Shown here: piece after piece, positions 1-64,000 of the stretch
Numbering within the stretch: the first letter of the stretch is position 1
Layout: each line of letters opens with the position of its first letter
Source of the DNA: Brevundimonas goettingensis
Lineage (GTDB): Bacteria > Pseudomonadota > Alphaproteobacteria > Caulobacterales > Caulobacteraceae
Length of the DNA: 64,000 nucleotides
Direction of reading: 5' to 3'
Assembly (NCBI RefSeq): GCF_017487405.1
Contig: NZ_CP062222.1
Location: 2,961,001-3,025,000 of the forward strand
Position numbers and translations under genes: made by a program
Notes under the pieces: generated by a model
Told to the model about the DNA's origin: nothing
Database searches by the model: none
The model's input: the letters and a program-made list of their open reading frames with translations, nothing else

Positions 1-267
1 CGCCGAAGGCGGACAGGATGGCCGCAAGCGGACATTGCGAACAGCCGCTTTGAGCCCCATGCAGACATCCCTTCCAAAGCCCGAGAGCGAATTTTCTCAG
101 AGAGGTCCAGACCACCAAGCCGTGCGTCGCGTGATCAACACCGGACCGGATACACTCTGCGCTGGACCGCTCCCCTACGCGCGGCTCTGAAGCGTCGTCG
201 GTTTGAGGTGCGCCACATCTTAACCGACGACGCTGATGCCGCGGCGGAGCGTGCGTCGCACCACCTC
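1..267 (+). CDS. possible 3' end of a phage gene (partial at left edge)
   Basis: Frame 1 is open from the window edge to a TGA at 265-267, giving about 88 residues rich in Arg and Ala. It stops 40 bases before the tail-fibre start, where the end of an upstream virion gene would be expected. No domain is recognisable, and an open frame this long is not rare at this GC content. A competing 43-aa ATG frame (59-190) overlaps it. Confidence 0.3.
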
Positions 268-307
268 ATCTGACCGCCGACACTGATCTCCGCATTGGAG
301 ACTGCAT

Positions 308-3300
308 TTGGCGCGCCTCAACATTCCCGACGAACCGACGTTCCAGACGTACACGGTCACGACGGCGCAGGCCGTGTTTCCGTTTACGTTCGCAGTGTTT
401 GCCAAGGCGGACCTTAGGGTCACTGTTGACGGCGCCCCGCTGGGCCAGTCGGACTTTGTGCTGAGCGGCCCAATCACCGAGTCCGGCGGCTATCAGGGCG
501 GTGTGGTCACTCTCAACACTGCTGCTATTGCCGGCCAGGTCGTCATCATCAGCCGCTTTGTCGCCCCCGTGCGCGCCAGCCAGTTTGCGCCCGCAAACAC
601 CGTGCCGGTCGGCTCAATCGATCAGGCGCTAAACCGTCTGACAGCCGCGCAGCAAGACCTGCAGCGTCAGTTCGACGGCGGCTTCAATCCTACTCTGGCT
701 GCCGGGATTTCCTTCCTGCCAGCTGGAACCGCCGCACTCCTTCAGAGCATTCAAGACAAGCTGCGCCGCACCTCCAACGTCGAAGACCGCACCGGCGCCA
801 CGGCCTATGCCAAGCTGGTTAACGCGCTCGCAGTGCACCCGACTGTCGGCTACGGACCGCTGTTATTCAACGATTTCATCAACGCGACGGGCGACATTGT
901 CGTGCCCGAGGGTGTGCATCTGCAAGGCCCTCTCACGCCGGCGCAGTTGAATAGCGCGAACTATGACTTCAGCCGCGGGACAATCCGCATGGCTGCGGGC
1001 AAGACCATCAAGCTGATGCCGGGCGCGTCGATCGACGGTTTTGTGATTATCCACGCCGGGCGCTCGGTTCCATATGGCTCGAACGCAGCGGCTCTGGATG
1101 ATCTCGCGACTTGGGACGATGGCTCGATTGCGATCACGGTGCAGGGCGAAGACTGCCGTATCACCAACATCATGCCCCTCGGCTTTGAGCTTGCGATCCG
1201 TTCGAACGGCTACGGCCGCCTGACGTGCGATAACGTCAAAGGCGACTGCCTGAATGGCATCTGGATCACCGACAGCTACGACGTGACCCGTCTGGAAAAC
1301 TGCCACTTCTGGCCCTTCTTGACGGCCTATGTCGCCCCGGGCGGCGACCAGAACATCCTGTTCCGCGACGGCATCGCTTATCGCTACTCCGGGACAGGCG
1401 ACTGGCTGAAGGCGACCAACTGTTTCTCTTTCGGCTATGGTCAGGGGACCAACACACAGCAGGCCGACCACATTACGCTGCTGGGCTGCGCTTTCGACAA
1501 CGTCAACTCGCTGGCGAAGACGGACACTATCGGCATCTATGTGGGGCCGGGCTCGCGCTCGGTAGAGATCATGGCGTGCCAGACTGCGGCGCAGGGCTCA
1601 TCGATAATCATCGACAACGCGCCAGACGCTGACCCTTATCCGTCCGCCGTGGTCGAGATCATTGGTCATCGGTCGTGGGCGACGCACCTCTGCCATATCC
1701 AGCATAATGCTGGTTATCTGAACGTGCTCGGCGGGACGTGGGAGTTGAACAGCGTCAACGAGTTCCGCTTCGCCGACGCGATCCTGGGAGCGACGATCAA
1801 CATCCCGCCGCCCTCCGATCCGACCTACGTCGGGACGGACGTGGCTATCGCCAAGGTCACGATCCAGGGCCAGAACAACGAGCCGTTTACGTTCAACCTC
1901 GTCCAGAACCGTCGCCAGCAGGACCCGGCCTCGAACTATCACGCGGCGATGAACCGCTGCATCGCCAAGGCGAACCTTCTGGGGTCGAACTGCGTCGTCT
2001 ATATCCCCGCCGGAACGTGGGACTGTTCGAACCTCGGGCCGTTCACGCGCATCGTCTGCGACGACTTCCGGCTGCGCGGCGACGGCGACTCCTCCATCCT
2101 CGTCCCGCCGAAGGACTGCGTTGCGTTTCAGTGGGGCAACAATGCCGCCAACACGATCGACGGCGGCGGGTCCTACCAGGTGCACTATCGCTACCCAGTG
2201 ATGGGCGACGCGACGACCCTACTGTTCGAGCTGTCGAACTGCTCGAACCTGCGCTTCGAGAACAACAACTTCGAGCGAAGCGTCCGCATTATCCAATACG
2301 GCACGGACCCGACCAAGCCGGTCGCGTCGATCCATTTCCACCGCAACTACGGCTTCGTCGGCAACTCGGGACAGCCGACGCTCGATCATCGCTACGGCAA
2401 CGGGCGTTTTGCCGACGACAACGATTTCTATGTGGCGGGCGTCGCGCCTCCGGTAGCCTTCGCGCCGGTCAACGTCGCGGCGGGGACCTTCTTCTTTGCG
2501 TCGGTGGATCGTGATCTCGACACGGCGCTGATCGGCCGCAACTTCCTCCAGCGCTTCGACCGGAACGTCTTCATTCGCGCGAGTGCGGGGAACATCGTCT
2601 ACTGCGTCCAGGTAGATGGAAGCGGTGTCAACGACTACGTCAACAATAGCGTGACGATGCGCGCCCAGAACGGCGGGATCATCCATTTCGTCAAGGTGTC
2701 AGGTTATCACCAAGGCCTCGGGAGCTTCGCGCTTCGGCTCGCGACGGACCGTGACACGAACCCGGGCGCAGGGTCGCTCATCAAGCGCGTCACGATCGTT
2801 GACGGCGAGTTCTTCCTGTCCCGGTATCAAGGCATCCTCATCGACAAAGGCGTCGAGGACACTGTGATCAACGGCGTCCAAGTCTATCAAACCGACATGA
2901 TCGGTGCGGCGGACCCAGCGCCGCGCGGGGCCCTGGAGTTCGCTGCAGGATGTACCCGTTTCACGGTTGCAGCGACGCGATGCGGCGGCACCGATCCCGC
3001 CATCGGGTTCACCTCTCAATCGGCCTATGGGGTGAAGATCGGTGCGGACTGCGACGCCTATTCGGTCGACGCCTATGCGCAAGGGGCGGTTCAGGCCTGG
3101 ATGCTCGCCCCGAACGCCGCCCCGTCATTGCAGCGTCGCGTCTCCGGCAATGCGAACTCCAACTATGCTGTCACTCAGGCCATTCCCGCACCGCCCGTCA
3201 ACGTGATTCAATACAACACCACCCCTTTCACCAAGCGGATCTATTTCGGTGGCGGAACGGGCAACACCTACAAGGTGAACGACGTGCTGCTGCCCAATAC

Positions 3301-3391
3301 GTCGGGCGAGCTGGTGGTCGATCAGGGCGGGAGTTGGGAACGGTTCACCGGAACCACGGCACCCACCATCGTTGAACAGGTCATGGCCTAG
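308..3391 (+). CDS. prophage tail fibre / tailspike with beta-helix (pectate-lyase-like) body
   Basis: The first ~120 residues resemble the T7-type tail-fibre N-terminal domain that docks fibres to the virion: a beta-rich segment with VTVDG and GGVVTLNTA, then an Ala/Gln-rich helix ending near QDLQRQF. The remaining ~900 residues are Gly/Asn-rich with repeated short beta-strand patterns (DGFVI, NCHFW, NNNFER), as in right-handed parallel beta-helix spikes, with two apparent lobes (about 185-530 and 560-950). The TTG start is chosen because GGAG lies 8 bases upstream; no ATG fits. The protein probably recognises, and may cleave, host surface polysaccharide. No catalytic residues can be assigned by eye. 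Confidence 0.85.
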   Translation: MARLNIPDEPTFQTYTVTTAQAVFPFTFAVFAKADLRVTVDGAPLGQSDFVLSGPITESGGYQGGVVTLNTAAIAGQVVIISRFVAPVRASQFAPANTVPVGSIDQALNRLTAAQQDLQRQFDGGFNPTLAAGISFLPAGTAALLQSIQDKLRRTSNVEDRTGATAYAKLVNALAVHPTVGYGPLLFNDFINATGDIVVPEGVHLQGPLTPAQLNSANYDFSRGTIRMAAGKTIKLMPGASIDGFVIIHAGRSVPYGSNAAALDDLATWDDGSIAITVQGEDCRITNIMPLGFELAIRSNGYGRLTCDNVKGDCLNGIWITDSYDVTRLENCHFWPFLTAYVAPGGDQNILFRDGIAYRYSGTGDWLKATNCFSFGYGQGTNTQQADHITLLGCAFDNVNSLAKTDTIGIYVGPGSRSVEIMACQTAAQGSSIIIDNAPDADPYPSAVVEIIGHRSWATHLCHIQHNAGYLNVLGGTWELNSVNEFRFADAILGATINIPPPSDPTYVGTDVAIAKVTIQGQNNEPFTFNLVQNRRQQDPASNYHAAMNRCIAKANLLGSNCVVYIPAGTWDCSNLGPFTRIVCDDFRLRGDGDSSILVPPKDCVAFQWGNNAANTIDGGGSYQVHYRYPVMGDATTLLFELSNCSNLRFENNNFERSVRIIQYGTDPTKPVASIHFHRNYGFVGNSGQPTLDHRYGNGRFADDNDFYVAGVAPPVAFAPVNVAAGTFFFASVDRDLDTALIGRNFLQRFDRNVFIRASAGNIVYCVQVDGSGVNDYVNNSVTMRAQNGGIIHFVKVSGYHQGLGSFALRLATDRDTNPGAGSLIKRVTIVDGEFFLSRYQGILIDKGVEDTVINGVQVYQTDMIGAADPAPRGALEFAAGCTRFTVAATRCGGTDPAIGFTSQSAYGVKIGADCDAYSVDAYAQGAVQAWMLAPNAAPSLQRRVSGNANSNYAVTQAIPAPPVNVIQYNTTPFTKRIYFGGGTGNTYKVNDVLLPNTSGELVVDQGGSWERFTGTTAPTIVEQVMA

Positions 3392-3601
3392 CGGCTATGA
3401 CCCCTTGGGTAAGTGTCGGCACGTTCGCCGGCGAAGCCTTCAACGCTAAGATGGCGTCACGACTGGCGCCGAGAGTGATTTCCCAGAAACCGCCATCTTC
3501 GACGAGCGTCTTAACTCGCGACTAACCTGATTGCTCGTTGCGAGACCTGGAACTTTCGAAACCGCAGCGGCTCAACCCGCCAAGCTGAAGGGACGGCCAC
3601 C

Positions 3602-4015
3602 TTGAAGCTCCATCATTCGGCCGCCGTCGTCGTGACATCGCTATTTGCGGCATGGTTGCTCAGTAACTGCCAGGAAGCTCCCGCTGCGGCCGTCACCAGA
3701 GACGCGACCTGCGCCAACTCCCGCACCAACCAAGTCTCGTGTCCCTTGATGATCGGAGAGCAGAATTATCGGCTTGATAGCGGTCTGACCCAATATCTGA
3801 AGCTAACAAACACGTCGGACCAGCCGTTGCAGATCGACGCGGTCCAAGGCGCGACCGCAGGCAGGGGCCGAGAATTTCTGGAGTATTGCGTGGGCCGCAA
3901 TCGCTTCGAGACCGGCCAGTCGGACGCCAGCGAAGGTAGCGAAGACCGCACAAAAGACGGCCATCCCATAGAAGATGGTTTTGCCGATCGGTTCTCGTGT
4001 CCGCCTCGCCATTGA
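3602..4015 (+). CDS. putative small lipoprotein (prophage accessory)
   Basis: This 137-aa frame opens with a signal peptide and a lipobox-like LLSNC at residues 20-24, followed by a Cys-containing domain (CANSRTNQVSCPL). An AAGGGA element precedes the TTG start. Its 3' half overlaps, antisense, a membrane-protein frame at 3803-4126, and its last ~50 residues look like the shadow of that gene. Either the two genes overlap convergently or this one has lost its true C-terminus. Function unknown. Confidence 0.45.
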   Translation: MKLHHSAAVVVTSLFAAWLLSNCQEAPAAAVTRDATCANSRTNQVSCPLMIGEQNYRLDSGLTQYLKLTNTSDQPLQIDAVQGATAGRGREFLEYCVGRNRFETGQSDASEGSEDRTKDGHPIEDGFADRFSCPPRH

Positions 4016-4126
4016 TCTGGTTGCGGGGATCGACAGCATGAGGATCAGGCTGTTCCAGAAAACCATCCATTGGGCGTAACCCGCTGCAATTTGGTCGGCA
4101 GTAAGCGGCGGCGGCGGTCCATGCAT
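3803..4126 (-). CDS. putative small membrane protein
   Basis: This 107-aa leftward frame has two hydrophobic segments (about residues 20-34 and 50-72, including GKTIFYGMAVFCAVFATFAG) separated by a basic loop, typical of a small inner-membrane protein. Its C-terminal ~27 residues lie antisense to the lipoprotein frame at 3602-4015 and look less natural, so the true end may differ. No family recognised. Confidence 0.4.
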   Translation of the reverse strand: MHGPPPPLTADQIAAGYAQWMVFWNSLILMLSIPATRSMARRTREPIGKTIFYGMAVFCAVFATFAGVRLAGLEAIAAHAILQKFSAPACGRALDRVDLQRLVRRVC

Positions 4127-4441
4127 ACCGCTGTCGTATCAGAGTTTCAGCGTGCGCCCAGACCCCATCGCTCCCAGCGAGAATGGGCACGCGCGGCGCT
4201 CGTTGCGCCTGAGGTTGAGGACTGACCGCCGCGCGGCAAGCCTCCCCCCGGAGGCAGAGCGAAGATGACATGGTGACCTTGCAGTAGCCTTAACGCACCA
4301 CGCCTCAGACGATTCGGGTGGCGGCCCGGCCGGTTGGGTGGGGTGTGCCGGGCCGCCTGCTGCGCAAGCTGTCAGGCACCGCGTAGCGATCTACTGTCCG
4401 ATGGACCACTGGCCCGCGCAAGCCCCCACGTCCCTGACGAG
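4127..4441. other. interval without a convincing gene
   Basis: Short frames exist on both strands, but none has a ribosome-binding site together with plausible composition. Nothing recognisable is seen. Confidence 0.5.
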
Positions 4442-4540
4442 TCAGTCGACAAGGTTCCAGAGCACCTTGAGGCCGCGCCACCATTCGATGGGGGCGATTA
4501 GCGTAACGATCAACTCGCGGTGGCGTCGATTTCGCTTCAT
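4442..4540 (-). CDS. 32-aa small ORF
   Basis: The frame starts MKRNRRHRELIVTLIAPIEW and ends WNLVD. It has a basic N-terminus and a hydrophobic, Trp-rich centre, and AGAAGG sits 5 bases before the ATG. It resembles the small basic or membrane-active peptides common among prophage accessory genes. Support rests on the ribosome-binding site and composition only. Confidence 0.35.
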   Translation of the reverse strand: MKRNRRHRELIVTLIAPIEWWRGLKVLWNLVD

Positions 4541-4610
4541 CTGAGCCTTCTGCCACGAGACCGTTGAGGCCGGCTTAAGCCCCACGCCCTCACATAGATC
4601 GGGGCGATCG

Positions 4611-4850
4611 TACTGGGGCAATGAGGACGACTATGGGAAAGGCATGTTCTCAAGGGCCGATTTCGACACCCTCAGGGACCGCTTAGCGGCCGCTAAGGGG
4701 CGCTTCATCCTGACCAACAACGACCGCCCCGAAACCCGCGCCCTGTTCGCCGACGACGCCTTTCATATCGAGCCCGTCGGCGTAACCTATCGCCTCAGCG
4801 GCGCGCCGACTGAGGCCCGCGAACTGATCATCAGGAGTTCAGGATCATGA
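4611..4850 (+). pseudogene. C-terminal remnant of a D12-class DNA adenine methylase
   Basis: From 4611 the frame reads YWGNEDDYGKGMFSRADF and continues to RFILTNNDRPETRALF and ARELII. This matches the end of phage/Dam-type N6-adenine methylases just after the catalytic DPPY motif. The tyrosine is kept, but the preceding DPP and the whole N-terminal AdoMet-binding half are missing. Translation could still start at 4644, giving 68 aa that could not methylate DNA. The stop overlaps the next start (ATGA, 4847-4850), so the fragment was probably once first in a two-gene unit. Confidence 0.7.
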
Positions 4851-5338
4851 CGGTGAAGGCATTTGGGTTCGCCCGGCGAGTTGCTTGGGAAGAGTTCGCT
4901 CTTGGAGACGTGGTTGTTGCCCGCCTGCCCTCTGGGGCCCGTGCGGTCGGCGTGGTCGGGACCGACGACGACAGGGATTACCTCTTTGTCGGGCTCTGGG
5001 CCGAGGACGCGGATTGCAGTCACTTCCCGGTCGCTTACGAGCTGGCCGAGCTTAGGGAGTCGCTCGGAAAGATAGATGGGGAGCTGGTGCTAGAGCCCAG
5101 GGAAGGCGACCCGATCTTTCCGGTTGGGACTAAGACCCTTGGCCGAGGCCTTTTCCTGGCTTCGGGCGGAGCGTTGGTCGCAGCAATAAAGGTCGACCTT
5201 TATGGAGGCGAGCGCATGGGCGCTATCGACCTGGATACTGGCCAAAGGCTTGCCGCGAGAGGGACGCTTTCAGCCCTCACGAGCTGGCGTGTCGGGATCT
5301 CTCAAGCGGGGCGGAAGGAGACGTTCTGGCTCCCATAG
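4847..5338 (+). CDS. conserved-looking hypothetical protein (prophage accessory)
   Basis: This 163-aa soluble protein is translationally coupled (4-base overlap) to the methylase remnant. It is predicted mostly beta, with SH3-like VVVARLPSGARAVGVVG near residues 23-39 and an acidic centre, and has no signal peptide or membrane segment. Composition matches genuine coding sequence. No family recognised; the coupling suggests it once worked with, or regulated, the methylase. Confidence 0.6.
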   Translation: MTVKAFGFARRVAWEEFALGDVVVARLPSGARAVGVVGTDDDRDYLFVGLWAEDADCSHFPVAYELAELRESLGKIDGELVLEPREGDPIFPVGTKTLGRGLFLASGGALVAAIKVDLYGGERMGAIDLDTGQRLAARGTLSALTSWRVGISQAGRKETFWLP

Positions 5339-5464
5339 TGCTCTAGAACCTCTTGTCCCGGACTCCAGCCGCTTCTGTCGCGCTTCAACGGCATAGCACA
5401 GGGCGACCTGCCCACGCCCTCACACAAACGGGAGTTGGTCTTGGCGAGGAAGCGGACCTTCCGG

Positions 5465-5490
5465 AAGTCTGCTAGGGGTGGAGAGCGGTC
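5465..5490 (+). repeat. dispersed intergenic repeat, copy A
   Basis: Shares AAGTCYGCTAKGGGTSGAG and the following AGCGGTC with a copy at 6649-6674. Related AGCGGAC half-sites occur near 28-36 and 5890-5940. It looks like a short dispersed repeat confined here to the prophage accessory block. Confidence 0.4.
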
Positions 5491-5584
5491 GTCGAGCGCG
5501 GCAGTTTCGTCCCTCCCGCTTTGCCCAATCTGGGCGGCAAAAGTCTGGCTTGCCCCGGACCCCGGCTTAGGTAAAGCTTGAACG

Positions 5585-5929
5585 ATGATGATGCTTGGCT
5601 TGGCCATTCTGATCGGGTCGGCAGGTGGCCTTGGTATCGGGTGGATTTCGCCTGCTCGTTTGCGCGGGATGCTGATCGCCGCGTGGATCGTCGCCCCTGC
5701 AATCGCGCTCGCCGCATGGGGTGCGCTTTCTCCGTCCGGAATGTTTGGGCGGTGGACCTGGCTCGTTGCTCTGATTTATGCGGCACTGCCGCTCTCGCTT
5801 TGGGCGGCGGGAAGCGCAGCCGGGTTCATCGCGGGGCGGTGGCAAGGCGCGAACCGCCGAAGGTCTCCTAAGGGTCGGTTTCAGTCCTCGGCATTCAGCC
5901 CGAAAGCGGACCTTGGCGGACCTGTCTGA
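5585..5929 (+). CDS. small membrane protein
   Basis: This 114-aa protein has three hydrophobic spans (about residues 2-21, 26-47 and 58-82) followed by a basic, Ser-rich tail. The start is an MMM cluster at 5585. The tail runs into the AGCGGAC repeat (about 5890-5935), so the original C-terminus may have been shorter. Function unknown. Confidence 0.5.
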   Translation: MMMLGLAILIGSAGGLGIGWISPARLRGMLIAAWIVAPAIALAAWGALSPSGMFGRWTWLVALIYAALPLSLWAAGSAAGFIAGRWQGANRRRSPKGRFQSSAFSPKADLGGPV

Positions 5930-5974
5930 AAGCGGACGTGTTGAAGACCTGAACGCGGGCGGGTAGGCCTTGGA

Positions 5975-6601
5975 TCAACTTGAGTGGGTTCTACCCGGCG
6001 GTTCTTGTCGCTCCCAACAGCCTTCCGTGGCGTTTCGTGCGGCGATGCCCCAATCCGCAATCGCGCCGGCGTTCGAGGAAAACTCCACGTAGGCGGGATA
6101 ACGCTCTGCCTGCTGCGCGGTGCTGCTCCAGAGCGTCCAACTCGTGCCGTCCAGCACGATGACCGGAAACTCCGGCGGCCATGTCATTCCCGGTATGACG
6201 GTGCGGGGCGGGGTGAACGACTGAAATTCCTGCACCAAACGCAAAAGGGTGGGGCAGCGGTCACTATCAGTCCAACTGATCTGATCCGGCTTCCCCGCAT
6301 GGCGATCCAGTTGACGCGCGACCAAGCGAAGACGTGTTGGCTGCCCTTCCGGAGCCCCCTCGCTGGTGGGGTCGAAATAGATCGAGACCGAGCCTGACAA
6401 GGTCTGAAAGGCATCCCTCCAGCGCCAACCGAGCGATGGCGAGCGGTGGTTCCACAGGACGTCATCGCCGCTCTCAGCAGGCGCGACGCGCGCCTGCTGA
6501 CGGGCTTGGCTATCCGTTGTTTGTGACAAGACAGTCGCGTTGGCACATGAGGCGAATGCCAAGGCGGCGCACAAGGAAACGGCGTAGAGCTGTTCACGCA
6601 T
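5975..6601 (-). CDS. secreted hypothetical protein
   Basis: This 208-aa protein begins with a signal peptide ending near ASCANA (residues 17-23), giving a predicted periplasmic product of about 185 aa. It contains two well-spaced Cys (DRCPTLLRL and TEGCWERQ) that could form a disulfide. It stands alone, facing the lysis genes. Domain unknown. Confidence 0.6.
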   Translation of the reverse strand: MREQLYAVSLCAALAFASCANATVLSQTTDSQARQQARVAPAESGDDVLWNHRSPSLGWRWRDAFQTLSGSVSIYFDPTSEGAPEGQPTRLRLVARQLDRHAGKPDQISWTDSDRCPTLLRLVQEFQSFTPPRTVIPGMTWPPEFPVIVLDGTSWTLWSSTAQQAERYPAYVEFSSNAGAIADWGIAARNATEGCWERQEPPGRTHSS

Positions 6602-6648
6602 GGCTAAATGTTTGCATGCCTGACCGGCACTGGAAAGCTCGCCTTCTT

Positions 6649-6674
6649 AAGTCCGCTATGGGTCGAGAGCGGTC
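6649..6674 (+). repeat. dispersed intergenic repeat, copy B
   Basis: Imperfect match to 5465-5490 (AAGTCCGCTATGGGTCGAG, then AGCGGTC). It is followed by a further TAGCGGACC half-site near 6690-6700 in the gap between the two leftward genes. Confidence 0.4.
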
Positions 6675-6732
6675 TTTCGCCTGCCGCCTAATAGCGGACC
6701 CCTCGCCCCAGGCGAGCTTGAGGGCGTGATGA

Positions 6733-6888
6733 TCAGCCAAGTATCACCCGCGCTGCGAAGCGGACCGCGATAAGCGCGACCACGACCACCACCACCACTA
6801 TGACCCAGATGCGCCTCCCTGAACGGCGCCGGCGCAACTTCGGCGCGGCTGGCCAGAACGGGTTCGGTCGGTCGTGCTTCATCGGCAT
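6733..6888 (-). CDS. 51-aa single-span membrane protein
   Basis: The frame begins MPMKHDRPNPFWPAAP, has an Arg cluster at residues 19-26, then one hydrophobic span (about 27-42) containing seven consecutive Val. This is the layout of a small bitopic inner-membrane protein with its basic N-terminus in the cytoplasm. An in-frame GTG two codons upstream is an alternative start. It lies immediately before the endolysin and could be an accessory lysis (holin-like) protein, which is only an inference from position. Confidence 0.5.
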   Translation of the reverse strand: MPMKHDRPNPFWPAAPKLRRRRSGRRIWVIVVVVVVVALIAVRFAARVILG

Positions 6889-6937
6889 GGCCACATTCTA
6901 GGTCGCCCCCGCCCATCCTGACAATCTGGAGGCCACC

Positions 6938-7406
6938 ATGACCTACTCGCTGGGTGCGAAGTCGCGCGCCAAACTCGTCGGCGTCGCGCCGAAGCTGGCT
7001 GCTGTCGTCATCGCGGCGATCGCGAAGAGCCGGCAGGACTTCACCGTTTATGAGGGCCTGCGGACCGTCGATCGTCAGAAGAAGCTCGTTGCCTCGGGTG
7101 CCAGCAAGACCATGCACTCGATGCACATCAAGCAGGCTGACGGTGTCGGCCATGCCGTAGACCTCGTGCCCTGGATCGACGGATCGCCGCGCTGGGAATG
7201 GGGTCCGATCTATGAAATCGCCCGGGCGGTGCGAGAGGCCGCCATTGAGCAGGGCGTGGCCATTCGCTGGGGTGGCGTCAGGGATAAAGCGCTCTCCGAC
7301 CTCCCTGCGGACGCCAAGGGCATTCAGGCGGCTGTCTCGGCCTACTGCGCGCCGTCATCCCGGCCCGGACTTCATCGACGGCCCACATTTCGAGCTCGCC
7401 CGATGA
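6938..7406 (+). pseudogene. prophage endolysin, M15-type D,D/L,D-peptidase, frameshifted
   Basis: The first 137 codons match phage M15 peptidases: FTVYEGLRTVDRQKKL, then the zinc-ligand region with GHAVDL at about residues 74-79. The expected C-terminus, PDFIDGPHFELAR with the last zinc-binding His, is present but in the +1 frame (7353-7406). A single-base insertion or two-base deletion therefore lies near 7349-7353, and the uncorrected frame reads on into the spanin genes. Unless rescued by frameshifting, the product lacks the third zinc ligand. The restored stop overlaps the i-spanin start (ATGA). Confidence 0.8.
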
Positions 7407-7755
7407 TCCGGAACCTGATCGCCGTCCTTGGGCTGCCCCTCGTCCTAGCCGGGGTCCAGACGTGGCGCATCGACAGGGTGAAGCACGACCTCACCCTGTC
7501 GCGAGAACAGGTGAAGGCGCTGGCCGCCCGCCTCGACGTCGCCGATCGCGACGCCCAGACGCAGGCCACCCAGTGCGACGCCCGCGAGGCCAACGCCCGC
7601 CAACCGCCCAGACCATCGAACGCATCATCACGAGGACTGTCCATGTCGATACCCAAGGCTGCGCTGTTCGCGAGCTTGTTCCTGCTGACGAGTTGCGGGA
7701 CGCTCTTCAGCCGGGCGCCCGCGGCCAAGCCGCTCTCGCCCAGTCTCTGCACTGA
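7403..7755 (+). pseudogene. i-spanin (Rz-like), frameshifted
   Basis: ATG 7403 opens a signal anchor (about residues 3-19), then a coiled-coil-prone periplasmic segment (LSREQVKALAARLDVADRD). Near 7600 the frame changes: the continuation (TAQTIERIITRTVHVDTQGC, then ELRDALQPG) is read in the frame ending at 7755. Membrane anchor plus coiled coil directly after an endolysin is the classic inner-membrane spanin arrangement. The shift lies in a C-rich tract and would abolish the C-terminal half. Confidence 0.7.
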
Positions 7756-7903
7756 GGTCCGACACGCGTCGCCCATGCCTGCCGGTGCGTCAGTCGTCCA
7801 GCCCGTCACTGAAGCGGAGAAGGACGCCTTCCGGCTGTTCATGACCTGGGTGGCTGAAAGCCTGTCGATTGGCGAGCAACGCCGCGAAGGCCGAGGCGGC
7901 TAA
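7643..7903 (+). CDS. o-spanin (Rz1-like lipoprotein) overlapping i-spanin
   Basis: This 86-aa product has a signal sequence and lipobox LLTSC (residues 13-17), with Pro-containing sequence after it. GAGG lies 7 bases before ATG 7643. It overlaps the i-spanin region in another frame, as phage Rz1 overlaps Rz. Outer-membrane anchored o-spanins pair with i-spanins to fuse inner and outer membranes at lysis. This gene is intact although its partner is not. Confidence 0.75.
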   Translation: MSIPKAALFASLFLLTSCGTLFSRAPAAKPLSPSLCTEVRHASPMPAGASVVQPVTEAEKDAFRLFMTWVAESLSIGEQRREGRGG

Positions 7904-7941
7904 AGCGGCCTGCTGATACCGAACCGCATGTCCTGCAAATC

Positions 7942-7975
7942 AAAGCCCGTCACGCCTCACGGGGTGGCGGGCTTT
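7942..7975. terminator. bidirectional hairpin between convergent genes
   Basis: AAAGCCCG pairs with CGGGCTTT around a short loop, giving A and T runs on both sides. It lies between the end of the o-spanin gene and the stop codon of the leftward gene at 7950, and could terminate both. Confidence 0.55.
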
Positions 7976-8282
7976 CATCGTTCTGGTCATTGAACATCCC
8001 CACTGCCTCAAGCGTCTCATCCTCCAGCTGGAAGTCGAGCACGATTTCGAGCAGGCTCACGGCGCGGGCGGCGCCTTCGGGATCAAGGTCGGGCCCCGAG
8101 CCGAAGTAGGCGATCTGGGCCGCTAACTCTGCCGGATTGGCGGAAAGAGTTGCGGCGATCTGGGCCCATGTGTCGTTCAGCTCCGCGACCGTCGCCTCAT
8201 GAAGGTCGGGCGGCCAATCAAATCGCTCGGCCAGGGCGACAACCGCTCTCCGATCGGCTTCGCTGTCTTTGATCTCGCCCAT
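7950..8282 (-). CDS. hypothetical prophage protein
   Basis: This 110-aa acidic, mostly helical soluble protein (EATVAELNDTWAQIAATL; GAARAVSLLEIVLDFQLE) has no membrane segment. GGGAG lies 8 bases before the ATG. It is last in a compact leftward run with the small membrane protein and the DUF3606 protein. Function unknown. Confidence 0.6.
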   Translation of the reverse strand: MGEIKDSEADRRAVVALAERFDWPPDLHEATVAELNDTWAQIAATLSANPAELAAQIAYFGSGPDLDPEGAARAVSLLEIVLDFQLEDETLEAVGMFNDQNDESPPPREA

Positions 8283-8298
8283 GTCGGAACTCTCCCGG

Positions 8299-8409
8299 TC
8301 AGACCGCGTGACAGAGCCAGTAGATCGCTAAGCCGACGATACTACCGACGAGCGAGCCGATCGAGGCAACGGTCGCAATGCCTGGCGCAGGATGATTGCT
8401 GGGATTCAT
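8299..8409 (-). CDS. 36-aa single-span membrane protein
   Basis: Begins MNPSNHPAPGIATVASIG, then a Gly/Val/Ile-rich span through about residue 33 ending LCHAV. The start overlaps the DUF3606 stop (TGATG), so it is probably translationally coupled to that gene. Function unknown. Confidence 0.5.
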   Translation of the reverse strand: MNPSNHPAPGIATVASIGSLVGSIVGLAIYWLCHAV

Positions 8410-8588
8410 CACGCCCTGCCAAGCTCCCGCTCGACATCCTCAGCGCGATTGCCGACCTTTTGAACCGCCGCACGGACCTCGTCTTCGCTCACCCCGAACT
8501 TCTCGGCCCAGTCGCGAGCCTCGTAATCTTCGCTGAGGCTGATGAGTTCGCGGTCTTGGCCGCCGGTCTTGGTCTTGTCGTCTGACAT
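8409..8588 (-). CDS. DUF3606 domain protein
   Basis: This 59-aa protein has the typical DUF3606 order: a KTGGQDRELISLSEDYE-like start, then RDWAEKFGVSEDEVRAAV and a short C-terminal helix. Strong AGGAGA spacing precedes ATG 8588. DUF3606 proteins are small helical proteins of unknown function, frequent in alphaproteobacterial chromosomes and phages. It is coupled to the downstream small membrane protein by a 1-base stop/start overlap. Confidence 0.8.
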   Translation of the reverse strand: MSDDKTKTGGQDRELISLSEDYEARDWAEKFGVSEDEVRAAVQKVGNRAEDVERELGRA

Positions 8589-8654
8589 GGTGGTCTCCTT
8601 CCACCGGAAGGAATCGACACGGCGGCGACCGGTTCCTGTGTGCGGAGACCGACG

Positions 8655-8882
8655 CTAGAGCGTGTCGGCCATGCGGACGGCGATCGGATCCCGCTTCGAC
8701 GCCGCCACCTCGGCTGCGAAGGCCTGCTCGGCCAGGTCGTGGTCAGCGATCACGCGCGGCTGGTTCGGCCGGAGCGTCGTGAGCCGATAGTGGGTAGCCC
8801 TAACCTTCACGCCGGCGACCTCGTCAACCTGCGTCAGGCAGACGCCGGTGTCCGACTTCAACAGCGTCCTTCTGACCGCCAT
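8655..8882 (-). CDS. hypothetical prophage protein
   Basis: From ATG 8882 (MAVRRTLLKSD) this is a 75-aa protein with predicted beta strands (CLTQVDEVAGVKVRATHYRL) followed by a helix (LAEQAFAAEVAASK). A TTG six codons upstream would extend it to 8900. Neither start has a clear ribosome-binding site. It runs in the same direction as the block to its left. No family recognised. Confidence 0.5.
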   Translation of the reverse strand: MAVRRTLLKSDTGVCLTQVDEVAGVKVRATHYRLTTLRPNQPRVIADHDLAEQAFAAEVAASKRDPIAVRMADTL

Positions 8883-8992
8883 CGCAGCACGTCCGATCAA
8901 ATGACCGGACTCAGCGCGGGCGTGCCGGGGTGGTTCCGCTTAGACCCAAGCCGAGCCGTGAACCTTAAGGTCTTCAGCGCCTTCTTGCATCC

Positions 8993-9142
8993 ATGCTGAC
9001 GGATGCCGAATGCCTTGAGCACGCTGACTTTCTCGACCGGTTGGCTGCAGCGGAAACTGACGAGTTTCTCAAGACCGCCTACGCCGGCATGGCGGCATAC
9101 TGGCGCGCCCTATCGAAGGTCAGTCGCCGGGATGAAGAGTGA
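8993..9142 (+). CDS. 49-aa helical protein
   Basis: Begins MLTDAECLEHADFLDRLA and ends KVSRRDEE, a charged two-helix protein with coding-like composition. It overlaps the 3' end of the leftward gene at 9120-9305 convergently by 23 bases. Function unknown. Confidence 0.4.
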   Translation: MLTDAECLEHADFLDRLAAAETDEFLKTAYAGMAAYWRALSKVSRRDEE

Positions 9143-9305
9143 CCAGGCGTCGATCGCCCTCGAAAATATGAGCCGCGATCGCGCTTGTGTGCTGACGGAG
9201 TAGTCGGCGCGCCTCCGCGGTAGCGCTAGGGAGATCTTCGGCGTCCAGCGGCTCCATATGGGGTACGGACGCGGCGCGGGTCTCGATGAAGCAGAAGTAA
9301 GTCAT
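9120..9305 (-). CDS. small DUF6894-like protein
   Basis: From ATG 9305 the product is 61 aa: MTYFCFIETRA, a short acidic turn (MEPLDAEDLPSATAEARRLL) and an amphipathic end. The pattern (beta strand with aromatic residues, D/E-rich DLP segment, A-rich helix) resembles the small DUF6894 family of alphaproteobacteria, but this is by eye only. The frame is open further upstream to 9398. Confidence 0.45.
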   Translation of the reverse strand: MTYFCFIETRAASVPHMEPLDAEDLPSATAEARRLLRQHTSAIAAHIFEGDRRLVTLHPGD

Positions 9306-9528
9306 GGAGAACGCCACTAGTCGCACTGGGATCGGCTGATGCCCTCGCGGGCCTGTCGCCAAGGGTCTGTATCGTTGACAGCCGGAGGCAGGCATCATGC
9401 ATCAGATCGGGGTTGGGCGCCAATATCCACCTCGGTTGGGCGGATCGACCGATGGACGACGCGTAGGCGTTTTATGACGCTTTGCTGGGTTCGGCCGGAA
9501 TCAAACCCCAGACGTTCAAGTGGTCGGT

Positions 9529-9930
9529 TTAACGCGCCCAAGGCCGTTTCGCAGCCTCAGGTGTTTTCGGATCCGCCAAGGGTTCCGCGCGCTTCTCGGG
9601 CGCCAGGCGGGGTGGGATCGATGGTGTTTCCCCCTGCCATTCCTTGGGCCAATCGGCCTTCAGCTCCATGCACCGGTTGGTTTCTGGCGGCGTGCCGTGG
9701 AAGGTGATCACTCCTTCGCACCCGAACCGCCGGCAACTTGGGTGTCGATTCCACAACGTCTCGCCGTCGCCCAGCTTCCAGGCCAGCCACTCCAAATCCG
9801 CCGGAAGGACCAGCAGGCAGCGGTTGCAGACGGACCAGACGACCCACCCCTGATCGATCATCTGGCCGATCGAGTTCGCACGCACACGCCACCAACTGAT
9901 CGGTCGCCGCTCCAGCTTCACATAGCTCAT
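9529..9930 (-). CDS. zinc-ribbon-like prophage protein
   Basis: This 133-aa protein carries CNRC (about residues 35-38) and CRRFGC (about 67-72), spaced as two halves of a metal-binding ribbon, then a basic Pro-rich tail. TTGAGG precedes ATG 9930. It is last of three leftward genes (10420 to 9529) with gaps under 20 bases, all apparently small nucleic-acid-style proteins. Exact role unknown. Confidence 0.6.
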   Translation of the reverse strand: MSYVKLERRPISWWRVRANSIGQMIDQGWVVWSVCNRCLLVLPADLEWLAWKLGDGETLWNRHPSCRRFGCEGVITFHGTPPETNRCMELKADWPKEWQGETPSIPPRLAPEKRAEPLADPKTPEAAKRPWAR

Positions 9931-9948
9931 GGCCTCAACGCCGCTCTA

Positions 9949-10221
9949 TCAAACCCACAGAGCGAGCGCGGCGCCACTGATCGGGCCGTCCTTCTGGTCC
10001 GTATTGCGCGTGTAGGTGACTTGGCTGTCGCGGCAGCCGCAGACACAGCGAAAGCGGTTGGATCGCCCTTCCCGGGGCCAGCCCGTCGGGCCGAAAAGGG
10101 GGCGAGGATCGATCAGTGCCGCGTGGCCACAGCCGATACGCTCACAGCGCACGACCATCCGCCGGCCGACCTTCGGCGCAATGTCTTCCCGGGCGGTCCG
10201 GGAGCGATTCGGATCCGGCAT
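9949..10221 (-). CDS. small Cys-rich (zinc-ribbon-like) protein
   Basis: This 90-aa protein has Cys pairs CERIGC (about residues 26-31) and CVCGC (about 59-63), consistent with a single zinc ribbon. It starts 4 bases after the upstream gene's stop and ends 18 bases before the next gene's start. Likely a small phage regulatory or structural zinc protein; no family assigned. Confidence 0.55.
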   Translation of the reverse strand: MPDPNRSRTAREDIAPKVGRRMVVRCERIGCGHAALIDPRPLFGPTGWPREGRSNRFRCVCGCRDSQVTYTRNTDQKDGPISGAALALWV

Positions 10222-10225
10222 AGCG

Positions 10226-10420
10226 TCACAGGACGTACTGGGCTGCGCGGCAGTTCAGCGCGCGCAACTGCTGCTCTGCCGCCAGGCGCTGGACGGAGCC
10301 CGGGCTCCGACCTTCGACGCGGGTCAGGATTTCGCGCGCTGCCGGCCATGCATCCGCGCGCGCCGCAAGCTCCGCGTCTAACTCAGCCAGCATGTCGGCT
10401 AAGGCTCGATCGTTCTTCAT
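10226..10420 (-). CDS. small helical prophage protein
   Basis: From ATG 10420 (MKNDRALADMLAELDAELAA) the protein is 64 aa, highly helical with alternating Ala/Leu and acidic residues. GGAGG lies 6 bases before the start, which argues against the longer open frame to 10585. It is first of a three-gene leftward unit with the two Cys-rich proteins. Confidence 0.6.
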   Translation of the reverse strand: MKNDRALADMLAELDAELAARADAWPAAREILTRVEGRSPGSVQRLAAEQQLRALNCRAAQYVL

Positions 10421-10597
10421 GTTCGCCTCCGGTTTGCCGACCCGAGGAAACTGACTCCTACGGGCAAACCCGGTTTGTCGCCAGAGGCGTGTTCCTGAAT
10501 TGTTCTCATTCGCTGTGGATCGCGAACATGGCCTGTGACGCAACCGTGTAGACTCTCGCCATGGTTGCCGGCCAGATGCTGGCAACTCGGGGAGTGA

Positions 10598-11155
10598 ATG
10601 ATGGCAGGCAAAGCGGCCGCTACGGGATGGGGTGTAGCTGGACTTCTGGCCTTGGCGCTGATGGGGAAGTGCGTGGGGAACAGCTCGCCGCCAGCCAGCT
10701 CACTGGCAGCGGCGGCGTCCACAAAGCCGAACGTCCAGCGTACCGTTTACGTCTCGGCGCCGTCACTCAATTGCCGGGCTTCAGGCAGTGCTTCGGCTGT
10801 CCGTGTTGAATCCCTCACGAGCGGCGCGTCGGTCGGCGTGGTCCAGGACAAAGGGGGTTGGTCACTTCTGGATCGCCCGACACCGTGCTGGGTGAGCACC
10901 CGCTATCTCAACACGTCTCCGCCGCCGGTGAGGGTGCGGGAGTTCGCATCGACCGAAAGCACCTCGGACACAAGGCGCAGCAGCAACTCGTCGGGATCGA
11001 CGCGACGCTCGTCGGGCTCATCGACAACGCGTCGGCGCACGCCGGACTACTCGTACGCTGGCATATGCCCTTGCCGCGGGCACCACGTTTGCATCGGCCC
11101 ACGCGGCGGCCGGTACTGCATCACCTCGGGCGGCAACAAGCGGTACGGGGTCTGA
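10598..11155 (+). CDS. secreted SH3-domain protein with Cys-rich C-terminus
   Basis: This 185-aa protein has an N-terminal hydrophobic signal (residues 8-22), a bacterial SH3-like segment (VSAPSLNCRASGSASAV through GWSLL and TPCWVSTRYL), a Ser/Thr/Arg-rich linker (about 115-150), and a terminal motif with CPCRGHHVCIGPRGG and YCITSGG. The C-terminal motif resembles the short Cys-rich tail found on prophage and plasmid SH3/nuclease proteins. A cell-wall-binding or host-envelope role is inferred from the SH3-like part. Confidence 0.65.
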   Translation: MMAGKAAATGWGVAGLLALALMGKCVGNSSPPASSLAAAASTKPNVQRTVYVSAPSLNCRASGSASAVRVESLTSGASVGVVQDKGGWSLLDRPTPCWVSTRYLNTSPPPVRVREFASTESTSDTRRSSNSSGSTRRSSGSSTTRRRTPDYSYAGICPCRGHHVCIGPRGGRYCITSGGNKRYGV

Positions 11156-11532
11156 GGTGTTACCTCGCCGCCCGCCACTCCCAAGCATCTGGAACGGCTC
11201 GGCCCGCAAGCCAGCACGCAGCGCCCTGGCGGCCTCAGTCCCGCACCGATAGGTTTCGCCGGCTTGCGTACAGGTCTGACCTGCTTCGGGAGCATCAACG
11301 CCCCATAGCCTGATCCGCTTGCCGCGGATCTCGATCGTATCGCCGTCGATGAAGGCGGCGCGGCCGATGTTGCCGGCGGGTCAGGAGGAAGCGCAATCCG
11401 AAAGTCAGCCGCGCGGCAAACATGGCCACGGCGAAGCCAGCCAGCAGGACCTTGAACCCGTGCTTTTCCCAGAAGGTCTTCGGGCGCAGGTCGGAGAGGT
11501 CGTCGTCGTCCCCGGAGCAGCGGTTCGGCCAT
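11156..11532 (-). pseudogene. truncated, frameshifted thermonuclease-like (SNase) gene
   Basis: One frame encodes FIDGDTIEIRGKRIRLWGVD then APEAGQTC, the conserved N-terminal half of staphylococcal-nuclease-like domains. It then loses the expected catalytic second half and runs antisense under the SH3 gene. Upstream, from ATG 11532, MAEPLLR must shift frame at a GGGG to continue as DDDDLSDLRP and a hydrophobic anchor (VLLAGFAVAMFAARL), then shift again to reach the nuclease part. At least two indels plus truncation make it non-functional. Confidence 0.55.
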
Positions 11533-11561
11533 GACGGGAGAGTATCACAACGGGGCTGCGA

Positions 11562-11852
11562 TCACTGTGGCAGGCTGGACAGGGCGGCGATCACTCTCTT
11601 CAGGCCTTGAGCCAGCTCCGGCGTGATCGCGCCGATCGCTGAGAGCACAACAGGGATGGCTCCGAGGATCCACGGTCCCCGCTTGCGAACGAACTGACAC
11701 AGCCGGCCGAGGCGATCGGCCAAGTCATGAACGACATCCGCCGCAGGCTTCAAATCGTCGAGGCTGTCAGCGATCCGTTCCATAGCGATGGCCATGCGCT
11801 CATCGTGCTGTGGCGCGGTTTTAATCGTTGGCGCCCCTACTGTTCGACGCAT
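11562..11852 (-). CDS. putative holin-like / phage membrane protein
   Basis: This 96-aa protein has a helical, charged N-terminal half (ERIADSLDDLKPAADVVHDL), then one clear span (about residues 60-77, GPWILGAIPVVLSAIGAI) and a short tail. AAGGAG lies 6 bases before ATG 11852. Single-span proteins of this size occur as holin candidates or superinfection proteins in prophages. It is far from the endolysin, so the holin call is weak. Confidence 0.5.
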   Translation of the reverse strand: MRRTVGAPTIKTAPQHDERMAIAMERIADSLDDLKPAADVVHDLADRLGRLCQFVRKRGPWILGAIPVVLSAIGAITPELAQGLKRVIAALSSLPQ

Positions 11853-11943
11853 CGGTTGCTCCTTCGAAGTTAATGAGAAGGTCAGGCCGGAGACGTCTCC
11901 CCGGCCTGGCTCTACTCAATCTGATGACCGGGGACGGAAGGCC

Positions 11944-12588
11944 TTACGCCGGGCAAGGCTGACCGTTCGGATCGACCTCGCGACCGTTGACGTTCGGATC
12001 GGACGTCTTGGTGTAGGCGTAGATGCGATAGCCGTCGGGAGCGCTCGAGTCCCGTACTGCGATGTACATGGCGACATCAGCCAAGTCGGTGCGGCCAGCC
12101 GCAACGGCTTGATCGTACCACATGTTGAAGTCATTGATGTCCTCTTGGCTCGGCTGGCCGATGGTGCTGACGTGAGTGTGCACGTCGCCCATCCAGTTGG
12201 CGCCAGTGATGCCCGTAATGTTGGGGGACACGTATGGGGTTTGGCCGGGCTGAGGAACCGGGCCGACACTGATATTGCCCAACTCCATCTGCGTTCCGTT
12301 GAAGCGGATATAAGCTTGGTGTTCCCGGCCAAAGATATTCTGGCCAGCCGAATAGGTCATAAAATCCTTCACGCCCTGGGCTGCCCGAGCATCGGCATCC
12401 CAGATTTTCCGGTTCTTCGGGATGGCGCACTGCTGCTCCTGAACCGTGGTGGATTCTTCGCCAATCGTGGCGTCGTTCGGATCCACAGGACCATTGACGA
12501 TTACAGGTTCGTCCTTGGGAAAGGGTTCGCTGCTGCCAGCAGGCCGGCGTTGGCCAGTGACGATGACGTCTCCAACGGTGTCAGTCAT
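11944..12588 (-). CDS. JAMM-motif (DUF4329/JAB-like) protein
   Basis: This 214-aa protein opens with DVIVTGQRRP, a motif common at the start of polymorphic-toxin-like alphaproteobacterial proteins. Near residues 135-150 it reads GDVHTHVSTIGQPSQED, an exact fit to the JAMM zinc signature H-x-H-x7-S-x2-D. An upstream Glu is also available. GGAG lies 8 bases before ATG 12588. There is no signal peptide or membrane span. JAMM proteins are usually isopeptidases, and JAB-like domains also occur as toxin warheads. Its role here is unknown. Confidence 0.65.
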   Translation of the reverse strand: MTDTVGDVIVTGQRRPAGSSEPFPKDEPVIVNGPVDPNDATIGEESTTVQEQQCAIPKNRKIWDADARAAQGVKDFMTYSAGQNIFGREHQAYIRFNGTQMELGNISVGPVPQPGQTPYVSPNITGITGANWMGDVHTHVSTIGQPSQEDINDFNMWYDQAVAAGRTDLADVAMYIAVRDSSAPDGYRIYAYTKTSDPNVNGREVDPNGQPCPA

Positions 12589-12813
12589 TTTTCAGTCTCC
12601 AAAAGTGCCGGTGCGGTGTGCAGCGGCTACTCGAGGAGGATGCGGGACGGCGGAGCTCAGGCGAGCTCATGATAGGAAAATAAACCTACCCGACGGAATC
12701 GCCTCGTCTCTTTCTGAAAAATTAGGAGCGCTCAGAAAATCGAGTTCGCATAAACCGTCTCGCTAACCCCTTGGCCAGCTCGAAGTCGAACGGCGCGTCC
12801 GTCGGTTCTGCAA

Positions 12814-13824
12814 TCACAGACCCACCCGTCCACTGACGTTCCCAACGAACGCCGTGGCGTGCCGGCGGTAGCCAAGCAGCACCTTCACGTCACGATGTCG
12901 CGTCTGGCGCATGACGTCCTCTGCGGTAAGGCCGGCGGCAAAGGCGGCAGTGACAAGTCCAGCACGAAGCGAGTGCCCAGACGTCCTGGCTGTGAGGCGC
13001 CCAGCCTCCTCATCGCTCGCTCCCGCTGCGCTCGATGCGCGAGCGACGCATCGCTTCAGAACGCGAGCTATGCTGCCCCCGGACATTCGGCCGCCCTGCT
13101 GCCCATGGCGACTGACCGTCACGAAGACCGGCCCTTTCCCTCCGCTCACCTGTCGCCAAGCCTCAAGGGCGGCGACAGGGCAGGTTGCCGCGAACGCGCC
13201 GCGGCAAACCGCAACTTCCTCGAGCTTGCCCATCTGGTTTGTTTTCGAGCGGCGCAGATGCAGGCGAAGCCCCTCGGGGACGCGCTCCACCCAGCCGTCA
13301 CCATCGCCGTCAGCATCCCAGTCCAAGCCGACCAGTTCAGATCTGCGAAGGGCGCTCGAGAAGCCGAGCAGAAGCAAGGCCCGATCCCGCATCCCTTTTC
13401 TGTTGGAAGGACAAGCTGCCACCAGACTGCGGATTTCGGCGACCTCGATCGGCCGGGCTTGTCTGAGAGGCGCCCCAATCTCTCGACGTATACCGAGGAG
13501 CACCGAGGCTAGGGGCTCATCGCGGGCTGACAACGCTGGGCTGCCTGACATTCGCAGGCGGTAATTGACTGCGGCCAGGCGCCGGCGGATCGTCGAGACC
13601 TTAGCGCCCCGCCTGGCCAACTGGTCGAGGTATATGGCGACGCTGGCAGTGGTGGGGCGCTCCGGCAAACCGAAATCGCGGCAGGCGGACAGGTAATCCC
13701 GCCAATCAGATTCGTACGCGCGGCGAGTGCTAGCGGCCCGGGATCGCCGCGCTCGATCGGCAGCTAGGGCGGCTGGAGACGTGCTTTCCGAGGGCAAGGA
13801 TGCGCGGAATTCCGTGATGACCAT
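12814..13824 (-). CDS. tyrosine recombinase / prophage integrase
   Basis: This 336-aa protein has the N-terminal SAM-like core-binding domain (TRRAYESDWRDYLSACRDFG) and a C-terminal catalytic domain with the Arg in FSSALRRSELVGLDWD, the HxxR pair in GHSLRAG, and the late His and Tyr around RHRDVKVLLGY. The gene ends the prophage block and starts 78 bases from tRNA-Arg, the typical place for an integrase that uses a tRNA 3' end as attachment site. It appears intact. Confidence 0.9.
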   Translation of the reverse strand: MVITEFRASLPSESTSPAALAADRARRSRAASTRRAYESDWRDYLSACRDFGLPERPTTASVAIYLDQLARRGAKVSTIRRRLAAVNYRLRMSGSPALSARDEPLASVLLGIRREIGAPLRQARPIEVAEIRSLVAACPSNRKGMRDRALLLLGFSSALRRSELVGLDWDADGDGDGWVERVPEGLRLHLRRSKTNQMGKLEEVAVCRGAFAATCPVAALEAWRQVSGGKGPVFVTVSRHGQQGGRMSGGSIARVLKRCVARASSAAGASDEEAGRLTARTSGHSLRAGLVTAAFAAGLTAEDVMRQTRHRDVKVLLGYRRHATAFVGNVSGRVGL

Positions 13825-13881
13825 GTGATGACCAGCTCGCCGGAGCTGCCACAGGATTCACCTATCGAATTGGCTAAGTGA

Positions 13882-13896
13882 CTGATTTCAAATCAG
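13882..13896. promoter_or_regulatory. perfect inverted repeat beside tRNA-Arg
   Basis: CTGATTT-C-AAATCAG is a perfect 7-bp inverted repeat between integrase and tRNA 3' end. It could be a weak tRNA terminator or an arm/core recombinase site. The position fits either, and the sequence does not decide between them. Confidence 0.35.
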
Positions 13897-13901
13897 CTAA
13901 A

Positions 13902-13978
13902 TGGCGCACCCGACACGATTCGAACGTGTGACCTTTGCCTTCGGAGGGCAACGCTCTATCCAGCTGAGCTACGGGTGC
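13902..13978 (-). tRNA. tRNA-Arg (anticodon CCG)
   Basis: The reverse strand folds as a 77-nt tRNA: acceptor GCACCCG/CGGGTGC, D-arm AGCTCAGCTGGATAGAGC, anticodon arm TTGCC-CTCCGAA-GGCAA with anticodon CCG, T-arm with GTTCGAATC, discriminator G and an encoded CCA. Its 3' end faces the integrase, so its 3' part is the likely attL/attR core. The second att copy should lie left of this window. Confidence 0.95.
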
Positions 13979-14135
13979 ATTCCGGCGACGACGCGACGGA
14001 CGACGGGCCTTACAGCAGGACGCGGGCGGCCTCAATCCCAAAGCGATGAAGACCGACGGCAAACCGGTTCGCAGGACTTGGCGAACCCCGACGGCGGGCC
14101 TAGCGTCCGCCCCTGATTGATCCCGGAGTTCCGCC

Positions 14136-15419
14136 ATGCGCGCCGCCGTCCTGATGCTGCTGTTCCTGCTGGGCGCCTGCGCCACCATGCCGAGGGCGGA
14201 TCCGACCGGCGACAGCCTGGACCGAATTGCGAAGGACTATGTCGCCCTGACGCTGGAAATCGGCGAGCGCGAGCCCGGTTATGTCGACGCCTATTACGGC
14301 CCGGCGGAGTGGCAGGCGGCGGCGAAGGCGAACCCGCGCACCCTGCCCCAGCTCATCCAGGGCGCCGCCGTTCTGACCCAGCGCCTCGACGCCGTGTCCG
14401 ACAGGGGTCAGGACGCCGCCAGCGTGCAGCGGCGCAAGTATCTGAAGGCCCACGTCTCCGCCGCCTCGGCCCGCCTGCGCATGCTGTCGGGCGAGAAGAT
14501 GAGCTTCGCCGACGAGGCCTGGGCCCTGTTCGGCATCCGGCCCGAGCTGAAGCCTCTGGCGGACTACGACCCGATCCTGGCCCGCATCGACGCCCTCGTC
14601 CCCGGGACCGGTCCGCTGACGCCCCGCATCGCGGCCTTCAAGGCCGGCTTCGTCATTCCCAAGGCCCGGCTGGAGCCCGTCATCTCGGCCGCCATCACCG
14701 AATGCCGCCGCCGCACGGCCGCTCATATCGCCCTGCCCGCCAATGAGCGTTTCACCCTGGCCTTCGTCGGCGACAAACCGTGGTCGGGCTATAATTATTA
14801 CCTCGGCGACGCGGCCTCGAAGATCGAGATCAACGCCGACTTCCCCATCGACGTCGACCGCGCCATCGATCTCGGTTGCCACGAGGGCTACCCCGGTCAC
14901 CATGTCTACAACGCCCTGCTGGAGCGGACCTTCGTCAAGGAGAAGGGCTGGGTGGAGATGAGCGTCTATCCGCTGTTCTCGCCGATGTCCTTCGTCGCCG
15001 AGGGCAGCGCCAACTACGGCATCGACCTGGCCTTCCCGGGCAATGAGGCCCAGGCGTTCACGCGGGACGTGCTGATGCCGCTGGCGGGCCTGCCGCCCGC
15101 CGACATCGCCGCCGACGCCGAGCTCGGCCGGCTGACCCGTCAGCTGGCCCGCGCTGAATACACCATCGCCGACGACTATCTGTCCGGTCGGGTCGGTCGC
15201 GAAGAGAGCATCGCCATGCTGTCGAAATATCTGCTGATGCAGCCCGACAAAGCGGCCCAGCGCCTGCGTTTCATCGACACCTATCGCAGCTACATCATCA
15301 ACTACGGCCTCGGCCGCGACACCGTTCAAGCCTGGGTCGAAGGTCAGGGTCCGGACCACTGGCGCGGGATGGAGACCCTGCTGGCCAGCCAGATCCTGCC
15401 GGTGGATCTGTTGAAATAG
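14136..15419 (+). CDS. DUF885 family lipoprotein, putative metalloprotease-like
   Basis: This 427-aa protein has a signal peptide and lipobox LLGAC (residues 11-15). The helical body contains the DUF885 hallmark HEGYPGHHV (about residues 250), which resembles an HExxH-type metal site. DUF885 proteins are periplasmic or outer-membrane-anchored in alphaproteobacteria and are suspected peptidases. It is the first backbone gene beyond the prophage attachment tRNA. Substrate unknown. Confidence 0.85.
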   Translation: MRAAVLMLLFLLGACATMPRADPTGDSLDRIAKDYVALTLEIGEREPGYVDAYYGPAEWQAAAKANPRTLPQLIQGAAVLTQRLDAVSDRGQDAASVQRRKYLKAHVSAASARLRMLSGEKMSFADEAWALFGIRPELKPLADYDPILARIDALVPGTGPLTPRIAAFKAGFVIPKARLEPVISAAITECRRRTAAHIALPANERFTLAFVGDKPWSGYNYYLGDAASKIEINADFPIDVDRAIDLGCHEGYPGHHVYNALLERTFVKEKGWVEMSVYPLFSPMSFVAEGSANYGIDLAFPGNEAQAFTRDVLMPLAGLPPADIAADAELGRLTRQLARAEYTIADDYLSGRVGREESIAMLSKYLLMQPDKAAQRLRFIDTYRSYIINYGLGRDTVQAWVEGQGPDHWRGMETLLASQILPVDLLK

Positions 15420-15474
15420 GGGCGGCGCGCTTTTGCTCGACCCTCCCCCTTCATCCTGCTAACCACCGCACCGC

Positions 15475-15996
15475 ATGAAATTCCCCGACCGTATCCCCCG
15501 CATCGCCTGGGCCGCCTATGGCTTCGCCCTGGCCATCATCGTCCTCGACCAGTGGAGCAAGGCCTGGATCCTGAACGGCCTGGAGCTGCGTGACGTAGGC
15601 CGGGTGTTCGTCTTCCCGCCTGTGTTCAACATCAGCTACGTCGAAAACACGGGTGTCAGCTTCGGCCTGTTCGGCGGCGGTTCGGCGCGCTGGGTGCTGT
15701 CGCTGTTCTCGGTCGTCGTCGCCGCAGGCCTGGCCTGGTGGGCCACCCAAGCCGACCGTCGCCTGCTGATCACCGCCATCGGCTTCGTCATCGGCGGGGC
15801 TCTGGGCAACGCCATCGACCGGATCCGATTCGGCTATGTCGTCGATTTCCTCGACTTTTCCGGCACCGGCGTCTTCCCCTGGGTGTTCAATATCGCCGAC
15901 AGCGCCATCACCATCGGCGTGGTTCTGCTTATCCTCGACAGCGTTTTGTCGGATCGCAGGGCCGCTCAGGTTGGCGTTGTCCACGAAAAGTCGTAA
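15475..15996 (+). CDS. lspA: lipoprotein signal peptidase (signal peptidase II)
   Basis: This 173-aa inner-membrane aspartyl protease cleaves the signal peptide of diacylglyceryl-modified prolipoproteins. It has four predicted TM segments, DQWSK at residues 25-29, NISYVENTGVSFG (52-64), and the catalytic aspartates D115 (NAIDR) and D142 (NIADS). Length is normal. It precedes a lipoprotein gene of the DUF3035 family, a common order in Caulobacterales. Confidence 0.95.
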   Translation: MKFPDRIPRIAWAAYGFALAIIVLDQWSKAWILNGLELRDVGRVFVFPPVFNISYVENTGVSFGLFGGGSARWVLSLFSVVVAAGLAWWATQADRRLLITAIGFVIGGALGNAIDRIRFGYVVDFLDFSGTGVFPWVFNIADSAITIGVVLLILDSVLSDRRAAQVGVVHEKS

Positions 15997-16077
15997 TCAG
16001 CCGCTCTTGAGTGTTTCCCCATTCTTGAGTTTCCCAGGGGCGCGCACCCTCAAGCGCCGCCGGAGTTGAGCCCACAC

Positions 16078-16644
16078 ATGCGCATTCGCAGCCTCGCCGC
16101 CGTCAGCCTGCTGACCGTCTCCACCCTGGCGCTCGGCGCCTGTGGCGGCCTGAAGCAAAGCATCGGCCTGACCAAGGTCGTTCCGGACGAGTTCGTCACC
16201 GTCTCCACCGCCCCGCTCAGCGTGCCGCCGGAATACGGCCTGCGTCCGCCGGCGCCCGGCCAGCCGCGCCCGCAGGAGCTGGCGCCGGAAAGCGCCGCCC
16301 GCCAGATTCTTCTGGGTCAGCGTCAGTCGATCACCCGCACCCCGGGTGAAACCGCCCTGGTCACCGCCGCCGGCGCCGAGCGCGCCGATCCGCTGGCCCG
16401 CTATGTCGTCGACGATGAGTTCGGCGACCTGACGCACAAGGAAGAAAGCTTCGCCAATCGCGTCATGTTCTGGCGCAAGGACAGCGCCGAGAGCCAGGCC
16501 CCGACGGTCAGCCAGACCGCCGCCGGCGCCGTGACCATCGACGCCGCCAGTGAACACGCCCGCCTGGAAGCCCTGACCGGCACGAATTCCGGCATCAGCA
16601 TCCAGCCACGCCGCTCCAACGGCTTCAAGCTGCCGGGCCTCTAG
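16078..16644 (+). CDS. DUF3035 family lipoprotein
   Basis: From ATG 16078 (MRIRSLAAVS) the product is 188 aa with lipobox ALGAC near residues 17-21. The start is preferred over a TTG at 16066 because the CCGGAG element abuts the TTG but precedes the ATG by 12 bases. The KVVPDEFVTVSTAPLSVPPE segment is characteristic of DUF3035 envelope lipoproteins of alphaproteobacteria. It lies downstream of lspA, the enzyme that would mature it. Function unknown. Confidence 0.85.
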   Translation: MRIRSLAAVSLLTVSTLALGACGGLKQSIGLTKVVPDEFVTVSTAPLSVPPEYGLRPPAPGQPRPQELAPESAARQILLGQRQSITRTPGETALVTAAGAERADPLARYVVDDEFGDLTHKEESFANRVMFWRKDSAESQAPTVSQTAAGAVTIDAASEHARLEALTGTNSGISIQPRRSNGFKLPGL

Positions 16645-16666
16645 GGCTCGCACTCACGCACTTGAG

Positions 16667-16705
16667 ATAAGGACGCGCTTGCCACCGGCTTGTGCGTCCT
16701 TATTG
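16667..16705 (+). terminator. rho-independent-type hairpin after DUF3035 gene
   Basis: ATAAGGACGC pairs perfectly with GCGTCCTTAT across a short loop and is followed by TTGT. It lies 23 bases after the DUF3035 stop and likely separates that unit from the thioesterase gene. Confidence 0.6.
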
Positions 16706-16741
16706 TAAACGGACCCTATCGCATCCTCCCCGGAGCGTCGC

Positions 16742-17197
16742 ATGTCCGATTCCATCACCGCCACCCTCACCGACCTGTCCGGGCTCGAGCAGCTTCGCCT
16801 CGGCATGGAGGGCAAGGCGCCGATCGCGCCGATCGCCAAGACCGTCGGCTTCGACCTGGTGGAGGTCGAGGAGGGCCGGGTGGTCTTCGAAGCCGTCCCG
16901 ACCCGCGCCGTCTACAATCCGCTCGGCACCGTCCATGGCGGCTGGATGGCCACGGTGCTCGATTCGGCCTGCGGCTGCGTGGTCCATTCCATGCTGAAGC
17001 CCGGCCAGACCTATACGACGCTTGAGCTCAAGACCGTCTTCCACAAGGCGCTCAAGGCCGACATCCCGGTCCGCGCCGTGGGCAAGATCGTCCAGATGGG
17101 CCGCCGCGCCGCCTTCTCCGAAGCCGAGCTCAGAGGCACGGACGGCAAGCTCTATGCGACCGCGACCTCGACCTGCCTGGTGATGGAACGCGCGTAA
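16742..17197 (+). CDS. PaaI-family hotdog thioesterase
   Basis: This 151-aa single hotdog domain has the conserved NPLGTVHGGWMATVLDSACG (about residues 60-79), typical of acyl-CoA thioesterases of the PaaI/YigI type, followed by TYTTLELKTVFHKAL. These enzymes hydrolyse acyl- or aryl-CoA thioesters in the cytoplasm. The exact substrate cannot be read from sequence. It is monocistronic between a terminator and a palindromic repeat pair. Confidence 0.85.
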   Translation: MSDSITATLTDLSGLEQLRLGMEGKAPIAPIAKTVGFDLVEVEEGRVVFEAVPTRAVYNPLGTVHGGWMATVLDSACGCVVHSMLKPGQTYTTLELKTVFHKALKADIPVRAVGKIVQMGRRAAFSEAELRGTDGKLYATATSTCLVMERA

Positions 17198-17202
17198 AAA
17201 GG

Positions 17203-17327
17203 CCGCTCATCCCCGCGAAGGCGGGGACCCAGTGCTTTCACACGTTGCCTGTTGGATTGAGGGCGCGAGCTCCCCGCCGCGCCAGTCGCCCACAGATCTG
17301 GGTCCCCGCCTCTGCGGGGATGAGCGG
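17203..17327. repeat. inverted pair of GC-rich palindromic elements (REP-like, family 1)
   Basis: CCGCTCATCCCCGCGAAGG, followed by CGGGGACCCAG, appears at 17203-17232 and again inverted at 17298-17327. Each unit is itself a hairpin (CCCCGC/GCGGGG). The same unit recurs at 37573 and 59233, with a degenerate copy at 30432. It sits between convergent genes and may also act as a transcription stop. Confidence 0.75.
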
Positions 17328-17329
17328 AA

Positions 17330-18118
17330 TTATTGCGCCAGCATGCCGCCGTCGATGCGGAACTCGGAACCCGTCACGAACTTGCTCTCGTCAGAGGCCA
17401 GATAAAGGACCGCATAGGCCACGTCGTTCGGCTCGCCGATCCGTTTCAGCGGAATGCCCCGCGCCAGCCGTTCATGGGCCTTGGCCTCGTCGCCGTGGGC
17501 CATGGCGACGAAGGGATCCAGGATCGGCGTCTTGATGAAGACCGGATGGACCGAGTTGGAGCGGACATTCCACTCCATCTTGGCGGCCTCCAGGGCGATG
17601 GTGCGGCTGTAGTTCCAGACCCCGGCCTTGGTGGCGTTATAGGCGCCCATGCCGGGTGCGGCGGCCAGACCGGCCATGGACGAGATGTTGATGATCGAGG
17701 CCGGCGCGGCGGCGCGCAGGTGCGGCATGGCGTGTTTGCAGCCGAACATCACCGAGCGCAGGTTGATCTCGTACTGGCGCTGCCAGTTCTCGGCCGTGTC
17801 TTCCTCGACGAAAACCAGGGGCCCGCCGACGCCGGCGTTGTTGATCAGCACCGACAGCCCGCCCAGATCGGCGGCGGCGGCCGCGACGACCGAAATCCAC
17901 TGCTCTTCCGAGGCGACGTCGTGGGCGTAGGCGAAGGCCGAACCCGGGATTTCGGCATTAATGGCCTGGGCCAGAGCCTCGGCGCGACCACCGTCGATGT
18001 CGCTGAGGGCGACCTTGGCCCCTTCACGCACCAGCATCCAGGCGAAGGCTTCGCCCAGCCCCCCGGCGGCGCCCGTGATAAGGGCCTTCTTGCCTTCGAC
18101 GCGTCCCGACTTGCTCAT
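17330..18118 (-). CDS. short-chain dehydrogenase/reductase
   Basis: This 262-aa classical SDR has cofactor motif TGAAGGLG (residues 15-22), Asp40 suggesting NAD preference, NNAG (93-96), and a catalytic Ser near 147 with Y160-xxx-K164. The C-terminal GSEFRIDGG is typical. It overlaps the upstream phhB stop by 4 bases (ATGA), so the two are one leftward unit. Substrate unknown; related Caulobacterales proteins are annotated as 3-oxoacyl or steroid-type dehydrogenases. Confidence 0.85.
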
Positions 18119-18420
18119 TCTTTCGCTCCCAGCGCTTGCGCGGCCTCGTCGATGAAACGGGCCATCTTGATATCGAGCTCGGTGACGCCGCCGGCGTCAT
18201 GGGTGGTCAGGACGACGCTGACCCGGTTGTAGACATTCGACCATTCCGGATGGTGATCCATCTTGTCGGCCATCAGGGCGACGCGGGTCATGAAGCCGAA
18301 GGCGGCGTTGAAATCGTTGAAGATCAAGGTACGGGAAAGGGCCGGACGCGGGTCGTCCGCGCGGCTCCACAGGGGCAACCCGGCCAGGGTTTCCGCAACG
18401 TCAACAGGCATTTGCGCCAT
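18115..18420 (-). CDS. phhB: pterin-4a-carbinolamine dehydratase
   Basis: This 101-aa protein has the family signature HHPEW at residues 56-60 and TTHD at 72-75. It dehydrates 4a-hydroxytetrahydrobiopterin, recycling the cofactor of aromatic amino-acid hydroxylases, and in bacteria can also have a moonlighting role. It is first gene of a unit with the SDR. The length is right for the whole family domain. Confidence 0.9.
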
Positions 18421-18556
18421 TTTCTGTTCCTCGCCTGCCTCCGCCCTAACCCGCTCGAAGGTTCGTCACAAGTCGGCTTCGCGACAAAGGAACGCAGTCC
18501 AAAGCTTGAGCGTTACCGAGCGTCGCCGTTGAAACGGCAAAGCAAGGGGTGAACCC

Positions 18557-19258
18557 ATGGACAATCTCTGGATCGCTTCGCTCGAGCCCGCCGACCGCAA
18601 GCGGATCGAGCCCCATCTGCACGAAAAGACCTTTGATCAGGGTCAGATGCTTTACGACGCCGGTGAGGCCGTCGACGAGGTCTGGTTCCCGCTCAAGGGC
18701 GTAGTCTCGCTGATGACCATGCTGCCCGACGACAAGATGATCGAGACCGCCGCCATCGGCCGCGAAGGCCTGATCGGCGTCACCTGCGGCCCCATGAATG
18801 CCCGCGCCTTCAGCCGCGCCATCTCCCAGTCGGACGGCGTCGCCGCCTGCCTGCCCAACGACGTCTTCTCCGAGGCGCTCGAGAAGAGCGAGGCCATGCG
18901 GACCTCTCTGGCCAAGTTCACCGAGGGCCTGTTCGCCCAGGTGCAACAAACCGCCGCCTGCAACGCCCAGCACCGGCTGGACGAGCGTCTGGCCCGCTGG
19001 CTGCTGACCATCCATGACCGGTCCGACGGCGACCGCTTCGAACTGACCCAGTCCGACATCGCCGGCATGCTGGGCGTGCGCCGCGCCACCGTCAGCGAGG
19101 TCGGCGCCCTGCTGGAAGGCAAACACCTGATCAAACGCGGACGCGGCTGGGTCGAAGTCACCGACCGCGAGGCGCTCGAACAGGCCTCGTGCGGCTGCTA
19201 CGGCATCATGCGCGGCGTGATGAAGGATCTCGGACTGCCTCGGCCCCGAGCCGCGTAA
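18557..19258 (+). CDS. Crp/Fnr family transcriptional regulator
   Basis: This 233-aa protein has an N-terminal cyclic-nucleotide-binding-like jelly roll (residues ~10-130, with EVWFPLKGVVSLMTML) and a C-terminal winged helix whose recognition region reads TQSDIAGMLGVRRATVSEVG. It lacks the FNR-type N-terminal Cys cluster and the CRP cAMP-binding RS pair, so its ligand is not predictable. It belongs to the subgroup common in alphaproteobacteria that responds to stress or oxygen signals. It lies just upstream of exonuclease III. Confidence 0.85.
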   Translation: MDNLWIASLEPADRKRIEPHLHEKTFDQGQMLYDAGEAVDEVWFPLKGVVSLMTMLPDDKMIETAAIGREGLIGVTCGPMNARAFSRAISQSDGVAACLPNDVFSEALEKSEAMRTSLAKFTEGLFAQVQQTAACNAQHRLDERLARWLLTIHDRSDGDRFELTQSDIAGMLGVRRATVSEVGALLEGKHLIKRGRGWVEVTDREALEQASCGCYGIMRGVMKDLGLPRPRAA

Positions 19259-19269
19259 GCCGTCACCGG

Positions 19270-20064
19270 GTGAGGATCGCGACCTTCAACATCAACGGCG
19301 TCAACACGCGGCTCGCCAATCTGCTGGCCTGGCTGAAGGACACCCGCCCCGATGTCGTCTGTTTGCAGGAGTTGAAAGCGACCGACGCGCAGTTTCCGGC
19401 CGGAGCCATTGCCGACGCCGGCTACCACACTGTCTGGCAGGGGGAGCATCGCTGGAACGGCGTGGCCATCCTCTCACGGGACGCCGAACCGATCGTCACC
19501 CGCCGGACCCTGCCGGGCGATCCCCGCGACTGCCAGAGCCGCTATCTGGAGGCTGCGGTTAACGGCGTCCTGATCGTCTGCCTGTACCAACCCAACGGCA
19601 ATCCGCGCCCGGGACCAAAGTTCGACTACAAGCTGGCCTGGGCCGAACGGCTCAACGCCCATGCGGCCGGCCTTTTCGACACGGGCGCCCCGGTCGTGCT
19701 GGCCGGCGACTACAACGTCGTCCCGACCGACGCCGATATCTACAACACCCGCTCGTGGAAGAAGGACGCCCTGTTGCAGCCGGAAAGCCGCGCCGCCTTC
19801 TCCCGGCTGCTGGAACAGGGCTGGACCGACGCGCTCGAGGCGCGTTTCCCGAACGAACCGCAATGGACCTTCTGGTCCTATTTCCGCGAGTCATGGGCGC
19901 GCAACGCGGGCCTCAGGATCGACCATATGCTGCTGAACGGCCCGGCCGCGGAGCGACTGACCGACGCGGGCGTGGACCGGGCCGTGCGCGGCGCCGATCA
20001 TGCCAGCGATCATGCCCCGGTCTGGGTCGAATTGACCGACGCGATCGATCACGCGGCCCGGTGA
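19270..20064 (+). CDS. xthA: exodeoxyribonuclease III
   Basis: This is a 264-aa AP endonuclease/3' exonuclease of base-excision repair. Motifs run FNINGVNTR, CLQELKATD (metal Glu), AGDYNVVPTDADIY, and the C-terminal LRIDHMLLN and DHAPVWVEL with the catalytic His. The start is GTG 19270 (VRIATFNING), because the family begins exactly there; an ORF upstream to 19189 only overlaps the regulator gene. It is compactly placed before ubiE. Confidence 0.92.
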   Translation: MRIATFNINGVNTRLANLLAWLKDTRPDVVCLQELKATDAQFPAGAIADAGYHTVWQGEHRWNGVAILSRDAEPIVTRRTLPGDPRDCQSRYLEAAVNGVLIVCLYQPNGNPRPGPKFDYKLAWAERLNAHAAGLFDTGAPVVLAGDYNVVPTDADIYNTRSWKKDALLQPESRAAFSRLLEQGWTDALEARFPNEPQWTFWSYFRESWARNAGLRIDHMLLNGPAAERLTDAGVDRAVRGADHASDHAPVWVELTDAIDHAAR

Positions 20065-20095
20065 CGCGGGCTTCCGCAGAGGCTAAACCGCTCTC

Positions 20096-20884
20096 ATGAC
20101 CAGCGCTTCCCCGCACGGCCCGCACTCCTCCGGCGACACCTCCTCCTTCGGCTTCCGCGACGTCGACGCGAAGGAGAAGGTGAAGATGGTGCGCGGCGTC
20201 TTCGACAGCGTCGCCTCCAGCTACGACCTGATGAACGACCTGATGAGCGGCGGCGTGCACCGGCTCTGGAAGGACGCGGCCGCTGCCAAGCTGAACCCGC
20301 GCCCGGGCGAGACCATCCTCGACGTCGCCGGCGGCACCGGCGACATGGCGCGGCGCTATTCCAGGATGGCGCGCCGGGCCCAGGAGCGGCGCGGGGGCGA
20401 GGATGCCTCGGTCATCGTGCTCGACTACAACGCCGAGATGATCATGGCGGGGGTGCAGAAGGGCGGCGAGCCGGAGATGCAGTGGACCGTCGGCGACGCC
20501 ATGCACCTGCCCCTGCCCGACGCCTCGGTCGACGCCTATTCGATCAGCTTCGGCATCCGCAACGTCGCCGACATCGCGGTCGCCCTGTCGGAGGCGCGCC
20601 GGGTGCTCAAGCCCGGCGGCCGCTTCCTCTGCCTGGAGTTCTCGCGGCCCACGACCGAGGTCATCCGTCAGGCCTATGACGCCTGGTCCTTCCACGCCAT
20701 TCCGGCCATCGGCCAGTGGGTCGCCCACGACCGCGACAGCTACCAGTATCTGGTCGAGAGCATCCGCCGCTTTCCCGACCAGTCGACCTTCAAGGCGATG
20801 ATCGAGACCGCGGGCTTCCGCAATGTCTCGGTGACCAATCTGTCGGGCGGGGTCGCGGCCATCCACTTCGGGTGGGCGATCTGA
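20096..20884 (+). CDS. ubiE: ubiquinone/menaquinone C-methyltransferase
   Basis: This 262-aa class I AdoMet methyltransferase has motif I DVAGGTGD near residues 76-83 and the UbiE signatures [18 protein letters not shown] and [12 protein letters not shown]. It C-methylates the demethoxyubiquinol intermediate in ubiquinone synthesis. It overlaps the downstream ubiB start by 13 bases, a conserved alphaproteobacterial pairing. Confidence 0.95.
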
Positions 20885-22488
20885 CCACGCCGCCGCCTCC
20901 TGATCCCGCGACCTTCCGGGTCGCTCCGGCCGCGCCGAAGGCCGTGCCCGTGCGCGATCCCGTCGGCGCCGCCTGGCGGCTGATGGGCTGGGGCTCGGTC
21001 CTCGCCCGTCACGACGCCCTGATCCCGCGCGAGATCACGCCCCTGCTGCCCGCCTGGGTCCGGCCGATCGCCGCCTTCGTCCATCTGTTCGCCGGCCGCG
21101 AAGGCCGCGAGGGCCGCCCCGGCCAGCGTCTGGGCAAGGCCTTCGAACATCTGGGGCCCGTGGCCATCAAGCTCGGTCAGGTGCTGGCCACCCGCGCCGA
21201 CATCTTCGGCGGTGAGTTCGCCACCGACCTCGGCCGCCTCAAGGACAAGCTGCCCGCCTTCCCGACCGATCAGGCAAGGCGCGAGATCGAGCGGTCGCTC
21301 GGCCGGCCGGTCGACAGCCTGTTCCTCGACTTCGGCGACCCGATCGGCGCGGCGTCCCTGGCCCAGGCCCACCCCGCCTATCTCGCCGACGGCCGCAAGG
21401 TGGCGGTCAAGGTGCTACGGCCGGGCGTCGAACGCCGCGTGGCGCGGGGCCTCGATTCCATGCGCCTCGCCGCCCGGATGGTGCACCGGCTCGTGCCCGT
21501 CGCCCGCAGGCTCGAGCCCGACGCCTTCGTCGAGACCATCGCCCGCTCGATGGAGCTGGAGCTGGACATGCGTCTGGAGGCCGCCGCCGCCTCCGAGATG
21601 AAGGACATCATGGACAAGGCAGCGTCCGAGGATGGGGCCCATATGACCGCGCCGGGCGTGGTCTGGGACGGGGTCGGCAAGCGCGTCCTGACGCTGGAAT
21701 GGGCCAACGGCATGCCCATGACCGATCCCCTGTGCATCGAACAGCCGGGCCTCGACAAGGACGCCCTGGCCGACAATGTCGTGCGCGCCTTCCTCAGCCA
21801 GGCGCTGGACTACGGCGCTTTCCACGCCGACCTGCACGAGGGCAATCTGTTCGCCTCGGCCCCGGCCGAGCTGACCGCCGTCGACTTCGGCATCGTGGGT
21901 CGCCTCGGTCCGGGCGAGCGGCGCTACCTCGCCGAGATCCTCTGGGGCTTCCTGCAACGCGACTACCCGCGCATCGCCCGGGTGCATTTTGAGGCCGGAT
22001 ACGTCCCGCCCAACCATTCGGTCGAGGCCTTCGCCCAGGCCCTGCGCGCGGTCGGCGAGCCGGTCATCGGCAAACAGGCGTCCCAGGTCTCCATGGGCCG
22101 GCTGCTGGGCCAGCTGTTCGAGATCACCGCCCTGTTCGACATGCATCTGCGGCCCGAACTGATCCTGCTGCAGAAGACCATGGTCTCCGTCGAGGGGGTG
22201 GCCCGCCGCCTGAACCCCGACCACGACCTCTGGGCGGCCGCCCGGCCGGTGGTCGAGCGCTGGATCCTGCGCGAACTCGGCCCCCGAGCCCAGATCCGTG
22301 ACGGGGTGCGCGAACTGATCTCCGGCGCCCGGGCCCTGTCGCGTCTGGTTCAGGACCCGCCGCGCCCCGAGACGGTCGTCATCCAGAAGTCGGGAACACC
22401 CGCCTGGCTGGTGGTTTGTATCAGCGTTGCAACAAGCGCCTCCATCGGCGCCCTTCTTCTGTCCATTTGGTCGATCATCCATCGGTGA
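20872..22488 (+). CDS. ubiB: ubiquinone biosynthesis protein, ABC1/ADCK kinase-like
   Basis: This 538-aa protein is required for ubiquinone synthesis and probably assists lipid precursor handling through an atypical ATPase. It has the KxGQ motif as [13 protein letters not shown], the family's Ala-rich loop variant [20 protein letters not shown], and a catalytic-like [11 protein letters not shown] and VDFGIVG. Two C-terminal hydrophobic segments end the protein ([20 protein letters not shown]). The start is GTG 20872 (VGDLTTPPP) inside the ubiE 3' end; longer upstream frame is ubiE antisequence. Confidence 0.92.
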
Positions 22489-22510
22489 CGACCGGTTTCG
22501 CGGATCACCC

Positions 22511-23005
22511 ATGACCAAGACCACCCTGACGGCTCTGGCCGCCCTCGTCGCCGCTCTCGCCATACCGGCCGGCGCCTCGGCACAGAACCTTGGCGCGGCC
22601 GGCACCCTGCCCAATACCTTCGACCAGCCTGCGGCGGCCCGCAGCGCGCCGCCCGTCGCCGCGCCCCAGGCCGCACCGGCCGCCCCCTCCAGTCCAGCTG
22701 AGATCGCCGCCGCTGAAACGGCGTTGAAGGCGACCATCGCCGCCATGCAGGCGGGCACGCCCAACTATGACGCCATGACCCCCGACCTGGCTGCCAAGGT
22801 GCGCGCGCAGGCCACGACGGTCACGCCCCTGATCCAGGGCTTCGGCGCCTTGAACGGTCTCCAGCACGTGGGCACACAGGAGGGCGCCGAGCTGTTCCTG
22901 GTCATGTTCGCCAACGCCCCGACCCAGTGGATCATCAACCTGACGCCCGAGGGCAAGATCAACGCCCTGCTGTTCCGCCCGGCCCCGGCCGCGCCGCCGA
23001 CCTGA
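22511..23005 (+). CDS. secreted hypothetical protein, Ala/Pro-rich N-terminus
   Basis: This 164-aa protein has a signal peptide (MTKTTLTALAALVAALAIP, cleavage near GASAQ), then an Ala/Pro-rich linker and a compact domain (TPLIQGFGALNGLQHVGTQE, then ELFLVMFANAPTQWIINL) predicted alpha/beta. A periplasmic location is expected. It lies between ubiB and the EF-hand lipoprotein, all rightward. Function unknown. Confidence 0.7.
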   Translation: MTKTTLTALAALVAALAIPAGASAQNLGAAGTLPNTFDQPAAARSAPPVAAPQAAPAAPSSPAEIAAAETALKATIAAMQAGTPNYDAMTPDLAAKVRAQATTVTPLIQGFGALNGLQHVGTQEGAELFLVMFANAPTQWIINLTPEGKINALLFRPAPAAPPT

Positions 23006-23037
23006 CTTCTCTCCACTCTCTCCATCCGGATACCCCC

Positions 23038-23895
23038 ATGCGAAAGTCCCTGGCCGCCCTCGGCCCAGTCGCGCTCGGTTGCCTTGCGATGACCTGCGCC
23101 GCCTGCGCCTCCGGCCCTGAACACGGCCCGGGTGGCCCTGGCGGGCCGGGCGGGCCTGACGGCGCGCCGCCCATGGCGCCGGGCCTGTTCGTCAGCCCCT
23201 TCGGCGAGCCCTTCCGCTCCGAACCGGGCGAACCCTATCCAGTCGCCGCCTGGTTCGCGGGCGCCGATACGGATCACGACGGCAAGCTGACCCGCGCCGA
23301 GTTCATGGACGACGGTGTCCGCTGGTTCGGCAAGCTGGACGTCAACCGGGACGGCGTCATCGGTCAGGCCGAGATCGTCGCCTATGAGGCCATGGCCGCT
23401 CAACTCGGCGGCGGCATGCGCGGTCCTGGCGGTCCCGGCGGCGCCCCGGGAGGTCCGGGCGGAGGCGGCTGGGGCGGCCGTCCCGGCGGCGGCCTGTCCT
23501 TCGCCGGCAATGATCAGGCCAGTATTCAGGACGGCGGCATGGGCATGCCTGGCGGCGGCATGGGCGGACCCGGCGGTGGCGGTCGCGGCGGTCCTCGCGG
23601 CGGCGGCGGCGAAGGTCCCCGCAGCGGCGGCCCGCGTGGCGGCGGCGCGGCGACCTCCATCCTCGCCATGGCCGGGCTGCTCAATGTGCCCGAACCGGTC
23701 AAGGCGGCCGACGTCGACATCAACCAGCGCATCACCCCCGAGGAATGGTCGCGCGCGGGCGACCGCTGGTTCGACCTGCTGGACACGGACAAGGACGGCG
23801 GCCTGACCTTGTCCGAACTGCCCCAGACCCAGCTTCAGCAGGGTGGCGGCATGGGCCGAGGCGGACGTGGCGGGCGGGGCGGCCCGCCGCGCTGA
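23038..23895 (+). CDS. EF-hand lipoprotein with Gly-rich linker
   Basis: This 285-aa protein has a signal peptide and candidate lipobox CAAC near residues 20-23. Two EF-hand loops are visible in the first half (DTDHDGKLTRAE and DVNRDGVIGQAE) and one more near the C-terminus (DTDKDGGLTLSE), separated by ~90 residues of Gly/Pro/Arg repeats. ATG 23038 is chosen because the signal peptide starts there. Calcium binding at the envelope is likely from the loops; the biological role is unknown. Confidence 0.8.
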   Translation: MRKSLAALGPVALGCLAMTCAACASGPEHGPGGPGGPGGPDGAPPMAPGLFVSPFGEPFRSEPGEPYPVAAWFAGADTDHDGKLTRAEFMDDGVRWFGKLDVNRDGVIGQAEIVAYEAMAAQLGGGMRGPGGPGGAPGGPGGGGWGGRPGGGLSFAGNDQASIQDGGMGMPGGGMGGPGGGGRGGPRGGGGEGPRSGGPRGGGAATSILAMAGLLNVPEPVKAADVDINQRITPEEWSRAGDRWFDLLDTDKDGGLTLSELPQTQLQQGGGMGRGGRGGRGGPPR

Positions 23896-23904
23896 TCCCG
23901 CCGT

Positions 23905-24309
23905 CTAATCGTTCGCGGCGGGCTTGCCGCGACCGCTCTTGATGCCCGACCGATGCGACTTGGCCACCAGCCGCCGCTCCTTCGAGGCCTTCGTCGGCCG
24001 CGTCGGCACGCGATAGGTCGGGGCCACCGAGGCCTTGTCGACCAGTTCCTGCAGCCGCTCGATGGCGTCGGCGCGGTTGCGTTCCTGGGTGCGGAAACGG
24101 ACGGCGGTGATCACAATCACCCCGTCCAGCGTCAGCCGACTGCCCGCCAGCTTCATCAGCCGCTCGCGCACCGGATCGCGCAGGGACGGCGAATTCTTGA
24201 CGTCGAACCGCATCTGGAGCGCGGTGGCGACCTTGTTGACGTTCTGGCCGCCCGGTCCTCCGGCGCGGAAGAAGCGGAACTCCAGCTCGCTCTCGGGGAT
24301 GACGGTCAT
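23905..24309 (-). CDS. arfB: alternative ribosome-rescue peptidyl-tRNA hydrolase
   Basis: This 134-aa protein has the release-factor GGQ motif in FRAGGPGGQNVNKV (about residues 15-27) and the basic, flexible C-terminus (KERRLVAKSHRSGIKSGRG) that ArfB/YaeJ inserts into the mRNA channel of stalled ribosomes. It lacks release-factor codon-recognition domains, as expected. ATG 24309 overlaps the upstream DUF188 gene by 4 bases. Confidence 0.92.
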   Translation of the reverse strand: MTVIPESELEFRFFRAGGPGGQNVNKVATALQMRFDVKNSPSLRDPVRERLMKLAGSRLTLDGVIVITAVRFRTQERNRADAIERLQELVDKASVAPTYRVPTRPTKASKERRLVAKSHRSGIKSGRGKPAAND

Positions 24310-24797
24310 CGTGGCGGCGCCCCCGCGGCCTGCATCGCCAGCGCCCGCTTCGCCTTCACCACCGCCTGATCCAGCGCCTGCAGGAAGTTCGACCGGTCCT
24401 TCGGCCCGAACGGCGGCGGCCCCGAGGTCGCCACACCGATCGAGCGCAGATGTTCGCCTACCATCCGCCCGGCCAGGGCCGAGCCGATCATGTCGGGCGT
24501 AAAGAACTGGCCGTTCGATTTGATCGCCTGCGCTCCGGCCTTCAGGCAACGGTCGGCCAGCGGAATGTCGGCGGTGATGACCACGTCGCCGGTGACGGCG
24601 CGCTCGGCGATCCAGTCGTCGGCGATGTCCGGCCCCGCATCGACCACCACCTGTTCGATCCACTTCTCGCGCGGGGTGTTGATCCAGCTGTTGGACACCA
24701 CGAACACATGCAGGCCGTAGCGCGCGCCCACCCGATAGACCTCGTCCTTCACCGGACAGGCGTCGGCATCGATGAAGAGGCGGGGGAGCGCGGTCAT
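24306..24797 (-). CDS. YaiI/YqxD (DUF188) family protein
   Basis: This 163-aa protein has the family features FIDADACPVKDEV at residues 8-20, FVVSNSW and VVITADIPLADRCL. The fold is PIN-like with conserved acidic residues, suggesting a nuclease ancestry, but activity is unproven. It is first of a two-gene unit with arfB (ATGA overlap). Confidence 0.9.
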   Translation of the reverse strand: MTALPRLFIDADACPVKDEVYRVGARYGLHVFVVSNSWINTPREKWIEQVVVDAGPDIADDWIAERAVTGDVVITADIPLADRCLKAGAQAIKSNGQFFTPDMIGSALAGRMVGEHLRSIGVATSGPPPFGPKDRSNFLQALDQAVVKAKRALAMQAAGAPPR

Positions 24798-24972
24798 TTC
24801 ACCTCTCCATTCGCGTAGGCGAATGAGGACAGGTTGGCGCGCAGCGACGACCAGGAGGGGGCGACGCCGCCCTTGCCGATTGGTCGCCGATCGTCTCGCA
24901 CCGCGTCACCCTCTCCTGATCGCTACGCGATCTGTCCTCTCCATTCGCCTACGCGAATGGAGAGGTGAGGTC
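24798..24972. repeat. long imperfect inverted repeat (family 2 palindromic element)
   Basis: CACCTCTCCATTCGCGTAGG at the left is mirrored by a CCTACGCGAATGGAGAGGTG arm at the right, with inner arms AGGACAG/CTGTCCT and CCAGGAGGG/CCCTCTCCTG. The ~175-base unit could form a long hairpin. A related copy lies at 60432-60602, and pieces interrupt the terminase relic (46,150-48,130). It fills the gap before the amidohydrolase pair. Confidence 0.7.
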
Positions 24973-24975
24973 ACG

Positions 24976-26376
24976 TCACTGCGGATTATACGCCGCCGGC
25001 ATGCCGCTCGCCTGCGTCCCGCCGTTGCGATAGCGGTCGCGCAGCAGGAACTGACGGCTCGAGATCGGCTGTTCCTGACCGGCGATGAAGACATTGGTCG
25101 CCGTGGTCAGAGGCTCCAGCGGATCGCCGGTCCAGACCACGACGTCGGCGGCTGCGCCGGGCGTCAGCTCGCCCGCCTGACCGGCCTCGCCGAAGATCTT
25201 CGCCGGATTGATCGTCATTGCCGCGATGGCCGCCGCATAGGGCAGACCGTGGGACACGGCGTTGCCGGCGTTGTAGCGCATCTCGCGGGCGCGGTGGATC
25301 GAGCCCTCATTGCCCTTGATGGCGATGGTCACCCCGGCCGCGTTCAGGGCCGCCGCATTCTCCATCCGCGCCGCCCGGGTCTCGAAGTTTCCGGGCAGGT
25401 TGTCGATCGGGTTGATCAGGGCGGGCACGCCCGCGGCGGCGATGTCGGCCGCGACCAGCCAGCCTTCCTCGGCGCCGTCCAGGATGACCTTGACGCCCTC
25501 CTCCTTGGCCAGACGCAGCACCTGCTGGATGTCCGCCGCGCGATGCACGGTGACGATCAGCGGCATGGTCCCGTTGGCGACCGGGATCAGGGCCTCCAGA
25601 TCGGCGCGCGACAGGCTGAGATCGCGCAGGGCGGCGCGGTCATAGGCCGCCTTGTTGCGGGCATAGAGGCGGACCTCGGCCAGGGTTTCCTTGAACTGGA
25701 TGAACTCGGCCCCGCGCGCGCCGCCGGCGACACGGGCGCCCGCCTCGCCGAACGGGGCGATCATGGCCACGCGCGGCTTGATTAGGATGTCATTGCCCTG
25801 CGCCAGGGTGATGATGGCCGCCTGACCGGCGAACAGGCCTGGCGACTGCAGACCACCGCCGCCCAGCCCGGCGAAATCGTCCTCGCCGTCGTCCTTGTGG
25901 TTGCCGCCGCCGCCACCCGGATGGTTCGGCACGACGATGGCGCGGGTGATGCCGCCCAGACGCGCCACCGGCAGGGTGAAGGACCAGGGGTCGAGGCCAT
26001 ACGACACGTCGAACGACGCCGAGATCGTATTGGCGCCGCTGGCCAGATCGTTGGAGCCCTGCACCGAGGACACTTCCGAGCCGCCGAGGCCGCTGTCGAC
26101 CGCGATGAAGCCGGGCGAGACCGTCTTGCCCGTGGCGTCGATGACGCGGGCGCCGGACGGGGCCGGACCGGTCCCGACCGAGACCACCCGGCCGTTCTGG
26201 ATCACCACCGTGCCGTTCTCGATCACCGAGGTCCCGGTCAGCACCTTGCCGCCGGTGATGGCGACCGGAGTGGATTGGGCGAAGGCCGCGCCCCCAAGCG
26301 GAAGTGCGAGGGCGAGGGCCCCAGTGAGGGACACGGCGGCGCCCATGAGGGCGCTCTGGGTCATGAGGCGACGCAT
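24976..26376 (-). CDS. secreted amidohydrolase-family protein lacking the HxH motif
   Basis: This 466-aa protein has a signal peptide (MRRLMTQSALMGAAVSLTGA, cleavage near AFAQ). The amidohydrolase/imidazolonepropionase-like fold is visible in the small beta domain, TVSPGFIAVDSGLGG, LIVTVHRAADIQQVLRLAKE and the C-terminal AAMTINPAKIFG. Where active members have HxH after SPG, this one reads VDSG. It is the second gene of a pair (1-base TGATG overlap with the upstream amidohydrolase). It may be a partner subunit or a divergent enzyme. Confidence 0.8.
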   Translation of the reverse strand: MRRLMTQSALMGAAVSLTGALALALPLGGAAFAQSTPVAITGGKVLTGTSVIENGTVVIQNGRVVSVGTGPAPSGARVIDATGKTVSPGFIAVDSGLGGSEVSSVQGSNDLASGANTISASFDVSYGLDPWSFTLPVARLGGITRAIVVPNHPGGGGGNHKDDGEDDFAGLGGGGLQSPGLFAGQAAIITLAQGNDILIKPRVAMIAPFGEAGARVAGGARGAEFIQFKETLAEVRLYARNKAAYDRAALRDLSLSRADLEALIPVANGTMPLIVTVHRAADIQQVLRLAKEEGVKVILDGAEEGWLVAADIAAAGVPALINPIDNLPGNFETRAARMENAAALNAAGVTIAIKGNEGSIHRAREMRYNAGNAVSHGLPYAAAIAAMTINPAKIFGEAGQAGELTPGAAADVVVWTGDPLEPLTTATNVFIAGQEQPISSRQFLLRDRYRNGGTQASGMPAAYNPQ

Positions 26377-27863
26377 CAGCGGGCTCCCTCGTTCACGGTG
26401 GCGGCCTGCAGGCCATAGCCGGGCTGGCCCAGCTCGAAGTCGGAGGTCGGCTGATAGGCCGGGTCGAACCGGTCGAAGGCCTTGCCGCCGTCGACGAAGA
26501 CCTGATCGGCGCGGGCGTAGACCGAGAAGGGGTCGGCGGACCAGATCACCACATCGGCGCGCTTGCCGGCTTCCAGCGAACCCGTCTGATCGGCGATGCC
26601 GATGGCCTTGGCGGCGTTCAGGGTGAACCAGGCCACCGCCCGTTCTTCCGGAATGTTCAGCCCGGCGGCGCGGCCGGCGGCCAGGGTCGCGGCGGCTTCC
26701 TGATTGAGGCGCTGGGTCAGCTGCGGGTCGTCGGAGTGGATGACCGCGCAGGAACCTTCCGGGGCGTCGACGAGGGCGGCGTTGGATTCGACCGCGTCCA
26801 GACCCTCCATCTTGAAGCCCCACCAACCCGACCACATGGCCGCGCACACGTGCTCGCGGGCCAGCAGGGGTGCGATCTTGTAGGCCTCGATGGCGTGGTG
26901 GAAGGTCGTGACGTGGTAGCCGAACTCCTTGGCGATATCGAGCATGACGATCATCTCGTCGGCCCGGTAGCAGTGGTTCTCGACCAGGATCTTGCCGTCC
27001 AGAACGTCGGCCAGGGTCTCGAGCTGCAGGTTGCGCGTCGGCGGATCGCCCTTGCCCGTGTCGCGCCACTTGTCCCACTTGGCCTTGTAGTCGCGCGCGG
27101 CGATGAAGGCGGCGCGATAGCCGGCGACATTGCCCATGCCGGTGGCCGGCGACTGGTTGCGAGAGCCATAGACGCGGCTGGGGTTTTCGCCGCAGGCCAT
27201 CTTCAGCGAATAGGGGGCGTCGGGCAGCTTCATGCCCTGAACGCTCATCGCCGGGATGTTGCGCAGGGTCACGCCGCGACCGCCGAACAGATTGGCCGAA
27301 CCGGGCAGGATGTGAAGGGTGGTCACCCCGCCGGCGCGGGCGGTGTTGAAGCCCGGATCCTGCGGCCAGACCGAATGCTCGGCCCAGACCTGGGCGGTAT
27401 TGGGGTTGGTCGCCTCGTTGCCGTCCGACATCCCCTGCACGCCCGGCGAAGGATAGACGCCGAGGTGCGAGTGCACGTCGATCACGCCCGGGGTCACCCA
27501 GCGGCCGCGCGCGTCGATGACCGTATAGCCGGCCGGAACGGCCAGATCGGCGCCGCCGACCGCCTGCACCTTGCCGTCGGCCATCAGGACGACGCCGTTC
27601 TCGATCTTCTGGCCTGTGCCGGTGAAGACGGTCGCGCCCACGATCGCCGAGTTCTGGCGCGGCAGGGGCTGGTAGGTCGAGGGATAGGGGTCGCGGTTGG
27701 CCGCATAGTCGAGGCCGGTCGCCAGCGGCTCAGGCCCCTTGTTTTCCGTGCCGGCCGTCGAGGAGGAGGTTCCGGTCGTGGCGCAGGCCGACAGACCGAG
27801 CGCGCCGACCATGGCGCAGGCGAGCACGCCGAGGCTGGCTCCCCGCAGGCGAGACATCTTCAT
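26376..27863 (-). CDS. secreted/lipoprotein amidohydrolase
   Basis: This 495-aa protein has a signal peptide with candidate lipobox LSAC (about residues 24-27), then an amidohydrolase barrel with the metal motif VIDVHSHLG, further His at TTFHHAIEAY and the Asp in VIHSDDPQLTQR. It resembles alphaproteobacterial periplasmic amidohydrolases paired with a second homologue, as here. The substrate is unknown. The active-site residues are complete, unlike those of its downstream partner. Confidence 0.85.
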   Translation of the reverse strand: MKMSRLRGASLGVLACAMVGALGLSACATTGTSSSTAGTENKGPEPLATGLDYAANRDPYPSTYQPLPRQNSAIVGATVFTGTGQKIENGVVLMADGKVQAVGGADLAVPAGYTVIDARGRWVTPGVIDVHSHLGVYPSPGVQGMSDGNEATNPNTAQVWAEHSVWPQDPGFNTARAGGVTTLHILPGSANLFGGRGVTLRNIPAMSVQGMKLPDAPYSLKMACGENPSRVYGSRNQSPATGMGNVAGYRAAFIAARDYKAKWDKWRDTGKGDPPTRNLQLETLADVLDGKILVENHCYRADEMIVMLDIAKEFGYHVTTFHHAIEAYKIAPLLAREHVCAAMWSGWWGFKMEGLDAVESNAALVDAPEGSCAVIHSDDPQLTQRLNQEAAATLAAGRAAGLNIPEERAVAWFTLNAAKAIGIADQTGSLEAGKRADVVIWSADPFSVYARADQVFVDGGKAFDRFDPAYQPTSDFELGQPGYGLQAATVNEGAR

Positions 27864-27950
27864 GGATATTCCCCGTGTCCCCGACCACCGCCGGGCTTTC
27901 CGAACGGCGACATAGAAACGGTGCGTTCCCCGACCTGTAAAGGTCGAAAA

Positions 27951-28232
27951 TCAGGAAGCGGACAATCTTGTCCGGACCGCCTCGTCGTCCAGATTGTCTA
28001 CCGCGATCATCTTCAACCGGGACTGGGCGCCCCGCATCAGGTCGACCGACGATCGCGGAACACCGAGCGCTTTCGCCAACAGTTTCACAAGGGCTTCATT
28101 CGCCTCGCCTTCTACCGGACGGGCGCGGACGCGGACTTTCAACACAGGCCGTCCATCCGCATCGACATCCCATCCGTCCACCCGATCGGCGGAGGCTCCG
28201 GGAGTCAGCCTGACGGCGAGGCGAGCGGTCAC
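27951..28232 (-). CDS. DUF167 family protein
   Basis: This 93-aa protein has the DUF167 (YggU) pattern [29 protein letters not shown] and [20 protein letters not shown]. The start is GTG 28232 (VTARLAV). These small alpha/beta proteins often sit beside ribosomal or electron-transfer genes; biochemical role unknown. It is 27 bases downstream of etfA on the same strand and may be co-transcribed. Confidence 0.85.
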
Positions 28233-28258
28233 GCCCGCCCCGCGATCAGTGCAGTCAT

Positions 28259-29188
28259 TTAACCCAGAGCGCTCATCAGCTCGGGGACGATGGTCTTGTA
28301 GTCGCCGACGATGCCGTAGTCCGCGACCTGGAAGATCGGGGCGTCGGGATCCTTGTTGATGGCGACGATGGTCTTGGAGTCCTTCATCCCGGCCAGGTGC
28401 TGGATGGCGCCCGAGATGCCGATGGCGATGTAGAGCTGCGGCGCGACGACCTTGCCGGTCTGGCCGACCTGATAGTCGTTCGGGGCGTAGCCCGCGTCGA
28501 CCGCGGCGCGCGAGGCGCCGATGGCGGCGCCCAGCTTGTCGGCCAGGGGCTCCATCACGGCGTGGAACTCTTCCGACGAACCGAGAGCGCGACCGCCCGA
28601 GACGATGATCTTGGCGGCGCCCAGTTCCGGACGGTCCGACTTGACCAGCTCTTCGCCGACGAACGACGCCTTGCCGGCCTCGACGCCGGAGACGGTCTCG
28701 ACCGGAGCCGAGCCGCCCTCAGCCGCCGCCGCGAAGCCCGTCGGGCGCACGGTGATGACCTTCTTGGCGTCGGACGACTGGATCGTCTCCAGCGCATTGC
28801 CGGCGTAGATCGGGCGCACGAAGGTATCGGCGCTCACGACCTCGACGATGTCCGAGATCGGGGCGACGTCCAGCTTGGCGGCCAGGCGCGGCATGAAATT
28901 CTTGCCGTCCATGGTCGCGGGCGAGAGGATGGCGTCATAGCCGCCGGCGAGGGCCAGAACGGTCTCCTCGACGTCCTCGGCCAGCTGGTGGCCCAGGCCG
29001 GCGCTTTCGGCCAACAGGACCTTGCGGACGCCGGCGATCTTCGCGGCGCTGTCGGCCGCGGCCTTCGCGCCCGAACCCACGACCAGGACGTCAACGTCGC
29101 CGCCGATGGCCAGAGCCGCCGTCACGGTCTTGTTGGTGGTGTCGCGGACAGCCGAACCGTCGTGGTCGGCGATGACGAGAACGGCCAT
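28259..29188 (-). CDS. etfA: electron transfer flavoprotein alpha subunit
   Basis: This 309-aa protein binds FAD and, with EtfB, carries electrons from acyl-CoA dehydrogenases to the quinone pool. The C-terminal FAD domain shows [38 protein letters not shown] and [20 protein letters not shown]. It starts one base after etfB ends, so the pair is a tight operon. Confidence 0.95.
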
Positions 29189-29189
29189 C

Positions 29190-29954
29190 TTACAGCGCTC
29201 CTGCGGTCTTGAGCTTGGACACGAGTTCGGCGGCGTCGGCCACCTTGATCCCGGCGGAGCGGGTGGCGGGGGCGGTCACCTTGACCACCTTCAGCCGGTC
29301 GGCGACGTCCACGCCATAGTCGGCGACCGCCTTGACGGCGATCTCCTTCTTCTTGGCCTTCATGATGTTGGGCAGGGACGCGTAGCGCGGCGTGTTCAGG
29401 CGCAGGTCCACGGTCACGACCGCCGGCAGGGTCGCCGCCAGGGTCTGCAGGCCGCCGTCGACCTCACGCGTCACGGTCGCCTTGCCGCCGGCGATCTCGA
29501 TCTTCGAGGCGAAGGTGGCTTGCGGCCAGTCCAGCAGGGCCGCCAGCATCTGGCCGACGGCGTTGTTGTCGCCGTCGATCGACTGTTTGCCCATCAGGAC
29601 CAGATCGGGCTTCTCTTCCTCGACCACGGCCTTGAGCAGCTTGGCGACCGCCAGAGGCTCCAGATCAGCGTCCGACTGGATCAGGATGCCGCGGTCGGCG
29701 CCCATGGCCAGGGCGGTGCGGATGGTTTCCTGGGCCTGGGTCACGCCGATGGAGACGACCACGATCTCGGCGGCGGTGCCGGCGGCGTGGTGTTCCTTGC
29801 CTTCCTTCAGGCGCACGGCCTCTTCGACGGCGATTTCGTCGAACGGGTTCATGCTCATCTTGACGTTGGCGAGATCGACGCCCGTCTGATCCGCCTTGAC
29901 GCGGGCCTTGACGTTATAGTCGATCACCCGTTTGACGGGGACGAGTACCTTCAT
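29190..29954 (-). CDS. etfB: electron transfer flavoprotein beta subunit
   Basis: This 254-aa protein starts at ATG 29954 ([17 protein letters not shown]), the usual family start; the five codons upstream are excluded. It contains the AMP-binding-region residues [11 protein letters not shown] and the EtfB signature [15 protein letters not shown]. It forms the heterodimer with the downstream etfA product. Confidence 0.95.
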
Positions 29955-30083
29955 GGGAAGCCTATCCATATCTTCGTCGAATTGTTGGGGCAGGGAATGG
30001 TACGGGGCGAAGCCCCTGTCAACGTAACGTAGCGTGAACTAAATGGGCCCAGCCGCTCGAAAAGTTTGCCGTAGAGAGACCTG

Positions 30084-30422
30084 ATGAAACGCTTCCTGAG
30101 CATCAAACGCCTGAGCTTCATGTTCTTCGGCCTCTTCGCGGTTCTTGTCGCGGGCGCCATGACCTTCCAGGCCTTCTGGCTGAATCCCGGCAAACGCTGC
30201 GAGGCCGACGGCAACTGGTACGACGTCGAAAGCCGCACCTGCGCGACCCCGATCTACATTCCCGACATCACCCACCGCCCCGCCGGCGTAACCCGCGCCG
30301 AGGCCTCGGCCGCCAAGAATGCCGAACTGGTCAAGCTGGAAAACCAGGCCGTGGTCCAGCAGGCCGCCATCGACGCCGCCGTCCAGAAGGAGCGGGCCAA
30401 GATGAAGGCCGAGGGCCACTGA
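30084..30422 (+). CDS. membrane-anchored hypothetical protein
   Basis: This 112-aa protein has an N-terminal anchor (about residues 10-30, SFMFFGLFAVLVAGAMTFQAF), a short two-Cys region (KRCEADGNWYDVESRTCATP) and a C-terminal helix rich in Ala, Gln and Lys. The two Cys could form a disulfide in the periplasm. Function unknown. Confidence 0.65.
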   Translation: MKRFLSIKRLSFMFFGLFAVLVAGAMTFQAFWLNPGKRCEADGNWYDVESRTCATPIYIPDITHRPAGVTRAEASAAKNAELVKLENQAVVQQAAIDAAVQKERAKMKAEGH

Positions 30423-30431
30423 TCCCTCCTT

Positions 30432-30464
30432 CCGCTCATCCCGCCGAAAGCCGGGATCCAGATG
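30432..30464 (+). repeat. degenerate family 1 palindromic element
   Basis: CCGCTCATCCCGCCGAAAGC, continuing to CCGGGATCCAG, resembles the unit at 17203 but carries several substitutions. It lies between two short rightward genes. Confidence 0.5.
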
Positions 30465-30504
30465 CAGAGGCGGCCTGGGCCGCAGGACGTGATAGAGTCT
30501 CGGC

Positions 30505-30690
30505 ATGAGCGACACCGGCGACGACACCCCGACCGACGACATTCCCGGCGAAACCCCGATCCAGAAGGCTCTGCGCCTGAAGAAGGCGATCCAGGACGCC
30601 AAGCCCAAGCCGCCTCGCGGCGGCCGCTTCCAGCGCGAACAGGCCGCCCGCGTCGCCGCCGGCAAGTCCAAGCCCTGGATGTCGAAGTAA
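30505..30690 (+). CDS. small basic hypothetical protein
   Basis: This 61-aa protein has an acidic start (MSDTGDDTPTDDIPGET), then a basic helix (IQKALRLKKAIQDAKPKPP) and ends with RVAAGKSKPWMSK. It looks like a conserved alphaproteobacterial small protein. Function unknown. Confidence 0.6.
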   Translation: MSDTGDDTPTDDIPGETPIQKALRLKKAIQDAKPKPPRGGRFQREQAARVAAGKSKPWMSK

Positions 30691-30694
30691 AACG

Positions 30695-31267
30695 CTAGCG
30701 CGTCCCGCCCGGAACCCATTTCACATCGTCCGCCCCGTTGCGATTGGCGCGTCGGGCGGCGACGAACAGGTGGTCGGACAGGCGGTTCAGATAGCGCAGG
30801 GCCTCGTGCGTCACCGGGGTTCCGGTCTCGACCAGACGGATGGCGTCACGCTCGGCCCGGCGCGCCACGGTGCGCGCCAGATGCAGATAGGTGGCCAAGG
30901 GCGAGCCGCCCGGCAGGATGAAGCTGTCCAGCGCCTTCAGGCTCTCGTTCATCCAGTCGATCTCGGCCTCCAGCCGGTCGATCTGCGAGGCGACGATGCG
31001 CAGCGCCTCCCATTTCGGCGGCGGATCCAGAGGCGTGGCGAGGTCGGCGCCCAGATCGAACAGCTCGTTCTGGATGCGGGCCAGCATGGCGTCGATGCGG
31101 TCGTTCTGGCCGGAATGCAGCCGGGCCACGCCGATCACGGCGTTCAGCTCGTCCACCGTCCCATAGGCCTCGACCCGGACGTCGGTCTTGGACACCCGCG
31201 TGCCCGAGGCCAGGCCGGTCGTCCCGGCGTCCCCGGTGCGGGTGTAGATCTTGTTCAGGACAACCAA
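30695..31267 (-). CDS. cob(I)yrinic acid a,c-diamide adenosyltransferase (PduO type)
   Basis: This 190-aa protein transfers adenosyl from ATP to cob(I)alamin. N-terminal IYTRTGDAGTTGLASGTRVS (ATP loop) and the C-terminal HLARTVARRAERDAIRLVE and LNRLSDHLFVAAR match the PduO/MMAB type, not CobA. It overlaps no neighbour and ends near the small basic gene. Adenosylcobalamin would serve enzymes such as methylmalonyl-CoA mutase. Confidence 0.92.
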   Translation of the reverse strand: MVVLNKIYTRTGDAGTTGLASGTRVSKTDVRVEAYGTVDELNAVIGVARLHSGQNDRIDAMLARIQNELFDLGADLATPLDPPPKWEALRIVASQIDRLEAEIDWMNESLKALDSFILPGGSPLATYLHLARTVARRAERDAIRLVETGTPVTHEALRYLNRLSDHLFVAARRANRNGADDVKWVPGGTR

Positions 31268-31271
31268 GGCG

Positions 31272-31478
31272 TCAGGCCCCGTGCGTCGATTTCCACCACA
31301 GGCCGGCGACCAGAATCACCACCGCCGTGGCCTGCAGGGCGACGCGCAACCGCATCAGCTTGTTGGAATTGGACCGCGCATAGTCCCCGCCCCGGTAGAG
31401 CGAATACAGACCGAAGCCCAGGGTGATCGCCACGGCCAGGATCGACAGCGGGATCAGGATGTTGAAGACCATTTCCAT
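31272..31478 (-). CDS. HIG1-domain twin transmembrane protein
   Basis: This 68-aa protein has two TM spans (about residues 5-27 and 46-63) around YRGGDYARSNSNKLMRLRV, the HIG1 domain signature. HIG1 proteins associate with cytochrome oxidase in mitochondria and alphaproteobacteria, so a role in respiratory-complex assembly is plausible. It lies 4 bases upstream of the adenosyltransferase start on the same strand. Confidence 0.85.
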   Translation of the reverse strand: MEMVFNILIPLSILAVAITLGFGLYSLYRGGDYARSNSNKLMRLRVALQATAVVILVAGLWWKSTHGA

Positions 31479-31527
31479 GCCCCGACCCTAACCCATCGCC
31501 GACGGGGACGGGAGCGGATTTCGCGTC

Positions 31528-32496
31528 CTAACCCTTCGACCGCCCCCGATAGAGCATAGCGACGTCGCAGCGGGCGTAGCGCGCCCCGAACCGGGCCATG
31601 ATGTCCGCGTCGTGAACGAAGCCCAGCTTCTCATAGAGGTGGATGGCCGGGGCGCATTTCGAGTTGGTCAGCAGATAGAGGGTCTCGGCGCCCAGTTCGC
31701 CTGCCCGGGCGATGGCGGCCTCCAGCAGCACCTCCCCGACCTTGAGCCCCCGCGCGGTTTCGCGCACCCCCATCTTGGTCAGTTCGAACTGGTTCTCGCC
31801 GGTCTTCTGCAGGGCGCAGGTCCCGACCACGCCGAGATCGCCGGCCTTCGCGAACAGGATGTCGCCGCCCGGCGCGAGGATGCGCGCCTGCGGATTCTCC
31901 AGCACCTCCCGGTCCGTCGGCTCCAGCACGAACATCGAGGAGATCCATTCGGCGTTGATGTCGTGGAAGTCTCCGGCCCGGCTGTCGTCGAAGGGCAGAA
32001 TCTCGACCGTCGGCCGTGCGCCGGCCTTGCCCCACTGATCGAGAGGCTTTTCGGTCAATTTCGCTTCGATGGCGTCCAGCTGTTCCAACAGATTCCCCTT
32101 CAACTCCGCGCACAGGGCGACCACGGCCGCCTCCACCGCCGGCCAGACGGCGACGCGCGACCGGGCCATCAGTTCCAGACCCTCGGGGCTCAGCCGCACC
32201 GTGCGGCGACGGCGGTCGGCCGAGGCGGCGGCGGCCTCGACCAGCCCCATCTCCGTCAGCTTCGCCAAGGTGCGGGTCACGCCGGGCTGGCTGACCCCGG
32301 TCGCCTCGACCAGATCGCCGACGCCGAGCGGTCCATGCCGGTCCAGCGCCGCCAGCACCGGATACTGAGCCGGCTGCACCCGCAGACCGGCCTGCTCGAC
32401 CACCTTGAGCACATCCGCCTGCATGCTCTCGCCGATCCGCTTCAGGCGGCTGCCGAGGAACAGATAGGGCCGTTCGCGAATGACGTCGGAGACCAT
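31528..32496 (-). CDS. MarR-family regulator fused to GNAT acetyltransferase
   Basis: This 322-aa protein has a MarR winged helix in residues 1-140 (GDLVEATGVSQPGVTRTLAK as helix-turn-helix, then ADRRRRTVRLSPEG as wing). A GNAT domain fills residues ~165-322 (KVGEVLLEAAIARAGELGAE and LYEKLGFVHD, the CoA-binding pattern). Such fusions couple DNA binding to acyl-CoA or small-molecule sensing. ATG 32496 is chosen because the MarR fold starts there; an upstream frame to 32598 runs through AT-rich promoter repeats. Confidence 0.85.
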   Translation of the reverse strand: MVSDVIRERPYLFLGSRLKRIGESMQADVLKVVEQAGLRVQPAQYPVLAALDRHGPLGVGDLVEATGVSQPGVTRTLAKLTEMGLVEAAAASADRRRRTVRLSPEGLELMARSRVAVWPAVEAAVVALCAELKGNLLEQLDAIEAKLTEKPLDQWGKAGARPTVEILPFDDSRAGDFHDINAEWISSMFVLEPTDREVLENPQARILAPGGDILFAKAGDLGVVGTCALQKTGENQFELTKMGVRETARGLKVGEVLLEAAIARAGELGAETLYLLTNSKCAPAIHLYEKLGFVHDADIMARFGARYARCDVAMLYRGRSKG

Positions 32497-32508
32497 GGCG
32501 CACCCAGC

Positions 32509-32540
32509 TATATAACTCGATATATAACTATGTATGTAAC
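32509..32540 (-). promoter_or_regulatory. AT-rich operator-like direct repeats upstream of MarR-GNAT gene
   Basis: TATATAACT occurs at 32509-32517 and 32521-32529, 12 bases apart, followed by ATGTATGTAAC. This is a sharp AT island in very GC-rich DNA, 13 bases upstream of the regulator start and between divergent genes. It probably contains the promoter and autoregulatory site of the MarR protein. Confidence 0.5.
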
Positions 32541-32639
32541 GTGTTTCGGTCAAGCGGGTTAACGCTCCGGTGACCGTGTTCGCTGGCGCCTTGGTCAACC
32601 TTTCCTGCGTACGGTGGCGCTTCCTCCCCGGAACCCTTG

Positions 32640-33767
32640 ATGACCGACCGCTCGATCCGAAACCTGGCCAATCTGCAAGACTCGGCGTCGACAGCCCGGG
32701 TCCTGAACCTCACGGCCGTCCATCGCGAGCACGGCCATACCGAGGATTGGTCCGACGCGCCCCTGTTCAGGAACCCGCTGCTCAACCGGGCCATGATCAT
32801 CAAGCACCGGCTGCGCCGCGACGAAGTCGACCGGTTCCGGCTGCGCCGTCACGTGGCCACCAAGATCGTCCTGCCCATCGACGCCGGCGACCTGCGCGTC
32901 GGCGGCCGCTACATCTTCGTCGGCGAGATCGGCTACGAAGCCACGATGCAGCAGGTCTTCGGCATCGGTCACGACCACCCTGACCTCGCCACCCTGAAGG
33001 TCATGGACACCCTGCCCGGCCTGGACCCCTTCCTGTTGCGCGAAGCCCTGCGCCGCAACGGAGTCACCCCGGCGACCTGCTATTTCAACCTGTCGGAGGC
33101 CGACCTGGGGGCCATGATCGCCTTCGTCGGCGAGGAAATCACCCCGCTGGTCGATCTGTCGATGGGCCCGGACGCTGACCTTTCGGCCGAAAACCCGGTC
33201 GCCCGCCTGACCGACAAGATCCTGTCCAACTCGGCCGGCGACGACCTCTCGGCGCTCGGCATGACGCTGCGTCTGCGGCCCGAAGAGTATGAGGAAGGCA
33301 TCTTCTGCTGGAAGGGCTTCCTCTATTACAAATGGGTTCTGCGCGGCGTCATCGGCGACGTCGGAGCGGTCGTCGAGGCGGTGCGGACGGTCAAGCCGCG
33401 CGGCCGTCCGACGGACCAGCAATATGTCGCCCTCGACCGCAGCCGCGAGACGGTGCGACGCCGCATCCAGTCCACCTGCGACAGCACCGCGACCATGCTG
33501 CGCGTCTATGATGACGCTTTCATCGGTCTGACGCAGGAAGGCGACCCGGCCGGCTTCCGCGACTTCCTGCGCGACGCCCCGCACCTGTTCGCCAAGCTGG
33601 GCGAGCGGCTGGGCGCGGTCCAGCACATCGTCAGCTTCTGGAAATACCGGATGGCGCCCGGCAAGCCCATGCCGTCGCCGGAAGAACTGCTGGATCTCCT
33701 CGCCGACTTCGAGGTCAGCCTGACCGGCCGCGACGACGTCCCCGGCGGTATTTCCCTGGCGGCCTAG
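32640..33767 (+). CDS. conserved hypothetical protein
   Basis: This 375-aa soluble protein has no signal peptide. It has an N-terminal basic segment (IIKHRLRRDEVDRFRLRRHV), a region with acidic and aromatic residues (EYEEGIFCWKGFLYYKWVLR near residues 220-240), and a helical C-terminus. Composition and length are those of a genuine gene. It is divergent from the MarR-GNAT gene and convergent with ahcY. No family could be named. Confidence 0.75.
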   Translation: MTDRSIRNLANLQDSASTARVLNLTAVHREHGHTEDWSDAPLFRNPLLNRAMIIKHRLRRDEVDRFRLRRHVATKIVLPIDAGDLRVGGRYIFVGEIGYEATMQQVFGIGHDHPDLATLKVMDTLPGLDPFLLREALRRNGVTPATCYFNLSEADLGAMIAFVGEEITPLVDLSMGPDADLSAENPVARLTDKILSNSAGDDLSALGMTLRLRPEEYEEGIFCWKGFLYYKWVLRGVIGDVGAVVEAVRTVKPRGRPTDQQYVALDRSRETVRRRIQSTCDSTATMLRVYDDAFIGLTQEGDPAGFRDFLRDAPHLFAKLGERLGAVQHIVSFWKYRMAPGKPMPSPEELLDLLADFEVSLTGRDDVPGGISLAA

Positions 33768-33788
33768 ACCCTATCGACGCCAAAAGAA

Positions 33789-33820
33789 AAAGCCCCGCGA
33801 CCGTGTCGCGGGGCTCTTTC
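33789..33820. terminator. bidirectional rho-independent terminator
   Basis: AGCCCCGCGAC pairs with GTCGCGGGGCT, flanked by AAAAGAAAAA on one side and CTTTC on the other. It lies between convergent genes (hypothetical protein and ahcY) and can serve both. Confidence 0.8.
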
Positions 33821-33840
33821 GTTCGGGCTTTCGCCCTCAC

Positions 33841-35232
33841 TCAGTAGCGATAGGCTTCCGGCTTGAACGGGCCTTCGGTCGGCACGCCGATGTAGGCGGC
33901 CTGCTCCGGGGTCAGCACGGTGAGCTTGGCGCCCAGCTTGCCGAGGTGGAGCATGGCGACCTTTTCGTCGAGGTGCTTGGGCAGGGTGTAGACCTGGTTC
34001 TCGTAGGACTTGATGTTCGTCCAGAGTTCGATCTGGGCCAGGGTCTGGTTGGTGAAGGACGCCGACATCACGAACGAGGGGTGGCCCGTGGCGTTGCCCA
34101 GGTTCACCAGACGGCCTTCCGACAGCAGGATGATCTTCTTGCCGTCCGGGAACTCGATGTGGTGCACCTGCGGCTTGATCTCGTCCCACTTGAAGTTCTT
34201 CAGGCCGGCGACCTGAATCTCCGAGTCGAAGTGACCGATGTTGCATACGATGGCGTTGTTCTTCATCGCGCGCATGTGCTCGACGCGGATGACGTCCTTG
34301 TTGCCCGTCGTGGTGACGAAGATGTCGGCCTTGTCGGCGACGTCTTCCAGGGTCTGGACGTCATAGCCTTCCATCGCCGCCTGCAGGGCGCAGATCGGAT
34401 CGATCTCGGTGACGATCACCCGGGCGCCGCCGTTGCGCAGCGAAGCGGCCGAACCCTTGCCCACGTCGCCGTAGCCGCAGACCACGGCGACCTTGCCCGA
34501 AAGCATGACGTCGGTGCCGCGACGGATCGCATCGACCAGCGATTCACGGCAGCCGTACAGGTTGTCGAACTTGGACTTGGTGACGCTGTCGTTGACGTTG
34601 ATGGCCGGGAACGGCAGGTCGCCCTTCTTGGCCATTTCGTACAGGCGGTGAACGCCCGTGGTGGTCTCTTCCGACACGCCGCCGATGGCGTCGCGGATGG
34701 CCGAGTAGAAGCCGGGCTTCTCGGCGATGTAGCGCTTCATGACCTTGAAGAGGGCTTCCTCTTCTTCATTCTGCGGGTTCGAGATCAGCGACAGGTCCTT
34801 CTCGGCCTTCGGACCGAGCACGCACAGCAAGGTCGCGTCGCCGCCGTCGTCGAGGATCAGGTTCGGATAGCCGCCGTCAGCCCATTCGAAGATCTTGTGG
34901 GCGTAGTCCCAGTATTCTTCCAGGGTCTCGCCCTTGGTGGCGAACACCGGGGTGCCGTTGGCGGCGATGGCGGCCGCGGCGTGGTCCTGGGTCGAGAAGA
35001 TGTTGCACGAGGCCCAGCGGACGTCGGCGCCCAGGGCTTCCAGCGTCTGGATCAGGACGGCGGTCTGGATGGTCATGTGCAGCGAGCCGGCGATGCGCGC
35101 GCCCTTCAGGATCTGCTGCTTGCCGAACTCCTCGCGCAGAGCCATCAGACCCGGCATTTCGGTTTCGGCGATGGCGATTTCCTTGTTGCCGAACGGGGCG
35201 AGCGAGATGTCGCGGACGATATAGTCGGTCAT
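33841..35232 (-). CDS. ahcY: S-adenosyl-L-homocysteine hydrolase
   Basis: This 463-aa enzyme converts S-adenosylhomocysteine to homocysteine and adenosine, clearing the product of all methyltransferases. Features: [11 protein letters not shown], the bacterial insertion with [15 protein letters not shown] (about 157-170), NAD motif GYGDVGKG (253-260) and C-terminal PEAYRY. The gene is complete. A strong palindrome lies 90 bases upstream in the ahcY-bioB intergenic region. Confidence 0.96.
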
Positions 35233-35321
35233 GCAGGGGGCTCCTGGAGCGCACGGCCGGAGCCGGTCGCGAATTGGCGATTGAGCGCCCTATAACCCGC
35301 CCGGGTTAATCGGGCAATAAA

Positions 35322-35343
35322 CATATAAGGATATCCTTATGTG
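35322..35343. promoter_or_regulatory. palindromic operator candidate (SahR-like) between ahcY and bioB
   Basis: The perfect 16-base palindrome ATAAGGATATCCTTAT (35325-35340) extends to 22 bases with one mismatch pair. The form and AT-rich arms recall sites of ArsR-type SahR regulators that control ahcY and methionine-cycle genes in Proteobacteria; that assignment is an inference. It is not the BioR-type TTATCTATAA motif. Confidence 0.55.
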
Positions 35344-35390
35344 AGCGCGATCGCTTGGCGGGACGCAGCGACAGGTCTACGGAATCCCGC

Positions 35391-36404
35391 ATGGCCGATG
35401 ACGCATCCCCGATCCGCACCGCGACTTTTGATCTGAGCCTGCCGCGCCATGACTGGACGCTGGATCAGGTCGAGGCCCTGTTCGCCCGCCCCTTCATGGA
35501 ACTGGTTTTCGACGCGGCGACCGTGCACCGCCGCTGGTTCGACCCGTCGGAGGTGCAGAAGTCCCAGCTGCTGTCGATCAAGACCGGCGGCTGCGCCGAG
35601 AACTGCGGCTACTGCAGCCAGTCGGCCAGCTTCGATACCGGCCTGAAGGCCGAAAAGCTGATGGACGCGACCGCCGTCATCGCCGAGGCCATGGCGGCCA
35701 AGGCCGGCGGCGCCTCCCGCTTCTGCATGGGCGCGGCCTGGCGCGAGCTCAAGGACCGCGACACCCCCAAGCTTGCCACCATGATCGCGGGGGTGAAGGC
35801 GCTCGGTCTGGAGACCTGCGCCACCCTCGGCATGCTGACCGCCGATCAGGCGCAGCAGCTCAAGGACGCCGGGCTGGACTACTATAACCACAACCTCGAC
35901 ACCGGGCCGGAGTATTACGCCGAGGTCGTCACCACACGGACCTATCAGGACCGGCTCGACACCCTTCAGCACGTGCGCGACGCCGGGATGTCGACCTGCT
36001 GCGGCGGCATCGTCGGCATGGGCGAGAGCCGCCGCGACCGCGCCGGCCTGCTGCACGCCCTGGCCACCCTGCCCGAACATCCCGACAGCCTGCCGGTCAA
36101 CGCCCTGGTGCCCGTCACCGGCACCCCGCTGGGCGAGCGGGTCCTCAAGACCGGCGAGATCGATCCGATCGAGTTCGTGCGCACCGTCGCCGTCGCCCGC
36201 CTGGTCTGTCCCAGGGCCATGGTCAGACTGTCGGCCGGTCGCGAGACCATGAGCCCGGAGATGCAGGCGCTCTGCTTCCTCGCCGGCGCCAACTCCATCT
36301 TCGTCGGCGGCAAGCTCCTGACTACGCCCAATCCGGAGCAGGACGAGAACGCGAAACTGTTCGCCCTGCTCGATCTGAAGCCGATGCAGCCGCTGCAAGC
36401 CTGA
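35391..36404 (+). CDS. bioB: biotin synthase
   Basis: This 337-aa radical-SAM enzyme inserts sulfur into dethiobiotin. The cluster cysteines are C68, C72 and C75 in [14 protein letters not shown], and later motifs include [13 protein letters not shown] and [10 protein letters not shown]. The start is ATG 35391. It is not clustered with other bio genes, and is divergent from ahcY. Confidence 0.95.
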
Positions 36405-36412
36405 TCCGACGC

Positions 36413-37072
36413 ATGAAGGCCTTCACGCCCATTCTCGCGGGCGCCACCCTGCGCGACCGCGCCGTCGCCTGCCTCGGCGCCCTGATCGGCATCGCCGCGA
36501 CCGGACTGGTCAGCCGCGCGATCCTCGGCGATCTCGACCTGGCCATGCTGCTGGCCGCGCCTCTGGGCGCCTCGGCGGTGCTGGTGTTCGCGGTCCCCGC
36601 CAGCCCGATGGGCCAGCCCTGGCCGGTGATCGGCGGCAATGTCGTCTCCGCCCTGTCCGGGGTCGTCGCGGCCCATCTGATCCCCGAGCCGATGATCGCG
36701 GCGGGCGCCGCCGTCGCCCTTTCAATCGCCGCCATGTCGGCGACCCGCAGCCTGCATCCGGCCGGCGGCGGGTCGGCCCTGGTCGCGGCCCTCGGCGGCC
36801 CGGCCCTGGCCAGCCACGGCTGGATGTTCGCCTTCGTGCCGGTCGGCCTCAACGCCGTTCTGGTCGTCGCCTCGGGCTGGCTGTTCCACCGCTTCACCGG
36901 CCACGCCTGGCCGCACAAGGCCGTTCCGACCCCGGTCGCGCCGCCCCCGCCCATCAGCGAGGCGGACATCGAGGCGGCGCTCCAGACCTTCGGCGAGCCG
37001 CTGGACGTCAGCGCCGCGGACCTGCGGACCATCGCCAACCTGGCCGCCGCCCGGACCCACCAGCGCCCGTAA
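36413..37072 (+). CDS. HPP family membrane protein
   Basis: This 219-aa protein has four or five TM segments and the HPP family motif in ATRSLHPAGGGSALVAALGG (about residues 109-128), plus LGASAVLVFAVPASPMGQP. Some HPP proteins have been linked to nitrite transport. The C-terminal ~45 residues are a soluble tail. It starts 8 bases after bioB and may be co-transcribed. Confidence 0.8.
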   Translation: MKAFTPILAGATLRDRAVACLGALIGIAATGLVSRAILGDLDLAMLLAAPLGASAVLVFAVPASPMGQPWPVIGGNVVSALSGVVAAHLIPEPMIAAGAAVALSIAAMSATRSLHPAGGGSALVAALGGPALASHGWMFAFVPVGLNAVLVVASGWLFHRFTGHAWPHKAVPTPVAPPPPISEADIEAALQTFGEPLDVSAADLRTIANLAAARTHQRP

Positions 37073-37106
37073 CCCGACCTTAAACGCCGTGTGTCAGGGT
37101 GGGCGC

Positions 37107-37520
37107 ATGAACCGTCGCGCCCTCTTCTCCCTCGCTCCGCTCGCCGGCCTCGCCCTGGCGGCGACGGCCCTGCCCGCCCAGGCCTCCGGAGGGGGCGGCG
37201 AAAGTGAAGCGCCCAAGGAAAGCTTCATGCGGCTGAGCACCCTTACCGCGACGGTGGTGAGGCCCGACGGCCAACGCGGGGTGATGACGGTCGAGATCGG
37301 CCTGGACGTCCCCGACGCCGAACTTCACGCCAAGGCGACCCAGGCCATTCCGCGCCTGGCCGACGCCCATAATTCGGTCATCCAGACCACCGCCGGGACC
37401 CTGCTGCCCGGACAGGTCCCGGACCTCGACCAGTTGGCCCACGACCTCCAGGTCGCCACCTTCAAGATCCTGCGCAAACGCGGCGCGGTCGTGCTGCTGG
37501 GCACGGTGATGGTGCTTTAA
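37107..37520 (+). CDS. secreted hypothetical protein
   Basis: From ATG 37107 (MNRRALFSLAPLAGLALAAT) this is a 137-aa protein with an Arg-Arg containing signal peptide, cleavage near AQA. The mature part is predicted alpha/beta with VVRPDGQRGVMTVEIGLDVP and ends in a short hydrophobic strand (AVVLLGTVMVL). Tat export is possible but the twin-arginine consensus is incomplete. Function unknown. Confidence 0.65.
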   Translation: MNRRALFSLAPLAGLALAATALPAQASGGGGESEAPKESFMRLSTLTATVVRPDGQRGVMTVEIGLDVPDAELHAKATQAIPRLADAHNSVIQTTAGTLLPGQVPDLDQLAHDLQVATFKILRKRGAVVLLGTVMVL

Positions 37521-37572
37521 AGGGGCGCTATGCTCTCGACGCGGTCGCTCGCGGCTTGAGCGCCGCCCTGTT

Positions 37573-37600
37573 CCGCTCACCCCCGCGAAGGCGGGGACCC
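37573..37600 (+). repeat. family 1 palindromic element
   Basis: CCGCTCACCCCCGCGAAGG followed by CGGGGACCC matches the unit at 17203 with one change. It lies between convergent genes. Confidence 0.6.
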
Positions 37601-37619
37601 TCGCCCCTCGACCCTGCCC

Positions 37620-38594
37620 TCAGTCCTTCGTCGGACTGACCGCGTTGGCGTCGCCATAGGTCAGGGCCAGGAAGACGTCTTCCAGATCCGGATCCTCGGT
37701 GGTGATGTCGGCGATGGTCACCCCGGCGGCGCGGACGGCGGCCAGGACGTGCTCGACCGACGACTGTCCCTTCTTGTAGCTGATGGCGAAGGCCCCGTTG
37801 GCCCGGGCGACCACATCGAAACCGGCGACCGTCGGCAGACCGTCCAGCGCATGCTCCGGCGTCACCACGACATTGCGCGTATCCAGACGGCGCAGCAGCT
37901 GAGGCGTCGGCTCGCAGGCCACGACCTCGCCCCGGTTCATGATGGCGATGGTGTCGCAGAGCTCCTGCGCCTCCTCCAGATAGTGGGTGGTCAGGAGGAT
38001 GGTCACGCCCTCGGCGTTGATGCGGCGGACATACTCCCACAGCTGGCGGCGCAGCTCGACGTCAACGCCGGCGGTCGGTTCGTCCAGGATCAGGATCGGC
38101 GGATTGTGCACCAGGGCCTTGGCCACCATCAGCCGGCGTTTCATCCCGCCCGACAGCGCCCGGACATAGGCGTTGGCCTTGTCTGACAGGCCGAGCGCAG
38201 CCAGTAGCTCGTCCGAGCGGCGCTCATTGGCCGGCACGCCATAGAAGCCCGCCTGCACCTCCAGCGCCTCGCGCGGGGTGAAGAAGACGTCGGCGACGAT
38301 CTCCTGCGGCACGACGCCCAGGGCGGCGCGGGCGTCGCGCGGCGACTTGTCGATGTCGCGGCCCCAGATGGCGGCCGTCCCGCCGGTCTTGTTGACGATC
38401 CCGGCCAGGATGTTGATCAGGGTCGACTTGCCGGCCCCGTTCGGCCCCAGCAGGCCGAACATCGAACCGCGCGGGATCACCAGATCCACGCCGCGCAGGG
38501 CGGTCTTGGGCGGCGCCTTCTTGGTCCCGGCGTAGGTCTTCTCCAGCCCGCGCACCTCGATGGCGTTGACGGGCAGGGCTTCGGTCTCGGTCAT
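37620..38594 (-). CDS. ABC transporter ATP-binding protein
   Basis: This 324-aa ATPase has Walker A GPNGAGKST, signature LSGGMKRRL, Walker B ILILDEPTAGVD and switch His in LLTTHYLEEA. The long C-terminal domain (RNVVVTPEHALDGLP on) is typical of exporters with separate permeases (DRA/NatA type). ATG 38594 (MTETEALP) is preferred over an upstream frame. No permease gene adjoins it here, so its partner is encoded elsewhere. Confidence 0.88.
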   Translation of the reverse strand: MTETEALPVNAIEVRGLEKTYAGTKKAPPKTALRGVDLVIPRGSMFGLLGPNGAGKSTLINILAGIVNKTGGTAAIWGRDIDKSPRDARAALGVVPQEIVADVFFTPREALEVQAGFYGVPANERRSDELLAALGLSDKANAYVRALSGGMKRRLMVAKALVHNPPILILDEPTAGVDVELRRQLWEYVRRINAEGVTILLTTHYLEEAQELCDTIAIMNRGEVVACEPTPQLLRRLDTRNVVVTPEHALDGLPTVAGFDVVARANGAFAISYKKGQSSVEHVLAAVRAAGVTIADITTEDPDLEDVFLALTYGDANAVSPTKD

Positions 38595-38716
38595 GAAGAG
38601 CTTTCGGGCGTCTATCGGTTCGCGCCGTTTGACGATAAGCAGCGCGCGGGCATACCTATGCGTCGCCGCCCTCCCCGCCAAGACCCGGCCCGCCGGGATA
38701 TTGTGAGCCTTCCGAA

Positions 38717-38968
38717 ATGCCGCCTCGTCAGTCCGACACTCCCGTCCCGCCGCCCGAAGAGATCGTGGTCTCGTCCAAACGGGTCGCCTGCGACGGCGGC
38801 AACGGCGTGCACGGCGCGACGCTGGGCCATCCGCTGGTCTATCTGGACATGGGCGAGGACGACTTCATCGAGTGCGGCTATTGCGACCGTCGCTTCGTCC
38901 TGTCGGCCCATCCGCACAGCGAGAGCGAATACCTCGACCCGGCGGCCCGCCCGCCCGAGGCGCACTGA
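38717..38968 (+). CDS. zinc-finger domain protein (zf-CHCC, NDUFS6-like)
   Basis: This 83-aa protein has the pattern VACDGG, LGHPLVYLDMG and ECGYCDRRFV: Cys, His and two Cys that bind zinc, as in the mitochondrial complex I accessory subunit NDUFS6. Alphaproteobacterial homologues may associate with complex I. The spacing and length fit the family. Confidence 0.85.
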   Translation: MPPRQSDTPVPPPEEIVVSSKRVACDGGNGVHGATLGHPLVYLDMGEDDFIECGYCDRRFVLSAHPHSESEYLDPAARPPEAH

Positions 38969-39034
38969 GACTCGACTTCAGAAAGTCCGGATTGGGGCTC
39001 ACAAGGCCCCGCCTCTCCCCCGAAGGTTCCGAAC

Positions 39035-39475
39035 ATGCGCTATCTCCACACCATGGTCCGGGTCGCCGACCTCGACGCCTCCCTGCGCTTTTGGTGCGAC
39101 GCGCTCGGGCTCGAGGAGGTGCGCCGCACCGAGAACGAGAAGGGTCGCTTCACCCTCGTCTTCCTCGCCGCCCCCGGGGACAGGACCCGCTCGGCCGCCG
39201 AACGGTCGCCCGAGGTCGAGCTGACGTACAACTGGGATCCCGAGGTCTATACGGGCGGCCGGAATTTCGGCCATCTGGCGTACAAGTTCGACAACGTCTA
39301 CGCCGCCTGCCAACGGCTGATGGACGCGGGCGTGACCATCAACCGCCCGCCCCGGGACGGGAACATGGCCTTCGTACGCTCGCCGGACGGCATCTCCATC
39401 GAACTGCTGCAGGAGGGCGAGCCCCTCGCCCCGGCCGAGCCCTGGGTCTCCATGCCCAACGTCGGCGCATGGTAG
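39035..39475 (+). CDS. gloA: VOC family protein, probable lactoylglutathione lyase
   Basis: This 146-aa glyoxalase-fold protein has the N-terminal metal His in MRYLHTMVRVADLDASLRFW, the GloA-like VELTYNWDPEVYTGG (metal Glu region), NFGHLAYKFDN and ISIELLQ (last metal Glu). It converts the methylglyoxal-glutathione adduct to lactoylglutathione. It overlaps the following lipoprotein gene by 7 bases. Confidence 0.8.
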   Translation: MRYLHTMVRVADLDASLRFWCDALGLEEVRRTENEKGRFTLVFLAAPGDRTRSAAERSPEVELTYNWDPEVYTGGRNFGHLAYKFDNVYAACQRLMDAGVTINRPPRDGNMAFVRSPDGISIELLQEGEPLAPAEPWVSMPNVGAW

Positions 39476-40092
39476 GACGCGCCCTGCGCCTGGCCGGCCT
39501 CGCCGGGGCCTGCGCCCTCGCCTCGGCTTGCGCCTCCACGACCGAAAGCAACACCGGCCGCACCGCGACCGAACAGCTGCTTCTGGCCCGCGCCGCCGAC
39601 CGGGCGGTCGAGCATCTGACCCTGCCCCTGCCCGTCGGTAGCCGGATCTTCGTCGACGGCGCCTTCTTCAACGTCGACAATCCCAGCTACGCCATCAGCT
39701 CGATCCGCGCCGCCATCTCCGAGGCCGGCTACGCCCTGGCCGACACCCGCGACAAGGCCGACGCCGTGTTCGAGCTGCGCGCCGGCGCCCTGTCGCTGGA
39801 ACAGATGCGCCGCGTCGTCGGCCTGCCGCCGCTGGCCGTGCCGATCAACGAGACCTTCAACGTCGTCTCCATCCCCGAACTGTCGGTCTACAGCCGGCGT
39901 GACCGGGTCGGCGTCGCCGAGTTCTCGGGCTTCCTCTACGACGCCCAGACCGGGGCCCCGCTCGGCGCGGTCACCCCCATGATCGGCACCTTCCGCATCC
40001 GCAGTCACAAGGTGATGATGGTCATCGCCTGGGGCCAGCAGTCGCTCTCGCCCGGCGAGCGCGACCCCGGCGACAGCTGGCGCGAGTTCTAA
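39469..40092 (+). CDS. DUF6655-like lipoprotein
   Basis: This 207-aa protein starts at ATG 39469 inside the end of the glyoxalase gene. It has a signal peptide and lipobox ASAC near residues 17-20, then a conserved domain (GSRIFVDGAFFNVDN, AISEAGYALAD, SGFLYDAQTGAPLG) typical of small periplasmic-facing lipoproteins, seen as DUF6655 in relatives. Function unknown. Confidence 0.75.
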   Translation: MVGRALRLAGLAGACALASACASTTESNTGRTATEQLLLARAADRAVEHLTLPLPVGSRIFVDGAFFNVDNPSYAISSIRAAISEAGYALADTRDKADAVFELRAGALSLEQMRRVVGLPPLAVPINETFNVVSIPELSVYSRRDRVGVAEFSGFLYDAQTGAPLGAVTPMIGTFRIRSHKVMMVIAWGQQSLSPGERDPGDSWREF

Positions 40093-40134
40093 ACCGGGCT
40101 GACGCCGCCGCCGACGCCCCCTATGGTGCCGGCC

Positions 40135-43071
40135 ATGTCCGACACCCCCGCCGATCCGACCGAAGCCGCCCGCCCCCTGACGCAGGACGGCCCGCCCCTG
40201 CGCCTCTACCTGATCGACGCCTCGGCCTACATCTTCCGCGCCTACCACGCCCTTCCGCCCCTGACCCGCAAGTCCGATGGTCTGCCGGTCGGGGCGGTGC
40301 AGGGCTATTGCAACATGCTCTGGAAGCTATTGCAGGACATGCAGGGGTCGGACGGGCCGACGCACCTGGCGGCGATTTTCGATCATTCGGAGAAGACGTT
40401 CCGGAATGCGCTGTACGACCAGTACAAGGCGCATCGGCCGCCGCCGCCGGAGGACCTCATTCCGCAGTTTCCGCTGGTCAGGGAGGCGACGGCGGCGTTT
40501 GGCGTCCACTGCGTCGAGCTGGCGGGCTATGAAGCGGACGATCTGATCGCGACCTATGCCTGCAAGGCCAGGGCGGCGGGCGGCGAGGCCGTCATCGTGT
40601 CCTCCGACAAGGACCTCATGCAGCTGATCGGCGACGGCGTCGTGATGTTCGATCCGATGAAGGACCGCAGGCTGGCCGAAGACGCGGTCATGGAGAAGTT
40701 CGGGGTCACCCCGGACAAGATGGTCGATCTTCAGGCCCTGATCGGCGACAGCGTCGACAACGTCCCCGGCGCCCCCGGCATCGGCCCCAAGACCGCGGCC
40801 CAGCTGCTGGACGAATACGGTGACCTGGACACCCTGCTGGAGCGCGCCGGCGAGATCAAACAGCCCAAGCGCCGCGAGACCCTGATCAACTTCAAGGACC
40901 AGATCCTGCTGAGCCGCGAGCTGGTCCGCCTGACCTGCGACGCCCCGGCGCCCGAGCCGATCGAGGACTTCGCCGTCCGCGACCCGGACCCCGCCACCCT
41001 CTCGGCTTTCCTCGACCAGATGGAGTTCCGCTCGCTGGCCCGCCGCGTCGGCGACGGCAAGACCTCCGACCACGACGGCCAGGCCTTCACCGCCCCCCAG
41101 AACCGCGCCGCGCCCAAAATCCCCCAACTCGGCGCGCCGGTCATCTCCCCGCGCTATGCCCCCAAGGCCGTCAACGCCGACGTCGAGGCCCATGTCTTCG
41201 ACCACGAGTCCTACGCCTGCATTCAGGACCTCGAGGCCCTGGACGCCTTCATCGCCCGCGCGACCGAGGCGGGGGTCGTGGGCTTCGATACCGAGACGGA
41301 TTCGCTCAGCGCGACCCACGCGGGCCTGTGCGGGGTGTCGCTGGCCATCGGGCCGAACGACGCCTGCTATGTGCCGTTGACGCATGAGCATGAGCCGATG
41401 GCGGGGTCGGGGGGGCTCGATTTCGGGGATGCGCCCGACGCCAGAGAGCCCTTGCAGCAGCTGGACAAGCCGACGGTGCTCCTCCGGCTGAAGGCGCTGC
41501 TGGAGAACCCGGCGGTGCTGAAGGTGACCCAGAACGGCAAATACGACATCGCCGTCATGGCGCGCAGGGGCATCGCCGTCGCCCCGACCGACGACACCAT
41601 GCTGATCTCCTACGTCCTCGAAGGCGGCCTGCACGGCCACGGCATGGACGAGCTGGCCCGCCTCCATCTGGCCCACGACCCCATCCCGTTCAAGACCGTC
41701 GCGGGCACGGGCAAGGCCCAGAAATCCTTCAAACATGTCGAACTGAAACCGGCCACCGCCTATGCCGCCGAGGACGCCGACGTCACCTTACGTCTGTGGC
41801 GCATCCTCAAGCCCCGTCTGGCCAAGGAAGGCCTGACCACCGTCTATGAGACGCTGGAACGCGGCATGCCCACGACCCTGTCGAAGATGGAGCTGGAGGG
41901 TATCCGCGTCGATCCCGAACGCCTGCGCCGCCTCTCCAGCGAGTTCGGCATCCGCATGGCCGAGCTGGAGACCGAGGCCCACGAGATCGCCGGCCGCCCC
42001 TTCTCGATCGGCAGCCCCAAACAGATCGGCGAGCTTCTGTTCGGCGAAATGAACCTGACCGGCGGCAAGAAGACCGCCTCGGGCCAGTGGGAGACCGGCG
42101 CCGCCACGCTGGAGGCCCTGGCCGAGACCCACCCCCTGCCCCGCGCCATCCTCGACTGGCGCCAGCTCTCAAAGCTCAAGGGCACCTATACCGACGCCCT
42201 GGTCGCCGCCATGGACGAGGCCACCGACCGCGTCCACACCAGCTATCAGCTGGCCGCCGCCACCACCGGCCGCCTCGCCTCCTCCGACCCCAATCTGCAG
42301 AACATCCCGGTCCGCAACGAGATCGGCCGCCAGATCCGTCAGGCCTTCATCGCCGCCCCCGGCAATGTCCTGATTTCAGCCGACTACAGCCAGATCGAGC
42401 TGCGCCTGCTGGCCCATATCGGCGACATCCCCGAGCTGAAACGCGCCTTCAAGGCCGGGCTCGACATCCACGCGGCCACCGCGTCCGAGATGTTCGGCGT
42501 CCCCGTCGAGGGCATGCCGTCCGAGACGCGGCGCCGCGCCAAGGCGATCAATTTCGGCATCGTCTACGGCATCTCGGCCTTCGGCCTGGCCGCCCAGCTG
42601 GGCATCGATCAGGGCGAGGCCGGCGCCTATATCAAGACCTATTTCGAGCGCTTCCCCGGCATTCGCGATTACATGGACAGGACCAAGGCCGAGGTCCGCC
42701 GGCAGGGCTTCGTCTCCACCGTCTTCGGCCGCAAGATCCACATCCCGGCCATCCATTCCAAATCGGGCGCCGAGCGCCAGTTCGGCGAACGCGCCGCCAT
42801 CAACGCCCCCATCCAGGGCGCCGCCGCCGACATCATCCGCCGCGCCATGATGCGGATGCACGCGGCCCTGGCCGAGGCCGGGCTAGGCGAAGTGAAGATG
42901 CTGCTTCAGGTCCACGACGAACTGGTCTTCGAGGCGCCGGAAGGTCTGGCGGAGAAGGCCATGGTCGTGATCCGCCGCGTCATGGAGACGGCGGACGAAC
43001 CGGCCGTGAAGCTGTCCGTGCCGCTGGTGGTGGATGCGCGGGCCGCGAAGAACTGGGACGAGGCGCACTAG
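40135..43071 (+). CDS. polA: DNA polymerase I
   Basis: This ~978-aa three-domain enzyme has a 5'-3' exonuclease (YLIDASAYIFRAYHALPPLT, EADDLIATYA, IGDSVDNVPGAPGIGPKTA), a 3'-5' exonuclease with an intact FDTETDSLS motif (proofreading, about 40% along), and the polymerase domain with SADYSQIELRLLAHIGD, the finger helix RRRAKAINFGIVYGIS and palm LLQVHDELVFE. ATG 40135 and an in-frame ATG at 40123 are both possible. It is the last backbone gene before an AT-richer insertion. Confidence 0.95.
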   Translation: MSDTPADPTEAARPLTQDGPPLRLYLIDASAYIFRAYHALPPLTRKSDGLPVGAVQGYCNMLWKLLQDMQGSDGPTHLAAIFDHSEKTFRNALYDQYKAHRPPPPEDLIPQFPLVREATAAFGVHCVELAGYEADDLIATYACKARAAGGEAVIVSSDKDLMQLIGDGVVMFDPMKDRRLAEDAVMEKFGVTPDKMVDLQALIGDSVDNVPGAPGIGPKTAAQLLDEYGDLDTLLERAGEIKQPKRRETLINFKDQILLSRELVRLTCDAPAPEPIEDFAVRDPDPATLSAFLDQMEFRSLARRVGDGKTSDHDGQAFTAPQNRAAPKIPQLGAPVISPRYAPKAVNADVEAHVFDHESYACIQDLEALDAFIARATEAGVVGFDTETDSLSATHAGLCGVSLAIGPNDACYVPLTHEHEPMAGSGGLDFGDAPDAREPLQQLDKPTVLLRLKALLENPAVLKVTQNGKYDIAVMARRGIAVAPTDDTMLISYVLEGGLHGHGMDELARLHLAHDPIPFKTVAGTGKAQKSFKHVELKPATAYAAEDADVTLRLWRILKPRLAKEGLTTVYETLERGMPTTLSKMELEGIRVDPERLRRLSSEFGIRMAELETEAHEIAGRPFSIGSPKQIGELLFGEMNLTGGKKTASGQWETGAATLEALAETHPLPRAILDWRQLSKLKGTYTDALVAAMDEATDRVHTSYQLAAATTGRLASSDPNLQNIPVRNEIGRQIRQAFIAAPGNVLISADYSQIELRLLAHIGDIPELKRAFKAGLDIHAATASEMFGVPVEGMPSETRRRAKAINFGIVYGISAFGLAAQLGIDQGEAGAYIKTYFERFPGIRDYMDRTKAEVRRQGFVSTVFGRKIHIPAIHSKSGAERQFGERAAINAPIQGAAADIIRRAMMRMHAALAEAGLGEVKMLLQVHDELVFEAPEGLAEKAMVVIRRVMETADEPAVKLSVPLVVDARAAKNWDEAH

Positions 43072-43156
43072 GCGGCGGGCCTGCTCTCCACACGGGTCGA
43101 CATTGCCTCGCTCGCTCTTAAGGTTAAGCTACAACCTTGAGGGAGGAACGAAAATC

Positions 43157-44428
43157 ATGCTGTCTGAAGTGGTGAGCGCGACAAATGCTTTGGAAGGCTT
43201 CGCGACATTTATAGAAGAATACTGGACTGAGCAGCCATACCATTTGGCGATCGGCGGCTGGAATATGCCACCCCTTAGTAGAGACGATATGGCTAACCGA
43301 GCCCGCCGGTTAGCTCACAGGCTGTCTCAACAGAGCGATGAGAGTTTTGACGCGGCAGCGAGAGGTCAACTCTCCAGATTGCCTGAGCAAATTTCATGGT
43401 TTCAAGCAAATACTGTGCCACAGATAACAGGCTCAGCACCTCAGGTACTGGCGAACTTCGAGATAATAATCTCCAACATTGAGTCCTTATCGACGAGCGA
43501 CACCCCTAATTGGGAAGCGATCGATGACAAGAGCTTGGTTCCTCACAATATAGCTCGAAGAATACGAAATTTAGAAGCAGCAATTACTCGTCTAGAACCT
43601 CGCACAGCCGAGATGGATGATCAAGTCGCACGCATAAACGAAGCCCACGCAGCGGCCCTCGACCTTCCAACGGACCTACAATCGCTGAAGGAAGCTAGAG
43701 ACGAGATTGTTTCATATTCAGAATCCGCATCAAATTACTCAAATAAGATTCAAGAAAGCTTTCAATCTTCTCTTCTAGACATAGATTCAATATCTAGACA
43801 GGAGTCGGAAGCTAAAAAGCTAATATCTAACATTGAAGCCGCGTACAGCGCAGCCACTACCGCTGGACTGGCTGCGTCGTTTACGGAAAGAGCATCACAA
43901 CTCAATAGATCGACTTGGATTTGGGTTGCATTTCTATTTACAGCCTTGAGTGCCGGAGGGTATCTAGGATATTTCAGACTAAAATCTCTCCAAGACTTGA
44001 TATCTGCGCAATCAATCGATCATGAATGGGTTTGGTTAAACGCGGGCATGTCAATATTCGCTATTGCCGCGCCGGTTTGGTTTGCTTGGCTGGCAACGAG
44101 GCAAATCGGGCAGAGATTCCGGCTAGCCGAAGACTATGCTTTTAAGGCCTCCGTAGCGCGCGCCTATGAGGGATACCGTAAGGAGGCAGCTCGACTAGAC
44201 CCAGAACTTGAAGCTCGGTTATTTGCGTCTGCCTTAGATCGACTCGAAGAAGCACCACTGCGCTTTCTGTCGATGGAAGAGCACAGCAGTCCCTACGAGT
44301 CGCTGTTGGCCTCCGCTGGCTTTCAAAGGGCACTGGAAAAAATACCAGACCTTCGAGCGACAGTCGTCGCGTTACTGAACCGGACGGATCCAAATCAACA
44401 GACGAAAGCCCATTCAACAACAGAATAA
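43157..44428 (+). CDS. coiled-coil protein with two TM segments (accessory, low GC)
   Basis: This 423-aa protein has a strong GGGAGGAA 8 bases before ATG 43157. Residues 1-80 are globular; 100-250 are helical and coiled-coil prone (NLEAAITRLEPRTAEMDDQV). Two TM spans follow (about 256-276 and 300-322), then a cytoplasmic domain with QIGQRFRLAEDYAFKASVAR and AYEGYRKEAARLD. Base and codon use are far more AT-rich than flanking genes (many ATA, TCT, AGA codons), pointing to horizontal transfer. Such architecture occurs in membrane-linked defence or stress proteins, but no family name is secure. Confidence 0.8.
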   Translation: MLSEVVSATNALEGFATFIEEYWTEQPYHLAIGGWNMPPLSRDDMANRARRLAHRLSQQSDESFDAAARGQLSRLPEQISWFQANTVPQITGSAPQVLANFEIIISNIESLSTSDTPNWEAIDDKSLVPHNIARRIRNLEAAITRLEPRTAEMDDQVARINEAHAAALDLPTDLQSLKEARDEIVSYSESASNYSNKIQESFQSSLLDIDSISRQESEAKKLISNIEAAYSAATTAGLAASFTERASQLNRSTWIWVAFLFTALSAGGYLGYFRLKSLQDLISAQSIDHEWVWLNAGMSIFAIAAPVWFAWLATRQIGQRFRLAEDYAFKASVARAYEGYRKEAARLDPELEARLFASALDRLEEAPLRFLSMEEHSSPYESLLASAGFQRALEKIPDLRATVVALLNRTDPNQQTKAHSTTE

Positions 44429-44499
44429 GCCGCTCAATCCGCGTCACGGCTGCAGACGTCGTTTCAATGGCAGAGCTAACCAAGGACGGCGAAAAATAA

Positions 44500-44532
44500 T
44501 TGGGCCATGCGAACGGAGTTCGCATGGCCCAA
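44500..44532. terminator. bidirectional terminator hairpin
   Basis: TTGGGCCATGCGAA pairs with TTCGCATGGCCCAA across a short GGAG loop, with A-rich sequence on the left and AAAATG on the right. It lies between the convergent coiled-coil protein and DUF3892 genes and can stop both. Confidence 0.8.
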
Positions 44533-44537
44533 AATGT

Positions 44538-44804
44538 TCATGCACATTCAGGCAAAGAAAGTAAGTTGTCGTTCCATTTGCCGTCTGCGTAGGTCCGAAC
44601 GTATTTGCCGCTCGGCCCATTCACGACACCGATATCGCCGCGATTGCCGTTCACCTTGGTATAGAAGGTGTTCGTCTTGGCCTCGATCGAGGAAATGACC
44701 TGCTCTCGAGTCCACTTCCAAGTGCTACCGCCGAGATGCGTGATGCCCTCATGGGTATTATCGCGCGGCGTTTTGTTGATGCAGGTGACATGCACGTCTG
44801 CCAT
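44538..44804 (-). CDS. DUF3892 domain protein
   Basis: This 88-aa protein has the family layout VTCINKTPRDNTHEGITHLG, a Trp-containing central strand, GVVNGPSGKYVRTYADGKW and the end LLSLPEC. DUF3892 proteins are small, often Cys-ended, and scattered on mobile regions; function unknown. It is last in a leftward trio. Confidence 0.85.
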   Translation of the reverse strand: MADVHVTCINKTPRDNTHEGITHLGGSTWKWTREQVISSIEAKTNTFYTKVNGNRGDIGVVNGPSGKYVRTYADGKWNDNLLSLPECA

Positions 44805-44859
44805 GTTTGATATCCTGTTGTGATGGAACGGCGGCCCGGATTTCCGAGCCGCCGCATTG

Positions 44860-44979
44860 TTATCTATGCCCGGGACGCGGCACGGTCGGGTACGACGGCC
44901 GATGGGGCGTTGAGGGAACCGAAGGCCGCGAAGGGAACGGGACGTTCGGCACGAGAGGGCGTTGCGGAATTTGAACCAT
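44860..44979 (-). CDS. 39-aa proline/arginine-rich peptide
   Basis: Begins MVQIPQRPLVPNVPFPSRPS and ends YPTVPRPGHR: 14 of 39 residues are Pro and most charged residues are Arg/His. GAGG lies 8 bases before ATG 44979, and the gene sits between two recognisable small genes in one direction. Its repeating xRPxxP pattern and PRPGHR end resemble proline-rich antimicrobial peptides (apidaecin or drosocin type), though it could equally be a structural Pro-rich protein. There is no signal peptide. Confidence 0.55.
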   Translation of the reverse strand: MVQIPQRPLVPNVPFPSRPSVPSTPHRPSYPTVPRPGHR

Positions 44980-44989
44980 CACACTGACC

Positions 44990-45169
44990 TCAGCGGGTGC
45001 TGTTGGGAGTGCGATGGGTCGGCTTCCACGTCGAACCCGGCGCGGTCGTCGGCGGGAGCCGGTGATTGTCCGGCACCGCCGCATAGTTGGGTTTGGAGCC
45101 GCCACGCGGCCCCACCTCTTGGAAGATGCCGCCATTGCGGCCGGTATTGGATCCAGGCTTGAAGCCCAT
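44990..45169 (-). CDS. YjzC-like small protein
   Basis: This 59-aa protein (MGFKPGSNTGRNGGIFQEVG then PRGG, ending APGSTWKPTHRTPNSTR) follows the pattern of the YjzC family: FxPG, NGxYxEVG, then a Trp near the end. GGAG lies 9 bases before ATG 45169. It is first gene of the leftward trio with the Pro-rich peptide and DUF3892 protein. Function unknown. Confidence 0.65.
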   Translation of the reverse strand: MGFKPGSNTGRNGGIFQEVGPRGGSKPNYAAVPDNHRLPPTTAPGSTWKPTHRTPNSTR

Positions 45170-45224
45170 TGTCGTAGTCTCCGGTATGAATCCTCCACGG
45201 GATTCACATTGAAAAGGAGACGCT

Positions 45225-45473
45225 GTGGACAACCCGTCTTGCGTGCTAAGCCCGCGCGAGCGAAGTGATTCGCACAGCGTCATATCTCGGTGCTGTCGAG
45301 AGGGGGGCGGTCGGTCCTCGGCCTCAGAAACTTTGGCCCGCCGCTCCTCTCAGTCTTCTTGGCATCCTCCTGCTCATGCAGGCCCCCACCCAGAAAATAA
45401 TGTTGCTAGTTCGTTCGCTGAGCCTCCTCGGCAACGGTGTTCAATGAAACTGCAGCTAAGGCGCCTTTCGTAG
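45225..45473 (+). CDS. doubtful small ORF after a good ribosome-binding site
   Basis: AAGGAG lies 5 bases before a GTG that opens MDNPSCVLSPRER. The LSPRER segment recalls the start of a LuxR-type helix-turn-helix, but the rest of the 82-residue frame is Ser/Arg-rich and unlike a real domain. A second frame from about 45265 has hydrophobic sequence (LSLLGILLLM). It may be a decayed regulator gene. Confidence 0.2.
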   Translation: MDNPSCVLSPRERSDSHSVISRCCREGGGRSSASETLARRSSQSSWHPPAHAGPHPENNVASSFAEPPRQRCSMKLQLRRLS

Positions 45474-45500
45474 CGAGTCTAGACGAAAGCGACGCCTTAC

Positions 45501-45516
45501 CCACAACATGTTGTGG
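45501..45516. promoter_or_regulatory. perfect 16-bp palindrome in intergenic region
   Basis: CCACAACATGTTGTGG is perfectly self-complementary and sits in a ~580-base stretch with no convincing gene. It looks like a dimeric regulator site. The rest of 45170-45750 shows nothing else recognisable except a GC-rich hairpin near 45685-45740. Confidence 0.35.
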
Positions 45517-45753
45517 TCGACGGATTGTTAACCGACCATACGTGTGGCTGGCGGCCCAATTGAACGTCGATTCGGCAGTTGAAGGTAGTCCGGGGGGATT
45601 CCTACTGAAGGTTGCTCATAGGGGGGGTTGGATGCCCCCGTCCAAATCCGCCAGCCATCATAACTCGGCCTCCCAATCCCAAACCCCGCCTGGGTTTGCG
45701 CTTTTCCCGGCCGCTGAGCCCGCCTGAGGGGGCGGGGGCCTTATCCTTTGGGG

Positions 45754-46500
45754 ATGGGGAAGCATTTCAATTCGAAGCATGACGACGCGGCGTGGCGGGC
45801 TCTGTTCGGGCGCTGGCATGCGGGGAGGACTCGCGCGCTGAGGGCCGAGGCCGGGGTCTCGGCGGACACCTGGTCGGCGCATGCGAAGCGGCTGGGGATG
45901 CGGATCGGGGACCTGCCCGAGGGGCATCCCGCGAGGCGCGGGGCGCCGGCGTTTACGGATCGGGCGGATGAGTATCGGCATCCGAACAGCCGGCTGACCG
46001 AGGGGCAGTGGCGGGCTCTGTTCGCCCTGAGGGCGGCGGGGACGCCGGATACGGTTCTGGTGGTGCGGTTCGGGGTGAAGGCGGCGACGATCTGTTCGCA
46101 GGCGGAGGCGCGGGGATCCGGCGGGCGGATTTGCGGGCGGGGGTGAGCGGAGAGACGGTGTCGCCCCCTCCGTCACGACGCGAAGATGCGTCGCGCCACC
46201 TCCCCACGGAGTGGGGAGGAGACGGCGGGGGTCTGCGGTGGACGCGGTGTCGCCCCCTCCGTCACGGGCCGAAGGGGAGCCGGGCTGCGTCCCCATGCCG
46301 GAGGCACGGGGAGGAGACTTTGTGGGTCCGCCTCGGCCTGTGATCGATCCCGGGAATCCGGAACGGACGCGGGCGGCGCTCAGGGTGCAGATCGCGGAGA
46401 TGGCGGAGCGCAGGGACTATCGCGGGATCACGGACGCCTGTGGGGCGGATGCGGCGATGGACAAATTCTTTCAGAGGGCGGAGGCGCGGGGGACTCACGC
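45754..46500 (+). pseudogene. packaging-module HTH / small-terminase-like gene, broken
   Basis: From ATG 45754 (MGKHFNSKHDDAAWRALFGR) the frame encodes two similar helix-turn-helix-like units (ALRAEAGVSADTWSAHAKRLG and the LTEGQWRALFALRAAGTPDT segment). It shifts at the GGGG near 46112, after which RRADLRAGVSGE is read in another frame. Two palindromic repeats follow (46159-46316). The tail (RPVIDPGNPERTRAALRVQI, then ITDACGADAAMDKFFQRAEA) reappears from ATG 46295. Position before the large terminase suggests a small-terminase or packaging regulator. Confidence 0.55.
46159..46316. repeat. tandem palindromic elements inside packaging relic
   Basis: GTGTCGCCCCCTCCGTCACG opens two copies (46159 and 46244), each ending in a CTCCCC/GGGGAGGAGAC arm. 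They belong to the same broad family as 24798-24972 and 60432-60602. They interrupt the small-terminase-like reading frame. Confidence 0.6.
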
Positions 46501-46594
46501 GGATCGCCCCTCCACCCCCACCGGTCGCTGCGCGACCGGCCCTCCACCCCTTCGGGGTCCCCCTCCCCATCAGAGATGGGAAGGATATGCGGTC

Positions 46595-48076
46595 CCCCTC
46601 CCCACTGCGTGGGGAGGAGACGACGCAGCTCATCCTGCGACCCCAGCAGCGGGCGCCGGGGGAACTGGTCGACGTGGTTGTTTCTGGGCGGGCGCGGGGC
46701 GGGCAAGACGCTGGCGGGGGCGTCATGGATCTCGGACATGGCGGAGCGGTGCGGGCGGCTGGCCCTGATCGGGGCGACGCTGCATGACGCGCGCGAGGTG
46801 ATGATCGGGGGCCGTCGGGGATACTGAGCCTGCCGCGGTGGCGGGTGAAGGGGAGTGGCCCGTCTATCAGGCGTCGCGGCGGCGGCTGGTGTGTTTCCCG
46901 GCGGGGCGGAGGCGTTCGTGTTTTCGGCCGAGGACCCGGATTCGCTGAGAGGCCCGCAGTTCGCGGCGGCTTGGGCGGATGAGTTCTGCGCCTGGCGGGA
47001 CGGGGGCGAGGTATTGGCCATGGTGCGGATGGGGTTGCGGTTGCCGCTGCGATCCGCCCCGTCGCCGCTTGGCGATGGGGAGGGGGACCGCGAAGCGGTG
47101 GAGGGGCAGGAAGCGCGTGCGGCCGGCCCCTCCACCACCCGCGAAGACGCGGGCGGTCCCCCTCCCCGTCGCGAGAGCGACGGGGAGGATTGCGCCCCTC
47201 GCTTATGCGTCACCACCACGCCCCGGCCGACGGCGGCGTTGAAGGCTCTGCGGGCGGAGGCCTCGTGCAGGCAGAGCCACGCCCCGACGCAGGACAATGC
47301 GGCGAACCTGGCGCCGGCGTTTCTGGAGGGGCTGCAGGCGCTCTATGGCGGGACGCGGCGGGCGGCGCAGGAGCTGGAGGGGCTGGTGGTGGAGCCGGAG
47401 GGCGGGCTCTTCACGGCGGAGATGATGAGCGCGGCAAGGGAGGAGACGACCACCTCCCGGGGCTCAAGTAGCCCGAAGGGCGGTAGCCCCTACGAAAAGA
47501 TCGTCGTTGCCGTCGATCCGACGGCAACGATGTCGGGCAACGCCTGCGGGATCGTGGTGGTGGCGCGGGCCGGAGAGCGGGCCGTGGTGCTGGCGGACCG
47601 GTCGGCAAGGGGTTGTCGCCCGAGGGCTGGGCGCGAAGGGCTCTGGCGGCGGCGAGCGAGTTCGGGGCGGGCGAGATCGTCGCCGAGGTCAATCAGGGCG
47701 GGGAGATGGTGCGGGCGGTGCTGGAGGCGGCGGGCCTAAACTCTGAAGGGTTGCGGGGTCAGGCTTGCGGTTCCGGCCGGTGCGAGCGACCTCGGGCAAG
47801 CGGGCGCGGGCCGAGCCGGTGGCGGCGCTGTACGAACAGGGGCGGGTGCGGCACGCGGGGGTGTTTTCAGCCCTGGAGGAGGAACTGATGGCCTTCGGCT
47901 CGGAGGACGAGGGGCGGTATGACCTGGACCGCGCGGACGCCCTGGTCTGGGGCGTGACGGCCCTGCTGCTGGGGCAGCGCGGAGAGGGGCCGAGGATACG
48001 GTCGCTGGACTTCGGCGTGACGCCGAGGGGGATTTCAGCGCCGCAAACGTGGCCGGCAGGACCGGCGTGGGGTTGA
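46595..48076 (+). pseudogene. phage/GTA-type terminase large subunit, multiply frameshifted
   Basis: Fragments in three frames together give a TerL: LILRPQQRAPG, Walker A FLGGRGAGKT, ALIGATLHDAREVMIGG, then after a G-run shift near 46808 LVCFPGGAEAFVFSAEDPDS and the Walker B-like FAAAWADEF, LCVTTTPRPTAALKAL, the nuclease motif VVAVDPTATMSGN, and EGWARRALAAASEFGAGEIV to the end at 48076. At least four frameshifts, mostly at G runs, plus in-frame palindromic insertions (47071-47195) inactivate it. No portal or capsid genes follow, so only a packaging stub remains. Confidence 0.8.
47071..47195. repeat. palindromic elements inserted within terminase relic
   Basis: The stretch contains GGCGATGGGGAGGGGGACCG, CCCCTCCACCACCCGCGAAG and CCCCGTCGCGAGAGCGACGG, forming nested hairpins. 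It is translated in frame as low-complexity residues between LRLPL and LCVTTTP of the terminase. Similar units are at 46505-46620 and 48075-48125. Confidence 0.65.
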
Positions 48077-48131
48077 CCCCTCCACCACCCGCGAAGACGC
48101 GGGCGGTCCCCCTCCCCACTTCGTGGAGAGG

Positions 48132-48490
48132 TTATGCCGCGACCATGCGGTCGACCTCGTTCACCAGATCGCGCAGGTGAACGGGTTTCGAGAGCACACT
48201 TTCGCCTGCGGCGACGCCTGGGCGGCCGAGAGGGCGACGGCGGCGAAGCCGGTGATGAACATGATGCGCAGGCCGGGCATGCGGGCGGCGGCGACGCGGG
48301 CCACCTCGATGCCGTCGGCGCCGGGCATGACGATGTCGGTCAGCAAGAGGTCGTAGGGGCCGTGCTCGAGGGCGTCGATGGCGTCGTCGCCGTTCTCGCA
48401 ATCGACCACCGTGTGGCCCGCGCGCTCGAGCGCCCGGGTCAGGAAGCCGCGCAGGGAGGCGTCGTCTTCCGCCAGAAGTATGCGCGCCAT
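48132..48490 (-). pseudogene. cpdR: CpdR-like response regulator, frameshifted near C-terminus
   Basis: From ATG 48490 (MARILLAEDDASLRGFLTRA) the receiver domain is normal through D52 in LLLTDIVMP and FITGFAAVAL. After QAKV an extra TG (GTGTG, plus-strand 48195-48199) shifts the frame, giving CSRNPFTCAIW and a stop at 48161. The expected LSKPVHLRDLVNEVDRMVAA follows in the other frame to 48132. CpdR controls polar ClpXP and CtrA turnover in Caulobacter. The conserved receiver Lys lies after the shift, so the product as read would be defective. Confidence 0.75.
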
Positions 48491-48635
48491 CGTTGCCTTC
48501 CCCACGTTCGAGAACGCAGACCTTATGCCCCCAAGCGTAAACCGCCCATGAAAATCACCGTTGGGGCGAACGAAGGCAGGGGACGGGCCGGTGGACGGGC
48601 TGTGGACGAGCGGGGAAATCGGCTATGCGGGAAGG

Positions 48636-49505
48636 ATGACGCCGGACGCCCTCCCCTTCAGCCTGAGCCTGCCCGAAGGAGAGCGGGGGCCGTTCGTCTT
48701 CGCCTCGCCGCATTCGGGGGCGGGGGTTCCGGAGGACATGGGGGCGGCGGCGGGGCTGTCGGAGGCCTCGCTGAGGAGCGCCGAGGACGTGGGGGTGGAC
48801 CGGCTGGTCGCCTCGGGGCCCCGGCGGGGCGCGCCCCTGATCGCGGGGCGGTTCAGCCGCTCCTGGGTTGACCTGAACCGCGCGCCCGAGGAGCTGGATC
48901 CGGCCCTGATCGAGGGACTGGAGGCCGGTGAGGTGTCTGCGAAGACGGCGGCGGGGTTCGGGGTGATCCCCAGAAAGGCCGGCGACGGCGTGGCCCTGTA
49001 CGACCGGCGGCTGATGCTGGCGGAGGCCAGGGCCCGGCTGGCCCTGGCCCATACGCCCTATCATGCGGCCCTGGGCGAGCTGATGCGGGCGGCGCACGCG
49101 CGGCATGGACTGGCGGTGCTGGTCGACTGGCATTCGATGCCGTCGCGGGCGGTGCGGGGCGGGGCGAGGGGCGCGGCCGGACCCGACGTCATCCTGGGCG
49201 ACAGGCACGGCACGGCCTGCGCCAGCGGGCTGACCCGCAAGCTCAGGACGCTGTTCGAAGCGGCGGGCTGGCGCGTCGGGCTGAACCAGCCCTATGCGGG
49301 AGGCTATACGACCCAGATCTGGGGCCGGCCGGACGAGGGGTATCAGGCGATCCAGATCGAGCTGAACCGGGCGCTCTACCTCGACGAGACGACGCTGGAG
49401 CCGGGGCCGGGCTACGGCCGCTGCAAGGCCGTGCTGGACGGGGTCATCGCGGCTCTTTGCGCCGCCGACGATGGCGCGTGGCGGGCGAGCGAACGAGGGC
49501 AGTGA
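48636..49505 (+). CDS. N-formylglutamate amidohydrolase family protein
   Basis: This 289-aa protein begins at ATG 48636 after a GGAAGG-like site. Motifs: FVFASPHSGAGVPEDMG, the metal/His segment VLVDWHSMPSR, LGDRHGTACA and YTTQIWGRPDEGYQAIQIEL. It hydrolyses N-formyl amino acids or related amides, classically in histidine degradation. Divergent placement beside cpdR is the Caulobacterales arrangement. Its 3' end overlaps the VanZ-like gene by 62 bases on the opposite strand. Confidence 0.85.
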   Translation: MTPDALPFSLSLPEGERGPFVFASPHSGAGVPEDMGAAAGLSEASLRSAEDVGVDRLVASGPRRGAPLIAGRFSRSWVDLNRAPEELDPALIEGLEAGEVSAKTAAGFGVIPRKAGDGVALYDRRLMLAEARARLALAHTPYHAALGELMRAAHARHGLAVLVDWHSMPSRAVRGGARGAAGPDVILGDRHGTACASGLTRKLRTLFEAAGWRVGLNQPYAGGYTTQIWGRPDEGYQAIQIELNRALYLDETTLEPGPGYGRCKAVLDGVIAALCAADDGAWRASERGQ

Positions 49506-49995
49506 CGTCAAGGGCGGCCTCGGCGTCGGGCTGGCCCCGGCGGTCCTGGGCGCGGATCTCGGCGAAGGTCGCGTCGGGCGCGGTGCGGGCGAGGAACCGC
49601 AGCCGCTCGACCCAGCCGGGGATCATGGCCACCACGATCCCGACCGCATCCGCGGCCAGTTCAAGCAGCGACAGGCTGCGGCCGGTCAGGGCCTGAAGCG
49701 TCTCGGACATGACCGCGATCAGCAGGGCGACGAGGGCGATGTCGCCGCGCCGCCATCCGGGGGCGATCGCGAACAGGCCGGTGACGATCCAGAAGAAGGC
49801 GATGGCGTGGGCCGGACCGTCGGTCAGGCCGAACACCCGCTCCAGCCCGTGGAAAGGCCCCAGGATCACGACCGCCAGACCGAGCCCGCAGACGGCGGCG
49901 GTCGGACGCAGAATCCGGAGGACCCGGTTGGGGGTAAGGAGAGACGGCGTCAACACGCGGGTAAAATCCTGAAGACCGAACCTCAGGTTACGCAA
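49444..49995 (-). CDS. VanZ-like family membrane protein
   Basis: This 183-aa protein has three to four TM spans (about residues 30-48, 62-80, 86-100 and 110-128) with HAIAFFWIVTGLFA and ALLIAVMSETLQALTGRSLS, resembling VanZ-like proteins. Such proteins are linked to glycopeptide resistance only by distant similarity. The basic C-terminal tail overlaps the preceding gene antisense. Confidence 0.75.
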   Translation of the reverse strand: MRNLRFGLQDFTRVLTPSLLTPNRVLRILRPTAAVCGLGLAVVILGPFHGLERVFGLTDGPAHAIAFFWIVTGLFAIAPGWRRGDIALVALLIAVMSETLQALTGRSLSLLELAADAVGIVVAMIPGWVERLRFLARTAPDATFAEIRAQDRRGQPDAEAALDVTALVRSPATRHRRRRKEPR

Positions 49996-50069
49996 GCGAT
50001 GTCCAATGCGCCATGAAGCGGCGTGGTGAATTCGACGTTAAAACGCACCCAAACGCCGGGCGCGGAACG

Positions 50070-50154
50070 AAAAAAAGGCCGCGCCATACCGGCGCGGCCA
50101 TGAAAGTCTATAGGGAGGAAACGCCCAGGAAGGGCAAGACGCCCGGAGGCGTCG
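50070..50154 (-). ncRNA. candidate intergenic small RNA with own promoter and terminator
   Basis: On the minus strand, hairpin 1 is GACGCC-TCCG-GGCGTC (50153-50138, UNCG-type loop), hairpin 2 is GCCC-TTCC-TGGGC, then an unpaired pyrimidine-rich stretch with TTTCCTCCC (complementary to a Shine-Dalgarno). It ends with GGCCGCGCC/GGCGCGGCC (50099-50077) and seven T. A consensus promoter lies just upstream. There is no open reading frame on this strand of matching length. Confidence 0.65.
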
Positions 50155-50160
50155 AAGGTC

Positions 50161-50189
50161 AATCTAGGTTGCGATGCACAATGCGTCAA
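50161..50189 (-). promoter_or_regulatory. sigma70-type promoter of the small RNA
   Basis: On the minus strand TTGACG (50189-50184), a 17-base spacer, and TAGATT (50166-50161). Transcription would start near 50154, at the first hairpin of the candidate small RNA. Spacing and match are unusually good for this genome. Confidence 0.6.
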
Positions 50190-50334
50190 CCATTCAATCC
50201 GCGCATCGGATCACGGGTTGTTACCGTAATTTGCCTCACCTGACGTAAGGTAACCGGTGTCCATGCACGAATCGGACCCGAAACGGGTGGGATCACGCGA
50301 TGCGTGATGCTGCAGCGCAAAATAGCTGTGCCGT

Positions 50335-51084
50335 TCAGCGGGGATCGTTTTCGCCCGGGATGCTGGAAAGGGCACCGGGGAAGCCGCCCGCTCGCGCTTC
50401 CTCGGCCTCAAGCATGCGTCGGGCCTCGCGAATGGCCCGGGCCGCGGGCGAGGCGGCCTGACGCCACGCCAGGAGGCTGAAGGCCGAGACCACCGCCGCC
50501 GCCAGCCACACCGGGCCGAACAGCCAGGCCCCGGCGGCGAGGGCGAAGTAATAGCCGCGCACGCCCTGGCTGAAGGAGGCCAGGGCCGGATTGAGCACCC
50601 GGGCCGTGGCCTCGCCGAAGGCGACCTTGTCGCCGGGCTGATGGATCTCGGGCGCGGCGCCGATCAGGGCCAGCGCATAGTTCATCTGGCGCAGGGACCA
50701 GATAAAATCGAGCAGACCGCGCGCCAGACAGGCGAGGATCAGCGCCAGCTTGGCCTCCAGCAGCCGGACCGGCACGGCCTCGGCCCCGACCGAGGCGAAG
50801 GCCCGAAGCGCGTTCTCGCCGCCGAACAGCACCCCGCCGACGGCCGCGATCAGCAGCAGGTTGGAGGAGGCGAAAAAGGAACCGGAGTTGATCGAATGGC
50901 CCAGAAGCTGGCTGTCCAGCAGCCGCAGATCCCGATGGGTCATGGCCGTCATCCAGGCGCGCCGGATGGTCAGCATATCCTCGTTCAGGGCGCCGCTTCG
51001 CCGCGCCAGAAGCTTGAGCAGCGGGTCATAGCCCAGCCAGCACACGATGAAGAGCGCAAGCGCAGCCCAGTCAGTGGTGGTCAT
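50335..51084 (-). CDS. DUF599 family membrane protein
   Basis: This 249-aa protein has four TM segments and the family motifs RRAWMTAMTHRDLRLLDSQL, SGSFFASSNLLLIAA and FIWSLRQMNYALALIGAAPE, then a charged Ala/Glu-rich tail. DUF599 proteins are conserved alphaproteobacterial inner-membrane proteins of unknown function. Confidence 0.88.
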   Translation of the reverse strand: MTTTDWAALALFIVCWLGYDPLLKLLARRSGALNEDMLTIRRAWMTAMTHRDLRLLDSQLLGHSINSGSFFASSNLLLIAAVGGVLFGGENALRAFASVGAEAVPVRLLEAKLALILACLARGLLDFIWSLRQMNYALALIGAAPEIHQPGDKVAFGEATARVLNPALASFSQGVRGYYFALAAGAWLFGPVWLAAAVVSAFSLLAWRQAASPAARAIREARRMLEAEEARAGGFPGALSSIPGENDPR

Positions 51085-51218
51085 TCAGGTCTCGTCCGCG
51101 CAGCCTAGCGAGGAACCGTACCGCAAGTGGAACGTCCTGTCAGGGATGCCGACTTGCCCGAAACGGCCGGTCGGACTATGACGCCCGACACTTCGCAGAT
51201 GCACAATCCGAGCACATC

Positions 51219-51785
51219 ATGAACATCGACGCCATTCCCGTCGGCCCGAACCCACCCTGGGACCTGAACGTCATCATCGAGATCCCGCAAGGCGGTCTGC
51301 CGGTGAAGTACGAAATGGACAAGGACTCCGGCGCCCTGTTCGTCGACCGTTTCCTGCACACCGCCATGTACTACCCGGGCAACTACGGCTTCGTGCCGCA
51401 CACCCTGGCCGACGATGGCGACCCCTGCGACGTCATGGTGCTGAATCCTTCGCCGGTGGTGCCGGGCTGCGTGATCCGCTGCCGCCCCATCGGCGTGCTG
51501 CGCATGGTCGACGAGGCTGGCGGCGACGACAAGATCCTGGCCGTGCCGGTCGACAAGCTGAACCCCTACTACACCGACATTGCCAGCTATCGTCAGCTGC
51601 CGATGATCCTGGTCGAGCAGATCGAGCACTTCTTCACCCGCTACAAGGATCTGGAGAAGAACAAGTCGGTGACCGTGAAGGGCTGGGGCGACGCCGGCGA
51701 GGCCGCCGCCCTGATCGCCGAGGGCATGCGCGCCCACGACGAGGCCCAGAAGGCCAAGAAGAGCGGCGCCGCCAACGCGGCCTGA
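51219..51785 (+). CDS. ppa: inorganic pyrophosphatase (family I)
   Basis: This 188-aa enzyme hydrolyses pyrophosphate to drive biosynthesis. Active-site residues: K30 and E32 in LPVKYEMDKDSG, Y56 in YPGNYGFVP, DGDPCD at 66-71, and the acidic DEAGGDDKILAVP segment. The C-terminal HFFTRYKDLEKNKSVTVKGW is typical. Terminator follows. Confidence 0.95.
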   Translation: MNIDAIPVGPNPPWDLNVIIEIPQGGLPVKYEMDKDSGALFVDRFLHTAMYYPGNYGFVPHTLADDGDPCDVMVLNPSPVVPGCVIRCRPIGVLRMVDEAGGDDKILAVPVDKLNPYYTDIASYRQLPMILVEQIEHFFTRYKDLEKNKSVTVKGWGDAGEAAALIAEGMRAHDEAQKAKKSGAANAA

Positions 51786-51811
51786 TCCCTTTTTCAGCCT
51801 GACGAGATCGA

Positions 51812-51845
51812 CGCCCCCCGAGTTCCGCTCCGGGGGCGCTTTCGT
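51812..51845 (+). terminator. terminator hairpin after ppa
   Basis: CGCCCCCCG pairs with CGGGGGCG and is followed by CTTTCG. It lies 27 bases downstream of the ppa stop. Confidence 0.6.
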
Positions 51846-51954
51846 ATCCGCCGCGGGGCCCTGTTGGCTGACTCTGCGTGTCCGGACACGATTTCGGGAC
51901 TGTCCGGACAGGCTATTGATTGCGTGAAGCGCCGGCGAGGGACCCGATGCGGCC

Positions 51955-52761
51955 ATGACCGAGATCACCGAACCCACCAGCCCGTCCTCTGGCCCCTTCC
52001 CTGCTCCCTCCTCCGCTCCGGGCGCTTCCGCGCGCGCAGAATGGACCGAGATCGTCAAGACCGTGGCCATCGCCCTGGCCCTGTCGATGGTGCTGAGGGT
52101 GCTGCTGTTCCAGCCCTTCACCATCCCCTCGTCGTCGATGGAGCCGGGGCTGGTGACCGGGGACTATATCGTCGTGTCCAAGTTCAGTTACGGCTGGAGC
52201 CGGGCGTCCCTGCCCTTCAACCTGCCGCTGATCCCCGGGAACGGGCGGCTGCTGGGCCACGGACCGGCGCGCGGCGATGTGGTGGTGTTCCGCCTGCCGC
52301 GCGATCCGAAGCAGACCTGGGTCAAGCGGGTCATCGGCCTGCCCGGCGACCGGGTGCAGGTGACGGGCGGCGCAGTGTCGGTCAATGGCGTAGTCATCCC
52401 CCAGACGGCGGAAGGCCTGACCCGTGATTTCGACGCGCCGCTGCGCGAGGTGCTGCAGGTGCGGGAAACCCAGCCGTCGGGCAAGACCTATGTCACCTAC
52501 GACGGCGGGTCGGGCCTGCCGGGCGACGACACGGGCGTCTATCTCGTGCCGGCCGGAAACTATTTCATGATGGGCGACAACCGCGACAACTCGCTGGACA
52601 GCCGCTGGCCGGGAACGGTGGGCGTCGGCCTGCTGCCGGCGAAGAACATCATCGGCAAGGCCGAGATCGTGGTCGGCTCGTGGAACGAGGGCGCCGCCCT
52701 GATCAAGCCCTGGACCTGGCTGAACCTGCGCGGGAACCGGTTCTTCAAACCGATCCACTGA
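51955..52761 (+). CDS. lepB: signal peptidase I
   Basis: This 268-aa inner-membrane serine protease removes signal peptides from exported proteins. TM anchor about 33-52; catalytic S61 in PSSSMEPGLVTGDYI; catalytic K124 in WVKRVIGLPGDRV; box E GDNRDNSLDSRW. A Pro/Ser-rich N-terminal extension precedes the anchor. Second copies of lepB occur in some alphaproteobacteria, so it may not be the only one. Confidence 0.95.
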   Translation: MTEITEPTSPSSGPFPAPSSAPGASARAEWTEIVKTVAIALALSMVLRVLLFQPFTIPSSSMEPGLVTGDYIVVSKFSYGWSRASLPFNLPLIPGNGRLLGHGPARGDVVVFRLPRDPKQTWVKRVIGLPGDRVQVTGGAVSVNGVVIPQTAEGLTRDFDAPLREVLQVRETQPSGKTYVTYDGGSGLPGDDTGVYLVPAGNYFMMGDNRDNSLDSRWPGTVGVGLLPAKNIIGKAEIVVGSWNEGAALIKPWTWLNLRGNRFFKPIH

Positions 52762-52833
52762 AGTCAGCAAGATCGGTCGAGCGCGCGCGGCCGCCGTCGT
52801 TCAGGTAAGCATCGTCACGAGGATGCGAGGACG

Positions 52834-53715
52834 ATGACGGCGACGCTGACCCCATACATGGCCCGGATGGCCCGGGTGCTGGATCATATCGACCGGCGCC
52901 TGGACGGCGATCTGGACCTGGAGAGCGTCAGCGCCGTCGCGGCGTTTTCCAAATTCCATTTCCATCGGCAGTTCCGGGCGACCTTCGGCCTGTCGCTTCA
53001 CCGCTACGTCCAGCTGGCCCGCCTGAGACAGGCCTCGAAACGGCTGGCGGACGTGGGCGGGGCCAGCGTCACCGACATCGCCCTGGACGCCGGTTACGAG
53101 ACGCCCGACGCCTTCGCCCGCGCCTTTCGCCAGAGGCTGGGACAGTCGCCGTCGGACTTCCGGAAATCTCCCGCCTGGGAGCCGTGGCTCGCGGCCTTTT
53201 CGCCGCTCAACTCAGCCCGGAGCCAGATCATGCCCCAGACCTTCACCGCCGCCGACGTCGTCATCCGCGAGGTCGCCCCGACCCGGGTCGCGATCTTCGA
53301 ACACCGGGGCGACCCGGAGACCCTGGACCAGACCATCCAGCGCTTCATCGCCTGGCGGAAGTCGCAGGGGCTGTCGCCCGCCAACAGCACCACCTTCAAC
53401 ATCTGGCACACCGAGCGCCGACCGGCGAACCCGGCCGATTATCGCATGGAGCTGTGCGTCGGCCTTCCCGCCGGAAGCGACATCGCGATCGCTGGAGAGG
53501 GTGTGCGCGAGGGCGAAATCCCCGGCGGCCGCTGCGCCGTGCTGAGGGTCACCGGCGACACCCACAACCTGGAGCCCGCCGCCCTGTTCCTGTACCGCGA
53601 CTGGCTGCCCGACAGCGGCGAGGAGATGCGCGACTTCCCCGTCTACTGCCAACGCTTCTTCCTCGAAGCCCCGGAACAGGGCACGGCGGCGGAGGTGCAT
53701 CTGCCGTTGCGGTGA
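52834..53715 (+). CDS. AraC-family regulator with GyrI-like effector domain
   Basis: This 293-aa protein has an N-terminal AraC double helix-turn-helix (residues ~10-110: LESVSAVAAFSKFHFHRQF, then TDIALDAGYETPDAFARAFR) and a C-terminal GyrI/SoxS-Rob-like ligand domain (VVIREVAPTRVAIFEHRG on, to HLPLR). Such regulators sense small molecules or drugs. It stands alone, with lepB upstream. Confidence 0.88.
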   Translation: MTATLTPYMARMARVLDHIDRRLDGDLDLESVSAVAAFSKFHFHRQFRATFGLSLHRYVQLARLRQASKRLADVGGASVTDIALDAGYETPDAFARAFRQRLGQSPSDFRKSPAWEPWLAAFSPLNSARSQIMPQTFTAADVVIREVAPTRVAIFEHRGDPETLDQTIQRFIAWRKSQGLSPANSTTFNIWHTERRPANPADYRMELCVGLPAGSDIAIAGEGVREGEIPGGRCAVLRVTGDTHNLEPAALFLYRDWLPDSGEEMRDFPVYCQRFFLEAPEQGTAAEVHLPLR

Positions 53716-53719
53716 GGCG

Positions 53720-54061
53720 CTAACCCGCCCGGAACTCCGCATAGCTGACCACGCCGTCGTGGTTGCGGTCGAGGCGATCGAAGGCCGCGCGGGGGGCGGT
53801 GGCGGCATGCGAGGTCTGGGCCAGCGAAGGGGCGGCGACGGCGCCGATGGCGAGGCCTGCGGCGGCGGCGGCGAAGGCCTGCCACAGGCTGACGCGAGGA
53901 CGGCGCGATGGCCCGGCGATCTCGCCGTCGATGAAGCGACGAACGGCCTCCGAGGCCGTGCGGCCTTCGGTCTGGCAGCGCGCCATGAAGGCGGTCTTGG
54001 TCTGGTGAGGCAGCCGGATCTCGAGCGTCTCGCTCTTCTTCGGCGACAACTGGCGGGTCAT
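53720..54061 (-). CDS. ribbon-helix-helix, membrane span and EF-hand protein
   Basis: This 113-aa protein begins with a ribbon-helix-helix-like segment (SETLEIRLPHQTKTAFMARC, then RTASEAVRRFIDGEI), continues with a hydrophobic span (about residues 60-80), then one EF-hand loop DRNHDGVVSYAE. The order DNA-binding-like domain, anchor, calcium loop is uncommon. A membrane-tethered regulator responding to calcium is a speculative reading. Confidence 0.7.
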   Translation of the reverse strand: MTRQLSPKKSETLEIRLPHQTKTAFMARCQTEGRTASEAVRRFIDGEIAGPSRRPRVSLWQAFAAAAAGLAIGAVAAPSLAQTSHAATAPRAAFDRLDRNHDGVVSYAEFRAG

Positions 54062-54256
54062 CGGGTGCGTCCTGTGGCGGGCTTTCGCGGAGTGAAGCTC
54101 CGATCGTGACGCGCCGCCAGTTTAAAATCGGTCATGCGCGACGCGATCAGCGCCGAAGGCCCAACCCGCAGACATGTCGAGTGTCCGAGAAGGGTGGAAA
54201 GCGGCCCTTGCTCGCACCTCAACTTTAAACAATCATTGCGGCTGGGAGGACGTTCG

Positions 54257-54409
54257 ATGCGTCAGAGCCGACAGGGATGGATCGGGCTTGGCACGGCCTT
54301 CGTGTTCTTGCTCGCCATGGTCTACGCGCTGTTCTTCATTTCGGGATATCGAAACGGGCAGGATGCGGCGATGCGGGACAATCAGTCCGCAATGGCGTCC
54401 AACTCCTGA
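54257..54409 (+). CDS. 50-aa single-span membrane protein
   Basis: Starts at ATG 54257 (MRQSRQGWIGLGTAFVFLLA) with GGGAGGA 6 bases upstream, has a TM span (about residues 9-30) and a short polar tail (NGQDAAMRDNQSAMASNS). Function unknown. Region 54410-54555 downstream shows nothing recognisable. Confidence 0.55.
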   Translation: MRQSRQGWIGLGTAFVFLLAMVYALFFISGYRNGQDAAMRDNQSAMASNS

Positions 54410-54555
54410 AGGCCAGACGACGACAGCGGGTCGGAAGCAGCTGTCGCGAGCGAGCCCGGAAGCGGACCCTCGCCAGCGGGTGGCAGACCCCGAAACACAT
54501 CCTCCGCCAACTCGCCACGCCTCACGGCCTCCCCACGCGACGCGTGGGTACAACC

Positions 54556-55755
54556 CTATTCCGCCGGGCGGGCGGCGGCGAAGACGTTCTCGATCACCCG
54601 GCGATAGACCGAGGTCAGGGCGTCGAGTTCGGTGGTGGGAACCCGTTCGTCGAACTGGTGCATGGTGACGCCCACGAGGCCGAGCTCCAGCACTGGGCAG
54701 AGGGCGCGGATGAAGCGGGCGTCTGAGGTGCCGCCGGTGGTGGAGGCCTCCGGACGGCGACCCAGTTCGGCCTCGACCGCGTCCTGAACGAGCGTGACGA
54801 AGGGGCCGACGGGGGTCAGGAAGGCCTCGCCGGAGCACATATGTTCCAGCGTGATCTGCATGCCGGTCTCGGCCTGGATCCTGCCCGCCTCGCGGTTCAG
54901 CCAGTCGATCAGTTCGTCGCCGGTGTGGCTCGGGTTGAAGCGGATGTTCAGCCGGGCCCGGGCCTCGGACGGGATGACATTGGTCGCCCCGTTGCCGATG
55001 TCGATGGTGGTGATCTCGAGGTTCGACGGCTGGAAGGCCTCATAGCCGTCGTCGAGGACGTGGGCGTCGAGGCTGCTGAGCAGCCGCACCAGCACCGGGG
55101 CCGGATTGGCCGCGCGCTGCGGATAGGCGACGTGGCCCTGTTTGCCGTGGACGGTAATCCAGGTGTTGAGCGAACCGCGGCGGCCGATCTTGATCATGTC
55201 GCCCAGCAGCCCTTGTGACGACGGCTCGCCGACGATGCAGGCGTCGATGATCTCGCCCTCGGCCATCAGGGCCTCGACGACGCGCTTGGTGCCGTGCAGG
55301 GCCGGACCTTCCTCGTCGCCGGTGATCAGGAAGGACAGGGAGCCGTGCGGTTCGCCCTTGGCCAGAACCTCGGCGACGGCCGAGACCCAGGCGGCGATCC
55401 CGCCCTTCATGTCCACCGCCCCGCGCCCGAACAGGATGCCGTCCTTGACCTCGGCCTGGAAGGGATCGGAGGACCAGCCGCTTTCGGCGCCCGTGGGCAC
55501 CACATCGGTATGGCCGGCGAAACAGAGGTTGGGCGAGGCCGTGCCGCGCCGGGCGTAGAGGTTTTCGATCCGGGCGTGGACACCCGCGCCGCCCGGCCCC
55601 TCGAACGGCATGCGGCGGCAGGTGAAGCCCAGCTCGGTCAGCACCGTCTCCAGCACCTCCATGGCCCCGGCGTCGACGGGGGTCACCGAGGGCCGGCGGA
55701 TCAGCAGGCGGGTCAGTTCGACAGGATCGATCACAGGAGTTGATGCGCGGCTCAT
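54556..55755 (-). CDS. dapE: succinyl-diaminopimelate desuccinylase
   Basis: This 399-aa M20 metallopeptidase-fold enzyme makes LL-diaminopimelate for lysine and peptidoglycan. Metal motifs: FAGHTDVVPTG, GRGAVDMKGGIAA and ITGDEEGPALHGTKR; the dimerisation lid includes GKQGHVAYPQRAANP. C-terminal STTGGTSDARFI and TMHQFDERVPTTEL complete it. The start is ATG 55755 (MSRASTPVIDPVELT). Confidence 0.94.
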   Translation of the reverse strand: MSRASTPVIDPVELTRLLIRRPSVTPVDAGAMEVLETVLTELGFTCRRMPFEGPGGAGVHARIENLYARRGTASPNLCFAGHTDVVPTGAESGWSSDPFQAEVKDGILFGRGAVDMKGGIAAWVSAVAEVLAKGEPHGSLSFLITGDEEGPALHGTKRVVEALMAEGEIIDACIVGEPSSQGLLGDMIKIGRRGSLNTWITVHGKQGHVAYPQRAANPAPVLVRLLSSLDAHVLDDGYEAFQPSNLEITTIDIGNGATNVIPSEARARLNIRFNPSHTGDELIDWLNREAGRIQAETGMQITLEHMCSGEAFLTPVGPFVTLVQDAVEAELGRRPEASTTGGTSDARFIRALCPVLELGLVGVTMHQFDERVPTTELDALTSVYRRVIENVFAAARPAE

Positions 55756-55795
55756 GGCTCTATGCTTTACGGGTCTTGTGCGACTGCGAGAAGGG

Positions 55796-56308
55796 ATGGC
55801 CGTGCCCAAGATAGTTAACGCCGAGGTCCCGACCATCAGCGGAACTACCTACCCCGACGAATATGCGGCCGAGTGCCTGCCGCGGCGTCGACAGCCGCTG
55901 GGCGACGCGGCCGGGCTGGACCAGTTCGGCGTCAATCTGCTGCATCTTCCAGCCGGGGCCTGGTCTTCGCAGCGCCACTGGCATTTCACCGAGGACGAAT
56001 TCGTCTGGGTCGTCTCGGGCGAGGTGGTCCTGGTCGAGGGGCAGCCGAACCCCGACGGCTCGGGTGAAACCCTGGTCGAGACCGTTCTCCGCGCAGGCGA
56101 GTGCGCGGGCTTCAAGGCCGGGGTCCCCAACGGCCACAAGATCGAGAACCGGTCAGACAGCCTGGCCGTCCTGCTGGAGGTCGGGACGCGCAACCCGACC
56201 GGCGACGGCTGCGACTACCCCGACATCGACATGGTCCTGCCGCTCGGCGCGGACCGCTACCATCACCGAGACGGAACGCCCTACCCCAAGTATGACCGAC
56301 GCACCTGA
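55796..56308 (+). CDS. cupin-domain protein
   Basis: This 170-aa single cupin has motif 1 HWHFTEDEFVWVVSGEVVLV (metal His/His/Glu) and motif 2 around PNGHKIENRSDSLAVLLEVG. A GTG at 55802 is a likely alternative start, because AAGGG abuts ATG 55796 but lies 6 bases before the GTG. Its 3' end overlaps the MFS gene by 17 bases. Relatives are annotated as cupins of unknown substrate. Confidence 0.8.
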   Translation: MAVPKIVNAEVPTISGTTYPDEYAAECLPRRRQPLGDAAGLDQFGVNLLHLPAGAWSSQRHWHFTEDEFVWVVSGEVVLVEGQPNPDGSGETLVETVLRAGECAGFKAGVPNGHKIENRSDSLAVLLEVGTRNPTGDGCDYPDIDMVLPLGADRYHHRDGTPYPKYDRRT

Positions 56309-57602
56309 CGCCCCCGAGCCGATCACCAAACCCGTCGCCGAGGCGGCCCTGGCCGCCCACGGGACCAATCCGTGGAGGATCCCCGACTTCCGCTATCTGT
56401 GGGTGACGCGGGTGGCGGCCGGGCTGGCGATCCAGATCCAGTCGACGACCGTTATCTGGCAGGTGCTGGATCTGGCGCGCGTGGGCGGGGCGACAGTGCG
56501 CGAGGCGGCGCTCTATGCGGGCGCGGTCGGACTGGTGCAGTTCATTCCCTTGCTGATCCTGACCCTGCCGGCCGGGGAGATGGCCGACCGGCGCGACCGC
56601 CGCCGCACCGTGGCCTTTTCGGTCGCGGGGGAGCTGACCTGCGCGGTCCTGTTCCTGATCCTCGCCCTGCTCGGCGCCGTGCCGCTCTGGGCCCTGCTGG
56701 CCGTCGCCGCCCTGTTCGGGGTCAGCCGCGCCTTCCTGGCCCCCGCCAGCCAGGCCTATCTGCCCATGGTCGTCGGCCGCGCCGCCCTGCCCCGCGCCAT
56801 CGTCGCCCAGGCCCTGGCGTTTCAGGTCGGGGCCATCGCCGGCCCGGCCGCGGGCGGCCTGCTGATCGGCCGGTTCGGGATCAATGTCGCCTATGGCGTA
56901 TCGGCGGCCCTGTTCGTGATCGCCCTGATCTGCATCCTTCTGGTCAAGACCAGCGGCAAGCCGGCCAATGCCCGCGAGGGCGGCGACCTGCGCGACCGGA
57001 TCACGGCCGTGGGCGAGGGGCTGAGCTACATCTGGAAGACGGGTGTGGTGATCGGGGCGATTTCGCTGGATCTGGTCGTCGTCCTGCTGGCCGGGATGGC
57101 CCTGCTGATCCCGGTCTTCGCGCGCGACATCCTGCATGTCGGTTCGGAGGGCTTTGGCCTGTTCCGCGCCTCGTTCGGGGTCGGCGCCTTCCTGATGGGC
57201 CTCTATCTGGCGCGCTTCCCCATCGTGCGCCGGGGCGGGATCTGGATGTTCGGGGCGGTCGCCGTGTTCGGGGTCTGCACTCTGGTGTTCGGGGTGTCGC
57301 GGATCGCCTGGGTCTCTGGCGTGGCCCTGGCCATCGCAGGCGCAGCGGACATGATCAGCGTCAACATCCGCCAGACCCTGATCCAGCTGGCCACCCCCGA
57401 CGAGATGCGCGGCCGGGTGTCCTCGGTCTCCATGCTGTTCATCGGGGCGTCGAACGAACTGGGCGACGCCTTCACCGGCCTGATGGCGCGGATCCTGGGT
57501 CCGGTCGGCGCCGCGGTGTTCGGCGGCGTCGGGGCCCTGGCCGCGACCGGCGCCTGGGCGAAGATGTTCCCGAGCCTGAGGAAGGCGGATCGGCTGGAGT
57601 AG
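56292..57602 (+). CDS. MFS transporter (EntS-like exporter)
   Basis: This 436-aa protein has 10-12 TM segments and the MFS loop 2-3 motif GEMADRRDRRRTVAFSV. C-terminal segments FIGASNELGDAFTGLMARIL and VGALAATGAWAKMFP resemble the EntS/MFS_3 group that exports siderophores or other small molecules. It is coupled by overlap to the cupin gene. The substrate is not predictable. Confidence 0.85.
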   Translation: MTDAPDAPEPITKPVAEAALAAHGTNPWRIPDFRYLWVTRVAAGLAIQIQSTTVIWQVLDLARVGGATVREAALYAGAVGLVQFIPLLILTLPAGEMADRRDRRRTVAFSVAGELTCAVLFLILALLGAVPLWALLAVAALFGVSRAFLAPASQAYLPMVVGRAALPRAIVAQALAFQVGAIAGPAAGGLLIGRFGINVAYGVSAALFVIALICILLVKTSGKPANAREGGDLRDRITAVGEGLSYIWKTGVVIGAISLDLVVVLLAGMALLIPVFARDILHVGSEGFGLFRASFGVGAFLMGLYLARFPIVRRGGIWMFGAVAVFGVCTLVFGVSRIAWVSGVALAIAGAADMISVNIRQTLIQLATPDEMRGRVSSVSMLFIGASNELGDAFTGLMARILGPVGAAVFGGVGALAATGAWAKMFPSLRKADRLE

Positions 57603-57686
57603 AGAGTGATTAGTGGTTTGTGATTTGTGGTTCGCGAGCGCCGGGCCGCGCCAAACCACTAATCACTAATCACCAACCACCCGCCT

Positions 57687-58721
57687 TCAGCCCCAGACCT
57701 TGAAGTGCTTGCTGAGCTTCAACCCCTGCCGCTGGTAGTGGCTGCCGCCTTCGCCATAGAGGCGGGTGGGGCGTTCGGTCAGGGGTTCATAGACGAGCCG
57801 CGCGACGATCTGGCCGTGCTCCAGCAGGAAGGGCGTATCGTGGGTGCGGACCTCCAGCACCCCCTTGGAGCCCGCGCCGTGGGCCTCATCCGTGCCGAAG
57901 CCCGGGTCGAAGAAGCCGGCGTAGTGGACGCGGAACTCACCGACCGAGGGGTCGATCGGGGTCATTTCGGCGGCCTGATCGACGGGGATCTCGACCTCGT
58001 CTGAAGAGGCCAAGATGTAGAACTCGCCCGGGTCCAGCAGCAGCTCGCCGCGACGCAGGGTCAGGGGCTCCCAGTAGTCGCGCGGGTCGTGGCCGTCGAT
58101 GTTCTCCAGATCGACCACGCCGGCGTGGCGACGGCCGCGGAAGCCGACGATGTCGCCGCCGCGCAGGTCGACGCCGACAGAGCGGGTCTCCAGCTTCGGC
58201 GGTTCGCCGGCCTTGAGGCGCAGCTGGTTCAGCCGGGTGCCGGGGCGGACCAGGATGGAGAAGGTCTGGGGCGCGATCTCCATATAGAGCGGCCCCTCAT
58301 AGCCCTCCGCGACGTCGTCGAAGCTGGCGCCGCGATCGGTCAGCAGGCGGACGAAGACGTCGACGCGGCCGGTCGAGGATTTGGGATTGGCGCGGGCGAT
58401 CAGGCCTTTTGGCAGGCTGAGCCGCTCCTGAAGTTCGGCGATATAGACGCAGCCTTTTTCCAGCACATAGCCGCCCGACAGATCGATCGGATGCATGGAG
58501 ACGTCGGCGATGCGGTCGGCGACCAGACGCTGGCCCGGCAGGAAGGAGGCGCGGACGCGCCAGGCGCGGTCGGACAGGCGCAGGTCGAGACTGGCCGGCT
58601 GGACCTGATCGGCGTCGAAGGGAGTCTGCGAGGTGATGGCACCCGTGGCGATCAGCGTCTCGATGGACTGGCAGGGCAGGATGCCCGCTTTTAAAATGTC
58701 GAATGTCATTCCGACAGCCAT
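57687..58721 (-). CDS. dcd: 2'-deoxycytidine 5'-triphosphate deaminase, double-domain type
   Basis: This 344-aa protein is about twice the length of classical Dcd, with two related beta domains. Features: [50 protein letters not shown], and [20 protein letters not shown] with [17 protein letters not shown] in the second. It converts dCTP to dUTP for dTMP synthesis. ATG 58709 (MTFDILK) is an equally plausible start. Confidence 0.88.
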
Positions 58722-58805
58722 ACACGTTGCGCCTTAAAAGCGAGAGAGCCTCCCCGAAAAGCGAGGAGGGTTGAAGGGCCAGCCAGAGCGCGCGACTGTG
58801 GACCC

Positions 58806-59213
58806 ATGCACGACACGCAGCCCTACATCGCGGAAACCGAAGGGGTCCTGGTCAAGGTCCGGCCCAGCTATCTGGCCGGCCAGTCCGATCCGGACGCGGG
58901 ACGCTGGGTCTGGGCCTATCAGGTCGAGATCGTCAATCTGGGGACCTCGGCGATCCAGCTGGTGGCGCGCCACTGGGTGATCACCGACGCGCGCGGCCAT
59001 GTCGAGGAGGTGCGCGGGTCGGGCGTGATCGGCGAACAGCCGGTCATCGCGCCGGGCGACAGCTATTCCTATGCCTCGGGCTGCCCGCTGACGACGCCCT
59101 CGGGTTCGATGGTCGGCGCCTATTCCATGACCGACGGCGAGGGCCGGGTGTTCGAGGCGGCGATCCCGGCGTTCAGCCTGGATATTCCGGATAAAAGGCG
59201 GACGCTGAACTAG
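58806..59213 (+). CDS. apaG: ApaG protein
   Basis: This 135-aa fibronectin-type-III-like protein has [40 protein letters not shown] and [20 protein letters not shown], the ApaG signature. ApaG is associated with cobalt/magnesium resistance and diadenosine polyphosphate metabolism in enterics; the mechanism is unknown. Confidence 0.92.
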
Positions 59214-59232
59214 GGTCCCTCTTTCCCAGGTT

Positions 59233-59262
59233 CTGGGTCCCCGCCTTCGCGGGGATGAGCGG
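59233..59262 (+). repeat. family 1 palindromic element (inverted orientation)
   Basis: CTGGGTCCCCGCCTTCGCGG followed by GGATGAGCGG is the reverse complement of the unit at 17203. It lies between apaG and ffs. Confidence 0.65.
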
Positions 59263-59330
59263 AGAGCGGGACCGCGCTCAAGCAGCGAGCAACCGCGTTG
59301 CGAGCGTTAGCGCACCCAAAATGTCATGAA

Positions 59331-59427
59331 AGTGGAGACCGACACGACCCGAAGGGGAATTCGTTGTGGCTGCTGCCTTCCGGCCCTGACCAGGTTGGCG
59401 AAGCCTTCGCCCGCACCGATCTCCGAG
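59331..59427 (-). ncRNA. ffs: signal recognition particle RNA (4.5S, small type)
   Basis: The minus strand contains the universal SRP core TGGTCAGGGCCGGAAGGCAG followed by CAGCC. Outer arms GGAGATCGGTGCGGGCGAAG and CTTCGGGTCGTGTCGG with TCTCC pair with several GU pairs to form the long hairpin. Length about 95 nt is normal. It binds Ffh for membrane-protein targeting. Ends are estimated from the outermost pairs. Confidence 0.85.
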
Positions 59428-59491
59428 GCCCATATCGCGAATCCCGATGGCGAGATCAAGGCCCCTCCCCTGAAGACGCGCGGAGGGCTAT

Positions 59492-60433
59492 GTGCAGGAC
59501 ATGTCCCTGCCCGTCCTCAACACCTTCGCCGGCAATCCGCTCGATCGGGCGGGCGATCTCCGAAACGACCCCAGCTGGATCGAGGCGCAGGCGACGCATC
59601 CGGAGGCCCTGGCCATGGTGCTGTGGGAGGGTCAGCCCCTGCTGGAGCAAGGCCCCGAGGGGCCGCGTCTGGCCTGGCTGTCGATGGGCCATGCGCGGGA
59701 TCTGGTGAAGGATCGCGAGCTGTTCCTAGGTCTCTGGAAAGAGGCGCCGGTCTTCGCCATCGAATATGAGACGCCTGACGATCCGACGACCGGGCCGGTG
59801 CGGGGTCTGGGCCAGTTCACCGGCATGCGCGACGCGGCGGCCGTCCTGCCGGGGAACGAGGCGGCCATGGCGGGCACGGCCAAGGCCCTGTTCGACTGGC
59901 GACGTCGGCACGGTTTCTGTTCCGCCTGCGGCCAGAAGAACGGCATCGCCAACGGCGGCTGGAAGCTGATCTGCTCCGCCGACGGGACCGAGCATTTCCC
60001 GCGCGTCGATCCGGTGACCATCATGCTGCCGGTCTACCGGGGCGGGGCCGAGCCCCTGTGCCTGCTGGGCCGTCAGGCGGCCTGGCCGGCGGGGCGGATG
60101 TCAGCTCTTGCCGGCTTCCTGGAGCCCGGCGAGAGCATCGAGGAGGCCTGCGCCCGCGAGATCAAGGAGGAGAGCGGCCTGACGGTGACGGCCGTCCGCT
60201 ACCACTCCAGCCAGCCCTGGCCCTTCCCGTCCCAACTGATGATCGGCCTGATCGCTGAGGTGTCCGACGATCAGGCGGCGCCGGACGAAACGGAGCTGGA
60301 AGAAGTGAGATGGCTGACGCGGGCGGAGGCGGCGGATGTCATCGCGGGCGTTCATCCGACGATCAAGGCCCCGCCGCCCTTTGCGATCGCGCACACGCTA
60401 ATCAAGGCGTGGGTGGAGGGGTTTGAGGTTTGA
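59492..60433 (+). CDS. nudC: NAD(H) pyrophosphatase / deNADding Nudix hydrolase
   Basis: This 313-aa protein has the NudC zinc ribbon start (HGFCSACGQKN, then WKLICSADGTEHFPRVDPV), the Nudix box GFLEPGESIEEACAREIKEE and the NudC-specific SQPWPFPSQLM. The second Cys pair of the ribbon is reduced to one visible Cys, as in some alphaproteobacterial members. It cleaves NADH and removes NAD caps from RNA. GTG 59492 follows GGAGGG closely; ATG 59501 is the alternative start. Confidence 0.92.
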   Translation: MQDMSLPVLNTFAGNPLDRAGDLRNDPSWIEAQATHPEALAMVLWEGQPLLEQGPEGPRLAWLSMGHARDLVKDRELFLGLWKEAPVFAIEYETPDDPTTGPVRGLGQFTGMRDAAAVLPGNEAAMAGTAKALFDWRRRHGFCSACGQKNGIANGGWKLICSADGTEHFPRVDPVTIMLPVYRGGAEPLCLLGRQAAWPAGRMSALAGFLEPGESIEEACAREIKEESGLTVTAVRYHSSQPWPFPSQLMIGLIAEVSDDQAAPDETELEEVRWLTRAEAADVIAGVHPTIKAPPPFAIAHTLIKAWVEGFEV

Positions 60434-60602
60434 AGTTCACCTCTCCGCGCGAAGGCGCGGGGAGAGGACAGATCGACGCGCCAGCGACGATCAGGAGAGG
60501 GCGACACGGTGTTGAAAGTCCCTCACTGGAAAGATCGCGTCGCCCCCTCCTGATCGCTTCGCGATCTGTCCTCCCCATCGCCCTTCGGCGATGGGGAGGT
60601 GA
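60432..60602. repeat. long imperfect inverted repeat (family 2 palindromic element)
   Basis: CACCTCTCCGCGCGAAGGCG at the left pairs with CCTCCCCATCGCCCTTCGGC and GGGGAGGTG at the right; inner arms GGACAGATCG/CGATCTGTCC and CAGGAGAGGGCG/CGCCCCCTCCTG also pair. Overall order equals the element at 24798-24972. It separates convergent nudC and kdsB. Confidence 0.7.
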
Positions 60603-60604
60603 GC

Positions 60605-61327
60605 TCAGGCCAATTTCCGCGCCGCTTCCAGATCCGCCGGGTTGTCGACCGACAGGGGCGCTTCCGCGATGACGGCGGCCCAGATCGACAGGCCCATTTC
60701 CAGGGCGCGCAGCTGTTCCAGCTTTTCGCGTTTCTCCAGCGACGACGGCGGGGCGGCGCAGAAGCGCATCAGGGCCTCGCGGCGGTAGCCGTAGACGCCG
60801 ATGTGACGCCAGACGGGCACGTCGCCGTAAAGGGTCGAGCGGGTGAAATAGAGGGCCTTGCCCTGACGTTCGCCCTCGGCGAGGGCCAGGACCGCCTTCA
60901 CGACATCGACGTTGGTGCGGTCGGACGCATCCGATTCGGAGGCGACCAGGGTGGCGATGTCGCAGGTCGGTTCGCCGTGCAGCAGGGCGGCGCAGGCGGT
61001 GGCCAGACCCGGATCGGCGAAGGGCATGTCGCCCTGCAGATTGATGACCGCATCATAGTCGCCGTCGGGGTCGATGGCCTCCAGCGCCGCGCGGATCCGG
61101 TCCGAGCCCGAAGGCAGGTCCGGATCGGTCAGGACGGCCTGGCCGCCGATGTCGACGATGGCGTCCACGATCTCCTGATCTCCGGCCGCCACGGCCACCG
61201 GCAGACCCGAGTTCAGGGCGCTTTCATAGGCCCGGACGATCATCGGCTTGCCGCCGATATCGGCCAGCGGCTTGTTCGGCAGACGGGTCGCCGCCATGCG
61301 AGCGGGTATCAATATGAGCGGGTTCAT
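60605..61327 (-). CDS. kdsB: 3-deoxy-manno-octulosonate cytidylyltransferase
   Basis: This 240-aa enzyme makes CMP-Kdo for lipopolysaccharide inner core. Motifs: the N-terminal IPARMAATRLPNKPLADIGG, SGSDRIRAALEAI, VINLQGDMPF and HIGVYGYRREAL. The start is ATG 61327 (MNPLILIPARM), where the nucleotidyltransferase fold begins. Confidence 0.94.
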   Translation of the reverse strand: MNPLILIPARMAATRLPNKPLADIGGKPMIVRAYESALNSGLPVAVAAGDQEIVDAIVDIGGQAVLTDPDLPSGSDRIRAALEAIDPDGDYDAVINLQGDMPFADPGLATACAALLHGEPTCDIATLVASESDASDRTNVDVVKAVLALAEGERQGKALYFTRSTLYGDVPVWRHIGVYGYRREALMRFCAAPPSSLEKREKLEQLRALEMGLSIWAAVIAEAPLSVDNPADLEAARKLA

Positions 61328-61476
61328 CGTGCAGGTGTTGCCTTGTTGCGGCGGGACGTTTCTAACTGCGTTGTGGGTCGGTTGCGATTGCGGCGCTAGC
61401 GTGTCAGAGACGCCCACGCAAGAATTCGCCTCGTCCATTCAAGCGACGGGGCCCAAAACGGGGTGCGACGACACGG

Positions 61477-62211
61477 ATGAGCGGCGATCTGAAGTGGAAC
61501 AAGATTCTCGGCGCCGGTCTGGCGACGGCATTCGTGATTATCGTGGTTCAGCAGGTGGGCGTTCACGTCTATGCGACCCACGCCCCCGAGAAGCCCGGCT
61601 ATGCGGTCAACGTCCCTGACGAAGCGGCGGAGGGCGGCGACGCCCCGGCGCTGAAGCCCGACTGGGGCACGGTCCTGCCCGCCGCCGACCTGGCCGCCGG
61701 CGAGGCCGCCTTCGCCCGCTGCAAGGCCTGCCACAACAACGCCCAGGGCGGCCCTGACGCCATCGGCCCGAACCTGTACGGCGTGGTCGGCGGTCCGGTC
61801 ATGCACCGCGCCGGCTTCGCCTATGACGACGCCATGGCCAAGCACAAGGCCGAGCATCCGACCTGGGGCTATGACGAGCTGGACGCCTTCATCACCGCAC
61901 CGCAGAAATACGTCCCCGGCACCAAGATGTCCTTCGCCGGCCTGCGCGACACCGCGACCCGGATCAATCTGATCGCCTATCTGCGCTCCCAGGGTTCGGC
62001 CGGTTTCGCCATTCCGGCGCCGGATCCCACGCGTCAGCCGGGCGCCGCCGCCGCTCCGGCCGCAGAGGGCGCCGCCGCCCCCGCGACCACCGAAGGGGCT
62101 CCGGCCTCAGGCGCCGCGGTCCCGGCCGCCGGTCCCGCCGGCGCTGCGACCACCCAAGCCACCCCCGCGGCTCCGCCGGCCTCGACCAGCCCGGCGCCCG
62201 CGAACCACTAG
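61477..62211 (+). CDS. membrane-anchored cytochrome c
   Basis: This 244-aa protein has an uncleaved anchor (about residues 10-30), heme motif CKACH at 82-86, GPNLYGVVGG, and candidate Met ligand in PGTKMSFAGLRD. It is a CycM-like class I cytochrome that can shuttle electrons between bc1 complex and oxidase. The last ~65 residues are Ala/Pro/Thr-rich low complexity, an extension beyond the heme domain. A strong terminator follows. Confidence 0.9.
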   Translation: MSGDLKWNKILGAGLATAFVIIVVQQVGVHVYATHAPEKPGYAVNVPDEAAEGGDAPALKPDWGTVLPAADLAAGEAAFARCKACHNNAQGGPDAIGPNLYGVVGGPVMHRAGFAYDDAMAKHKAEHPTWGYDELDAFITAPQKYVPGTKMSFAGLRDTATRINLIAYLRSQGSAGFAIPAPDPTRQPGAAAAPAAEGAAAPATTEGAPASGAAVPAAGPAGAATTQATPAAPPASTSPAPANH

Positions 62212-62234
62212 GGTTCGATCGATCTGAAGTTTGA

Positions 62235-62260
62235 GAGGGCGGTCTTCGGGCCGCCCTTTT
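62235..62260 (+). terminator. rho-independent terminator after cytochrome c gene
   Basis: AGGGCGG and CCGCCCT form the stem around TCTTCGGG and are followed by TTTTCG. It lies 24 bases after the stop. Confidence 0.85.
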
Positions 62261-62270
62261 CGTTTGCGCG

Positions 62271-63065
62271 CTAGAGGCGGCGGAACACCGGCGCCGAGAA
62301 ACCATCGGCGGCGTAGCGCGCCTCGGCCTCGGCCAGATCCTCAATGACCACCGCTCCGGCGTGGCCCGTGGCGTGGATCAGGCGGTCGCCGTCCAGGGCG
62401 AAGGCGGAATGACCCGTCCAGCTCTCGCCGCTGTCGGGCTTGAGCCAGAGGACGAGGTCTCCGCGTTTCAGGTCGGCGCGGTCGACGGCGTACCCGAGCT
62501 CGGCCTGTTCGTCAGTGCGGCGCGGGCCGGCGAGGCCGCAGGCATAGAGGCAGGACTGGACCAGACCAGAGCAGTCGGTGGCGCGCGATGTGCGGGCGCC
62601 CAGCTGGTGGGGGGTCCCCAGCATCCGTTCGGCGACGGCGACGGGGTCGCGCTCGAACGTGCCGGTCGGCATCAGGTCATCTGCGGCGACGCCGGACCAG
62701 GCGTGATGGATCAGGGCGTTCAGCGGCAGGCCGGCGGTGGTCGAGGCGACGCGATGGGTGGCCAGAGGCGCGCCCCGGTCGAGCGCGGCGCGGTCGATCC
62801 AGCCGACGACGCCGTCGCGGCGGGCGCGCCCCCAGAGGCGGTCGCCGTCAGCGTCGAGCACATCGAAGACCTCGCCGAAGATCAGCTGGTCTACGCGTTC
62901 GGAAGCGGGGTCGGCGGAAAGCGAAATATCGGCGACCGGCAGGCGGCCGTGCATCGGGATGACCGCGCGGTACAGCGGGGCGCGCACGCGCCCTTCCAGC
63001 CCCAGTTCGGCCAGATCGGGCCGAAGGAGCCAGCTGCGTTCCTCGATGGCGGCGGCTGCGGTCAC
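62271..63065 (-). CDS. NlpC/P60 (C40) peptidase with SH3-like region
   Basis: This 264-aa cell-wall peptidase has an SH3-like N-terminal half (QLIFGEVFDVLDADGDRLWG, then WIDRAAL) and a C-terminal C40 domain with catalytic Cys in ATDCSGLVQSCLY, His in TGHSAFALDGDRLI and a third residue at HATGHAG. The GTG at 63065 follows GGGA by about 5 bases and is preferred over ATG 63107. It would cleave peptidoglycan cross-link peptides; no signal peptide is evident, so a dipeptide-recycling role (YkfC-like) is likely. Confidence 0.85.
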   Translation of the reverse strand: MTAAAAIEERSWLLRPDLAELGLEGRVRAPLYRAVIPMHGRLPVADISLSADPASERVDQLIFGEVFDVLDADGDRLWGRARRDGVVGWIDRAALDRGAPLATHRVASTTAGLPLNALIHHAWSGVAADDLMPTGTFERDPVAVAERMLGTPHQLGARTSRATDCSGLVQSCLYACGLAGPRRTDEQAELGYAVDRADLKRGDLVLWLKPDSGESWTGHSAFALDGDRLIHATGHAGAVVIEDLAEAEARYAADGFSAPVFRRL

Positions 63066-63232
63066 GCAAATCCCGACGAAACCGGGTCCCTGACGACCCG
63101 AGCGCATAGTCTGGGCATGGAAGGCGAAAGCGGCGTTAACGGCGGACGATTTTTCCCCAGGCGATTTGCGCGGCTTGAAGCGTCGCCGTTCGCTTCCCAG
63201 ATTGTAGGGACGCCGAAGGGGACCGATTTCCG

Positions 63233-63712
63233 ATGCTGCTGAGCCTGATGCTGGGAGTTCTCGCGGTCCTGATCGTCTTCCCCGAAACCCCGATGGCGCG
63301 GGCCCTTTGCCGCGTTCTGGTGGCGCCCCTTGCGGCGCGGCTCAACCGGGTCCGGCCGGGCCATCTGATCTTCGCCGGCGCGCTGATCGCCCTGGCGACC
63401 GCCCTGATCCTGCTGTTCGAATGGGAGGGGGTCAGGCTCGTCGGGATGGCCGCGCCCGAGGTCGTGAGCTGGCTGGCCATGTTCGACGCCGCCGCCGTGC
63501 TGGACCTCGCCGCCGTGGCCGTCGCCATGGCCGCGACGACGCGGTTCCGGGCGGTCAGGGATCGGGTGCTGGCGATGGCGGGTCAGGCCGTGACCACGGT
63601 CCGGACGGTCCGGGCCCGGGGACGACGGCGCTCGCCGAAGGTCCGGCCGACAGCACCGCGTCCGACGCGGTCCGACGATCCGGACCCGTTTGGAGCCTAC
63701 GCCTTCGGGTAG
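63233..63712 (+). CDS. membrane protein of unknown function
   Basis: This 159-aa protein has three hydrophobic spans (about residues 3-17, 45-63 and 84-104) and a basic, Arg/Pro-rich C-terminal tail. It overlaps the leucyl aminopeptidase stop by 16 bases, convergently. Codon use is normal. Function unknown. Confidence 0.65.
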   Translation: MLLSLMLGVLAVLIVFPETPMARALCRVLVAPLAARLNRVRPGHLIFAGALIALATALILLFEWEGVRLVGMAAPEVVSWLAMFDAAAVLDLAAVAVAMAATTRFRAVRDRVLAMAGQAVTTVRTVRARGRRRSPKVRPTAPRPTRSDDPDPFGAYAFG

Positions 63713-64000
63713 CGGCGCTTGAGCATTTCGTAGCAGGCGCGCATCGCCTGGGCCTCGCCGCCTTCGGGATGACCCGGGCGACCCCGGCTGTTCCAGGCGA
63801 AGATGTCCATGTGAGCCCAGGCGCCGGTGGTGGGCGCGAATTTCTGCAGGAAGAGGGCGGCGGTCACCGATCCGGCCTGGGCCCAGGCGGCGGAATCGTT
63901 TTTGACGTCGGCGATCTCGCTGTCGATCGAGGCCTTGTAGCCGGCCCAGAGCGGCATCCGCCACAGGGGGTCGTCGACCGCCGCCGAGGCGCTGAGCAGG
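63697..64000 (-). CDS. leucyl aminopeptidase family protein (C-terminal part; runs off right edge)
   Basis: The leftward frame is open from the edge and ends with DDPLWRMPLWAGYKASIDSE, AGSVTAALFLQKFAPTTGAW and AHMDIFAWNSRG, the M17 leucyl aminopeptidase C-terminus. These manganese/zinc exopeptidases release N-terminal residues from peptides. The catalytic core lies beyond the window. Confidence 0.85.
   Translation of the reverse strand, partial: LLSASAAVDDPLWRMPLWAGYKASIDSEIADVKNDSAAWAQAGSVTAALFLQKFAPTTGAWAHMDIFAWNSRGRPGHPEGGEAQAMRACYEMLKRRYPKA

Follow-up and report, generated by a model that had tools for sequence, protein, structure and literature searches.

Between a VanZ-like reading frame and a DUF599 gene of Brevundimonas goettingensis, the minus strand has the look of a complete small RNA (sRNA) gene, and the question it raises is whether this is a separate gene and, if so, whether it is new and how it might be controlled. 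It lies in a 64,000-nucleotide stretch of DNA that was analysed as a whole (the window). The predicted parts are as follows.

50070..50154, minus strand: predicted sRNA transcript of ~85 nt, with the 5′ end placed from the -10 box and the 3′ end from the T-run (promoter and terminator scans, fold)
50184..50189, minus strand: -35 box TTGACG (promoter scan; a conserved block in the genus alignment)
50161..50166, minus strand: -10 box TAGATT, with a 17-bp spacer to the -35 box (promoter scan)
50138..50153, minus strand: hairpin 1, 6 bp, GACGCC-UCCG-GGCGUC with a UCCG loop (fold and genus alignment; mostly outside the Rfam model)
50123..50135, minus strand: hairpin 2, GCCC-UUCCU-GGGC, the weak hairpin of the alpha-r8 family (fold, Rfam match)
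50112..50121, minus strand: single-stranded 10-mer UUUCCUCCCU, the predicted pairing seed, which includes a CCUCC anti-Shine-Dalgarno motif (fold; it equals the family core in PMC12559287)
50070..50099, minus strand: intrinsic terminator, a 9-bp all-GC stem followed by seven T (fold, scan and sequence alignment)

An alpha-r8 sRNA beside the FGase gene

A promoter scan of the 351 bp at 49990-50340 gives the sRNA promoter as the sole promoter-like site (mean of 0.1 in shuffled sequence), and the near-consensus minus-strand promoter described in the initial annotation (TTGACG, 17-base spacer, TAGATT) is this site. The terminator scan is weak when taken alone (one found, 0.7 expected). Positions 50156-50070 have a minimum free energy of -42.2 kcal/mol (z = -5.48), and none of 200 shuffles was equally stable. 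The fold contains the two short hairpins that had been reported (the UNCG-type loop is the UCCG of hairpin 1) and the 9-bp GC terminator stem with seven T at 50099-50070, and the CCTCC that had been placed in an unpaired segment falls within the 10-mer UUUCCUCCCU (50121-50112), which is unpaired in both the minimum-energy and the centroid folds. The view that an sRNA gene with its own promoter lies between the VanZ-like and DUF599 genes is thereby borne out at the level of sequence.

Positions 50142-50062 of the minus strand match Rfam family RF00519 (suhB/MmgR, alpha-r8; its Rfam title is suhB, “Makes More Granules Regulator RNA”) in cmscan with 69 bits (E 3.8e-12, model positions 1-77 of 77), where the gathering score is 41 bits. 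The kinship with alphaproteobacterial CCUCC sRNAs that had been suspected is upheld by this match, but the label “undescribed” has to be given up, because the score is far above the gathering score and the FGase gene is a neighbour, as it is for Caulobacter crescentus SisA. Judged by model and position, the minus-strand RNA is an alpha-r8 (MmgR/SisA, Rfam suhB) sRNA in its usual place beside FGase, a well-anchored member of an already described family, and so not new. Most species have one alpha-R8 copy next to FGase, and in Caulobacter that copy is sisA (PMC12559287); the present gene is therefore, on position and model alike, the SisA/MmgR-type standard copy. A literature search for MmgR in Brevundimonas returned no paper.

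Other sRNA families also expose CCUCC, and sub-threshold Rfam matches of 21.8-23.2 bits are present within 49800-50500. SorX (RF02784) scores 22.3 bits against a gathering score of 46.6 and anti-hemB (RF02837) 23.2 against 49.5; these two and the Betaproteobacteria toxic sRNA are all far under their gathering scores (46.6, 49.5 and 50), whereas RF00519 has 69 against 41, and the neighbourhood is of the alpha-r8 type. The chance that the RNA belongs to one of these three families instead is practically negligible.

A covariance-model search of relatives, a check proposed with the initial annotation, found RF00519 above its cut-off in 30 of 31 sampled genus genomes and 144 of 149 sampled Caulobacteraceae genomes (this genome counted in both); the one genus genome among the 31 with no RF00519 match is G147. 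Across the class it is above the cut-off in 86 of 190 sampled genomes (107 at E 0.001). Two of 14 control genomes were matched, only Caulobacter vibrioides above the cut-off. The B. goettingensis genome itself has four copies above the cut-off (69, 53.7, 48.4 and 48.3 bits). Outside these four, the sRNA core recurs as an identical 15-base sequence, GGGCGTTTCCTCCCT, at ~1490-1600 of locus L070 (contig C1 of the same genome, near 1015356), just 3′ of a gene like those for TonB-dependent receptors (TIGR01782; the fetched part scores 289.8 bits, the cut-off being 310). The sequence is predicted to sit in the loop of a hairpin, after which come a GC-rich stem and a T-rich tract; it may belong to an alpha-r8-like RNA located in a 3′ region.

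The genes around the sRNA are these.

48161..48505, minus strand: response regulator receiver domain protein (PF00072), conserved neighbour (Pfam, 61-locus comparison)
48561..49505, plus strand: FGase (N-formylglutamate amidohydrolase, PF05013), marker neighbour of the family (Pfam)
49444..49995, minus strand: VanZ-like reading frame, which separates FGase from the sRNA (its name comes from the sequence pattern alone)
50335..51084, minus strand: DUF599 gene (PF04654), conserved neighbour (Pfam, 61-locus comparison)
51219..51785, plus strand: inorganic pyrophosphatase (PF00719), conserved neighbour (Pfam, 61-locus comparison)

FGase, DUF599 and pyrophosphatase are present together at all 31 genus loci (one locus per genome). 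FGase also accompanies DUF599 at 14 of 15 further Caulobacteraceae loci (the exception is L026), and the remaining 15 of the 61 loci (12 loci from other genomes and three paralogues in this genome) are without this arrangement. The 31 genus loci and the 15 others, which were drawn from the 30 best-scoring loci of the family-genome survey and not at random, make up the 46 loci called orthologous in position below; L026 belongs to the set (DUF599 and pyrophosphatase are present, but the 3 kb fetched gave no match to FGase), and L009, with an FGase match but no DUF599, does not.

The VanZ-like frame begins ~75 nt past the terminator on the same strand, so that the RNA could be imagined as a cis-acting leader or attenuator of that frame. 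The frame is matched at only one of the 61 loci, that of this genome (~1.5 kb searched on each side), whereas the sRNA is conserved, and the published relative SisA works in trans (PMC12559287); a leader role is very improbable. The frame has no Pfam or NCBIfam match at 1e-3.

The hairpins are as well conserved as the neighbourhood. The three hairpins were compared across 31 distinct sequences of the genus: every one of the 558 cells of 18 pairs is a standard pair, and two-sided changes occur in five pairs (two in stem 1 and three in stem 3); when the partners were slid by one to three columns there were none at each of the six offsets. Further pair types show no excess in these 31 sequences (six, against 6.4 in shuffles). 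Compensatory changes in all three stems had been proposed as a check, and they are found in stems 1 and 3 but not in stem 2, which is invariant across the 31 sequences, so that covariation is uninformative for it. The tetraloop of hairpin 1 varies within the genus (UCCG, UUCG, UUUG, UCGC, GCGA), and a hairpin of differing sequence is predicted at its position at 15 of 15 further loci. The 10-mer UUUCCUCCCU is invariant at the 46 loci, which it also served to anchor, and its flanks are almost unvarying too.

This near-constancy also bears on whether the hairpins and terminator are only the 3′ end of the DUF599 mRNA, with no separate sRNA. DUF599 does lie upstream on the same strand and ends ~180 bp before the predicted sRNA start. 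Against such a reading, the sRNA has a promoter-like sequence of its own with two conserved sites at fixed spacing (described below), the 10-mer and its flanks hardly change, and the three other copies in the genome, which have no matches to these neighbours, keep the core and terminator. A distal DUF599 terminator is thus a highly unlikely explanation, and a separate alpha-r8 gene is preferred.

A PhaR-type dyad within the promoter

Three features besides the -35 and -10 boxes were recognized in the promoter region.

50170..50178, minus strand: PhaR (AniA) operator-like dyad TGCATCGCA (YGCRNYGCR), between -35 and -10 (assigned by sequence)
50175..50181, minus strand: heptamer TTGTGCA, which overlaps the dyad (position from the sequence)
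50209..50224, minus strand: conserved upstream element GTAACAACCCGTGATC (GTWACNNNNCGTGAYC), GTWAC-N4-CGTGA, centred ~62 bp before the predicted start

The heptamer TTGTGCA reportedly has a role in the induction of mmgR by nitrogen limitation. The dyad (in fuller form GCATTGTGCATCGCAACCTAG) resembles the PhaR consensus WNWD2NYGCRNYGCRNH2WNW; the Sinorhizobium meliloti mmgR site CAATTGTGCACCGCAGCATTA was efficiently bound by PhaR in gel shifts, which were abolished once the palindromes were altered or omitted (PMC12542648). A review describes control of mmgR as positive by NtrC and negative by AniA, with the dyad inside the -35/-10 region (PMC8401924). For the four sibling sRNA promoters of C. 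crescentus no common motif is reported (PMC12559287).

YGCRNYGCR is present between -35 and -10 in all 46 promoters of orthologous position, where first-order resampling expects ~2.8 (2.0 of the 31 genus and 0.8 of the 15 other promoters). It is also present in 20 of the 27 readable promoters among 28 class-wide loci (3.8 expected) and in three of the 12 family copies that are not beside FGase (0.9 expected). At six of these 12 copies (L014, L015, L019, L022, L027 and L029) a palindrome like TGTTAGCGCTATCA, of LacI-type look, lies at the promoter; control of them by a GluR-like regulator is no more than a guess. Upstream of the sRNA promoter, at 50311-50319, there is a second dyad of the PhaR type, TGCGCTGCA.

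The genome encodes PhaR (TIGR01848, 157.7 bits, cut-off 109.45) as well as PhaZ, PhaC and two phasin-domain proteins. The sequence TTGTGC-N3-GCAA occurs at four places in it (two for the reversed control): before two of the four alpha-r8 genes, the other two being without it, just before phaZ, and at one other place. A palindrome, TTGTGCAGTGCACAA, lies upstream of one phasin gene; phaC and the second phasin gene of this genome showed no dyad of this kind in front of them.

A genuine alpha-r8 sRNA could also have a dyad whose main reader is ChvI or some regulator other than PhaR, and so respond to envelope stress and not to poly-hydroxybutyrate (PHB); the motif TTGC-N3-GCAA, putatively that of ChvI in C. 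crescentus, and the PhaR consensus overlap (PMC9731502). This seems rather unlikely, although it deserves more weight than the readings set aside above. The PhaR core is found in every one of the 46 promoters, similar dyads precede phaZ and the phasin gene in the same genome, and PhaR binds the mmgR site in vitro (PMC12542648), all of which point to PhaR as the probable reader.

An upstream element shared with pckA

In the genus alignment of promoters the second conserved block is the upstream element GTWAC-N4-CGTGA, whose half-sites are 10 bp apart. With up to two mismatches allowed, the sequence GTWACNNNNCGTGAYC is found in 44 of the 46 promoters (22 exact, 19 with one and three with two), against one of 46 for the reversed pattern, a count that, like that for pckA, overstates the number of trials since related sequences are not independent events. 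The exceptions are L047, with three mismatches, and L059, with no element. In 45 of 46 promoters its start and the dyad are 46-47 bp apart. A position near -62 of a start is common for activators.

The same element lies upstream of pckA. The pckA loci, matched in 26 of the 31 genus genomes, were not used in defining the pattern, and all 26 have it within two mismatches inside the 170 bp before the gene (11 exact, eight with one and seven with two), with none of 26 for the reversed pattern and one of 26 for the gene body as controls; in B. goettingensis the pckA site sits on the opposite strand. Sites within one mismatch show a mild excess in this genome (36, against 19 for the reversed pattern). 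Of the 30 that were inspected many are inside reading frames, and others lie before genes for acetoacetyl-CoA reductase, fructose-bisphosphate aldolase, GAPDH and PEP carboxykinase (each above its NCBIfam cut-off) and before ABC-transporter-like and short-chain dehydrogenase genes. In the window, an etfB-like gene (29190-29969, minus strand; below the NCBIfam cut-off), which is followed by an etfA-like frame at 28259-29188, has a copy with one mismatch ~55-70 bp in front of it, at 30024-30039. A count over 40 family genomes gave 33 exact sites, spread over 21 of the genomes, and 11 for the reversed pattern; of 28 new loci inspected from these, 15 are inside a reading frame by a crude test.

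The region upstream of gap was surveyed more widely. A site within two mismatches is present at five of 76 loci (80 fetched, 76 with enough sequence), with three of 76 for the gene body and none of 76 for the reversed pattern. Three of the eight nearest loci have one (L159, L160 and L162), and L161 (with a 92% identical protein), L164, L165, L166 and L168 do not. Support for gap as a member is thus local, and the gap counts, like the mild excess in this genome and the many sites inside reading frames, speak against a wide regulon. At 28 class-wide loci the element is absent within one mismatch, and within two it occurs only at L083, on the opposite strand; on these comparisons it is typical of the Caulobacteraceae. 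No description of it was found in the literature searched, of which coverage was partial, and one may still be in print.

Several regulators were considered as its reader, and none gave a convincing match by eye to the published sites as far as these could be consulted: CenR of Rhodobacter sphaeroides (TGA-N8-TGA), ChvI and BvrR, and the LacI-type GluR, PckR and GapR (20-bp palindromes are given for GapR and GluR). For CceR the literature searched gave no motif for comparison.

It is possible that the FGase-linked alpha-r8 sRNA and pckA (and in the genus perhaps gap, fba, etfBA and acetoacetyl-CoA reductase) belong in the Caulobacteraceae to the regulon of a single factor acting through GTWAC-N4-CGTGA near -62, a proposal to which we give even chances of being right. 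A common regulon with pckA would mean that the sRNA joins a gluconeogenesis/central-carbon switch to PhaR's sensing of PHB in one promoter. Such a factor, if found, would show how PHB storage is tied to gluconeogenesis and to a repressor of translation, and might also explain why several sRNA copies with different promoters are kept. As the call of a new sRNA has resolved into a family with a known pairing mechanism, effort can shift to the reader of this element.

Proposed mechanism and comparison with known systems

By homology the sRNA would be an Hfq-dependent repressor that pairs through its seed, and members of its family are described as helping to control carbon storage and nutrient use in related bacteria. 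In the C. crescentus siblings Hfq dependence, seed pairing and a sponge were shown experimentally: SisA represses CCNA_03574 (a TonB-dependent receptor), its 10-mer pairing upstream of the start codon as indicated by compensatory mutations, and CrfA, which is induced by carbon starvation, pairs with SisA-D as a sponge (PMC12559287). CCNA_R0157 and CCNA_R0143 (SisD and SisC) are described as co-purifying with Hfq in C. crescentus. In S. meliloti, the other species with a studied family member, a variant of MmgR without the 10-mer over-accumulates PHB (PMC12559287).

On this basis a mechanism of four steps can be proposed. A sigma-70-type promoter would be repressed by PhaR (AniA) on the TGC-N3-GCA dyad between -35 and -10 and probably stimulated by a factor at GTWAC-N4-CGTGA near -62, so that RNA output would track PHB and carbon state. 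The RNA would end at the GC terminator and be held by Hfq; its exposed UUUCCUCCCU would pair with purine-rich ribosome-binding regions of target mRNAs and lower their translation; and a CrfA-type sponge RNA may relieve this repression under carbon starvation. In this organism every one of these steps is drawn from conserved sequence. That the gene is an alpha-r8 sRNA beside FGase with this full mechanism is nonetheless highly probable, the confidence being slightly reduced because the sponge step finds no support in this genome. A search for exact complements of the 10-mer gave three AGGGAGGAAA sites in the genome and no CrfA-like sponge: the complement of the sRNA itself, a site opposite the 3′ region of a TonB-receptor gene, and a site upstream of rpoN. 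Duplex predictions for nine 5′ regions gave nothing decisive: the best duplex with the 5′ region of one phasin gene, at -15.9 kcal/mol, does not stand out from the others, which range from -11.6 to -21.1.

Two sites complementary to the seed deserve mention. At 1499-1510 of locus L072 (contig C1, near 3857092), ATAGGGAGGAAA is a 12-base complement ~88 nt upstream of a sigma-54 (rpoN) frame; its duplex with the sRNA has -27.4 kcal/mol, a value reached by 13 of 3000 random stretches of the window. At 43140-43159 of the plus strand, AGGGAGGAACGAAAATCATG is complementary to the seed and may be a ribosome-binding site; it precedes a 423-amino-acid frame, which is part of a 464-amino-acid frame and has no Pfam match.

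SorX and the other CCUCC sRNAs share the exposed CCUCC and the terminator with this RNA and differ from it in model scores that are far below their gathering scores here. SisA of C. crescentus (PMC12559287) is much closer, with the same place beside FGase, weak hairpin, UUUCCUCCCU core, terminator and four genome copies, a likeness judged from the published description of SisA. The present locus differs from it in the VanZ-like frame between FGase and the sRNA and in that no CrfA sponge was identified among the exact 10-mer complements searched. MmgR of S. meliloti has the same Rfam family (RF00519), core and terminator, and a PhaR-type dyad between -35 and -10. The upstream element, in contrast, is typical of the Caulobacteraceae, as judged from 28 class-wide loci that did not include S. 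meliloti, and S. meliloti has a single copy of the sRNA (PMC12559287) where the B. goettingensis genome has four.
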